From: Gluconobacter aidae | GTDB taxonomy: Bacteria; Pseudomonadota; Alphaproteobacteria; Acetobacterales; Acetobacteraceae | DNA length: 38,044 nucleotides | Direction of reading: 5' to 3' | NCBI RefSeq assembly: GCF_009547075.1 | Contig: NZ_WIPH01000025.1 | Span: 1-38,044 of the forward strand | Part shown: in pieces, positions 1-38,044 of the stretch | How the letters are laid out: each line of letters opens with the position of its first letter | Position numbering within the stretch: position 1 is the stretch's first letter | The notes under the pieces: model-generated | Database searches by the model: none | What the model was told of the DNA's origin: nothing | What the model saw: the letters and a program-made list of their open reading frames with translations, nothing else | Translations under genes and position numbers: made by a program

Positions 1-659
1 GGTTGGTCATGGCCCTGAACTTCGGCCAAGTAGGCTGCAAAATGCTTCAGGGATGCACGCGCAGACGCAAGACTCGCTGGTGAGACTTCCTTTTCACGTA
101 CCGCCGTCCATCTATCCAAAACGTCAGCAAACGGCGTAGCCTCGCCCAGCGCGATCTCACGGAACTGTCTGTAGTATTTCCCGCCATCCTTGCCTGATGC
201 GTTAAGTTGCTCTGTGCGGTCTTCCAGCATGAGGTCCATGCCGTCCATCATGCGCCTTCTGGGATCGCTGGGACCTTCAAGATCATCGTATTCGTCAGTA
301 CGCTCTGATGCGCTCTGAAGCTCACGCCGGGCGTCCAACGCATCCGCAATCAGGTTTTCAGGCTTCATCCAATCGGGCTGCCAATGGCCGTGGATAGGCA
401 GTAGGCCAACCGCCACCAATCTAGTGTCCAAGTCCTCACGCATCGCCGCAAGGGCCTTGTCGCGCCTTTTGACGGCTTCTTTCGCATCACGCGTTCCGAG
501 AGATCGGATCACTTCCTGCTTGACGCCTGATTTGGTCTGGAACGCCTTCCCCGCATCAGCCCAGCGATCTCGGGGAATCGACAAACGAACAGACCATGTG
601 AGGCCACCTGTCCGCCTTAAGCCGTGCATATCGTCATCTCGTAGCGCCTTCTTGGTCAT
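1..659 (-). CDS. Tyrosine-recombinase-type integrase, N-terminal part (runs off the window)
   Basis: An open frame starts at the ATG at 657-659 and runs leftward without a stop to base 1, giving about 219 residues. The protein begins MTKKALRDDDMHGLRRTGG and has a charged N-terminal part with SIPRDRWADAGK and SLGTRDAKEAVKRRDKAL. This resembles the N-terminal region of DUF6538-type phage integrases. It then has a region like a SAM-like core-binding domain (TPFADVLDRWTAVREKEVS, then SLKHFAAYLAEVQG). The catalytic domain with the R-H-R-Y residues would lie outside the window and cannot be checked. The gene begins 93 bases from the 3' end of tRNA-Tyr, the usual arrangement for an element integrated in a tRNA gene. 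Its codon use is less GC-rich than its neighbours, which fits transfer. The family call rests on pattern and context. Confidence 0.72.
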   Translation of the reverse strand, partial: MTKKALRDDDMHGLRRTGGLTWSVRLSIPRDRWADAGKAFQTKSGVKQEVIRSLGTRDAKEAVKRRDKALAAMREDLDTRLVAVGLLPIHGHWQPDWMKPENLIADALDARRELQSASERTDEYDDLEGPSDPRRRMMDGMDLMLEDRTEQLNASGKDGGKYYRQFREIALGEATPFADVLDRWTAVREKEVSPASLASARASLKHFAAYLAEVQGHDQ

Positions 660-665
660 GGAAGG

Positions 666-717
666 ACTACCGACGAGGTACTACCAGCATGGTAGTGAGC
701 TACTACCGGCATGTGGT
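666..717. repeat. Three ACTACC iterons, one forming a palindrome, upstream of the integrase
   Basis: ACTACC occurs at 666, 680 and 702. The middle copy is a near-perfect palindrome with 7-base arms, ACTACCA and TGGTAGT, separated by GCA (680-696). The third copy repeats it imperfectly 22 bases further on, about two helical turns. The cluster lies between the integrase start and tRNA-Tyr. It could hold arm-type integrase or excisionase sites, or the operator for the integrase promoter; the sequence does not decide between these. Confidence 0.5.
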
Positions 718-752
718 CATAACTGATTGATTTCATTAAGGAAAATTGGACC

Positions 753-838
753 TGGTGGAGAGAGTTGGATTCGAACCAACGTAGGCGTACGCCAGCGGAT
801 TTACAGTCCGCCCCCTTTAGCCACTCGGGCACCTCTCC
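753..838 (-). tRNA. tRNA-Tyr (anticodon GUA)
   Basis: The minus strand folds as an 86-nt class II tRNA. The acceptor strand GGAGAGG (838-832) pairs with TCTCTCC, followed by discriminator A and an encoded CCA at 755-753. The anticodon loop reads CTGTAAA with GUA as anticodon. There is a long variable arm, and a T-arm with GGTTCGAATCC. The 3' end faces the integrase gene, so the tRNA 3' half is the likely attachment site and has remained intact. Confidence 0.96.
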
Positions 839-907
839 GGGTCGGCGGTTGGGATATGGCGGATTGACGGCTATGTCAATTACCAGTTGTCGATTATATG
901 CTTTTTT

Positions 908-1756
908 ATGGCCAGAAGATCTCCCTCCCGTTCCGCTCCCGATCGTTCCACGGATCGATCCGCTCCTCATGCCGGCAATGCCGATCACGGCTCTTCCCAG
1001 CCTGGTGGTCGCACCAGGGAACGGAGTGGCCGTTCCGGTCGTGGCCATGCGGCCAGTTCCGGCCCCGGCTACTGGATTTACGGTTATCATGCCGTGCAGG
1101 CCGCCCTCGCCAATCCCGAGCGGGTGATTCACGATTTTCTGGCAACGCGCGAAGCTGCGGCTTCTTTTGAAAATGCCTCCCGCAAGCCGCAGATCGTGGA
1201 CCGTGAGCGTCTCGACCGGTTGTGTGAACGCGATGCCGTGCATCAGGGTGTCTGTCTGCGGGTCGAACCCCTGGAGACGCTGGCCATTCCCGACATCGTC
1301 GAGCGCAAGGGGCCGGTTCTGGTGCTGGATCAGGTGACGGATCCACGCAATATCGGCGCCATTCTGCGCTCCGCTGCGGCGTTCGGAGCGGCTGCGCTGC
1401 TCGTGCAGGATCGCAATGCCCCGCAGGAAAGCGGTGCGATGGCGAAGGCGGCGTCAGGCGCGCTGGACGTTGTGCCCATTCTGCGCGAGGTCAATCTCTC
1501 CCGCGCGCTTCAGGCGCTTCAGGCCGAGGATTTCTGGGTTGTCGGGCTGGATGCCGGGGGCACGCGACTGGATGGCAAGAGCTTCGCCGGGCGTCGTGTG
1601 GCGCTGGTTCTGGGAGCCGAGGGCGCAGGGCTGCGTCGTCTGACGCGCGAGACGTGTGACGAGATCGCCAGCGTCTATATGCCGGGCGACATGGAGAGCC
1701 TGAACGTCTCCAATGCCGCGGCCGTGGCACTTTACGAGCTGGTTCGCCCGATCTGA
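908..1756 (+). CDS. rlmB: RlmB/TrmH-family rRNA 2'-O-ribose methyltransferase
   Basis: This is a SpoU-class RNA methyltransferase, most likely the 23S rRNA guanosine 2'-O-methyltransferase that uses S-adenosylmethionine. From the ATG at 908 it has 282 residues. Residues 1-55 are a basic, Ser/Arg/Gly-rich and probably disordered extension. An L30e-like substrate-binding domain starts at about residue 57 (YWIYGYHAVQAAL). The knotted SPOUT domain carries all three family motifs: NIGAILR (148-154), VLGAEGAGLR (about 234-243) and SLNVSNAAAV (264-273). A TTG at 887 in the same frame would add seven residues, and neither start has a clear ribosome binding site. The gene is transcribed divergently from tRNA-Tyr. 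The RlmB assignment, rather than another TrmH paralogue, is an inference from overall layout. Confidence 0.85.
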   Translation: MARRSPSRSAPDRSTDRSAPHAGNADHGSSQPGGRTRERSGRSGRGHAASSGPGYWIYGYHAVQAALANPERVIHDFLATREAAASFENASRKPQIVDRERLDRLCERDAVHQGVCLRVEPLETLAIPDIVERKGPVLVLDQVTDPRNIGAILRSAAAFGAAALLVQDRNAPQESGAMAKAASGALDVVPILREVNLSRALQALQAEDFWVVGLDAGGTRLDGKSFAGRRVALVLGAEGAGLRRLTRETCDEIASVYMPGDMESLNVSNAAAVALYELVRPI

Positions 1757-1762
1757 GCCACG

Positions 1763-1789
1763 TTCCGGGAACACTGGATGCTCCCGGAA
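1763..1789. terminator. Hairpin between convergent genes
   Basis: TTCCGGGA (1763-1770) pairs perfectly with TCCCGGAA (1782-1789) across an 11-base loop. It lies in the 42-base gap between the convergent methyltransferase and old yellow enzyme genes and could serve both. No T tract follows on either strand, so intrinsic termination is only plausible. Confidence 0.4.
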
Positions 1790-1798
1790 ATCTGACGG

Positions 1799-2884
1799 TC
1801 AGTTGGGGCCGGATATGGCGGACGGGTAATCCGTATAGCCTTCAGGGCCCTGACTGTACCAGGTCTTCATGTTGTCGGGCTGCAAGGCGATGCCACGGGC
1901 GAAGCGCTCCGGCAGGTCGGGGTTCGAGATGAACTTGCGGCCGAAGGCGATCGCATCGGCCCGGCCTTCCGCCAGGGCTTCCTGCGCCATCTCGAACGTA
2001 TAGTCCTGATTGAGCACCAGCGGGCGCGTGAACACCTTGCGGATCTGCGGTGACAGTTTGGGCTGGTCCGTTTTGCCGAAGGTGCCATTCGGGCCGGGTT
2101 CACGCAGTTCGAGCCAGGCCACGCCCAGATCCTGAAGCAGCTTTGCCGCCGGGACAAAGACCGTCTCAGGCGCGCTGTCGATGCAGCCCTGCGTATCGCC
2201 GTTGGGGGACAGGCGTACGCCTGTGCGGTCGGCACCGATGGCGGCGATCACGCGCTCGGTGACTTCCCGCAGGAAGCGGATGCGGTTTTCAGGGACGCCG
2301 CCGTACTCATCCGTGCGATGATTCGTGCCGTTTCGCAGGAACTCGTCGATCAGATAGCCATTGGCGGCGTGGATCTGCACCCCGTCGAAACCGGCGCGGA
2401 TCGCATTGCGGGCGGCGTTCTCGTAATCGTTCAGAATACGGCTGATATCCGCGGCATCAATTGCGCGGGCCTGCTCGAACGGCTTCTTGCCTTCATAGGT
2501 ATGAACCTCGCCGGGGGCCGTGGTCGCGGACGACGAGACGGGCTGCGTTCCGGTCACGGACGAATGGACCATACGGCCCATATGCCAGAGCTGGCAGACG
2601 ATTTTTCCGCCCTTTGCATGCACACCGGCCACGATCGGCTTCCAGGCCTCGACCTGAGCATCGGACCAGATTCCCGGTGCGAACGGCCAGCCCAGACCTT
2701 CGCGGGAGATACCCGTGGCTTCCGTGATAATCAGCCCGGCACTGGCGCGCTGGGCGTAGTATTCCACCATGATGGGGGTCGGAACGGCCTCCTTGTCGGC
2801 ACGTCCGCGCGTGAGCGGCGACATCACGATCCGGTTTTTCGCGTGAATGGGACCGAAATCAATGGGATCGAACAGGGTTGGCAT
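1799..2884 (-). CDS. Old yellow enzyme family alkene reductase (NemA-like)
   Basis: This is an FMN-dependent ene-reductase that would reduce activated C=C bonds of enals, enones, maleimides or nitro compounds with NAD(P)H. From the ATG at 2884 it has 361 residues, the usual size of this TIM-barrel family. The N-terminal flavin-binding strand reads KNRIVMSPLTRGRA. The catalytic motif HAANGYL supplies the His172/Asn175 pair and Tyr177, followed by FLRNGTNHRTDEYGG. FGRKFISNPDLPER near the C-terminus is the phosphate-binding segment. GGAG lies seven bases before the ATG; a GTG one codon upstream is possible. The gene is divergent from an ArsR-type regulator, and two palindromes in the shared promoter suggest repression relieved by an electrophile. 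The physiological substrate cannot be read from sequence. Confidence 0.93.
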   Translation of the reverse strand: MPTLFDPIDFGPIHAKNRIVMSPLTRGRADKEAVPTPIMVEYYAQRASAGLIITEATGISREGLGWPFAPGIWSDAQVEAWKPIVAGVHAKGGKIVCQLWHMGRMVHSSVTGTQPVSSSATTAPGEVHTYEGKKPFEQARAIDAADISRILNDYENAARNAIRAGFDGVQIHAANGYLIDEFLRNGTNHRTDEYGGVPENRIRFLREVTERVIAAIGADRTGVRLSPNGDTQGCIDSAPETVFVPAAKLLQDLGVAWLELREPGPNGTFGKTDQPKLSPQIRKVFTRPLVLNQDYTFEMAQEALAEGRADAIAFGRKFISNPDLPERFARGIALQPDNMKTWYSQGPEGYTDYPSAISGPN

Positions 2885-2913
2885 CACTTGTCTCCTCTGG
2901 ACAGGCCCTCATA

Positions 2914-2935
2914 TTGTTCGACATAACTCGAACAA
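2914..2935. promoter_or_regulatory. Operator palindrome 1 (OYE/ArsR promoter)
   Basis: A perfect inverted repeat with 8-base arms TTGTTCGA and TCGAACAA and a six-base spacer lies 30 bases upstream of the old yellow enzyme start. Its symmetry and placement fit a binding site for the dimeric ArsR-type regulator encoded divergently at 3011. Confidence 0.72.
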
Positions 2936-2944
2936 GGCAAGCTT

Positions 2945-2968
2945 TTTGTTTGATGCGAGTCGAACAAA
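2945..2968. promoter_or_regulatory. Operator palindrome 2 (OYE/ArsR promoter)
   Basis: Arms TTTGTTTGA and TCGAACAAA, with one mismatch, flank a six-base spacer. The half-site and spacer match operator 1, and the two dyad centres are 32 bases apart, about three helical turns. Two dimers could therefore bind the same DNA face and control both divergent promoters. Confidence 0.7.
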
Positions 2969-3010
2969 GCAGGTGTTGCGATAAAATCTCAGGAAAGGGA
3001 TAAGACCCCC

Positions 3011-3310
3011 ATGGCTGCCTACGACCATCCTGATCTCGCGACGTTCGAACTGACTGTGGTGCTGCGCGCCCTGGCCGATCCCGCGCGTCTGGAGATCGTG
3101 CGGCATCTGGCGCGGGTCGGGGAAGCGAACTGCGCCACGCTGATCGGAACGCGGCCCAAATCCAGCATGTCGCATCATTTTCAGGTTCTGCGGGACAGCG
3201 GCATCCTGCGGACCCGCATCGAGGGCGTCCAGCATCGCAACTCCCTGCGCCGCGAGGAACTCGACACACGGTTCCCCGGGCTTCTGATGGCTGTCCTCAA
3301 CGCCCCCTGA
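3011..3310 (+). CDS. ArsR-family winged-helix repressor
   Basis: A 99-residue DNA-binding protein with the ArsR/SmtB layout. LRALADPARLEIVRHLAR (about residues 19-36) is the first conserved helix pair. KSSMSHHFQVLRDSGILRT (about 50-68) is the recognition helix and start of the wing, followed by RNSLRREELD. The typical metal-binding CxCxxC is absent from the recognition helix and only one cysteine is visible (ANCATLIG), so a thiol or small-molecule switch is more likely than metal sensing. The gene is divergent from the old yellow enzyme gene with two matching palindromes between them. The likely role is a local repressor of that enzyme and of itself, functionally like NemR but from another family. 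Regulation is inferred. Confidence 0.88.
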   Translation: MAAYDHPDLATFELTVVLRALADPARLEIVRHLARVGEANCATLIGTRPKSSMSHHFQVLRDSGILRTRIEGVQHRNSLRREELDTRFPGLLMAVLNAP

Positions 3311-3345
3311 AAGACGACCTCTGAAATGCCCCCTGAGGCCGGATC

Positions 3346-3822
3346 TCAGTTCCGGCGCCAGATCTGTTCGTGGATGCAGGTTGCGAAGATCAGCCAGACG
3401 AAAAACGGCACCTGCATGGCGGCGGCCTTGCAGTCCACCTTGTGCGCCGTGCGGATCGAGGCACCGGACGTCATGACCAAGCTAATGCAGATGGCCAGAC
3501 CCGTGCCGAGCTGGCGCTTGCGGAACACGAAGAACGGAAATCCGGCCACGCCTGCGACAAACAGGGCCCATAATGTCAGAGCCGTCGTGCGGGCGCAGGA
3601 CGGCTCGGCCCGCAGGAGCCGGTAGCCCGACCAGGCCAGCAGCCCGTCAAGCGCCGTCCAGATCACGGCATAGGCCGGGCCGGGCGGATTGAAATGCGGC
3701 TTGTTCAGATGCTCATACCAGCGGCGGGTCGCCCTGTCGTCAGCCGGACTGATTTCCCGGGCAGCGTACTGCACTCCGAAAACCGTACCGGCGGCGATGA
3801 CCGCATCAACCAGACGTCCCAT
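3346..3822 (-). CDS. tspO: TspO/MBR family membrane protein
   Basis: A 158-residue integral membrane protein of the tryptophan-rich sensory protein family, which binds porphyrins and similar ligands. Family signatures are WYEHLNKPHFNPPGPAYAV followed by IWTALDGLLAWSGYRL. Five hydrophobic segments can be drawn, ending at the C-terminal IWRRN. The ATG at 3822 has GAAGGA nine bases upstream; a GTG two codons earlier would be only three bases from that site, so 3822 is preferred. The gene is convergent with the ArsR gene and its stop overlaps a weak six-base-stem hairpin (3338-3356). The exact ligand is unknown. Confidence 0.88.
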   Translation of the reverse strand: MGRLVDAVIAAGTVFGVQYAAREISPADDRATRRWYEHLNKPHFNPPGPAYAVIWTALDGLLAWSGYRLLRAEPSCARTTALTLWALFVAGVAGFPFFVFRKRQLGTGLAICISLVMTSGASIRTAHKVDCKAAAMQVPFFVWLIFATCIHEQIWRRN

Positions 3823-3898
3823 AATCACTGATCCTTCATAAATCCTGTTGCCTTAACGCGGCAGCAGGGCTCACGGTTCAGCGAGCTTTAGGGTCAGA

Positions 3899-4273
3899 TT
3901 ACGGCGTAGACGGCACAGGCGTGCCGAAATCCAGCTCGGCAGCGATCTTTCCGGCTTCCGGATTCCACAGCAGAACGCGGTCACTTCCCGCTCCGCTCAG
4001 CGTCACCGCCATCAGACCATCCGGACGGGACGTGACTGCCGTGATGTGCTCGCCTGGACCCAGCGGAAGCGCGAGACGGGAAAAGCCGCCCTCAGCCAGC
4101 GGCACGGTGGCCGTGACGCTCGGAAGGGGATGCAGAAAACGATAGGCAATCACGCCGATCAGCCCGAAGACGGCCGCGACGATCAGCACGCCCATCAAAA
4201 TCACGGCGGCCAGAAGCGCTTTTGGTGTGTGCGACTCGCTGTTCGCCATTTCCTCGGCTACACCCTGTGTCAT
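3899..4273 (-). CDS. Small single-pass membrane protein beside rluD (possibly DUF6476)
   Basis: The protein has 124 residues and starts MTQGVAEEMANSES. After about 18 polar residues comes one long hydrophobic segment, LLAAVILMGVLIVAAVFGLI (about residues 20-39). A C-terminal domain of about 80 residues follows, with repeated-strand character (ITAVTSRPDGLMAVTLSG, then VLLWNPEAGK) that could sit in the periplasm. AGGA lies six bases before the ATG at 4273. An ATG at 4249 has its purine stretch too close. Small proteins of this layout sit beside rluD in other alphaproteobacteria, and I recall the label DUF6476, but the match is not certain. The start codon overlaps that of rluD on the other strand. 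Confidence 0.7.
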   Translation of the reverse strand: MTQGVAEEMANSESHTPKALLAAVILMGVLIVAAVFGLIGVIAYRFLHPLPSVTATVPLAEGGFSRLALPLGPGEHITAVTSRPDGLMAVTLSGAGSDRVLLWNPEAGKIAAELDFGTPVPSTP

Positions 4274-5240
4274 GTCTGATCCTGTTTCCCCATTCCGTCT
4301 TGTTGTCGATGCGTCCACGGCTGGCCAAAGGGCCGACCGGGCGCTGGCGGACGCCATCGGCACGGTTTCACGCTCCCGGGTCAAGGCCCTGATTGAAAGC
4401 GGCAATCTTTCCGTCAATGGAAAGACGGTCTGCGAGCCCGCGGAAACGCTGCGCGACGGCGTGGAAATGGTGCTGACTTTTCCCGCCCCCACCCCTGCCC
4501 GGCCGGTCGCCGAGCAGATCCCGCTCAATATCCTGTACGAGGACGACGATCTGATCGTGCTCGACAAGCAGGCCGGGCTCGTCACCCACCCTGCACCAGG
4601 CAACGAGACCGGCACGCTGGTCAATGCGCTGCTCGGACATTGCGGGGAGGGATTCGAGGGCATTGGCGGCGAGAAGCGTCCGGGAATCGTGCATCGCCTG
4701 GACAAGGACACGTCCGGGCTGATGGTCGTGGCCAAGACGGCGATGGTCCATAACGCGCTGTCCGACGCCTTTGCCGCCCGTGACATCGACCGCGCCTATC
4801 TGGCGCTCGCCTGGGGGCTGCTTCCCGCCGAGGGCGAGTTCGACGGCAATATCGGCCGCGACAAACGGGACCGCAAACGCATGGCCGTTGTGGGTAGTGG
4901 CGGCAAGATCGCCTTAACGCGCTTTACACTGATCGAACCCTTTCAGGCCGCCGTATCGCTGATCGAATGTCGCCTCGCCACTGGACGGACCCATCAGATC
5001 CGTGTTCACCTTTCAAATGCAGGCCACCCCCTGCTTGGTGACCCGGTCTATCTGCGCCGGATTCCCGCAGCGGCGCGCGGTCTGTCGCAGGACGCAAAGG
5101 AAGCGGCCCTTGACTTTCCCCGTCAGGCGCTCCACGCGACCCGACTCGGATTCATCCATCCGCGGACCAAAAAGCAGCTTTCTTTCGAAACTGCGCCTCC
5201 CGAAGACTTCCAGACCTTGAAAAAGCGATTGATCGGCTAA
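4272..5240 (+). CDS. rluD: RluD-type 23S rRNA pseudouridine synthase
   Basis: It isomerises specific uridines of large-subunit rRNA to pseudouridine. From the ATG at 4272 it has 322 residues. An N-terminal S4 RNA-binding domain (about 18-70; RSRVKALIESGNLSVNGK) is followed by the catalytic domain. Its motif HRLDKDTSGL (141-150) carries the catalytic Asp144, and the C-terminal TGRTHQIRVHLSNAGHPLLG is the conserved RNA-site strand. A GTG at 4227 in frame would add 15 residues with no homology signal, so 4272 is preferred although no strong ribosome binding site precedes it. Its start codon shares three bases with that of the divergent small membrane protein. RluD, rather than RluC or RluA, follows from the S4 domain and the rpoH neighbour seen in related bacteria. 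Confidence 0.9.
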   Translation: MSDPVSPFRLVVDASTAGQRADRALADAIGTVSRSRVKALIESGNLSVNGKTVCEPAETLRDGVEMVLTFPAPTPARPVAEQIPLNILYEDDDLIVLDKQAGLVTHPAPGNETGTLVNALLGHCGEGFEGIGGEKRPGIVHRLDKDTSGLMVVAKTAMVHNALSDAFAARDIDRAYLALAWGLLPAEGEFDGNIGRDKRDRKRMAVVGSGGKIALTRFTLIEPFQAAVSLIECRLATGRTHQIRVHLSNAGHPLLGDPVYLRRIPAAARGLSQDAKEAALDFPRQALHATRLGFIHPRTKKQLSFETAPPEDFQTLKKRLIG

Positions 5241-5254
5241 ACCTTCAAAAGCCA

Positions 5255-5283
5255 TTGACTTTTTTGGCTGAGCCTGTCATAAA
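5255..5283 (+). promoter_or_regulatory. Candidate promoter for rpoH
   Basis: TTGACT (5255-5260) and CATAAA (5278-5283) are spaced 17 bases apart, a good fit to a vegetative sigma factor. Transcription would start near 5290 and give a leader of about 190 bases before rpoH. No second promoter was sought in depth. Confidence 0.5.
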
Positions 5284-5362
5284 CAGCTCATCCGACGAGC
5301 TGACGCGCCGCCGGAATGGATCGTACCACCAGAGGTCGCCCAGTCCGGGGGCTGACGGTCGG

Positions 5363-5475
5363 GGACGTGAAAGTCCTTCCCAATGCGTCACCTGGGTCAG
5401 ACGGAACTATCCCGTCGCCGGTCCGTATGAGTCTCCATCTCATCCGGATGCGGGTTAAGCCCCGGGCGAAAGGAG
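5363..5475 (+). promoter_or_regulatory. Structured leader of rpoH with three hairpins before the ribosome binding site
   Basis: Three short hairpins can be drawn in series: GGAC/GTCC (5363-5366 with 5373-5376), GACGG/CCGTC (5400-5404 with 5412-5416), and CCG-x-ATGAG with CTCAT-x-CGG (5423-5431 with 5439-5447). The ribosome binding site AAAGGAG at 5469-5475 follows, nine bases before the rpoH start. The segment has no open frame. A regulatory leader or thermosensor is possible; no known riboswitch class was recognised. Confidence 0.4.
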
Positions 5476-5484
5476 TCGAAGATC

Positions 5485-6378
5485 ATGGCATCCCCCGCCG
5501 TCATTTCAGTGGGTCCCGAAAACAACCTGACCCGCTACCTTCAGGAAATCCGCAAGTTCCCGCTGCTGACGCCGCAGGAAGAGCTCGATCTCTCCCGGCG
5601 CTGGCGCAAGGACGAAGATACGGGCGCGGCACACCGCCTCGTCACCTCCCATCTGCGTCTCGTGGCCAAGATCGCCATGGGCTATCGTGGCTATGGCCTG
5701 CCGGTGAACGAACTCATCAGCGAGGGCAATATCGGTATGATGCAGGCCGTGCGCCGGTTCGATCCGGAGCGTGGCTTCCGTCTCGCCACCTACGCCATGT
5801 GGTGGATCCGCGCCGCCATGCAGGAATACATCCTGCATAGCTGGTCGCTGGTGAAGATGGGCACGACCGCCGCGCAGAAGAAGCTGTTCTTCAACCTGCG
5901 TCGCCTCAAGGGGCAGATGCAGGCCATTGATGATGGCGATCTGAAGCCCGAGCAGGTCAACTCCATTGCCACCACGCTCGGCGTGCCGGAGCAGGACGTG
6001 GTTTCGATGAACCAGCGTCTGGCCGCGCCCGACCACAGCCTCAATGCGCCGCTGCGCATCGACGGTGAAGGCGAGTGGCAGGACTGGCTCGTGGACGATC
6101 ACGAGAACCAGGAGCAGACTTACGCCGCATCCGAAGAGTTCACGGGCCGCAAGGCGCTGCTGGATCAGGCCCTGATGACGCTGAACGAGCGTGAGCGTCA
6201 CATTCTGAGCGAACGCCGTCTGAAGGAAGAGCCTTCCACGCTGGAAGATCTGTCCCATCATTACAACGTCTCGCGGGAGCGTATCCGCCAGATCGAAGCC
6301 CGTGCAATGGAGAAGCTTCAGAAGGCCATGGCCGCTGAAGTCGAGCATCGCCGCCGCGAAAACGGGCTTCAGGCCTGA
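5485..6378 (+). CDS. rpoH: RNA polymerase heat-shock sigma factor (sigma-32)
   Basis: This is the sigma factor directing core RNA polymerase to heat-shock promoters. It has 297 residues. Region 2 contains LRLVAKIAMGYRGYGLPVNE and the -10 recognition segment GFRLATYAMWWIRAAMQEYI (about 97-116). The RpoH box QKKLFFNLR (131-139), which marks this subfamily, is present. Region 4 has LNERERHILSERRLKEEP and the helix-turn-helix HYNVSRERIRQIEARAMEKL. AAAGGAG lies nine bases before the ATG. A strong intrinsic terminator follows 13 bases after the stop, so the gene appears monocistronic behind a long leader. Alphaproteobacteria often carry more than one rpoH; only this copy is visible. Confidence 0.97.
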   Translation: MASPAVISVGPENNLTRYLQEIRKFPLLTPQEELDLSRRWRKDEDTGAAHRLVTSHLRLVAKIAMGYRGYGLPVNELISEGNIGMMQAVRRFDPERGFRLATYAMWWIRAAMQEYILHSWSLVKMGTTAAQKKLFFNLRRLKGQMQAIDDGDLKPEQVNSIATTLGVPEQDVVSMNQRLAAPDHSLNAPLRIDGEGEWQDWLVDDHENQEQTYAASEEFTGRKALLDQALMTLNERERHILSERRLKEEPSTLEDLSHHYNVSRERIRQIEARAMEKLQKAMAAEVEHRRRENGLQA

Positions 6379-6391
6379 GGACAGCCATCAC

Positions 6392-6429
6392 GAAAAAAGC
6401 CCACGGGGATATCCGGGCGGGCTTTTTTC
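6392..6429 (+). terminator. Intrinsic terminator of rpoH
   Basis: GAAAAAAGCCC (6392-6402) pairs with GGGCTTTTTTC (6419-6429), giving an 11-base stem that ends in six T residues, 14 bases after the rpoH stop codon. The A run on the other side makes it potentially bidirectional. Confidence 0.9.
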
Positions 6430-6570
6430 ATGACAGATCGGCAGGCCCAAGTCTTTTCAGGCCCAAATCTTTCTCAGCACCACCCTGACGGCCTGCGGGC
6501 GCCACAGAACGGAAGATAAGCGGACAACCCGTTTCTCAGCATCGCGTCGCCACTTCTCCCTGCAAAAAGC

Positions 6571-6607
6571 AAAAAATGCCGGGGAGATTACCCTCCCCGG
6601 CATTTTT
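6571..6607 (-). terminator. Intrinsic terminator of gap-pgk, touching the pgk stop codon
   Basis: A 15-base perfect stem (6572-6586 with 6593-6607, core TGCCGGGGAG) has a six-base loop and ends in six T residues on the minus strand. The first base of its 5' arm is the last base of the pgk stop codon, so there is no spacer between the coding end and the terminator stem. Confidence 0.92.
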
Positions 6608-7824
6608 CATGTGAGCCCCAGATCGTGGCCCGCGGAGCGAAGCACCTCGATGCCCGGGAGGATTTTGCCTTCCAGCCATTCGAGGAAGGCACCACCCGCC
6701 GTAGACACATAGGTCATCTCGTCCACGACGCCCGCATGACGCAGGGCCGAGACCGTGTCACCACCGCCGGCGATCGTCTTGAGCTTGCCTTCTTCCGTAA
6801 GCTGCGCCGCATACTGCGCAACCTCGACCGTTGCCCTGTCGAACGGTGCGATCTCGAACGCACCGAGCGGGCCGTTCCAGACCAGCGTCCTGAGCGTGTC
6901 CAGACGGTCCCGGATCAGTTCGACCGTGCGCGGACCGGCATCAAGGATCATGGCATCGTCCGGGACTTCGCCGATCAGGCAGGTCTCGGTCGGGACATTG
7001 GCCTTGAACTCACGCGCCACGACCGCATCGACCGGCAGGACGATCTCGCAGCCTTTTTCCTGCGCGAGATGAGCGATCCTGCGCGCCGTCTCGTGCATGT
7101 CGGCTTCCTGCAGGGACTTGCCCACATTCATGCCTTCAGCCGCGAGGAACGTGTTGGCCATCGCGCCCGTGATGAACAGCGTGTCCACCTTCTCGATGAC
7201 ATTCCCGATCAGATCGAGCTTCGTCGAGATCTTGGAACCGCCGATGATCGCGCCGACCGGACGTTCCGGGTTTTCCAGAGCCGCCGACAGGGCGCTCAGC
7301 TCGGCCTGCATCAGACGCCCGGCGAAGGACGGCAGATCGTGGGCCACGCCTTCGGTCGAGGCATGGGCACGGTGCGCGGCCGAGAACGCGTCATTGACGA
7401 AGATGTCGCCGTTCTGCGCCAGAGCCTTGGCGAACTCCGGATCATTGGCCTCTTCACCCGCATGAAAGCGCGTGTTCTCGAGGACGATGATATCGCCATC
7501 GGCCATGGCGCCCACAGCGGCTTCCACGGTCGGACCGACACATTCGGCCACGAAGCCGACCGGCTGGCCCAGGATCTGGCCGAGCTTCAGCGCGATCGGA
7601 CGCAGGGACATGGAGGGGACGACCTGGCCCTTGGGGCGGTCGAAATGGCTGAATACCACGACCCGCGCGCCCTTGTCGGCCAGTTCGCGGATGGTGGGAG
7701 CAACCCGCTGCAGACGGGTGTCATCGGTGATGACGCCGTCATGCATCGGGACATTGAGGTCGGCGCGGACCAGAACGCGCTTGCCGCGTGCGTCCACACC
7801 ATCAAGGGTGCAGAAGGCCATCAT
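6607..7824 (-). CDS. pgk: Phosphoglycerate kinase
   Basis: It transfers the acyl phosphate of 1,3-bisphosphoglycerate to ADP in the cytoplasm. It has 405 residues, close to the bacterial norm. The N-terminal signature is [13 protein letters not shown], and substrate-binding segments include SHFDRPKG and [11 protein letters not shown]. The hinge and nucleotide domain have [12 protein letters not shown] and [12 protein letters not shown], and the C-terminal loop GGGDTVSAL is followed by [18 protein letters not shown]. The gene follows gap directly: gap's TGA is immediately followed by ATG ATG. The ribosome binding site GGGAG lies inside the end of gap, so translation is probably coupled. Either ATG may be used. 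In an organism that oxidises sugars mostly in the periplasm, this lower glycolytic segment likely serves triose-phosphate metabolism from the pentose phosphate and Entner-Doudoroff routes. Confidence 0.97.
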
Positions 7825-8847
7825 TCAGAGACTCCCGAACAGGGCGGCCGTATCGGCCATGCGGTTGGAGAAGCCCCACTCGTTGTCGTACCACGAGCAG
7901 ACCCGCACCATCTTGCCACCATCGACGAGGATCGTCTGCGTCGCATCGAAGATCGAGGACGCCTTGTCATGGTTGAAGTCGGAGCTGACGAGCGGCGCCG
8001 TGTTGTATTCGAGGATACCCTTGAGGGAACCTTCGAGCGAGGCGGCACGGATGGCTTCGTTGACGGCTTCGGCGGAGGCCGGCGTGCGCGTCGGGACGAA
8101 ATCCAGCGAGACGACCGAGACATTCGGCGTCGGGACGCGGATGGACGTTCCGTCCAGCTTGCCCTTCAGATGCGGCAGGACCAGACCGACGGCCTTGGCG
8201 GCCCCCGTGGAGGTCGGGATCATGTTCAGGGCGGCGGCGCGGGCGCGGCGCGGGTCCTTGTGCAGGGTGTCCACCGGGCGCTGGTCGCCCGTGTAGGAAT
8301 GGATCGTGACCATGTAGCCACATTCGATTCCGAATGCCTTGTCCAGAACGGACGCCACGGGAGCAAGGCAGTTCGTGGTGCAGGACGCGTTGGAGATGAT
8401 CTTCATGTCCGGTGTCAGGACGTCGTTGTTCACGCCGTAAACGATCGTCGCATCGACATCCGTGGCCGGAGCGGAGATGACGACACGCTTGGCACCCGCT
8501 TCCAGCAGGGCAGACGCCTTCTCGCGGGAGGTGAACAGACCCGTGCATTCCATCGCCACATCGACACCCTGGAACGGAACCTGCGCCGGGTTGCGCTCGG
8601 CGGACACCTTGATCGGACCATAGGTACGGCCATTGGCTTCGATGATCAGGCTGTTGCCCTCGGCGCGGACCGTTCCGGGAAGACGGCCATGCGTGCTGTC
8701 ATAGGCCAGCAGATGCGCGTTGGCCTCGACCGAACCCAGATCGTTGATGGCGACAACCTCGACATCCGTCCGTCCGCTTTCGATGATGCCACGCAGCACC
8801 AGCCGTCCGATCCGTCCGAAACCGTTGATCGCGATTTTTACAGCCAT
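7825..8847 (-). CDS. gap: Glyceraldehyde-3-phosphate dehydrogenase
   Basis: It oxidises glyceraldehyde 3-phosphate to 1,3-bisphosphoglycerate. From the ATG at 8847 (MAVKIAINGFGRIGR) it has 340 residues. The Rossmann glycine motif NGFGRIG lies at 8-14. Asp36 in AINDLG follows the second strand, as in NAD-dependent enzymes. The catalytic motif is SNASCTTNCLAP with Cys156, and His183 is in TIHSYTGDQ. The open frame continues upstream to 8901, but those 18 codons are not family-like. The gene is first of a two-gene operon with pgk and is divergent from the lipoprotein gene. Cofactor preference is inferred from Asp36 only. Confidence 0.97.
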   Translation of the reverse strand: MAVKIAINGFGRIGRLVLRGIIESGRTDVEVVAINDLGSVEANAHLLAYDSTHGRLPGTVRAEGNSLIIEANGRTYGPIKVSAERNPAQVPFQGVDVAMECTGLFTSREKASALLEAGAKRVVISAPATDVDATIVYGVNNDVLTPDMKIISNASCTTNCLAPVASVLDKAFGIECGYMVTIHSYTGDQRPVDTLHKDPRRARAAALNMIPTSTGAAKAVGLVLPHLKGKLDGTSIRVPTPNVSVVSLDFVPTRTPASAEAVNEAIRAASLEGSLKGILEYNTAPLVSSDFNHDKASSIFDATQTILVDGGKMVRVCSWYDNEWGFSNRMADTAALFGSL

Positions 8848-8946
8848 GACCTGCCCTACTCCGTTCCTTGAAAACTCGGGCATCTTCCATAGCACCGCCA
8901 CAGCGGAGCAACAGGGGGCATCAACAGTTTTTCATGAAGTTGATTC

Positions 8947-8952
8947 TATAAT
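8947..8952 (+). promoter_or_regulatory. Candidate -10 element for the lipoprotein gene
   Basis: A perfect TATAAT lies 41 bases upstream of the lipoprotein ATG. No convincing -35 hexamer stands at the right distance; TCAACA is 20 bases away. The gap-pgk promoter must lie in the same 145-base divergent region but was not resolved. Confidence 0.35.
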
Positions 8953-8992
8953 CTTGCTCAAAGCCTCCGTTCCTGCGACGGTTCCGCGCGAT

Positions 8993-9487
8993 ATGGCACC
9001 ATTCGTCCGACATTTCCGTTCACCGCGAGGTCCTGCCCCCCGGTCCGCCCTTCTGATGGGAGGGCTGCTGCTGGCCGCGCCCCTGCTCTCGGGGTGCAAG
9101 CTGCTGGACCAGCGCACGTTCAATCCGAATGCGGGCAAGCCGCCTCATCCCTATATTCCGCCGGCGCCACCGGCTCCGCCGCCGCATGCGCCGTTCCTCT
9201 CGGTCTCCGAAGGCACACCGGAATCGGAGTATGGCCCGGTCGTCGAACGTGCCGCAAAGGCCGCCCTGTCGCGCAAACCGAATGTGCTCTTCATCGTGCG
9301 GGCCTTTGCCCCGCCGCAGCCGACCCCGGACGCGCAGGCACAGGCCCTAACAGATGTGACCAATCATCTGGCGGTGATCGTCGCGTCTCATCTTAAACAG
9401 GCTGGCGCGCAGCCCATCCAGATCGAAATGCACGCCATCACCGACCCGTCGGCCACCAAACCGTCCGTCCGCGTCGACGTGCGCTGA
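8993..9487 (+). CDS. Putative proline-rich lipoprotein
   Basis: This 164-residue protein was not recognised as a named family. Residues 1-34 form a signal peptide: a basic start (FVRHFRSPRG), the hydrophobic stretch LLMGGLLLAAPLLSG, and a lipobox LLSGC with Cys35 as the likely lipidated residue. A proline-rich linker follows (PHPYIPPAPPAPPPHAP, about 56-72). A folded domain of about 95 residues comes last, with NVLFIVRAFAPPQPTPDAQA and AVIVASHLKQAGAQPIQIEM. It would sit on the periplasmic face of the inner or outer membrane. The open frame extends upstream to 8720 across the gap gene, which is an artefact. The ATG at 8993 has no clear ribosome binding site. Confidence 0.78.
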   Translation: MAPFVRHFRSPRGPAPRSALLMGGLLLAAPLLSGCKLLDQRTFNPNAGKPPHPYIPPAPPAPPPHAPFLSVSEGTPESEYGPVVERAAKAALSRKPNVLFIVRAFAPPQPTPDAQAQALTDVTNHLAVIVASHLKQAGAQPIQIEMHAITDPSATKPSVRVDVR

Positions 9488-9572
9488 TCTCTGACGGCAT
9501 GTGCATGTTTCTTGGCGTCATGGCCCCCGCCGTTCTGCGGATGACCGGAACACTTCGGCAAACATCTGTCCT

Positions 9573-10607
9573 TTAAAGCAGCCGGGTCAGAAGCAGCCCC
9601 AGCGCCACGCCAGTCGCGAGCAGGATCAGCCCGTTGCGCAGACGTGTTCCGCCCGGCGTCCGCTCCGGCACGATATTAAGCGCCGCACTCTCCCGAAGCG
9701 CGGCCATTTCTTCCTGCTGGGCCCGGGCTTCTTCCTGTTCCTGCCAGATCTGGCCGCTCATGCGCCGGATATAGTGTCCGGCATCGGCGGGCGTTGTCGC
9801 AGCATGATCCACCACGCGCTCCGCCAGGGTGCGATTCGCCGTATGGCCCAGTCCCAGAACGCGGTGCGCCGGACAGACGGCGAGCGCCTCCATCACCATC
9901 GGACTCTCGAACACCACGAAATCGGACACATCTCCGCCGCCGCGGATCAGGACGATGATGTCTTCCCGGCAGGTGCGGATTGCCTCTGCCAGACGGCCGG
10001 GATCGTTCATGGCCGTAGGCAGGCTTCGCACACGTTCCGGACGCCAGGCGCCGCCGAGGGCCTGAAGAAAATCCTCGGCCACCAAAGCGCTGGATGCTGC
10101 GGAATGGATCAGCAGAAGCCGCGCATCAGGCCGCGCAGGATAGGGATGAAACGCGCAGGGCAGCCCACGCAGGACATCCAGCACGGAACGTTCCACACGC
10201 TCCGCCCGCTGCTGTCCCGGATCGTGGAGTTCCACCGCCACCACGTCGAACCGCAGAGCGACCTGTCCGCGATACTGCCGGGCGCGCAGCATGCCGGTGA
10301 CATGGACATGATCGCCCGGACCAACTTCCGCCCGCGCCAGAATGGATTTCTGAACTTCCAGTCCAATCGTTGTTCCGAACTGCGGGTCAATCAGCGGAAG
10401 CTGGTAATATTTGGGATAGGAATTGGGCGCGGCATCGCCAAGCTGTCCCGCCACAACCAGCGGAAAGCCCCATTCATCGAAAGCGGCGCAGATCTCATCC
10501 AGCCGGGCAGAGAAGAGGTCCTGCACCTGAAGCGGAGAGAGGACTGTCAGTGTTGTTGTATCTCCCGCCGCGGAAGATGAGCGGGAGCGTCTCGGAAAAG
10601 CGTCCAT
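9573..10607 (-). CDS. ExoVII large-subunit (XseA)-like protein with C-terminal membrane anchor
   Basis: The 344-residue protein follows the XseA domain order but is shorter and divergent. An OB-fold-like domain covers about residues 45-128 (VTGMLRARQYRGQVALRFDV). The catalytic-type domain has RLLLIHSAASSAL (163-175), the hallmark IRGGGDVSDFVVFES (221-235), GLGHTANRTLAERVVDHAAT (252-271) and TPADAG. In canonical XseA the third motif reads GHETD; here the histidine is kept but the aspartate position is Asn258. The long C-terminal coiled coil is replaced by a short charged helix (about 286-306) and a hydrophobic segment, GLILLATGVALGLLL (326-340), that looks like a membrane anchor. No xseB lies nearby. 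Nuclease activity cannot be assumed; it may act in another role at the membrane. Confidence 0.7.
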   Translation of the reverse strand: MDAFPRRSRSSSAAGDTTTLTVLSPLQVQDLFSARLDEICAAFDEWGFPLVVAGQLGDAAPNSYPKYYQLPLIDPQFGTTIGLEVQKSILARAEVGPGDHVHVTGMLRARQYRGQVALRFDVVAVELHDPGQQRAERVERSVLDVLRGLPCAFHPYPARPDARLLLIHSAASSALVAEDFLQALGGAWRPERVRSLPTAMNDPGRLAEAIRTCREDIIVLIRGGGDVSDFVVFESPMVMEALAVCPAHRVLGLGHTANRTLAERVVDHAATTPADAGHYIRRMSGQIWQEQEEARAQQEEMAALRESAALNIVPERTPGGTRLRNGLILLATGVALGLLLTRLL

Positions 10608-10624
10608 CCGTTACCATATGGAGA

Positions 10625-10640
10625 AAGAACAAATGTTCTT
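10625..10640. promoter_or_regulatory. Palindrome GAACAAATGTTC between ExoVII-like and DUF4186 genes
   Basis: Arms AAGAACA and TGTTCTT surround two central bases. The core GAAC-N4-GTTC matches the form of the LexA box of Gram-positive bacteria, whereas most alphaproteobacterial LexA sites are GTTC-N7-GTTC. It lies 18 bases upstream of the ExoVII-like start and 61 bases upstream of the DUF4186 start. The binding protein is unknown. Confidence 0.5.
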
Positions 10641-10700
10641 ACAGGGGGCTGACGCCCTCTCACGCGGTTTTTTGCCTGTTTTTCAGAAGGTTGTGGGCTG

Positions 10701-11099
10701 GTGAGCCGATTTGATCCCGAAGAGCTGTTCGAACGTCTTGCCCGGTCCCGGTTCCGCACACGCTTTCATCTGGACGATCAGGCGCGACTCTATCTCGAAA
10801 GCCGGGGCCTTGATGCCGTCATGGAGCATGGTGCGGCCTTCATTGCCGAACGCCTGGCTCCGGCCCATCCGCCCCGCGACGGCAAGCAGACGCCCATGCG
10901 TGGTCATCCGGTTTTCATCGCCCAGCATGCCACCGGTGCGTGCTGCCGGAGCTGCCTGTCCAAATGGCATGGCATGGCGCCGGGAAAGGCGCTGACGCCT
11001 GAACAACAGGCGCAGATCCTGCTTGTGCTGCGAAGCTGGATCGAGCGGGACTTTGGGCGGACCGTACCCAGCAGCCCGGCGCAGGGCGCGCTTTTCTGA
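10701..11099 (+). CDS. DUF4186 family protein
   Basis: This 132-residue cytoplasmic protein is recognised by the highly conserved DUF4186 core. RSRFRTRFHLDDQARLYLES lies near residues 16-35. FIAERLAPAHPPRDGKQTPM is followed by RGHPVFIAQHATGACCRSCL and KWHGMAPGKALT (about 47-98). The invariant His, Gln and paired cysteines suggest a metal or catalytic centre, but no function is established that I know of. The start is a GTG at 10701 with AGAAGG about ten bases before it. The gene is divergent from the ExoVII-like gene and ends four bases from the convergent permease gene. Confidence 0.85.
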   Translation: MSRFDPEELFERLARSRFRTRFHLDDQARLYLESRGLDAVMEHGAAFIAERLAPAHPPRDGKQTPMRGHPVFIAQHATGACCRSCLSKWHGMAPGKALTPEQQAQILLVLRSWIERDFGRTVPSSPAQGALF

Positions 11100-11103
11100 A
11101 GCC

Positions 11104-12402
11104 TCAGTCCGGCTGCCGGCGCGGCACGAACTGCTCCGCCAGAAAGATCAGCAGAAGTGCCGCAGCACCCAGCACGATCTGCGAGCGCGTTTCGGGCTGG
11201 ATCAGCATGGCGATCAGCGTACATCCGATCAGGACCAGAGCGGCATAGGCCTTCCATGGCGATTCAGGCACGAGTTTGAGGCGTCCCGCCACGATCATGG
11301 TGTTGTTGAACACCATGAACCCGCCCGTCAGACTGACCAGCAGGCCGAAGATCAGCGTCGGAGAGAGCACCGCCACGGCGGCGACCAGAATGGACGCAAA
11401 CGCACTGACCAGAATGGCGCGGCGAGGGAGTTTTGTGGATGCATCCACCGTCAGGAACAGCCCCGGCGCGGAACCGGATTCCGCCAGTTCATACAGGATG
11501 CGGGACGTCACATAGATCCCGGAATTGAGGCTGGAGAGTGCCGCCGTCATGACCACGACCGCCAGCGCCACATCCGCGAACGGGACATGCAGCCGGTGCA
11601 GAACCAGAAGAAAGGGCGAATATCCCGGGACCACATCGCTCCAGGGCACCAGACACAGAACGAGCGCGATGGAGACGATATAGAACCCGCCGATCCGTAG
11701 CGCGATGGAGCGCGTGGCGCGGACGATGTTCTGTTCGGTGTTGTCGGACTCAACGGCCGCGACGGTGGAAATCTCGCTGCCGCCCATGGAGAACAGGATG
11801 GTCGGGATCACCGCCAGAAGCGCCAGCCAGCCATGCGGCAGCAGACCGCCATGCGCGAACAGGTTGTCATGGACCGGAACAGGGTGGCTCAACAACGCCC
11901 AGACGCCGATCCCGATGAAGCAGACGATTGCCAGAACCTTGATGGCCGAGAACCAGTATTCGAACTCGCCATAGCCTTTGACGGACATGAGGTTCACCCC
12001 CGTCATCACCGCCATGATGAGGATTTCCAGCACCGCGTAGGGCAGCGGAATATAGGGGGCAAGCATCGTCGCCACCGCGATGACCTCCACGGCGATCGCG
12101 ATGATCCATGTCAGCCAGTAAGCCCAGCCCGCGACGAAGGCCGCACGGTTGCCAAGCGCATACTGGATCTGCCCCAGAAACGAGGCCCGTCCCGGCACTT
12201 TCAGCGCCAGATCGCGCATCATCAGATTGACCAGAAACACCAGCGTTCCGGCAAGCGCATAGGACAGCAGCACCGCGGGGCCACCCAGCGAGAGTGCCGC
12301 GGACGCCCCGATGAAATATCCCGCCCCGATCACGCCGCCGAGGGCGATCATGACGACATGGCGCGTACGCAGACTGTGGGCAAGCTGGTCGGGCTGGCTC
12401 AT
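11104..12402 (-). CDS. APC-family amino acid permease
   Basis: An inner-membrane amino acid/proton symporter of the AAT branch (GabP/AnsP-like), with 432 residues and about twelve membrane segments. The first helix carries the family signature MIALGGVIGAGYFIGASAAL (about residues 18-37), including the backbone-binding glycines. LPRRAILVSAFASILVA marks the loop before helix nine. The ATG at 12402 is taken as start; a TTG two codons upstream has AGGA five bases before it and is a real alternative. The gene lies 49 bases downstream of the Lrp-type regulator on the same strand, so the two are likely one operon. The divergent PLP enzyme suggests uptake of the amino acid that enzyme consumes. The substrate is not readable from sequence. 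Confidence 0.85.
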   Translation of the reverse strand: MSQPDQLAHSLRTRHVVMIALGGVIGAGYFIGASAALSLGGPAVLLSYALAGTLVFLVNLMMRDLALKVPGRASFLGQIQYALGNRAAFVAGWAYWLTWIIAIAVEVIAVATMLAPYIPLPYAVLEILIMAVMTGVNLMSVKGYGEFEYWFSAIKVLAIVCFIGIGVWALLSHPVPVHDNLFAHGGLLPHGWLALLAVIPTILFSMGGSEISTVAAVESDNTEQNIVRATRSIALRIGGFYIVSIALVLCLVPWSDVVPGYSPFLLVLHRLHVPFADVALAVVVMTAALSSLNSGIYVTSRILYELAESGSAPGLFLTVDASTKLPRRAILVSAFASILVAAVAVLSPTLIFGLLVSLTGGFMVFNNTMIVAGRLKLVPESPWKAYAALVLIGCTLIAMLIQPETRSQIVLGAAALLLIFLAEQFVPRRQPD

Positions 12403-12451
12403 GGACAAGGGCTTCCTGCTGTGGACGGGACGGTGTTGCGGGCCGGACGTT

Positions 12452-12913
12452 TCAGACCGGAAGGTCCCTGTTGTCCGCCAGGGTTTCCATGGTCATGTAC
12501 GAGGTGATGGCATCAAGCTCCACCTTGCTGATGATCTGCTGATAGACACGATCGAAATCGTTCATGTCGCAGGCCACCACCTTCAGAAGATAATCGTATT
12601 CACCCGCGATCCGATAAAAATCAACTATGTTCGGGATCGAACCGACCACCTTGCGGAATGTCTCGAACCATTCGCGCGAGTGATGGCGCGTGCGCATCAG
12701 CACGAACACCGTCAGGGTCAGCCCCAGCGCGGAGGCGTTGAGCCGCACCGTATCATGGGCGATCACACCGTCCTCGCGCAGGGCGTTCAGGCGCCGCCAG
12801 CAGGCATTTTGCGACAGGCCGACCTTCTCCGCGAGTTCACGCTGGGAGGGGGTGCCCTGCTTTTGCAGGATTCTCAGGATCGCCCTGTCCGTCTGATCTA
12901 TTTTTCTGGCCAT
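12452..12913 (-). CDS. Lrp/AsnC family transcriptional regulator
   Basis: A 153-residue amino-acid-responsive regulator. The N-terminal helix-turn-helix covers about residues 5-50 (KIDQTDRAILRILQKQGTPS, then ELAEKVGLSQNACWRRLNAL). The C-terminal RAM ligand-binding and oligomerisation domain has GEYDYLLKVVACDMNDFDRV. It is the first gene of a likely operon with the APC permease and is divergent from the class V PLP enzyme, with a 134-base control region between them. This is the common layout for a local activator of amino acid uptake and breakdown. The effector is inferred to be the permease substrate. Confidence 0.92.
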   Translation of the reverse strand: MARKIDQTDRAILRILQKQGTPSQRELAEKVGLSQNACWRRLNALREDGVIAHDTVRLNASALGLTLTVFVLMRTRHHSREWFETFRKVVGSIPNIVDFYRIAGEYDYLLKVVACDMNDFDRVYQQIISKVELDAITSYMTMETLADNRDLPV

Positions 12914-13047
12914 ATCGCTTTATATGACCACAAAAAGGATTTTTCATCCGCAAAAAAGAAGCGGTTTTCACTCTTTCCGTCGGTCTATCGTCTTTTCATT
13001 ACGAGGGTCATCACGCAGGACCATCACGGACGGGGAAACATCGCGCC

Positions 13048-14523
13048 ATGGAAACGATCGGCAATCTCGACAACAGCACCGCCATTCTCGAACAGTTCGA
13101 GCAGACGCTCCGCAACAACGGGCTGGCCGCACTGGGCCGGGGCGTGATCGGTGATGGTGCGAAGTTCTCGACACCGTTCGGAACGCAGTCCCTGCTCTAT
13201 GCCGATTATGTCGCCTCAGGCCGCGCACTGAAGCAGATCGAGACGTTCATCATGGACGAGATCCTGCCGTTCTACGCCAACAGCCACACCGAAGCGTCTT
13301 TCTGCGGTGCCTACATGACGCGCCTGCGCAACAGCGCGCGGGCCATGATCGCCCAGTTCTGCCATGCCCCCTCCCCCGATTTCACGACCATTTTCATGGG
13401 TAATGGCGCCACGGCCGGGCTGAACCGCCTTGTCCATCTGCTGGAAATCCCGACCCTGTGCGAAGCCGGAAAGCGCCCGACCGTTTTCATCGGCCCTTAC
13501 GAGCATCACTCCAACATCCTGCCCTGGCGTGAGAGTGGTGCGGAGATTGTCGAGATCCCCGAGGCTGCGGAAGGTGGGCCGGATCTGGGTGTTCTGGAAC
13601 AGGCGCTGGCAGCCTGCCCGGCGGATCGGCTGAAGATCGGTTCCTTCTCGGCTGCGTCCAACGTGACGGGCATCCTGACGGATGTGAATGCCGTGACCGC
13701 CCTTCTCAAGCGTCATGATGCGCTGTCCATCTGGGATTATGCCGGGGCTGGCCCGTACTGCCCGATCGACATGCAGCCGGGCACGCCGTTTGAAAAAGAC
13801 GCGGTCGTCGTCTCCTGCCACAAGTTCATCGGCGGTCCGGCAGCCTCGGGGATCCTGATCGTGCGCAATGCAGCGATAACGCGCACGCTCCCTGTCCTGC
13901 CGGGCGGCGGGACCGTGCGCTTCGTGTCACCCTGGAACCACGACTACACCGCGAGCCTCGCCGCCCGCGAGGAAAGCGGCACGCCGAACGTGATCGGCGA
14001 CATCCGCGCGGCTCTGGCGTTCATCGTCAAGGATGTCATCGGAGACGCCTACATGGCGCAGCGCAACGCCGAACTGCGCACGCGCGCCATGACGGCATGG
14101 GCCAGCAATCCCGCGATCGAAATCCTCGGCCATCCGACCGCCACGGCCCTTCCCATCTTCTCGTTTCGGGTCCGCGACGTGAAGAACGGCGGCTTCATTC
14201 ACCAGCAACTTTTCACACGAATGCTGTCGGATCGTTACGGCATTCAGGTTCGTGGCGGCTGTGCCTGCGCGGGACCGTATGCCCATCGTCTGCTGGAGAT
14301 TGATAAAGACGGATCAGGGCTGATCCGTGAGGCCATTCTGTCCGGACAGGAAATCGAGAAGCCGGGCTGGACACGCCTGAATTTCAGCGTGCTGATGGAG
14401 GACGCCAAGGTTCAGCGTATTCTCGATGCCATCAACGAACTTGCCAGCAACCCCTGCGAAACGGCAGCGCATTACGACTGCGACATCACCACGGCGCGCT
14501 TTCGCCCCAAAGCCGCCGCCTGA
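13048..14523 (+). CDS. Class V aminotransferase-fold PLP enzyme (cysteine desulfurase-like)
   Basis: A 491-residue PLP enzyme related to cysteine desulfurases, selenocysteine lyases and isopenicillin N epimerase. The fold elements are clear: YADYVASGRALKQIETFI at the N-terminus, FMGNGATAGLNRLVHLL for the cofactor phosphate, EHHSNILPW with His154 for ring stacking, and IWDYAGAGPY with Asp230 for the pyridine nitrogen. The Schiff-base lysine is Lys259 in SCHKFIGGP. A C-terminal RGGCACAGPY loop supplies Cys405 and Cys407 where SufS-type enzymes carry the sulfur-accepting cysteine. It is longer than IscS/SufS, and no Fe-S assembly gene is nearby. Divergence from an Lrp-permease operon points to amino acid catabolism or sulfur mobilisation rather than core cluster assembly. 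The precise reaction is unknown. Confidence 0.85.
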   Translation: METIGNLDNSTAILEQFEQTLRNNGLAALGRGVIGDGAKFSTPFGTQSLLYADYVASGRALKQIETFIMDEILPFYANSHTEASFCGAYMTRLRNSARAMIAQFCHAPSPDFTTIFMGNGATAGLNRLVHLLEIPTLCEAGKRPTVFIGPYEHHSNILPWRESGAEIVEIPEAAEGGPDLGVLEQALAACPADRLKIGSFSAASNVTGILTDVNAVTALLKRHDALSIWDYAGAGPYCPIDMQPGTPFEKDAVVVSCHKFIGGPAASGILIVRNAAITRTLPVLPGGGTVRFVSPWNHDYTASLAAREESGTPNVIGDIRAALAFIVKDVIGDAYMAQRNAELRTRAMTAWASNPAIEILGHPTATALPIFSFRVRDVKNGGFIHQQLFTRMLSDRYGIQVRGGCACAGPYAHRLLEIDKDGSGLIREAILSGQEIEKPGWTRLNFSVLMEDAKVQRILDAINELASNPCETAAHYDCDITTARFRPKAAA

Positions 14524-14549
14524 TACGGAACGGATACGGTGAGCGTTTT

Positions 14550-15440
14550 TTACCAGAGATACACGATCTTCATGTAATAGGCGTTCGTCTCCGGCGTGTT
14601 GCGGCCTTCCACGGAATGGGAATAACGGGGCGTGATCGAAAAATGTGGAGTCAGGTTGAACATCGCGCCGACACCGAGCGCCGTCTCCCGACTGCTGGAA
14701 TTCGCGACCCAGAGGTTGGACGTGTTGTCGTGCATGCCCCCCGTGTTCTGCCAGTCGAGCGAGAAGAACGGCTCGACCATCTTTGTGGCTTTCCAGCTGA
14801 AACGCAGGTTGGTGTAAAAGACGTTGCCGGCTGAATAGCTGTGCTCGCCCTTGCGATGTTTTGTCGAACTCACGACGCTGCCGAGATCGCCATCGAAACT
14901 GAAATGCTTCCACTCGTAATCGAAAATGATGCTCGACAGATTGGCCCAGTAATGCATCGCCGTTGAGTCCCGCGTTCCGGAAGGCGTTTCCATGAAGGTC
15001 TGAATGCCGAGCGTGCTGTGTTTGTTAGGCTTGAACCAGGCCGCCGGGCCAACAATGGTCGTGCCCAGACCGCCCCAGTTCTGCCCGCTGGACAGTGCGA
15101 AACTCTCGGTCTGGATCAGTTCGAATGCGAAACCCACATGCGGAATTGCATCGAAGCTGCGAAAATGGACGTATTTGGTCATTCCGGCCCAGGTGTGGCT
15201 GCCACCCTTCGGCTGACGGTTCCCGAGACTGTCGTAGCTGTGTCCCGCAGCATTGCCATCGCCATACTGCACCAGCACATTGAACGGCTTGAAATCCACC
15301 GGGAGGTCGTATTCATGCGGCCCTATGATGGCCAGGGGGATATCAGAGGCATGCGCGGCAAAGCGCGGAATGAAAGCAACAGCAGGCATGCAGGCTGCCA
15401 GGGCACCAAGGCGCACTCCGAGCGTGAATTTGCGACACAT
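14550..15440 (-). CDS. Outer-membrane beta-barrel protein (phenol-degradation MetA-like)
   Basis: A 296-residue protein from the ATG at 15440, which has GGAA about eight bases upstream. A signal peptide of about 31 residues ends AAHA|SD. The mature part is rich in alternating aromatic and polar strands (HFSFDGDLGSVVSS, VFYTNLRFSWKATKMVEPFF, FSITPRYSHSVEG). It ends in YYMKIVYLW, an aromatic C-terminus usual for outer-membrane barrels. The layout resembles the 'transporter' family first described near phenol catabolism genes, whose substrate is unknown. It lies downstream of the glucose dehydrogenase gene on the same strand, but a strong hairpin stands between them, so co-transcription is doubtful. 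Confidence 0.75.
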   Translation of the reverse strand: MCRKFTLGVRLGALAACMPAVAFIPRFAAHASDIPLAIIGPHEYDLPVDFKPFNVLVQYGDGNAAGHSYDSLGNRQPKGGSHTWAGMTKYVHFRSFDAIPHVGFAFELIQTESFALSSGQNWGGLGTTIVGPAAWFKPNKHSTLGIQTFMETPSGTRDSTAMHYWANLSSIIFDYEWKHFSFDGDLGSVVSSTKHRKGEHSYSAGNVFYTNLRFSWKATKMVEPFFSLDWQNTGGMHDNTSNLWVANSSSRETALGVGAMFNLTPHFSITPRYSHSVEGRNTPETNAYYMKIVYLW

Positions 15441-15472
15441 GACGTGAATTTCCATAGAAATTAATGAGGATG

Positions 15473-15502
15473 TGGAGCGTGCCCTCAAGGAGGCACGCTC
15501 CA
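15473..15502 (-). terminator. Hairpin downstream of the glucose dehydrogenase gene
   Basis: TGGAGCGTGCC (15473-15483) pairs perfectly with GGCACGCTCCA (15492-15502) across an eight-base loop, 16 bases past the dehydrogenase stop. No T run follows on the minus strand, so it may act as a weak terminator or as a 3'-end stabiliser. Confidence 0.6.
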
Positions 15503-15517
15503 TCCATGATCCGGCGA

Positions 15518-17989
15518 TCAGTGCGCGGCTGCGCCCTGCTCTCCGTTCAGGGTATAGGCGATGATATAATCACCGCTGCGGGTGCCAAGGCCCCCATGAC
15601 CGCCCGCGGCGATCACAACATACTGCTTCCCATCAATTTGATAGGACATCGGTGTAGCCTGTCCGCCTGCGGGCAGACGATCGCGCCAGATCACCTTGCC
15701 GTTCGACATATCGAAACCGCGCAGGTAATCGTCGGCCGTCGCTCCCATGAAGGAGACGCCGCCCTTCGTCAGGACGCTGCCACCGATGTTGTACATGCCG
15801 GTCGGAAGCGGAAGATTGTTATGCGTCCGGAAAGGACCCGTGTCGCGCGTGGTGCCGACGGGGTGCTGCCAGACGATCTTCTTCGTCACCAGATCGATGG
15901 CGGTGATCGTTCCCCAGATCGGTCCCTTGCAGGGGATCTGAAGCGGATTCAGCCACGGGCTGGTATAGGCGATGTAGGGCGTGCCGTAGTCCGGGGAGAC
16001 ACTAAGGGCATCGCCCTTGGCTTCCGGCTTGTCGCCCTGACCGTTCCACTTCGGCAGGATACCAGCGTTCTCAGCCTTCTGACGATGCTCCAGACGGATC
16101 CGGAACGGCAGATAGCTCGCATTGGCGATCAGCAGTTTACGCTGCGGATCGATGGACGCGCCCTGCCAGTCAACCACACCATAGAATGCCGGATAGACGA
16201 TCGTCGTCTTGCCAACATGCGGCGGGGTGAACTGACCTTCGTAAGCGGACTGGCGGAACTGGATGCGGCAGATCATCTGATCCAGCAGCGTCGCGCCCCA
16301 CATGTCGCTTTCCTTCAGGTCCGGCGGCGTCAGGGACGGCAGACCGACAGCGAAAGGCTGCGTCGGCGTCACGTGATCGTCCGGTGCAACACCCGCGGTC
16401 GGAACCGGGCGTTCCTCGACTGGATATCCCGGAACCGGCTTTCCGGTGCGGCGGTCCAGAACGAAGAACTCACCGCGCTTCGTGCTCTGGATCAGAGCCG
16501 GAATGTTCTCGCCATTCGGACCCGGCAGGTCGACCATGGACGGTCCGATGGGCAGATCCATGTCCCACAGATCGTGATGAACGGTCTGGAAGGTCCAGCG
16601 GCGTTCACCTGTCTCGATATCGAGGGCGATCGTAGCGCTGGACGTCGCGTCGTCGAACGGACGGCGTGAGCCACCCCAGTTGTCCGGCGGAGAGTTACCG
16701 GTCGGGATGTAGAGCAGACCCAGATCCGGATCGGCCGTGTAAACGCCCCAGGCGTTCGGCGTGTCACGTGTCAGCTCGTCGTTCGGGCCGGGCTTCCAGT
16801 TTTCCGGATTGTGACCAGCATCCCAGGCCCATTCGATCTCGCCCGTGATCGGGTTGAATGCACGGATTGCACCGGAAGGCTCGAAATTCGCCTGGTTGTC
16901 GAAGATCCAGCCGCCCAGAACTACGCGATCCTTCACTACCAGCGGCGGCGACGTCACGAAGTGGAAGCCATGCGGAACATGACCAAGATACTGGCGCAGG
17001 GAGATGAAGCCGTGCTCGCCGAAATCTTCGCAGGGCTTGCCCGTTTCGGCATCGACAGCCAGCAGGCGCACGTCGCCAACCGGAGAGAAGATACGCTTCT
17101 GGCAGGCCTTGGACCCGTCAGGAGCCTGATAGTCGTCCGGTGCCTTGTAATAGGACACGCCACGGCAGGAGAGATAGACATTCGCCGCCACATCCACCGC
17201 GGCGGGCTTGGGATCGAACTTCCACTTGACCTTGCCGGTCGCCGCGTCAAGCGCCATGACCCAGTTATGCGGCGTACAGAGATAAAGCGTATCGTCCACC
17301 TTGATCGGCGTGACTTCGAGGTTGAACTCGTGCCCCTGATCCGGTCCGGCAACAGTGCCTTCGCCCAGCCGCTGAACGTCACCCGTACGCGTCACCCAGG
17401 CGCGCTTGAGATGGCTGACATTCGCCGGCGTAATCTGCGCCAGCGGGCTGTAACGATCACCGCCCACTGTCCGACCATAAGCCGGCCAGTCGGAAGCGGA
17501 AGTGTTTTTCCCAGTCTCATCCAGCTGTCCGGCCGCCGCCATACGGTCCGCCGGGAGCGTCCCGTCGATGGAGTAGGACGTAAAGCAGCTCGCAATGAGG
17601 ACGACCGTCGCGATGGCGGCCGAGCCAAGAAGCTCACGCTTGTCTGAAACCCAGTTATGGCCACTGCGCCAGACCCATGGCAGCAGCATCCAGAACGCGA
17701 TGCAGACAAGCGTCAGCAGACGGACTTCCAGCCCCCAGATGTCGAACCCGACTTCAAGAACGGACCAGATGGTCGCCACCAGCAGGAGCGCAGCGTACAG
17801 GCGCGCACCCAGCAGCGGGTTCCTGAAGCCGAGGCCCGCGGCCGCAAGCATCACGAGGCCCAGAAGGGCGTAGAACCACGAACCGCCGAGAACGAGGAGA
17901 TACCCCCCCCCACCCAGCAGAAAAAGCCCGACAAGCGCGAGCAGGATAGAGGTTAATGGAGACATTACCCTCTGAAGTGAAGCAGACAT
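15518..17989 (-). CDS. gdh: Membrane-bound PQQ-dependent glucose dehydrogenase
   Basis: It oxidises D-glucose to glucono-delta-lactone on the periplasmic side and passes electrons to ubiquinone, the main first step of incomplete glucose oxidation in acetic acid bacteria. It has 823 residues. Five membrane segments lie at about 11-32, 35-55, 62-80, 89-107 and 120-137. The PQQ beta-propeller starts at SDWPAYGRTVGGDRYSPL (about 167-184). Asp473 in HHDLWDMD and Lys504 in QSTKRGEFFVLD match the PQQ-site Asp and Lys of the E. coli enzyme. The start at 17989 has GAGG five bases upstream; an ATG at 17965 is possible. A nine-G run encodes Gly27-Gly29 in the first helix. The AcoR-like regulator upstream is divergent and may control it. 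Confidence 0.96.
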   Translation of the reverse strand: MSASLQRVMSPLTSILLALVGLFLLGGGGYLLVLGGSWFYALLGLVMLAAAGLGFRNPLLGARLYAALLLVATIWSVLEVGFDIWGLEVRLLTLVCIAFWMLLPWVWRSGHNWVSDKRELLGSAAIATVVLIASCFTSYSIDGTLPADRMAAAGQLDETGKNTSASDWPAYGRTVGGDRYSPLAQITPANVSHLKRAWVTRTGDVQRLGEGTVAGPDQGHEFNLEVTPIKVDDTLYLCTPHNWVMALDAATGKVKWKFDPKPAAVDVAANVYLSCRGVSYYKAPDDYQAPDGSKACQKRIFSPVGDVRLLAVDAETGKPCEDFGEHGFISLRQYLGHVPHGFHFVTSPPLVVKDRVVLGGWIFDNQANFEPSGAIRAFNPITGEIEWAWDAGHNPENWKPGPNDELTRDTPNAWGVYTADPDLGLLYIPTGNSPPDNWGGSRRPFDDATSSATIALDIETGERRWTFQTVHHDLWDMDLPIGPSMVDLPGPNGENIPALIQSTKRGEFFVLDRRTGKPVPGYPVEERPVPTAGVAPDDHVTPTQPFAVGLPSLTPPDLKESDMWGATLLDQMICRIQFRQSAYEGQFTPPHVGKTTIVYPAFYGVVDWQGASIDPQRKLLIANASYLPFRIRLEHRQKAENAGILPKWNGQGDKPEAKGDALSVSPDYGTPYIAYTSPWLNPLQIPCKGPIWGTITAIDLVTKKIVWQHPVGTTRDTGPFRTHNNLPLPTGMYNIGGSVLTKGGVSFMGATADDYLRGFDMSNGKVIWRDRLPAGGQATPMSYQIDGKQYVVIAAGGHGGLGTRSGDYIIAYTLNGEQGAAAH
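17903..17911 (-). repeat. Nine-base G homopolymer inside gdh
   Basis: The coding strand reads GGT followed by nine G residues then TAT, encoding four glycines in the first membrane helix. A slip of one base would truncate the dehydrogenase near residue 30. It is the longest homopolymer noted in any coding region of the window. Confidence 0.85.
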
Positions 17990-18128
17990 GACACCTCGTT
18001 CTTGCGAAAAACGAAAACCATTCTCTCTGAAATGATTTGTCTTTCCTGATCATCGGCGGAACGCGATATCGTTTGCGCTCCGTCATGGCTGTGACGGTCG
18101 GGACAGTCCTGTTCGCGCGTCAGGGACC

Positions 18129-18284
18129 TCATGAGCCAGTGCTTGCAAAAACACCGGCATTGAGGCCTGTTTCCCGTCCAAACCACAGCACTGTACCGAG
18201 AAAGACGAGGAGCGCTGGGTTACCGATGGCCTGTAAGATTACATCCCCGACACGCAACTTTTCGTCCTTCCCGGAAACCGTCAT
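18129..18284 (-). CDS. Possible 51-residue small membrane protein
   Basis: This short frame starts MTVSGKDEKLRVGDVILQ and continues with one hydrophobic helix, NPALLVFLGTVLWFG. AGGA lies nine bases before the ATG. It fills part of the 430-base gap between gdh and the AcoR-like gene and is read in the same direction as gdh. Codon use (GTA, TTA) is not typical of the neighbours, and no family was recognised. It may be a real small protein expressed from the palindromic promoter region, or a chance frame. The rest of this gap holds the gdh promoter region and the operator at 18355. Confidence 0.3.
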   Translation of the reverse strand: MTVSGKDEKLRVGDVILQAIGNPALLVFLGTVLWFGRETGLNAGVFASTGS

Positions 18285-18354
18285 TCCCCATTGTCCTCGC
18301 GCGGAGCTATCCCGCATCGTTGAACTCTCACCCGATTGTGACGGGCTACGTCGC

Positions 18355-18378
18355 ACCTGTCGCAGAACTGCGACAGGT
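18355..18378. promoter_or_regulatory. Perfect 11-bp palindrome upstream of the AcoR-like regulator
   Basis: ACCTGTCGCAG (18355-18365) and its exact complement CTGCGACAGGT (18368-18378) are separated by two bases. It is 41 bases upstream of the regulator's GTG and 70 bases upstream of the small divergent frame. TACGTCGCA occurs just before it and TTACGTCGCAGG just after it. The form, TGTCGCA with its inverted copy, fits Fis-type helix-turn-helix dimers of the AcoR group, so autoregulation is likely. Confidence 0.7.
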
Positions 18379-18419
18379 TTTCGACACCCGGCGCCTTACG
18401 TCGCAGGACGGGGGCGCCG

Positions 18420-19325
18420 GTGAGCGCGCCCCTGCCCCGCACTTGCCTGTCCGATTCATGGGCAAGATGCTCCACGAACTACAATCTTGACCCTTCCGAA
18501 CGCTGGGAAACACAGATGCTCAGCCAGCCGGAACTACGCTTCGTCAGCGGGCGCACCCAGCGTCTGATCCAGAGCGCGCTGCCCGAAATGCAACATCTGC
18601 ACCAGTTGGTGGATTCACTGGACTTCATGGTGATGCTGGCCGATCCCAGCGGCATCGTCCTCTCCCGACACACGCAGCCCAGCCAGCTCAGCGGTTGCCG
18701 GCGCTGGCGGTTCCAGGCAGGGGCGGTCTGGGACGAGCAGAACGCCGGAACCAATGCCATCGGCACCTGCCTGCGCGAAGAACGGCCCGTCATGGTCGTA
18801 CATGACCAGCACTGGCGGCTGTGCTTTCGCAAGCTCACGGGCATGGCCGTTCCGGTCTATAATTCCATCGGAGAACTCGCAGGGGCGCTGGATATCAGTT
18901 CGTTCACGGCCAAAGACGTCCTGCCTGCCGCGCCGCTTCTGATGGACGCCCTCCTGACCACAGCCCGGCGCGTGGAGGAAAAACTGTTCCATGACCGCTT
19001 CGGACAGGACATGATCATAACGCTGGGGCCGTCCACTTCATCCTCGTCGAGGCTGGTCGCCCTCGACCGTGATGGCCATGTCCGGGGCGCGACACATGCC
19101 AGCCGCCGCCAGATGAACTGGCCCGAAGGCGAACTCTCCAGCCTCCCGGCTTTACTGACACTGCTCGATGCACAGGAGCAGCCGAGCTTCCGACGCGCGG
19201 AAGCGCAGGTCATTCACTCTACGCTGGCAACGGTCCACGGGAATGTCAGTGCCGCCGCCCGCCTTCTGGGAGTGAGCCGCTCCACGCTGCACCGCAAAAT
19301 CAGGACGCTGGGTCTGGAGCGCTGA
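18420..19325 (+). CDS. AcoR-like GAF-Fis transcriptional regulator lacking the AAA+ domain
   Basis: A 301-residue regulator. The N-terminus (SDSWARCSTNYNLDPS) is the usual opening of AcoR-type acetoin/glycerol regulators. A GAF-type sensor follows at about 55-165, with WDEQNAGTNAIGTCLREERP and LTGMAVPVYNSIGELAGALD matching that group closely. A linker leads to a C-terminal Fis-type helix-turn-helix, GNVSAAARLLGVSRSTLHRK. The central sigma-54-activating AAA+ domain, with Walker A and GAFTGA, is absent; the whole space between GAF and HTH is about 90 residues with no ATPase motif. It therefore cannot open sigma-54 promoters by itself and probably acts as a repressor or sigma-70 activator. The start is GTG 18420; the conserved opening supports it over later ATGs. 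The 3' end overlaps the convergent ArsC-type gene by 26 bases. Confidence 0.86.
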   Translation: MSAPLPRTCLSDSWARCSTNYNLDPSERWETQMLSQPELRFVSGRTQRLIQSALPEMQHLHQLVDSLDFMVMLADPSGIVLSRHTQPSQLSGCRRWRFQAGAVWDEQNAGTNAIGTCLREERPVMVVHDQHWRLCFRKLTGMAVPVYNSIGELAGALDISSFTAKDVLPAAPLLMDALLTTARRVEEKLFHDRFGQDMIITLGPSTSSSSRLVALDRDGHVRGATHASRRQMNWPEGELSSLPALLTLLDAQEQPSFRRAEAQVIHSTLATVHGNVSAAARLLGVSRSTLHRKIRTLGLER

Positions 19326-19695
19326 GAGCCGAAGCACGAAGGTCTGACAGATTCGCCGCATAGTCACCGGGACGGAACCCGACCAGTAAAAGGCCCGGAT
19401 GTTCCAGAACCGGACGCCGGATCATGGCCGGATGTTCCAGCATGAGCGCAATGGCCCGCTCCGCATCGAGATCCTCCCGAAGCTCCGGCGGCAGCTTCCG
19501 GAACGTCGTTCCCGAACGGTTCAGCAGTTTCTCCCATCCCAGCCGGGCCACCCAGCCTTCAAGACGCGCGCGATCCACACCGTCTCTGCGATAGTCATGA
19601 AAGGTGAACGCGACGCCGTGGTCGACCAGCCATGCCCGCGCCCTGCGCATCGTGTCGCAGTTGGAAATTCCATAAATCGTGACGGATACGGCCAT
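19300..19695 (-). CDS. ArsC/Spx-type thioredoxin-fold protein (YffB-like)
   Basis: A 131-residue protein starting MAVSVTIYGISNCDTMRRAR. It belongs to the arsenate reductase/Spx fold of the YffB branch, with a single active-site-like cysteine (Cys13) in NCDTMRRA. YRRDGVDRARLEGWVARLGW, LLNRSGTTFRKLPPEL and AMIRRPVLEHPGLLLVGF follow. Real arsenate reduction needs further residues and no ars genes are near, so the role is open. AAGGAG stands eight bases before the ATG at 19695. The last 26 bases overlap the convergent AcoR-like gene. Confidence 0.87.
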   Translation of the reverse strand: MAVSVTIYGISNCDTMRRARAWLVDHGVAFTFHDYRRDGVDRARLEGWVARLGWEKLLNRSGTTFRKLPPELREDLDAERAIALMLEHPAMIRRPVLEHPGLLLVGFRPGDYAANLSDLRASALSAPDPAS

Positions 19696-19767
19696 GAATC
19701 CTGCTCCTTGTTTTTCCGCCATACAGCGGCGATCACGCCCATGAAACCATGCGACGGGCGATTCCAC

Positions 19768-19946
19768 GACCCTGTCGACAGATGTTCGAACCCATCATAT
19801 TTCGTTAGAAATTCCAAAAGCCCGTTTTCTGGCGGATAGCCGATGCGCGAACAGACGGTTACATCTGGCAGGTCAGTCAGTGGCTCCACCGTTTCCAGTG
19901 GTGACGCCCTGATCGTATCCCGCAGCGGAAACGCGATTTCGACCAC
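19768..19946 (-). pseudogene. Possible remnant of a LysR-type regulator C-terminus
   Basis: The 329-base gap between the ArsC-type and dehydrogenase genes holds no complete gene. One minus-strand frame encodes VVEIAFPLRDTIRASP, VEPLTDLPDVTVCSRIGYPP and NGLLEFLTKYDGFEHL. The order of hydrophobic and proline positions recalls the end of a LysR effector-binding domain, but no helix-turn-helix part is present upstream and the frame runs on into the next gene. This is a weak resemblance and may be chance. Confidence 0.25.
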
Positions 19947-19984
19947 CGCTCTCGACGCATGGCTCGGTTGACGGGTTTCTGAAG

Positions 19985-20020
19985 ACAGGCGGCCCCCCTC
20001 ACGGGAAGGGGGCCGCCTGT
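19985..20020 (-). terminator. Strong hairpin downstream of the short-chain dehydrogenase
   Basis: ACAGGCGGCCCCC (19985-19997) pairs perfectly with GGGGGCCGCCTGT (20008-20020) across ten bases, starting four bases after the dehydrogenase stop. There is no T tract, yet the stem is very stable and well placed for 3'-end formation. Confidence 0.65.
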
Positions 20021-20024
20021 AGTC

Positions 20025-20756
20025 TCAGGCGACGAGACCACCATCCACCAGAATGGATGCTCCCGTGATGTAAGAGGCGTCGGGACTGGCGAGGAACGAG
20101 ACCGTCCGGGCAATGTCATTGACCTTGCCGTAGGATTCCGTGGCCGTGAACTTGCGGATGACGGCAGCGGCCGCGCCGTCATCAGGGTTGAGGTCCGTTG
20201 CGATCGGCCCGGGCTCGACGATATTTGCCGTAATGCCCTGCGGACCGAGGTCCCGCGCCACACCCTTCGTAAAGCCGATCAGACCAGCCTTCGTCGCCGC
20301 ATAGAGCGAGATGCCCGGGAACGGCGCACGCTCACCGAAGGCCGAACCGATATAGATCAGGCGGCCACCCGTCTTCATATATTTCAGGGCCTCGACCGTC
20401 TCGACCATCGCGGCGCGCAGGTTGAGGTTCAGGACATCCTCGATCTGCGTCACCGACATCTGGTCAATCGGGCCATAGGGATAGATGCCCGCGTTGCACA
20501 CCAGCGCATCCAGACGTCCGAACGCCTCATGCGTTTTCGTGATGGCTGCGATATTGCCGCCCGTGCTGCCCCCATCGGCCTGAACGGCGACAGCTTTACG
20601 TCCCAGCGCCTCGACTTCCGAGACGACTTTCTGCGCGGCCTTTTCGTTGCGGGCATAGGTGATGGCGATATCAAAGCCATCCTGTGCCAGCTTGAACGCG
20701 ATTGCCGCGCCGATGCCGCGTGATCCACCGGTAATGAGCGCCACTCTCTGGGTCAT
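20025..20756 (-). CDS. Short-chain dehydrogenase/reductase (FabG-like)
   Basis: A 243-residue classical SDR starting MTQRVALITGGSRGIGAAIA, with the cofactor glycine motif GGSRGIG. NAG in LVCNAGIYPYGPID stabilises the fold, NLNLRAAMVE carries the active-site Asn, Ser is in YIGSAFGERAPF, and the YxxxK pair is in LYAATKAGLIGFTKG. PGPIATDLNPDD and GASILVDGGLVA close the fold. The residues after the second strand (TYARNEKAAQK) favour NADP(H). AGGA precedes the ATG at 20756; the longer frame to 20819 is unlikely. The SulP gene lies divergently upstream. The substrate is unknown; such enzymes in acetic acid bacteria often reduce ketones or sugars. Confidence 0.92.
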   Translation of the reverse strand: MTQRVALITGGSRGIGAAIAFKLAQDGFDIAITYARNEKAAQKVVSEVEALGRKAVAVQADGGSTGGNIAAITKTHEAFGRLDALVCNAGIYPYGPIDQMSVTQIEDVLNLNLRAAMVETVEALKYMKTGGRLIYIGSAFGERAPFPGISLYAATKAGLIGFTKGVARDLGPQGITANIVEPGPIATDLNPDDGAAAAVIRKFTATESYGKVNDIARTVSFLASPDASYITGASILVDGGLVA

Positions 20757-20890
20757 GATCCTGTTCCTTCTGACTGCACTGACGAAAGATCCGTCTTTAG
20801 CGTTCAGATCATGCGGCATTTTCGAGCCCGACCCAACCTCCCCTGAACATTGTGAAGACAGATTTGCATCGCGCGCCTAAAACGGAGGCC

Positions 20891-22570
20891 ATGTCGGAAC
20901 AGCAGAAATCCATAAGCGGTCGGCCGAACTGGTCAGATATTGTCGCGGGCCTCTCCCTTGCCTCGGTGAATATTCCGCAGGTTCTGGGCTATACGCGCAT
21001 TGCGGCCATGCCGGCGGTCACGGGGCTTTATACGGTCCTGCTGCCACTTGTGGCCTTTGCAGCGTTCGGTTCGTCCCGGCATCTGGTCGTAGCTGCCGAT
21101 TCCGCGACGGCTGCCATTTTCTCAAGTGCCATCGGCAAGATGGCGCTCCCTGAAAGCGCGCATTACATCGCGCTCGTCAGCATGACCGCACTCCTCTGCG
21201 CGGCACTTCTGCTGGTGGCGCGGGTCTTCCGGCTGGGGTTTCTGGCAGATTTCCTCTCCCGCACCGTGCTGACGGGATTTCTGGCCGGGGTGGGCGTGCA
21301 GGTCTGCATCGCGATGTTGCACGACATGCTGGGCGTGTCCGTCAGCGCGCATGACCCACTGCTTCAGGCTTACGAAACTCTCCGGCAGATCCCCCATGCC
21401 AGCCTCATGGTCGCGGGTCTCTCGGCGGTGACGGTGGGCATCCTCATGGCCGGGCAGCGTCTTGCCCCGCATCTTCCCGCCGGGCTCTGCGTCGTAATCG
21501 GCAGCATCGCGCTGAGCATGGGGCTGAACCTGTCCCATCATGGCGTTCCCACGCTGGGACATGTCGCGGGTGGCCTGCCGCATTTCGGCCTGCCGGACGT
21601 TTCCTGGAACGAGCTTCTGGACCTTCTGCCGGTCGCGGGGTCCTGCGTGTTCGTCATCATCGCACAGAGCGCGGCCACGTCCCGGGCCTTCGGAGAACTC
21701 TTTCATGAGACCGTCGATGAGGACCGCGACCTTCTGGGCCTGTCGGCGGCCAATATCGCAGCCGGGCTGAGTGGAACCTTCACCGTCAATGGCAGCCCGA
21801 CCCAGACCGCCATGGCCGTCCGCTCCGGCGCGCGGACGCAGGCCGCACAGGTCACGTTCGCCTGCGTGACGCTTCTGGTGCTGCTTTTCCTGACCCGCCC
21901 GCTGGAGGCCCTGCCGCGCTGCGTTCTGGCCGGGATCGTCTTTACGGTCGCGGTTGGCATGATCGACCTGAAAAGCCTGCGCGCCATCCGGCAGGAAAGT
22001 CCGGGAGAGTTCTGGCTGGCCATGACAACCGCCGCCGTGGTTGTGGGGATAGGCGTCGAGGAAGGCATTTTCCTCGCCATTGCGCTCTCGCTGTTCCGCC
22101 ATGTCCGGCACAGCTACGAGCCGCATACGCTGGTGCTGCAACAGTCTCCGACCGCCGGGGTTCTGGAAGCCCTGCCCGCAAAGGACGGGCTGGAAAGCGC
22201 GCCCGGACTGATCGTCTTCCGCTTCTGCGCGGACCTGTTCTACGCCAATTCGACGCGCTTTCGGCAGGATCTGCTGGCGCTGGTAGACCACGCCCCCCAT
22301 CCGGTGCGCTGCGTGGTGCTGGATGCCAGTCCCGTCACCGATATCGACTATTCCGCCGCCGCGGACCTGCGGGACCTGATCGCGCAGCTCCATCAACGCG
22401 GCATCACGCTGATTTTCGGCCGGGTAAGCGTCTTTCTTCGCGCGGACATGGACCGGCACCACATCACCCTGGCCCTCGGCGCAGCCAATATCTACGCCGA
22501 GCTGCACACGGCGCTGAAGGCCGCCCACAACATTCTGGACGGCTCTGCGGTGCCCGTCAGGCCTTCCTGA
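20891..22570 (+). CDS. SulP-family anion transporter with STAS domain
   Basis: An inner-membrane anion transporter of the sulfate permease family, 559 residues from the ATG at 20891. The SulP signature region reads [20 protein letters not shown] near the N-terminus. About eleven to fourteen hydrophobic segments follow, with the conserved [18 protein letters not shown] loop (substrate region). A C-terminal STAS domain (about 440-545) has [20 protein letters not shown] and [24 protein letters not shown] lies just two bases before this ATG. A GTG at 20852 would add 13 residues. The anion may be sulfate, bicarbonate or another oxyanion; no carbonic anhydrase is nearby. The 3' end overlaps the convergent phnA-like gene by 14 bases. 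Confidence 0.9.
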
Positions 22571-22907
22571 CGAACCCGGACTTGAGGTTCATCGCGCCGA
22601 TCCCGGGGATCTTGCAGGCGATGTCATGCCCGTCGCCACCGTCCGAAAGACGGATGTTCTTCACCTTGGTGCCCCCCTTGACGACCATGGACGAGCCCTT
22701 GATCTTCAGATCCTTGATGACCGTCACGGTGTCGCCATCCGCCAGGACATTGCCGTTGGCGTCGCGGATTTCGACGGCAGCCTCGCCGTTCTCCGCTGCC
22801 GTCTCGGCCGGGTTCCACTCATGCGCGCATTCCGGGCACATCCACAGCGCACCATCCGGATAAACGTGTTCGCACCCGCAGACCGGGCATTTCAGATGAC
22901 TGTCCAT
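22557..22907 (-). CDS. PhnA/YjdM-type zinc-ribbon protein
   Basis: A 116-residue protein starting [16 protein letters not shown]. Cys7, Cys10, Cys24 and Cys27 form an N-terminal zinc ribbon. The C-terminal PhnA domain has [40 protein letters not shown] and [20 protein letters not shown]. Despite the historical name, the family is not shown to act in phosphonate use in general, and no C-P lyase genes are near. AAAGGTC precedes the ATG at 22907. It is divergent from the DyP peroxidase gene and overlaps the SulP gene end. Confidence 0.92.
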
Positions 22908-23059
22908 GATGACCTTTTTCCGTTTGTGGCCGGACATTACTGCACGCAGTCCGTATTTCAAAACGGGGATCACCCGTTTTCGTAACCTGTTCGTTCGACA
23001 TGGAGCACGCTATCAATGGGACAGACATATATTACCACGCTGTTGGAAAGACTGTTCCG

Positions 23060-23988
23060 ATGTCCGACACCACGCCTCACCCGTTGCCGCGCCCCTGACC
23101 CGGGCTGCCATTTTTCTGGTCCTGAACATCAATTCCGGCCCAGACGCGGAAAAGACCATCCGCAGCCTGTGCGCGGACCTTTCGGGCCTGCGCCGCACGG
23201 TGGGTTTCCGGGACCTGAACGGACAGCTTTCCTGCGTTCTCGGCTTTGGCTCTGCTGCCTGGGACCGTCTTTTCCCCGGCCCGCGTCCCAAAGAACTGCA
23301 CCCGTTTCAGGAAATCAAAGGCGTCCATCACGCCGTTTCCACGCCCGGCGACATGCTCTTTCACATCCGCGCCACACGCATGGACATGTGTTTTGAAATG
23401 GCCAAGCTGGTCATGGACCGCCTGCGCAGCGTGTGTACGGTCGTGGATGAAGTTCACGGCTTCAAATACTTCGATGACCGGGACCTGATCGGCTTCGTGG
23501 ACGGCACGGAAAACCCGGAAAACGCCGCTGCGTGCGAAGCTGCCATCATCGGCGATGAAGACCCGGCTTTCAAAGGCGGCAGTTACGTCATCACCCAGAA
23601 ATACTTCCACGATCTCGACGCCTGGAACACCCTGCCGATCGAGATGCAGGAAAAGATCATCGGCCGCAGAAAGCTCTCCAATGTCGAGCTTGATGACAAA
23701 ACAAAGCCCGCTTACGCCCATAACGCGCTGAACGTCGTGACGCGCAACGGAAAGCAGGTCGATATCCTGCGGGACAACATGCCGTTTGGTGAAGCAGGCA
23801 AGGGCGAGTTCGGCACCTATTTCATCGGCTATGCCCGCTCCCCGTCCGTCACCGAAGAAATGCTGCACAACATGTTCGTCGGCAAGCCGGAAGGGAATTA
23901 CGACCGCCTGCTGGATTACAGCCGTCCTGTTACGGGTTCGCTGTTCTTCGTCCCGTCAGCCGATTATCTGGACGATATCGACGCCTGA
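23060..23988 (+). CDS. DyP-type peroxidase (YfeX-like) with an apparent frameshift in codon 7
   Basis: A haem peroxidase of the YfeX branch, cytoplasmic as no signal peptide is seen. The main frame carries RAAIFLVLNINSGPDAEKTI and the GxxDG distal motif GFVDGTENP (23491-23517). YVITQKYFHDLDAWNTLP, AYAHNALNVV with a candidate haem-ligand His, and GTYFIGYARSPSVTEEML follow. This frame has no plausible start close by; only an ATG/GTG at 22906 that would add about 58 foreign residues. The natural start, ATG at 23060 (MSDTTP), is in another frame and reaches a stop after 12 codons. One missing base at 23078-23079 would join MSDTTP to PVAAPLTRAAIF exactly. The gene is therefore either broken or hit by a sequence error. 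Its 3' end overlaps the convergent NmrA-type gene by 25 bases. Confidence 0.8.
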
Positions 23989-24830
23989 TCGCGCAGGCAG
24001 GTCCGAAGGTCCGTCGCACCCCGCAAGGGCGTGCGCGGACGCTCATAACGCCCATCCACAAAAATCCCCGTCATGGTGGCATAGGACTGGGCGGCTTCGG
24101 GACAAAAGCCGTGACTGCGGTAGAACTCCGGCCATTGCGGACGCGGGATTTCATCCACCGTCACATCCCGCCCCAGCACGACACCAAGTGCGGTCGCGAC
24201 ATCCTCAGGCGTATAGGTCTCGGGGCCTTCGATACTGTAAGTGCCCGTTTCTTTGACGGATGAAACCAGAAGACGGGCCGCCAGTTCGCCCACATCCTGC
24301 GGCGCGACCATCGGGGCTTTGAAATCCTTTGGCAGCAGGCTGGGAAACGCCCCTGACTGCCGCGCGGCGGACAGGGCGCCAAACCAGTTGCTCATGAAAT
24401 ACGCCGCCCTCACGATACAGAGTGGCACTCCCGTCTCCCGCACGCCCTGCTCGAAAGTGTACAGGCTCCCCAGATCCCCGCAATGCGGGTTATCCTGCGC
24501 GCCATAGGTTGATTGCACGACGATCTTTTCCAGAGAGGCTCCCCGGACGGCGGCAAGAATGGACTGGATCGTGCGGCGTTCTTCGCGGTCCACATCCAGC
24601 GACGGGCTGGCGGGCGGGTTCAGCAGAAATGCGCGCCGGGCTTTGCAGAAAGCCGCTGTCAGGGCCGCCGTGTCGTGGACATCGAGCACGGCCACGCTGG
24701 CCCCACAGGCAGACCATTCTGCCTCCTGTTCCGGACGATGCAGAACGACCGTGACCGCCCGCCCCTGTTCCAGCAGGCGTCTGGCGAGCGTGCCGCCCAC
24801 ATGCCCTGAGGCCCCGAGAACGATATCCAT
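23964..24830 (-). CDS. NmrA-like NAD(P)-binding protein
   Basis: A 288-residue atypical short-chain dehydrogenase of the NmrA/HSCARG type. The N-terminal Rossmann motif is LGASGHVGGTLARRLLEQG (about 5-23), followed by VTVVLHRPEQEAEW. AFLLNPPASP and VVQSTYGAQDNPH mark the cofactor pocket. The usual YxxxK pair is not evident (Tyr is replaced by a QSTYGA context), so it may sense NAD(P) or act as a reductase of quinone-like compounds. AGGGGGAA lies five bases before the ATG. It is upstream of nothing on its strand in this window and converges on the DyP gene. Confidence 0.87.
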   Translation of the reverse strand: MDIVLGASGHVGGTLARRLLEQGRAVTVVLHRPEQEAEWSACGASVAVLDVHDTAALTAAFCKARRAFLLNPPASPSLDVDREERRTIQSILAAVRGASLEKIVVQSTYGAQDNPHCGDLGSLYTFEQGVRETGVPLCIVRAAYFMSNWFGALSAARQSGAFPSLLPKDFKAPMVAPQDVGELAARLLVSSVKETGTYSIEGPETYTPEDVATALGVVLGRDVTVDEIPRPQWPEFYRSHGFCPEAAQSYATMTGIFVDGRYERPRTPLRGATDLRTCLRDQASISSR

Positions 24831-24868
24831 GTCATTTCCCCCTGCACGCTGTTTAGGGGGAAAGCGGA

Positions 24869-25702
24869 TCAGTGTTCCAGAGAGAACTCGATGGGCACCG
24901 TCAGGGACAGTGGATCGCCCGGCACGCTGTCGGGCGGAACGGGCAGCGGTTCGGCACGGTGGATCAGGGCCAGCGTCTCCGCATCCAGCAGGTCATGTCC
25001 CGCGCTGCGCTGGAGGCTGGCGCTCAGAACATGACCTTTGCGGTCCATGACGAAATGCAGCAGGGACGTTCCTTCCTGATGCGTGGACTGGGCTTCCCGC
25101 GGATAGCGCCTGAACCGTTCCAGACGCGCCAGAAGCTCGCCCTGCCAGGTGACGGGATCATGCGATACATGGCTGAACGTGCTGGCCGAAGCGGCGCTCG
25201 GGCTGGTCGTGGGCGGGGCTTCCATAATGCGCGGAGCCGTTATCTTTTCCGCAGGTGGCGCTTTGGCCGGAACGGGCGGGAGCGGCTTGTGCGCACTCGG
25301 CTTGTGCGGCCTGACCTTTTCCGTCTTGGACACCGGGACCGGCGGGTTGGGCGCAGGGCTTGGCGGCGCTTCAACCTTGGGGGGATCTTCCGGCTGCGGC
25401 TCCGTCGAGGCCACTGCCTGCTGCGGAGCGGGATCGACATCCTGCTGCGGGGCCGGAACCGGCGCAGGGACAGGGGCGAGATCGATGCTGATCGCAGCCG
25501 GGGGCGGTTCGGCGGCCAGAATGGGCTGGGGATGGACGGACGTTACCGCCCAGAACAGGACACCCCCCGTAAGGATGACAACACCCAACGCCGAGCCACC
25601 CCAGAGCCGTGCACTCCGGCGGTCTTCCAGACGGCAGGTCGCGGCGTACCATTCCCGAAAATCCGGCAGCGTCGCTTGCACGGAGGTCAGTCCGTCCGAC
25701 AT
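24869..25702 (-). CDS. tonB: TonB energy-transducing protein
   Basis: A 277-residue periplasm-spanning protein that couples the proton-motive force to outer-membrane receptors. A cytoplasmic N-terminus of about 32 residues leads to one membrane helix (GGSALGVVILTGGVLFWAV, about 35-53). A proline- and lysine-rich spacer follows (about 65-165, with PVPAPVPAPQQDVDPAPQQ and HKPSAHKPLPPVPAKAPP). The C-terminal TonB domain (about 190-277) has LARLERFRRYPREAQ and GTSLLHFVMDRKGHVLSASL, and ends VPIEFSLEH. Its ATG overlaps the exbD stop by one base. It is last in the exbB-exbD-tonB operon and, with exbB broken, depends on another ExbB for function. Confidence 0.93.
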   Translation of the reverse strand: MSDGLTSVQATLPDFREWYAATCRLEDRRSARLWGGSALGVVILTGGVLFWAVTSVHPQPILAAEPPPAAISIDLAPVPAPVPAPQQDVDPAPQQAVASTEPQPEDPPKVEAPPSPAPNPPVPVSKTEKVRPHKPSAHKPLPPVPAKAPPAEKITAPRIMEAPPTTSPSAASASTFSHVSHDPVTWQGELLARLERFRRYPREAQSTHQEGTSLLHFVMDRKGHVLSASLQRSAGHDLLDAETLALIHRAEPLPVPPDSVPGDPLSLTVPIEFSLEH

Positions 25703-26136
25703 CAGGGCGTCGTTCCGGTCGTCTGGCCTTGCAGAGTCACAAGGGCCACCTTGAGATATCCCGCGCTGCGCAGATGGTCCATGACGTCCATGAGCGTGCC
25801 GTAATCCACGGTCTTGTCGGCGCGCAGGAAGATGCGTTCATCGCGATTGCCCCTGGTCGCGGCGGCGAGCGCTTCCGTCAGTTGCGCGGCTGGCACGTCG
25901 TTTTCGCCCAAGGCCAGATTGTGGTCCGCCTTGACGGTCAGGAACACGGGTTCGTCCGGCCGGGGGGCCGTCTGCTGCGTGGAGGAGGGAAGATCGACAG
26001 GGACATTGACGGTGGTGAGCGGGGCCGTGACCATGAAAATCACGAGCAGCACCAGCATGACGTCGATGAACGGCGTGACGTTGATTTCGTGCGTTTCAAG
26101 CACGGTTTCGTCCGCATGGCGGATCCGGATGGCCAT
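25702..26136 (-). CDS. exbD: ExbD proton-channel subunit
   Basis: A 144-residue inner-membrane protein of the TonB motor. A short cytoplasmic start is followed by INVTPFIDVMLVLLVIFMVT (18-37), with Asp25 at the position of the essential membrane aspartate of ExbD. A periplasmic domain follows with DEPVFLTVKADHNLALGEND and ERIFLRADKTVDYGTLMDVM. GTAGG lies five bases before the ATG. The start is six bases after the end of the exbB reading frame, and the stop overlaps tonB. The protein appears intact, unlike its partner exbB. Confidence 0.95.
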   Translation of the reverse strand: MAIRIRHADETVLETHEINVTPFIDVMLVLLVIFMVTAPLTTVNVPVDLPSSTQQTAPRPDEPVFLTVKADHNLALGENDVPAAQLTEALAAATRGNRDERIFLRADKTVDYGTLMDVMDHLRSAGYLKVALVTLQGQTTGTTP

Positions 26137-26142
26137 GGAAAC

Positions 26143-26869
26143 CTACTCTGCCGCAGCCAGCGTATCGCGGCCGAAGCGAAGCACCTTGCCGCCGTTGATC
26201 CCGCGCGCCAGATCGCGCGAGACGAGACGCATCACGAGCGACGTCAGATCCGCGACACAGGCGCGGCAGGCGGCCGTCTGACGGGCCAGATGATTTTAGA
26301 TCACCACGGCCGGAATGGCCGCGACGAGACCAAGCGCAGTAGCCAGCAGGGCTTCGGCGATACCAGGCGCCACAACCGCAAGGCTGGTGGCATGAGCCGC
26401 GGCAATGCCCGTGAAGGACGACATGATCCCCCCAGACCGTGCCGAACAGCCCGACGAACGGGGACGTCGCCCCGATAGTCGCGAGAACACCCGTCCCCCG
26501 CATCAGTCTGCGCCCTTCCGCAGCTTCCAGCCTCTCAAGATGCAGCACGATGCGCTCCTTGATACCCTCGCGGTCGCCGGGAATGTCCTGCGAGCGCTGA
26601 CGCTCGACTTCAGCCGCCATGACCATGGCATGCGCGATACCGGAACGCGGGCCGGTGCGCGTCCATTCCTCACCCATATCCAGCGTTTCAGCATCCTCCA
26701 GAGCGATTTCCGACTTTTTCAGCCGGGAGCGCAGACGCTGAAGCTCGATGGATTTGGCAACAAAAATTGTCCAGGTCACGAGCGAGGCCATCGCGAGGAT
26801 CGTCATGACACTCCGCACGACCGGACCTGCATTGAGAAACATCTGCCAGGGAGCGAAGCTGAGGGACAT
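26143..26869 (-). pseudogene. exbB: exbB, disrupted by one insertion and one nonsense codon
   Basis: The N-terminal half is a normal ExbB: VVRSVMTILAMASLVTWTIF, RLRSRLKKSEIALEDAETL and [23 protein letters not shown] run of six G residues (26428-26433) then shifts the frame. With five, the protein continues [20 protein letters not shown] and [12 protein letters not shown]. In that corrected frame a TAA at 26296-26298 stands where ExbB normally has a tyrosine codon (VIYNH). The frame then resumes NHLARQTAACRACVADLTSL to a TAG at 26143-26145. Removing one base gives exactly 242 codons. Two independent lesions make a decayed gene more likely than a read error. The start ATG 26869 has AGG seven bases upstream and a Fur-like box 47 bases further up. 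Confidence 0.9.
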
Positions 26870-26915
26870 CACGAAACCTGCATGGGTTGGAAAAATCCTG
26901 AAAGTCCACGATAAT

Positions 26916-26934
26916 GATATTGATTCTTATTATC
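26916..26934. promoter_or_regulatory. Fur-like box upstream of exbB-exbD-tonB
   Basis: GATATTGATTCTTATTATC matches 15 of 19 positions of the classical Fur box GATAATGATAATCATTATC. It stands about 47 bases upstream of the exbB start in an AT-rich stretch, where an iron repressor would cover the promoter. Confidence 0.72.
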
Positions 26935-27027
26935 AATAAGGATTACACAGCCGTCATATCGTATCCTGTCAGAACTCCCGGCCAGCCTCCGGGAAGCCGT
27001 AAGGATCATTTTCCTTCAGATCCCGGT

Positions 27028-27579
27028 TCACCGGCCTGACGGATGCTCATGGCCTGACCGGTCACCCGATCCATGATGAGGAGGCTGAAGCGCTGCGACC
27101 ACCGTATCGTTGACGGGTCGGCTGGAGGCTTTTGCAATATCCTCAAGGGTCTGGTCCGCCGTCTGAACCGTATAGCCCTGCTCCTGAAGACGCCGCACAA
27201 GTCCGTCCCCGTCCATACGGATCAGGAGCGCGATCCGGGACAGCGGGGCATGTTCAAGGACGGGCAACGCTATGGACGCGGTTTTTCTGTTGCCCACATG
27301 TCCACCGGGAGCCTGGAAAAAGAACGGAATACAGGCCGCAAACGCGATAATCAGCGGCACAAACAGCGTCCGCCGCCGGGCGTAATTGACCAGCGGCGTC
27401 CAGTTCCTGATGACATGCAGCACAAATGGCGCAAGAAGCGTCATGCTGAGCCATTCATGGATGGGGTGAAACGCCAGTGGCGCCCAGTGGAAAAACAGCG
27501 CGACCCCCGTCACGCCAGAGACAATGAAGAACCCCGTCGTGAGCGGTGTTCCATAACGGCTCATGAATGTCCTGAACAT
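27028..27579 (-). CDS. DUF4405 family membrane protein
   Basis: A 183-residue membrane protein. TGFFIVSGVTGVALFFHW (about 13-30) is the first helix. FHPIHEWLSMTLLAPFVLHV (about 36-55) carries the paired histidines usual for DUF4405 haem-binding helices. TLFVPLIIAFAACIPFFFQA is the third helix. A soluble tail of about 100 residues follows, with ALLIRMDGDGLVRRLQEQGY and TVQTADQTLEDIAKASSRPV. The start at 27579 has AGGA seven bases upstream; the frame to 27633 is not family-like. The last 28 residues (LQPPHHGSG to the end) have an unusual composition, while the neighbouring frame reads LLIMDRVTGQAM, so a late frameshift is possible. It may bind haem and act in electron transfer. It lies upstream of exbB on the same strand. 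Confidence 0.72.
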   Translation of the reverse strand: MFRTFMSRYGTPLTTGFFIVSGVTGVALFFHWAPLAFHPIHEWLSMTLLAPFVLHVIRNWTPLVNYARRRTLFVPLIIAFAACIPFFFQAPGGHVGNRKTASIALPVLEHAPLSRIALLIRMDGDGLVRRLQEQGYTVQTADQTLEDIAKASSRPVNDTVVAALQPPHHGSGDRSGHEHPSGR

Positions 27580-27879
27580 CTGGCTTTCCTGTGCCGGATC
27601 ATGCCATACGCAGCGAAAAGTGCCGGCGAACACGCATTTGCTGACAGCCTGATCGTGTCATCCGTGGCCGTATCCGCACGACCGGAAAGATGCGTCCGAT
27701 GACGACGGGCCAATGACGACGGGATTGAAAAATCGTTTTCTGAAGGCATGCAGCGCCTGAACTCTGGAAACTCCACAGATCGTCCGACGGGCTCCGCCTG
27801 ATCCGGATGGGACCACGCTTCAGGCAAAACCGCCGCGACGTTCTGACCGGAGCCTGTTTCCTTCGTTCCGGGCTTTAAT

Positions 27880-27898
27880 GCAAATGGTTATCAATATC
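27880..27898. promoter_or_regulatory. Second Fur-like box
   Basis: GCAAATGGTTATCAATATC matches 14 of 19 positions of the Fur consensus. It shares the decamer TGATATTGAT, on the opposite strand, with the exbB box. It could serve the leftward DUF4405 gene, about 300 bases away, or the rightward pstS, about 140 bases away. Confidence 0.48.
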
Positions 27899-27918
27899 AA
27901 ATTTTGCGTAATAGCCAT

Positions 27919-28017
27919 CCTGTCCCCACGCAGACACACAGGAAACCTGTCATATCCTGGGAGACAGGCATGGCCATGACGTCTCCGACAGTGATAGTGA
28001 CAGGATCACCGGGACAG
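27919..28017 (+). promoter_or_regulatory. Cluster of CTGTC/GACAG motifs upstream of pstS (PHO-box-like)
   Basis: CCTGTC occurs at 27919 and 27946, and GACAG at 27963, 27987, 27999 and 28013. CTGTCAT at 27947 and TGACAG at 27998 equal single PhoB half-sites. The spacings (12, 14 and 24 bases) do not give a clean 11-base tandem PHO box, so PhoB control is only a suggestion supported by the downstream phosphate gene. Confidence 0.35.
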
Positions 28018-28038
28018 CAGAACGGAGCGTGAGCAGGC

Positions 28039-29034
28039 ATGTTTCATCGTGTGGGATTTATCGCACGCGGACTTGCGGGCGCCTTTGCCGTCATGACCTT
28101 CGGGACAGCACATTCCTCAGGTCTTACGCTCACGGGAGGTGGATCGAGCTTCGCCGCCCCCCTTTATCGCGCCTGGGGAGCTGAACTCCATCGCCAGACC
28201 GGCCTTTCCCTGACATATCGCAGCGTCGGTTCTGGCGAGGGGCAGAAACTCGTCATGGCGGGAGCCGTGGATTTCGGGGCATCGGATCTCCCGCTTGCCG
28301 CATCTGTCCTGCGGACACGGGAGCTTTATCAGGCCCCGACGGCGATCGGCGCGATCGTGGTGGTCATCAATGTTCCCGGCGTCGCATCCGGCCAGATGAA
28401 GCTGGACGGCCCAACGCTCGCCGCCCTGTTCGATGGCGCGATCACGTCCTGGGCCGATCCGCGCGTCCGCGCGCTCAATCCCGGCCTGCGTCTGCCGGAT
28501 CTGGATGTGCTGCCCATCCACCGCGAGGAAGCCTCCGGCACCAGCCAGGTCTTCAGCAGCTATCTGCATGCCGTCGCCCCGGACTGGAAAGCCGGGATGT
28601 GGGGTGATGGCTCGGAAGCGCGGGGCAATGACGGAGTCGCGGCCAGCGTGCGGCAGTCCGTTGGCGGGATCGGCTTTGTGGAATACGCCTTCGCGCGTCG
28701 GGACCGGCTGAATACCGTGCGGCTGAAAAATCATGCCGGGCAGTTCGTCGCACCCGGCAAAGCGGCATTTACGAGTGCCGCCTTCAGCATGGACTGGACC
28801 CATGCGGACCATTATGCCGTGCGTTTTCTCGAAGCCCCTGCCTCGCAGGCCTGGCCGATCATGAGCGCGACTTTCGTTCTGCTTCCCATCCATCCGGCAG
28901 ACAGGGCGAAGGCGGCCGCCGTGAAGACATTGTTCCGATATGCCCTGAAACAGGGCGATGATATCGCGCGGGATCTGGATTATGTGCCGTTACCCCCGAG
29001 CGTAAAGGACACGGTCCTGTCCGGCTGGCCCTGA
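28039..29034 (+). CDS. pstS: PstS-type phosphate-binding protein
   Basis: A 331-residue periplasmic substrate-binding protein. A signal peptide ends near TAHS|SG. The mature N-terminus LTLTGGGSSFAAPLYRAWG and the loop YRSVGSGEGQKLVMAGAVDF, ASDLPL form the phosphate site. EEASGTSQVFSSYL is the third binding loop, and QSVGGIGFVEYAFAR a conserved core strand. The length matches the family. No pstC, pstA, pstB or phoU lies in the window, so this is an orphan or second binding protein that may feed a distant transporter or act as a sensor. An OprB-type porin and PPK2 follow on the same strand, which suggests linked phosphate uptake and polyphosphate use. Confidence 0.9.
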   Translation: MFHRVGFIARGLAGAFAVMTFGTAHSSGLTLTGGGSSFAAPLYRAWGAELHRQTGLSLTYRSVGSGEGQKLVMAGAVDFGASDLPLAASVLRTRELYQAPTAIGAIVVVINVPGVASGQMKLDGPTLAALFDGAITSWADPRVRALNPGLRLPDLDVLPIHREEASGTSQVFSSYLHAVAPDWKAGMWGDGSEARGNDGVAASVRQSVGGIGFVEYAFARRDRLNTVRLKNHAGQFVAPGKAAFTSAAFSMDWTHADHYAVRFLEAPASQAWPIMSATFVLLPIHPADRAKAAAVKTLFRYALKQGDDIARDLDYVPLPPSVKDTVLSGWP

Positions 29035-29163
29035 GAATCGTCCCTGGAAATCTGCCCTGCGCGGACGTCATAATAACTTCACTTCCCATCCCTTTCCCCC
29101 TGCTGTGAATGAGCAGCGAATGGTCGTCACATTCTGGCCACCTTGGGTAAAAGGGGACCCGTC

Positions 29164-30618
29164 TTGTCAGACCGTGTTCCGGATCGTTGGCGTCTGGCCG
29201 GTCTGTGCATCGTTCTGGGTTGCATGCCCGCAACGGGACACGCGGCCACGGCGCCACTGGTCACAGACGTCCTGCCCTCCGGCGTGCCCCTGCCTTCCCC
29301 CGCGCCGGGATTTGTCCTGCCGCCTGAAGACACCGGCACCGAGCTTCTGGGAGACGCAGGCGGGGCGCGGTCCTGGCTGGCCCGCAAGGGGATCCGGTTC
29401 AATCTTCAGGACGTGGAGGAAATCTGGGGCCTGACCTCGGGCGGCCAGCATCCCGGCCCGACCTATGACGGCATGACGGCCGCGACGCTCCTGCTGGAAA
29501 CGCGGCGCGCTTTCGGATGGCATGACGGGCTGTTCAACATCAGCGCCATCCAGGTGCGCGGACGTTCGCTCGCCGGAGAGCGCCTTGGTTCCCTGAACCC
29601 GGTGAGTGGTTATGATGCCGGGCGCACGACGCGCCTGTTCGAACTCTGGTACGGGCAGGGCTTTTTCGGAAACCGGCTGGATATCCGCGTCGGTACGATC
29701 GATCTGGATACCGAGTTCCTTGTCAGCCAGAACGCCTCCCTGTTTCTGAATGCCAGTTTCGGCTGGCCGCTCTCGACATCCAGCAATCTCTATTCGGGCG
29801 GCCCGTCATGGCCGTTTTCCGCCGTCGGGACACGGATCAAATGGTCCCCCGCCTATCCGCTCGTGCTCATGCTGGCCATCACCGACGACAACCCGACCAA
29901 AGGGCCGTTCTACAGCGACATCAGCCCGACCCGCATCGATCCGTCGGGCACAACCTTTTCCACCAGTGGTGGGACGCTGTTCATGGGAGAAGCCCAGCTC
30001 TGGGTGGATGCCGCCCAAAACCTTTCAGGCAAGGACGCGCCAGCCCTTCCGGGAACGTGGAAAATCGGCGGCCTGTACGATACCGGGCGCTTCCCTGACC
30101 CGCGCTACGACAGTCATGGCGGCCTTCTCGGCAGTCCCGACAGCACGGGAAAGCCGCTGTACCATTCCGGAACATGGCTGGGATATGTCGTGCTGGATCA
30201 GGCCCTGTGGCGCACGGTGAGCGAGCCCGTCAAGGCGATCAACGCCTTCGTCCGCGCCACTCTCGCCAGCGGGACGCGCAACCGCTTCACGACGGAAGTG
30301 GAAGCCGGTCTGACCTTTCAGGGCTTCGTCCCGTCCCGCCCCAATGACGTGATCGGGATCGGCTGGGGCACCGGGTTTTACAGTCATCGCGCAAAGGAAA
30401 ACGCGCGGGACGTCATCCGTTTGTCCGACAGTTCAGGCAGGCTTCTGGTTCCGGAACATCATATTGAGCTGACATGGCAGCTCCCCGTGCGCGATGACAT
30501 CACCCTTCAGCCGGACTTCCAGTATTTCTGGAACCTTGGCGGACAGGAACCGAAAAAAGGTGCGGTTTCCACGTCCCGTGGCGCCGTTCTGGGACTGAAC
30601 ATGACCACCACGTTCTGA
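29164..30618 (+). CDS. OprB-type carbohydrate-selective porin
   Basis: An outer-membrane porin of the OprB family. A TTG at 29164 with AGGGGA six bases before it is the best start, giving 484 residues beginning with the signal peptide DRWRLAGLCIVLGCMPATGH, A. A TTG at 29143 would add seven residues. Family marks include WLARKGIRFNLQDVEEIWG, NISAIQVRGRSLAGERLGSL, LFELWYGQGFFGNRLDIRVG and DTEFLVSQNASLFLNASFGW. Later strands include NAFVRATLASGTRNRFTTEV, and the end is LGLNMTTTF with the C-terminal Phe needed for barrel assembly. In Gluconobacter such porins are thought to pass sugars to periplasmic dehydrogenases. It lies 129 bases behind pstS and may be co-transcribed. Confidence 0.92.
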   Translation: MSDRVPDRWRLAGLCIVLGCMPATGHAATAPLVTDVLPSGVPLPSPAPGFVLPPEDTGTELLGDAGGARSWLARKGIRFNLQDVEEIWGLTSGGQHPGPTYDGMTAATLLLETRRAFGWHDGLFNISAIQVRGRSLAGERLGSLNPVSGYDAGRTTRLFELWYGQGFFGNRLDIRVGTIDLDTEFLVSQNASLFLNASFGWPLSTSSNLYSGGPSWPFSAVGTRIKWSPAYPLVLMLAITDDNPTKGPFYSDISPTRIDPSGTTFSTSGGTLFMGEAQLWVDAAQNLSGKDAPALPGTWKIGGLYDTGRFPDPRYDSHGGLLGSPDSTGKPLYHSGTWLGYVVLDQALWRTVSEPVKAINAFVRATLASGTRNRFTTEVEAGLTFQGFVPSRPNDVIGIGWGTGFYSHRAKENARDVIRLSDSSGRLLVPEHHIELTWQLPVRDDITLQPDFQYFWNLGGQEPKKGAVSTSRGAVLGLNMTTTF

Positions 30619-30720
30619 AAACCTGCGTGGTGATTTCAATTAACTTTTAAACTTCGGCGACCCTGTCCCCGGTAAGGTTCCGTTTACGGCCCCTGATGCC
30701 GATGACAAAGGAACCAATCC

Positions 30721-31638
30721 ATGACGCAGGACAACGATTTCGTGGGCCTTTCGCCAGACGAACAGGCCCGGGAGCGTATGCGCTACGAAATCATCGATGA
30801 CCTGGACGAGGAATTCGAGCTTTCCCTGGAAGAGAACGAAGGGAAAGGCCCCGATCCTGCGGAGCGCGCCTTCCGTCGCACCTATTTCCGTGAACTGATC
30901 CGCCTTCAGGGCGAGCTCATCAAGCTTCAGGACTGGGTCAAGGCCACGGGCGAGCGCATTGTCGTCGTGTTCGAGGGCCGGGACGCTGCCGGCAAGGGGG
31001 GCGCCATCAAGCGCATCACCCAGCGCCTGAACCCGCGCATCTGCCGCGTCGCCGCCCTGCCCGCCCCGAATGACCGCGAGCGTACGCAGTGGTATTTCCA
31101 GCGTTATGTAGCGCATCTTCCGGCCGCGGGTGAAATCGTCCTGTTCGACCGCAGCTGGTACAACCGCGCGGGCGTCGAGCGCGTCATGGGGTTCTGCACG
31201 GAGGAAGAATACGAAGAGTTCTTCCGCTCCGTTCCGGAATTCGAGCGGATGCTGGTCCGCAGCGGCATCCGGGTCATCAAGTTCTGGTTCTCGATCACGG
31301 ACGAAGAGCAGGAATCGCGCTTCCGCGCCCGCATCGAAGACCCGCTGAAACAGTGGAAGCTCAGCCCGATGGACCTCGAAAGCCGCCGCCGCTGGGAAAA
31401 CTACACCCTGGCCAAGGAAGTCATGCTGGAACGCTCCAGCATCCCTGAAGCCCCGTGGTGGGTCGTTCCGGCCGTCGACAAAAAGCGCGCGCGGCTGAAC
31501 TGCATCGCGCATCTGCTGTCCCTCGTGCCCTACGAACCCGTCAGCCGCCCCGAAGTTGTCCTGCCCGAGCGCGTGTTCCATCCGGATTACGAGCGCGAAC
31601 CCACGCCCGAGACGATGCTCGTTCCCGAACGCTACTGA
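30721..31638 (+). CDS. ppk2: Polyphosphate kinase 2
   Basis: A 305-residue class I PPK2, which transfers phosphate between polyphosphate and nucleoside diphosphates, usually to make GTP or ATP. A charged N-terminal extension precedes the P-loop kinase domain. Walker A is FEGRDAAGKGGAIKRI (about 84-99), the Walker B and lid region is VLFDRSWYNRAGVERVMGFC (about 140-159), and ARIEDPLKQWKLSPMDLESR supplies lid arginines. AAAGGAA is seven bases before the ATG. A strong hairpin follows the stop. Position behind an orphan pstS and a porin suggests a small phosphate-handling locus, although the 102-base gap means it may have its own promoter. Confidence 0.94.
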   Translation: MTQDNDFVGLSPDEQARERMRYEIIDDLDEEFELSLEENEGKGPDPAERAFRRTYFRELIRLQGELIKLQDWVKATGERIVVVFEGRDAAGKGGAIKRITQRLNPRICRVAALPAPNDRERTQWYFQRYVAHLPAAGEIVLFDRSWYNRAGVERVMGFCTEEEYEEFFRSVPEFERMLVRSGIRVIKFWFSITDEEQESRFRARIEDPLKQWKLSPMDLESRRRWENYTLAKEVMLERSSIPEAPWWVVPAVDKKRARLNCIAHLLSLVPYEPVSRPEVVLPERVFHPDYEREPTPETMLVPERY

Positions 31639-31647
31639 GCATCGTTC

Positions 31648-31681
31648 GTCCTCTTCCCGTGAGACCGGACGGGAAGAGGAC
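31648..31681 (+). terminator. Hairpin downstream of ppk2
   Basis: GTCCTCTTCCCGT (31648-31660) pairs perfectly with ACGGGAAGAGGAC (31669-31681) across eight bases, nine bases after the stop. There is no T tract, as with several other hairpins in this window, but stem strength and position favour a termination role. Confidence 0.68.
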
Positions 31682-31756
31682 CCGACAGACCATTCCGGGA
31701 TCACCTTGTCCCGCCCGGCGCGACTGGCGCAGCGCCTCAAAAACAGTCAGCCAATC

Positions 31757-31884
31757 GATATAGCATATTGCATATCATGACGCAGATGCTTTATTCCTGA
31801 CGGACTTCCATCTTCCATGGTGACCGAAACCCATTCGCAGGCGTCCCTTTCATGCACACCATCATATATAGCATAAGCTATATA
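31757..31884. repeat. AT-rich palindromes at the TonB-receptor start
   Basis: Two palindromes share ATATAGCATA. One lies at 31757-31776 (GATAT and ATATC around GCATATTGC). The other, at 31865-31884, has perfect eight-base arms TATATAGC and GCTATATA around four bases. TATAAT follows at 31881. The stretch is far more AT-rich than its surroundings and may hold the receptor promoter and operator, or mark a junction with imported DNA. Confidence 0.5.
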
Positions 31885-34080
31885 ATAATCAGTTTACTAT
31901 TGCGGAATAAACGCATCTGCGGTTGTATGGTCATCAATCTGACCATTCTCGGCACCGCTTGCGCCAACACCCCATTGCCCGAAAACAGCCTCCGGACACT
32001 CAAAAAACCGGCCTTCGCGGACAAAAAGCCTGCTCCTGAACGGATCAGCGTCATCGGACATCTCAACAGCGAACGCGCCCGCATTTTCCCGGGTCTCGGA
32101 GCGGTGGATTATACCATCGACCAGCACCAGATCACGACCACACCGGGCGGCCAGAACGCGGCCTTCAACCAGATCCTCCTGCGCGTCCCCGGTGTCGTTC
32201 TCGACAGCTATGGCGAGGTCCATGTCCGGGGCGAGCACGGCGGCCTGACCTATCGCGTCAACGGCGTGCTGCTGCCGGAAGGGCTGAACGGCTTCGGACA
32301 GGAACTCGACACGCGCATTATCCAGTCCGTGGACCTGCTGACCGGCACGCTGCCCGCCCAGTTCGGCTTCCGCACGGCGGGCGTGGTGGATGTGACGACC
32401 AAGACCGGCGACAGCCTCAAACACAATCAGGTCTCGCTGTATGGCGGCAGCTACAACACGTTCGTCCCGTCCGTGCAGCTTGGCGGCCAGCATGGAAAGC
32501 TGGATTATTTCACCACCCTGTCCTTCACCCGCAACAATATCGGCATCGAAAACCCGAGCAACACCTTCCGCGCCATTCATGACGTGACCGAACAGGAAAA
32601 AGCCTTCGCGTATCTGTCCTATCATCTCGACGACGCAAGCCGGATCACGCTGCTGACGAGCGCCTCCTACGCGGATTTCGAAATCCCCAACTCGTTCAAG
32701 ACATTCGACACGACCAGCCCGGACTACACGACCCTGTACAATGTCGCGGGCGTCAATCCGCATGACCCGTCCATGAACTGGGCCAATCTGAACGACAGCC
32801 AGACGGAACAGAACTACTATGCCGTGCTGTCCTATCAGCGCACGACCGAAAAACTGAACCTCCAGGTCTCACCCTATTTCCGCTACGGCCGGATCGACTA
32901 CACACCGGACCGGGACCGCGACCTGATCTATCAGGGCGTCTCGGAACACGAAGTCAACGACTTCACAACCGGCGGGATGCAGGCCGACCTGTCCTACGAC
33001 ATCGCCCCCCATCACACCCTGCGCGCCGGTCTGCTGGGGCAGTACACGTCCGAACGTCTGGATGCCGATACGCTGGCCTTCCCTGTGGACGAGGCCGGAA
33101 ACCAGACATCCGACATCGCCAAACGCATGATCGACAATACCGGGAACTGGTCCGTCGAAGCGGGCGCCTATATTCAGGACGAGTACAAAATCACCCGCAA
33201 CCTGACCTTCAATTACGGCATCCGCTACGACCGTTTCGCCTCGTCTTTCGACAATGAAGGGCAACTCAGCCCACGTGCGAACATGGTCTGGAAACCCAGC
33301 CGCACCACGACGCTACATCTCGGCTATTCGCGCTATTTCGCCCCGCCTTCCCCGCAATATGTCTACCCGTCCACACTCGCGCGCTTCGCGGGCACCACCA
33401 ACGCCGCCGCGAACACGATCAACAACGCCACGAAAGTCGAGAAATCGAATTACGTCGATGGCGGCATTCTCCAGCGCATCACGCCCGAGTTCCAGATCAC
33501 ACTCGATGCCTACGCCAAATGGGCGCATGACCTCACCGATCTCGGACAGTTCGGCCGCGCGGTCATCCTCGCCCCCTTCAGCTACAAACGCGGTCGCGTC
33601 TATGGCGCGGAATTCGGCAGTTCCTGGCGGCACGGCCCCTGGTCGCTGTTCGGCAATTTTTCCTACGTCAAAACCTCGGCCCGCGACATCAATTCAGCGC
33701 AGTACCAGTTCGATCTCGCGGAACTCGCCTATATCCGCAACCATGCGATCCAGCTCGACCATCAGGGCGAATTCACCGCCACCGCAGGCGCATCCTGGAC
33801 CACGAAACACGACATGGCCTATGTCGATTTCGTCTACGGCTACGGCCTGCGCAGCGGCTTCGCCAACCTGGAAAAAGAGCCGCAATACGACGTCTTCAAC
33901 ATCGGCTACCAGCATACCTTCACGAAGGTCCCGGTCGGCCATGACATCAAAATCCGCGCTGACGTCATGAACCTGTTCGACAAACGCTACCAGCTGCGCA
34001 ACGGCAGCGGCGTCGGCATCTATCAGGCCCAGTACGGCCAGCGGCGCGGCACGTTTTTCTCAGTCGTCTCGGAGTTCTGA
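31852..34080 (+). CDS. TonB-dependent outer-membrane receptor
   Basis: A receptor of up to 742 residues for import of an iron chelate or other scarce solute. A TonB-box-like segment ERISVIGHL is followed by the plug domain (about 75-190), with FNQILLRVPGVVLDSYGEVH, VRGEHGGLTYRVNG and AGVVDVTTKTGD. A barrel of about 540 residues comes next (AYIQDEYKITRNLTFNYGIR, then DRFASSF), ending DVMNLFDKRYQLRNGSGVGI, then FFSVVSEF with terminal Phe. The first 16 codons are AT-rich (ATA, TTA, CTA) and precede a better signal peptide, RNKRICGCMVINLTILGTAC, A. A TTG at 31900 would start exactly there, so the true start may be later than 31852. It needs TonB-ExbB-ExbD for function. The ligand is unknown. Confidence 0.88.
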   Translation: MHTIIYSISYIIISLLLRNKRICGCMVINLTILGTACANTPLPENSLRTLKKPAFADKKPAPERISVIGHLNSERARIFPGLGAVDYTIDQHQITTTPGGQNAAFNQILLRVPGVVLDSYGEVHVRGEHGGLTYRVNGVLLPEGLNGFGQELDTRIIQSVDLLTGTLPAQFGFRTAGVVDVTTKTGDSLKHNQVSLYGGSYNTFVPSVQLGGQHGKLDYFTTLSFTRNNIGIENPSNTFRAIHDVTEQEKAFAYLSYHLDDASRITLLTSASYADFEIPNSFKTFDTTSPDYTTLYNVAGVNPHDPSMNWANLNDSQTEQNYYAVLSYQRTTEKLNLQVSPYFRYGRIDYTPDRDRDLIYQGVSEHEVNDFTTGGMQADLSYDIAPHHTLRAGLLGQYTSERLDADTLAFPVDEAGNQTSDIAKRMIDNTGNWSVEAGAYIQDEYKITRNLTFNYGIRYDRFASSFDNEGQLSPRANMVWKPSRTTTLHLGYSRYFAPPSPQYVYPSTLARFAGTTNAAANTINNATKVEKSNYVDGGILQRITPEFQITLDAYAKWAHDLTDLGQFGRAVILAPFSYKRGRVYGAEFGSSWRHGPWSLFGNFSYVKTSARDINSAQYQFDLAELAYIRNHAIQLDHQGEFTATAGASWTTKHDMAYVDFVYGYGLRSGFANLEKEPQYDVFNIGYQHTFTKVPVGHDIKIRADVMNLFDKRYQLRNGSGVGIYQAQYGQRRGTFFSVVSEF

Positions 34081-34100
34081 ACGGGCGTAAGAACCCGGCC

Positions 34101-35324
34101 TCACACCGAGACAACCAGCCCCCGCGCAGGCTCCACAGCCGTTCCCGGAAAGACCGTCCCCACCGCATGCGACGGCAGATGCAGATGATCGCACAGCACC
34201 CCCGCCACGACCGACCGCACATCGGTCGTCGGCGCAAGGTCCCGGTTCTCGAACAACTGCCCGGATCGCAGACCGGGCCAGGTCCCGCCGACCTTCCCGC
34301 CCGCAACCGCGCCACCCGCCAGAAACGCGACCGTCCCCGTCCCGTGATCCGTCCCGCCCGTGCCATTGATCCGCACGGTCCGCCCGAATTCCGTCAAAGC
34401 CAGAACCACGGTGCGGTTCCAGCTCTCGCCCAGCCCCTGACGCAGCGCCCCGATCCCTCGGTCAAGCTGCGCCAGCGGTCCGCCCAGCCGCCCGAGCTGC
34501 CCGGCATGCGTGTCCCACCCTCCGATTTCCAGCGCCGCCACACGCGGACCATGCGCGGCCGCCAGCATCTCCCCCGCCGCCGTTGAAAGCTGCGTAAAGG
34601 CATCGACTTTCCGTGGCTTGCCAGCAGCATCTCTCCCCCGCGCAGCCGTCGTGGCCTCCCCGGGCATGGCCGCGTCCGAAAATCCCCGCGCTTTCAGAGC
34701 ATTCCGCAATGCCGGTCCCGTCACCGGGTCGGACGCATTCAGCGCCAGAATCTGGCTGTACAGATCGGAATCCGGATGCTGGCTCCCCGCTGGCGCATAA
34801 CTCCTGACCCGCGCCGAACCGCGCAGCAGAAGCGGCACCGTCAGCCCCATCGCCAGCCCATACCCATCCGGCCGGTTCGCCTTGCCCTGAAGCACGGAGA
34901 CAGCCCGGTTCAGCCATCCGCTGCTCAGACGCTCATCCGCCCCGCTTTCGAGATAATCCTGCGCTTCGAAATGCGAGCGGCTGCGATAATGCCCCGCAAC
35001 GGCATGGATCGGCAGCATCTGCCCCTGACCATACAATCCATGCAGCGTCACGAGAGACGGATGCAGCCCGTAAAACCCGCCCAGATCGAGCAGCCCGCCC
35101 TCCTGCCCCGGCTCTGGCAGAACCAGCGCCCGGCGATACGACGCCAGATCCGGATCTCCATACGGCGTCACGGCCGACAATCCGTCGAGCGCGCCCCGAA
35201 GCAGGATCACCACCAGCCGTGGATCGTCCGGCCCGCCGGAAGAGCCCGCAAAAGCAAGGGAAGAACGTCCGAGCGTCCAGGCGGACGTCAGACCCAGCAG
35301 AGCGGTACGACGGGAAATCATCAT
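34101..35324 (-). CDS. DUF1501 family exported protein (Tat signal)
   Basis: A 407-residue protein. The N-terminus MMISRRTALLGLTSAWTLGR has the twin-arginine motif SRRTALL, so it is likely exported folded. DUF1501 has an alkaline-phosphatase/sulfatase-like fold. Visible family blocks are LLRGALDGLSAVTPYGDPDL (41-60), HAVAGHYRSRSHFEAQDYLE (107-126), IGGWDTHAGQLGRLGGPLAQ (267-286), LTEFGRTVRINGTGGTDHG (310-328) and GGKVGGTWPGL. The Asp and His residues in these blocks may bind metal. It starts three bases after the end of the DUF1800 gene, a very tight pair seen in many bacteria. No enzyme activity is established for the family as far as I know. It converges on the TonB receptor gene. Confidence 0.92.
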   Translation of the reverse strand: MMISRRTALLGLTSAWTLGRSSLAFAGSSGGPDDPRLVVILLRGALDGLSAVTPYGDPDLASYRRALVLPEPGQEGGLLDLGGFYGLHPSLVTLHGLYGQGQMLPIHAVAGHYRSRSHFEAQDYLESGADERLSSGWLNRAVSVLQGKANRPDGYGLAMGLTVPLLLRGSARVRSYAPAGSQHPDSDLYSQILALNASDPVTGPALRNALKARGFSDAAMPGEATTAARGRDAAGKPRKVDAFTQLSTAAGEMLAAAHGPRVAALEIGGWDTHAGQLGRLGGPLAQLDRGIGALRQGLGESWNRTVVLALTEFGRTVRINGTGGTDHGTGTVAFLAGGAVAGGKVGGTWPGLRSGQLFENRDLAPTTDVRSVVAGVLCDHLHLPSHAVGTVFPGTAVEPARGLVVSV

Positions 35325-35327
35325 GGC

Positions 35328-36635
35328 TCAGCGCCTCTGGAATTCAGGGGAGGAAAACAGCAGGGCCAGCGCATCCTGACGCGAGCCGGCATGATGCATT
35401 GCCGTGCGGGTCTGCGGCCGCAGGGCCGGACCAAGGGCAATATCGGCAATATCCATCGGATCGCCGGTCCGGACATGCGCCGCCACGCGCCAGGCCCAGT
35501 CCGTCCGCGCCAGCATGTCCGCAGGCGCGGACCAGTCCGCCGCGGCGTCGCTCCACCCGTTGGGCAGCGGCGCGGTCCATAAAGGCTGCCCCAGTGTACT
35601 GAAAGCCGAAACAAGCTGATGCGCCGGAGAATGCGGATCGCCCGGCTGGCTGGGCGCGCCCCCCACGGACAACGCCCGCAGAACCGCCGTGGCATAATCC
35701 ATGGGAGAGCGGAACTTGCCGCCGCCCACAGCCGGCTCCGGCAATCCCCCCAGCGCCAGAGACGCCGCCCGCAGATCCCCGCCACTGGCGTGCAAAACAC
35801 CCTCAACATGCCGTACGGACGCAGGATCTGGCGTATCCGACACGAAATGCCGGACCATCTGCGTGGCGATATGCCGGTATGTTGCGGGGTGCGTGCCCAG
35901 AAACCGCAACGCCTGCACGCCGCCGTCCTCGCCTTCGGGAAATTCCTGTCCCATCAGTGTTTTCACACCCGGCTCATGCGCCTTTTCGCGGAACACGAAT
36001 CCCGGTTCGTCAGCCTTCAGATCCACGCCCCAGCCCGTCAGAATCGCGGCAAAAGACGTCACATCGGCCTGGCTGTACCCAGCAGCGGGCGAGACCGTAT
36101 GCAACTCCAGACATTCCCGGGCCAGATTTTCATTCAGCCCGTGATGGCGCCTGCGCCCCGCCACACTGTCCGGCCCGATGGAGGACGCGTTGTCCAGATA
36201 CATCAGCATGGCCGGATGCCGCATGACCGCCAGCAGCATGTCCGAAAAACGCCCCGTCACATGCGGGCGGATCGCCTCGCGCATATAGGCGCCCACAACG
36301 GCGCGCGTACTGCCCTGCCGCAGGCTTACGGTGAAGTGATTGAACCAGAACCAGACCAGCCGCTCCCGGAACGGCTGCTCCGTCAGCAGCAGTGTGTCCA
36401 TCTGCGTCGCGACTTCGGCCTGAAAAATCGGTTTGACCAGCGGATTGCCCTGCATTTTGGCTTTCCGCTGTTCCCGCAGCGCAACCAGCCCGTCCGCACA
36501 CGGCCCCACGCCCGTAAACACGGCCCTGTCCGGCCCGGTCAACTGACCCGCCAGCCAGTCCTGAACGGACAGACCGGCACCGGAGCCATCCCGCTGGCCC
36601 CATCCAAACCTGTTGATTGCGCTGACTGATCGCAT
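35328..36635 (-). CDS. DUF1800 family protein
   Basis: A 435-residue helical protein. Family blocks are INRFGWGQRDGSGAGLSVQD (7-26), ERLVWFWFNHFTVSLRQGST, NENLARECLELHTVSPAAGY with the conserved NENxARExxELHT, DVTSFAAILTGWGV, and HPATYRHIATQMVRHFVSDT. No signal peptide is seen at the chosen start (ATG 36635, with AGGA upstream), which is usual for shorter members. It is the first gene of a two-gene operon with DUF1501. The pair is conserved across distant phyla, which suggests a shared complex or substrate at the cell envelope, but the function is not known. Confidence 0.92.
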   Translation of the reverse strand: MRSVSAINRFGWGQRDGSGAGLSVQDWLAGQLTGPDRAVFTGVGPCADGLVALREQRKAKMQGNPLVKPIFQAEVATQMDTLLLTEQPFRERLVWFWFNHFTVSLRQGSTRAVVGAYMREAIRPHVTGRFSDMLLAVMRHPAMLMYLDNASSIGPDSVAGRRRHHGLNENLARECLELHTVSPAAGYSQADVTSFAAILTGWGVDLKADEPGFVFREKAHEPGVKTLMGQEFPEGEDGGVQALRFLGTHPATYRHIATQMVRHFVSDTPDPASVRHVEGVLHASGGDLRAASLALGGLPEPAVGGGKFRSPMDYATAVLRALSVGGAPSQPGDPHSPAHQLVSAFSTLGQPLWTAPLPNGWSDAAADWSAPADMLARTDWAWRVAAHVRTGDPMDIADIALGPALRPQTRTAMHHAGSRQDALALLFSSPEFQRR

Positions 36636-37044
36636 GGCATCCTCGCGATAACGGGAGTCGGCACCCTAACGAATGCTGGCTCCTCCATGTGGCAAAAGAT
36701 GGGCCGCAACATGTGAAGTTTTTTAGAAACGCTCGCCCAGCCCCCGCACATCCAGAGGCGCCACAACCAACATCGTCAGACTTTCTGGAAGATCCGGAAA
36801 CATACACGGCCCCCGAAGCGTGGCCGGGATCTGAACAGCTGCGGGGACGCCGGTCCGGAGCGGTCGCAGGGCCGCAGGTCTGACCGGGTCGCCTGAGCCT
36901 GCACAGCAGGCGGATTCCGAAGGCTCAGACCAAACACACCAAGCCCCACGCGATAAGGTTCTTCATCATTCGTCTGCGAGAAGGTTTAACAGAAACTCAC
37001 TGTGACAAACCCGTTCGCAGAAAATAGATCCCATCCAAGAGATT
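36636..37044. other. Intergenic region between the DUF1800 and hydrolase genes
   Basis: These 409 bases hold no convincing gene. They must include the promoter of the DUF1800-DUF1501 operon at their left end. CTGAGCCT (36893-36900) and AGGCTCAG (36921-36928) could form a loose hairpin, and TCTGCGA with TCGCAGA another around 36970-37022. A 64-codon plus-strand frame at 36689 starts at GTG without a ribosome binding site and has no family signal. Confidence 0.5.
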
Positions 37045-37839
37045 TCAGCCTTGCGATCCGGCCAGAACGGGCGCCGCGAAACGCCGGTTTTCCAATACCG
37101 GAAGCACCGCCCGCGCATAAGCGATCCGCTCCCGGTCCAACGTGGCGAAACCCAGAGCAGGCGCCTCACCCAGAGCCAGCGTCACCACGCCCAGAGGATC
37201 GACCACCATGCTGAAGCCGGTATTGCGAGCCCCACACTCCCCGACGGCCACGACATAGCAGGTGTTTTCCAGCGCCCGCGCCACTGACATGATTTCCCAG
37301 TGACGTTCCTTGCCCGGCCCACGCACCCAGGAAGCCGGCAACAGCAGAACCTCGGCACCCGCCAGCGCCAGATGACGCGCCAGTTCCGGAAAACGCACGT
37401 CGTAGCAGGTCATCAGACCTACTTTCATGTCTCCGATCCGGACCACGGGGGGCAGGCCCATCCCCGGAGACGTCCGCTGGGATTCCTTCATGCTGAAGGC
37501 ATCATACAAATGCAGCTTGCGATAGGTCGCGATGAACGCCCCGTCCCGAAGCACGAACTGCGTGTTGTAAAAGCGTCCGTTCCCGTCCGGCACATTCACA
37601 CATCCCACCACGGCGATGTCCTGACTGGCCTCGCGCAGGCCTTCCATGAACGGACCGTCAAGTGGTTGCGCCGTCCTGGGCAGAAGTTCAGGATTGTTGA
37701 TGTCCTGCGCCAGGATTCCTTCGGGCAGGACCAGAAGCTCGGCCCCTCCCTCCCGCGCCTGTGCGATCAGATCGAGACATTGCCGCTGATTGGTTTCCCA
37801 GTCCGGCGCGACAGCAAACTGTCCCAGAGCAACTCGCAT
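37045..37839 (-). CDS. Carbon-nitrogen hydrolase (nitrilase superfamily, Nit/omega-amidase-like)
   Basis: A 264-residue cytoplasmic hydrolase. The catalytic triad is complete: Glu40 in LLVLPEGIL, Lys108 in YRKLHLYDAF and Cys145 in GLMTCYDVRFPELARHL. Later blocks LLLPASWVRGPGKERHWEIM and RALENTCYVVAVGECG, FSMVVDPLGVV also fit. The mix resembles the Nit1/Nit2 branch, which removes deaminated glutathione or alpha-keto-amides, more than true nitrilases. The ATG at 37839 is preferred over a GTG one codon upstream. The gene stands alone, with 205 bases of AT-rich non-coding sequence to the right edge. The substrate is inferred at branch level only. Confidence 0.92.
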   Translation of the reverse strand: MRVALGQFAVAPDWETNQRQCLDLIAQAREGGAELLVLPEGILAQDINNPELLPRTAQPLDGPFMEGLREASQDIAVVGCVNVPDGNGRFYNTQFVLRDGAFIATYRKLHLYDAFSMKESQRTSPGMGLPPVVRIGDMKVGLMTCYDVRFPELARHLALAGAEVLLLPASWVRGPGKERHWEIMSVARALENTCYVVAVGECGARNTGFSMVVDPLGVVTLALGEAPALGFATLDRERIAYARAVLPVLENRRFAAPVLAGSQG

Positions 37840-38044
37840 CACTGCATTCCATTTTCAAAAAGCCGCATGAACCCTCAGGCCCGTTCTGACAGCATGCCTC
37901 ACCACCACGATGGCGTGAAGACAGGATTCAGCGCTTCCGCGGGTGATCCGCCCCCTCCCGGCTGCCGACCGGATCATGGCATTTCACCTGCCGAATAAAA
38001 ATTATCACCCCATAAAAAAAACAACAACAAATCTCCATAATGAA

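Follow-up and report, generated by a model that had tools for sequence, protein, structure and literature searches.

A probable recent exbB pseudogene in a receptor-less second Ton module of Gluconobacter aidae

Does a cell in which exbB carries two disabling lesions still possess a TonB motor, and how did the gene come to be broken beside an exbD and a tonB that have remained open? The locus raising this question lies on contig C46 of a Gluconobacter genome of 3.0 Mb, a draft in 127 contigs. The window, i.e., the whole stretch of DNA analyzed, is this contig at its full length of 38,044 bases, and exbB, exbD, and tonB are adjacent in it, in that order. The genus was sampled with 26 Gluconobacter genomes, the genome under study (G000) included, the relatives mentioned below being other species; the closest by region was G012, with ~90.7% identity across tonB-exbD-exbB. 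Copies of exbB from eight relatives were aligned to that of the window (G008, G011, G012, G013, G016, G017, G020, and G024, of which G016 is Gluconobacter sp. Dm-62).

The exbB gene (26143..26872, minus strand) was found, both by direct reading and by alignment to the relatives, to be broken by an extra base in a G run and by an in-frame TAA. The preliminary description had reported a one-base insertion in the G run at 26428..26433 (minus strand; six C on the plus strand), and this was borne out, since the run is one base shorter in all eight aligned relatives; the extra base changes the reading frame near codon 148. The TAA that it had placed at a conserved tyrosine (26296..26298, minus strand; TTA on the plus strand; about codon 192) was likewise recovered, and 8/8 aligned relatives carry a Tyr codon at this position. 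Measured from its ATG at 26869 to its TAG, the last base of which is 26143, the gene is one base longer than 242 codons, and the ATG of exbD follows this TAG after six bases, in agreement with the earlier claim that undoing the insertion restores 242 codons. The reading frame of exbB is thus not intact in the window. The shifted frame bypasses the TAA and continues to a stop at 26096-26098, inside exbD, which results in an open reading frame of 258 codons (26096..26872, minus strand) made up of about 147 native codons and an out-of-frame tail.

The open ExbB of Dm-62 passes TIGR02797 with 330.9 bits against a cut-off of 206.2; the actual exbB frame of the window scored 192.1 bits with its native part only, which is below the cut-off. 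Two ExbB structures, PDB 5sv0 and 7ajq, which we take to be those of Escherichia coli and Serratia, align to residues 3-221 of a relative's ExbB. The comparison runs through the relative's copy, that of the window being broken near codons 148 and 192. The third membrane helix, together with the end of the second, presumably lies beyond residue 147, and the frame-shifted product would retain the first helix and a portion of the second, with the rest lost. ExbD and TonB from the operon would therefore have no partner of their own. We speculate that ribosomes reaching exbD on this message may shield exbD and tonB from polar effects. When a shared full-length frame-shifted product was looked for, none of the 120 matches listed, out of 7,391 protein matches, covered more than 60% of the 258 codons, and none listed therefore has the whole tail; scoring was limited to the 8,000 candidates with the most words in common, and a copy from the same species could be masked by the clustering at 90%.

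One or both lesions could be sequencing or assembly errors, with exbB being intact in the living strain. The genome is a 127-contig draft, one lesion sits in a homopolymer, and the 3' part of exbB is otherwise fully constrained, all of which would fit this explanation. A read error had already been argued against in the preliminary description, and a test on the 258 kb of contig C1, in which no true break was recognized, strengthens that argument. Of 194 conserved G012 open reading frames tested there, 10 were flagged in the genome under study; with the two genomes exchanged, 12 of 190 were flagged in G012. Four of the 10 flags were inspected and none was a true break. Three of these were located mid-gene, two being upstream extensions of a conserved gene and the third a frame of 123 residues where further frames are open too, and the fourth was a frame change in the start region, upstream of the likely start. 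The other six fell within the first 40 or the last 8 codons. The test applies a codon-position filter that drops frames if their identity is below 70%, their coverage is below 60%, or their third-position differences are too few; without this filter, 25 of 191 and 38 of 184 frames were flagged, antisense frames included.

Applied to the window, the test covered 15, 17, 16, and 17 open reading frames against G012, G011, G017, and G013, respectively, and flagged 3, 2, 2, and 5 of them. Only exbB was flagged against all four relatives, and the break therefore exceeds chance; the other flags were antisense frames or start extensions, as judged from coordinates only. All 39 receptor matches in the genome, at least one of which (on C67) is partial, were devoid of internal stops. 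In addition, exbB is located well within its contig, and tonB is drifting as well. A sequencing error is possible, yet it is not the best reading of these observations, and we consider it unlikely.

The surroundings of exbB differed from those in the relatives. In seven of them (G005, which is G. cerinus NBRC 3267, G011, G012, G013, G016, G017, and G024) the gene order was found to be siderophore receptor, sel1-repeat, O-methyltransferase, DUF4405, exbB, exbD, and tonB, and G018 has a receptor at about equal distance from exbB. The relatives' receptor passes the cut-off of TIGR01783, a model for TonB-dependent siderophore receptors. Within the window no match was found to the receptor body, the sel1-repeat gene, or the methyltransferase gene, and the whole genome contained no receptor closer than 42% to that of the relatives. 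A scar of the lost receptor gene is present at 27580..27900 (minus strand), consisting of the region ahead of the gene and roughly its first 15 codons, the start codon being assumed. It is followed by an open but diverged gene for a DUF4405-like membrane protein (27031..27579, minus strand), the Pfam match of which reached 22.4 bits, below the cut-off of 26.7.

A different TonB-dependent receptor gene, open and matching the barrel family but, at threshold, not Plug, was identified at 31852-34080 of the window. It is nearest to heme receptor models while scoring below their cut-offs, and its relative in G012 and G020 is located on the far side of the siderophore receptor site.

Matches to the window-type ExbB were found in 16 of the 26 genomes at E 1e-40 and were missing from 10. 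The gene was open in all 15 of the other matching genomes and is broken only here. Window-type ExbD was present in the same 16 genomes, in G018 over only 109 residues, and window-type TonB in 18, two of which (G004 and G019) have distant or partial matches. A receptor with at least 75% identity accompanied ExbB in 12 of the 15 other genomes, the exceptions being G003, G008, and G020. Remnants of the 5' end of the receptor gene were retained in G008 (~161 codons) and G020 (~95 codons), exbB being open in both, and their unequal lengths suggest separate deletions. As the receptor is lost in G008 and G020, a close one is lacking in G003, and ExbB is nevertheless open in all three, loss of the receptor is insufficient to force decay of the motor gene. 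A plasmid origin of the contig was also considered and rejected: no plasmid record covered 80% of it, and the best match, a Komagataeibacter plasmid, had a coverage of 20% at 71.6%.

The window is a mosaic. Phylogenetic trees of the DUF4405 gene and of exbB (its 5'-terminal 432 bases) grouped it with G008 (support 1.000 and 0.951, respectively), and trees of exbD and tonB placed it inside the main Gluconobacter cluster, the exact neighbor being weakly supported. The site patterns switch accordingly. From 24881 to 26180 only 4 sites were shared with G008 alone against 139 common to the whole cluster, and from 26681 to 27580 the numbers were 89 against 53 (Fisher 9e-31, for bins picked after the profile had been viewed and sites that are not independent). 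These counts are bin sums that exclude the last partial bin and the transition zone at 26180..26680, across which the pattern changes from that of the main cluster on the tonB side to a G008-like one on the DUF4405 side. The 3' part of exbB had a mixed pattern. At the slip site, the codon that lengthens the G run was found in G008 only among the aligned relatives. On sequence comparison, the window carries a G008-like segment comprising the DUF4405 gene and the 5' part of exbB and lacking the receptor. Homologous recombination would be the simplest route by which this segment was acquired, the donor being akin to a receptor-less relative.

Upstream of exbB we identified a Fur-box-like palindrome (26909..26937, minus strand) with 16/19 identity at 26916-26934, compared to a best of 12-13 in five shuffled windows. 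The spare Ton module may thus be controlled by iron through Fur. A second Fur-box-like site (15/19) was located at 27880-27898, within what is left of the region preceding the lost receptor gene.

The pattern of substitutions indicates how recently exbB was broken. Compared to Dm-62, the 3' part of the gene had 31 synonymous codon differences and one other, the stop. Among lineage-specific sites there were 8 synonymous changes, no missense change, and 1 stop, and with more relatives included 1 synonymous change, no missense change, and 1 stop. Because all changes except the stop were synonymous, exbB appears to have been under constraint until very recently. Random substitutions in this part would yield ~0.9% stops and 69% missense changes, and a stop without any missense change is therefore odd under slow neutral drift, which weighs against the explanation favored below. 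The 5' part of exbB was without significant relaxation (p 0.12).

Among the neighbors, neither the DUF4405 gene nor exbD (25702..26136, minus strand; 144 aa) was found to have a significant excess of amino-acid changes, and exbD accordingly gave no significant sign of relaxation. The result was different for tonB (24869..25702, minus strand; 277 aa), which had 17 nonsynonymous and 7 synonymous singletons here against 28:60 in six relatives (p 0.0008). With more relatives the ratio was 12:2 against 78:76 (p 0.012), tonB being the only significant gene of five, and compared to four neighboring genes of the same genome the excess was also evident (p 0.0014). These four control genes pooled gave 43:80 here against 91:250 (p 0.10). 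One of them, encoding a SulP-family transporter (20852-22570 of the window), leans the same way as tonB, with 28:46 here against 28:104 in relatives (p 0.014). The earlier statement that exbD and tonB stay intact thus holds as far as both frames are open, but because of the excess of amino-acid changes in its protein, tonB is intact only as an open frame.

In the genome, matches to the MotA/ExbB family were found on C95, C41, and C1, in addition to the two pieces of exbB in the window. The match on C95 is TolQ by TIGR02796 and belongs to what we take, from its gene order, to be a tol-pal set; that on C1 is a family match; and that on C41 is part of a tonB-exbB-exbD-exbD operon in which all genes are open. 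The search for further exbB copies that had been proposed as a check hence returned both the C41 operon and the tol-pal set. The C41 ExbB is a distant form of 408 aa, below the ExbB and the TolQ equivalog cut-offs. Matches to it were present in 26/26 genomes, the 10 without a window-type ExbB match at E 1e-40 included. In G006 (C6:44390-45565) and G007 (C8:41839-43044) the match contained one TAA each, which may be due to the match extending upstream of the start. The preliminary description had expected the motor to be non-functional unless another ExbB serves it. The gene encoded here is indeed broken, but a second operon is present, and as this operon is open and its ExbB is found in 26/26 genomes, the cell retains a TonB motor. 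The C41 operon presumably energizes the TonB-dependent receptors that remain.

Three TonB C-terminal domains were found in the genome, the third of them at G000:C52:23578-23811 in an open frame of 408 codons, on a contig with no ExbB or ExbD match. The 39 barrel matches to TonB-dependent receptors in 3.0 Mb contrast with the one complete Ton operon left.

Similar arrangements are known. The hydroxamate-type receptor GOX0536 of G. oxydans neighbors ExbB (GOX0532) and ExbD (GOX0531), and in one comparison of transcripts all three were reported to be lowered jointly (PMC7567684). A siderophore receptor beside exbB-exbD is thus common to G. oxydans and the seven relatives, the likeness being one of gene arrangement; unlike this locus, the window lacks the receptor and two further genes, and its exbB is broken. 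The genome of Sphingobium SYK-6 contains more than one tonB and more than one exbB; disruption of its tonB1-exbB1-exbD1-exbD2 operon reportedly failed, in contrast to that of further tonB and exbB genes (PMC8599685). The C41 operon has the gene order of this set; Sphingobium belongs to another bacterial family. Both cases are in favor of one motor being the spare and the other the main one, but they are no proof of it. In the literature searched, by titles and abstract openings, decay of this exbB was unreported, and exbB does not occur in PMC12041372.

Altogether, exbB has probably become a pseudogene recently, within a second Ton module that is dispensable. The ancestral order would have been that of the relatives, a receptor module with a Fur-box-like site ahead of exbB. 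Recombination may then have delivered the receptor-less G008-like segment, i.e., the DUF4405 gene and the 5' part of exbB. Deprived of the receptor, the module would have lacked its presumed main client, after which the ExbB frame could have been lost through slippage in the G run and exbB could additionally have gained a nonsense codon. The sequence of these events is inferred. A bolder version, which we offer tentatively as it is itself unlikely, is that the recombination removing the receptor began the motor's fall by importing the slip-prone G run, and that ExbD, and perhaps TonB, were adopted by the second motor.

A related explanation is that ExbD and TonB of the operon are retained and run on another ExbB, from the second operon or as TolQ, in a mixed motor. 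ExbB and TolQ are partly interchangeable in E. coli, and exbD was without significant relaxation. The excess of amino-acid changes in tonB fits this poorly, as does the C41 ExbB being a distant 408-aa form below both equivalog cut-offs. A mixed motor is compatible with exbB being a pseudogene, and we regard it as rather improbable.

Loss of exbB could also have been favored, e.g., by phages or bacteriocins that use TonB-driven receptors, since under selection both lesions could arise quickly. Such agents enter other bacteria in a TonB-dependent manner, and two disabling lesions without missense change in the 3' part of exbB would be in agreement with selection. However, the second complete motor should still energize the receptors, and we regard selection for the loss of this exbB as quite improbable. 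Finally, production of full-length ExbB through slippage in the G run and readthrough of the TAA would account for conservation of the downstream part in the old frame, but it needs two recoding events on one messenger for a protein required in several copies per motor, neither lesion occurs in any of the eight aligned relatives, and we dismissed it on plausibility as scarcely credible.

If the bolder version given above were true, the locus would allow the reduction of a cell from two motors to one to be traced, the intermediate stages being present in sister species: receptor kept; receptor lost and ExbB intact; and receptor lost and ExbB broken. These stages suggest a stepwise natural series for the loss of a client receptor and its dedicated motor, in acetic acid bacteria, a genetically workable group. 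The suspicion that no TonB motor is left in the cell is corrected, as a second motor is present here and genus-wide. Seen together with the missing receptor and the mosaic segment, what looked like a one-gene curiosity is a module in decay; in all other respects it is gene decay of an ordinary kind.
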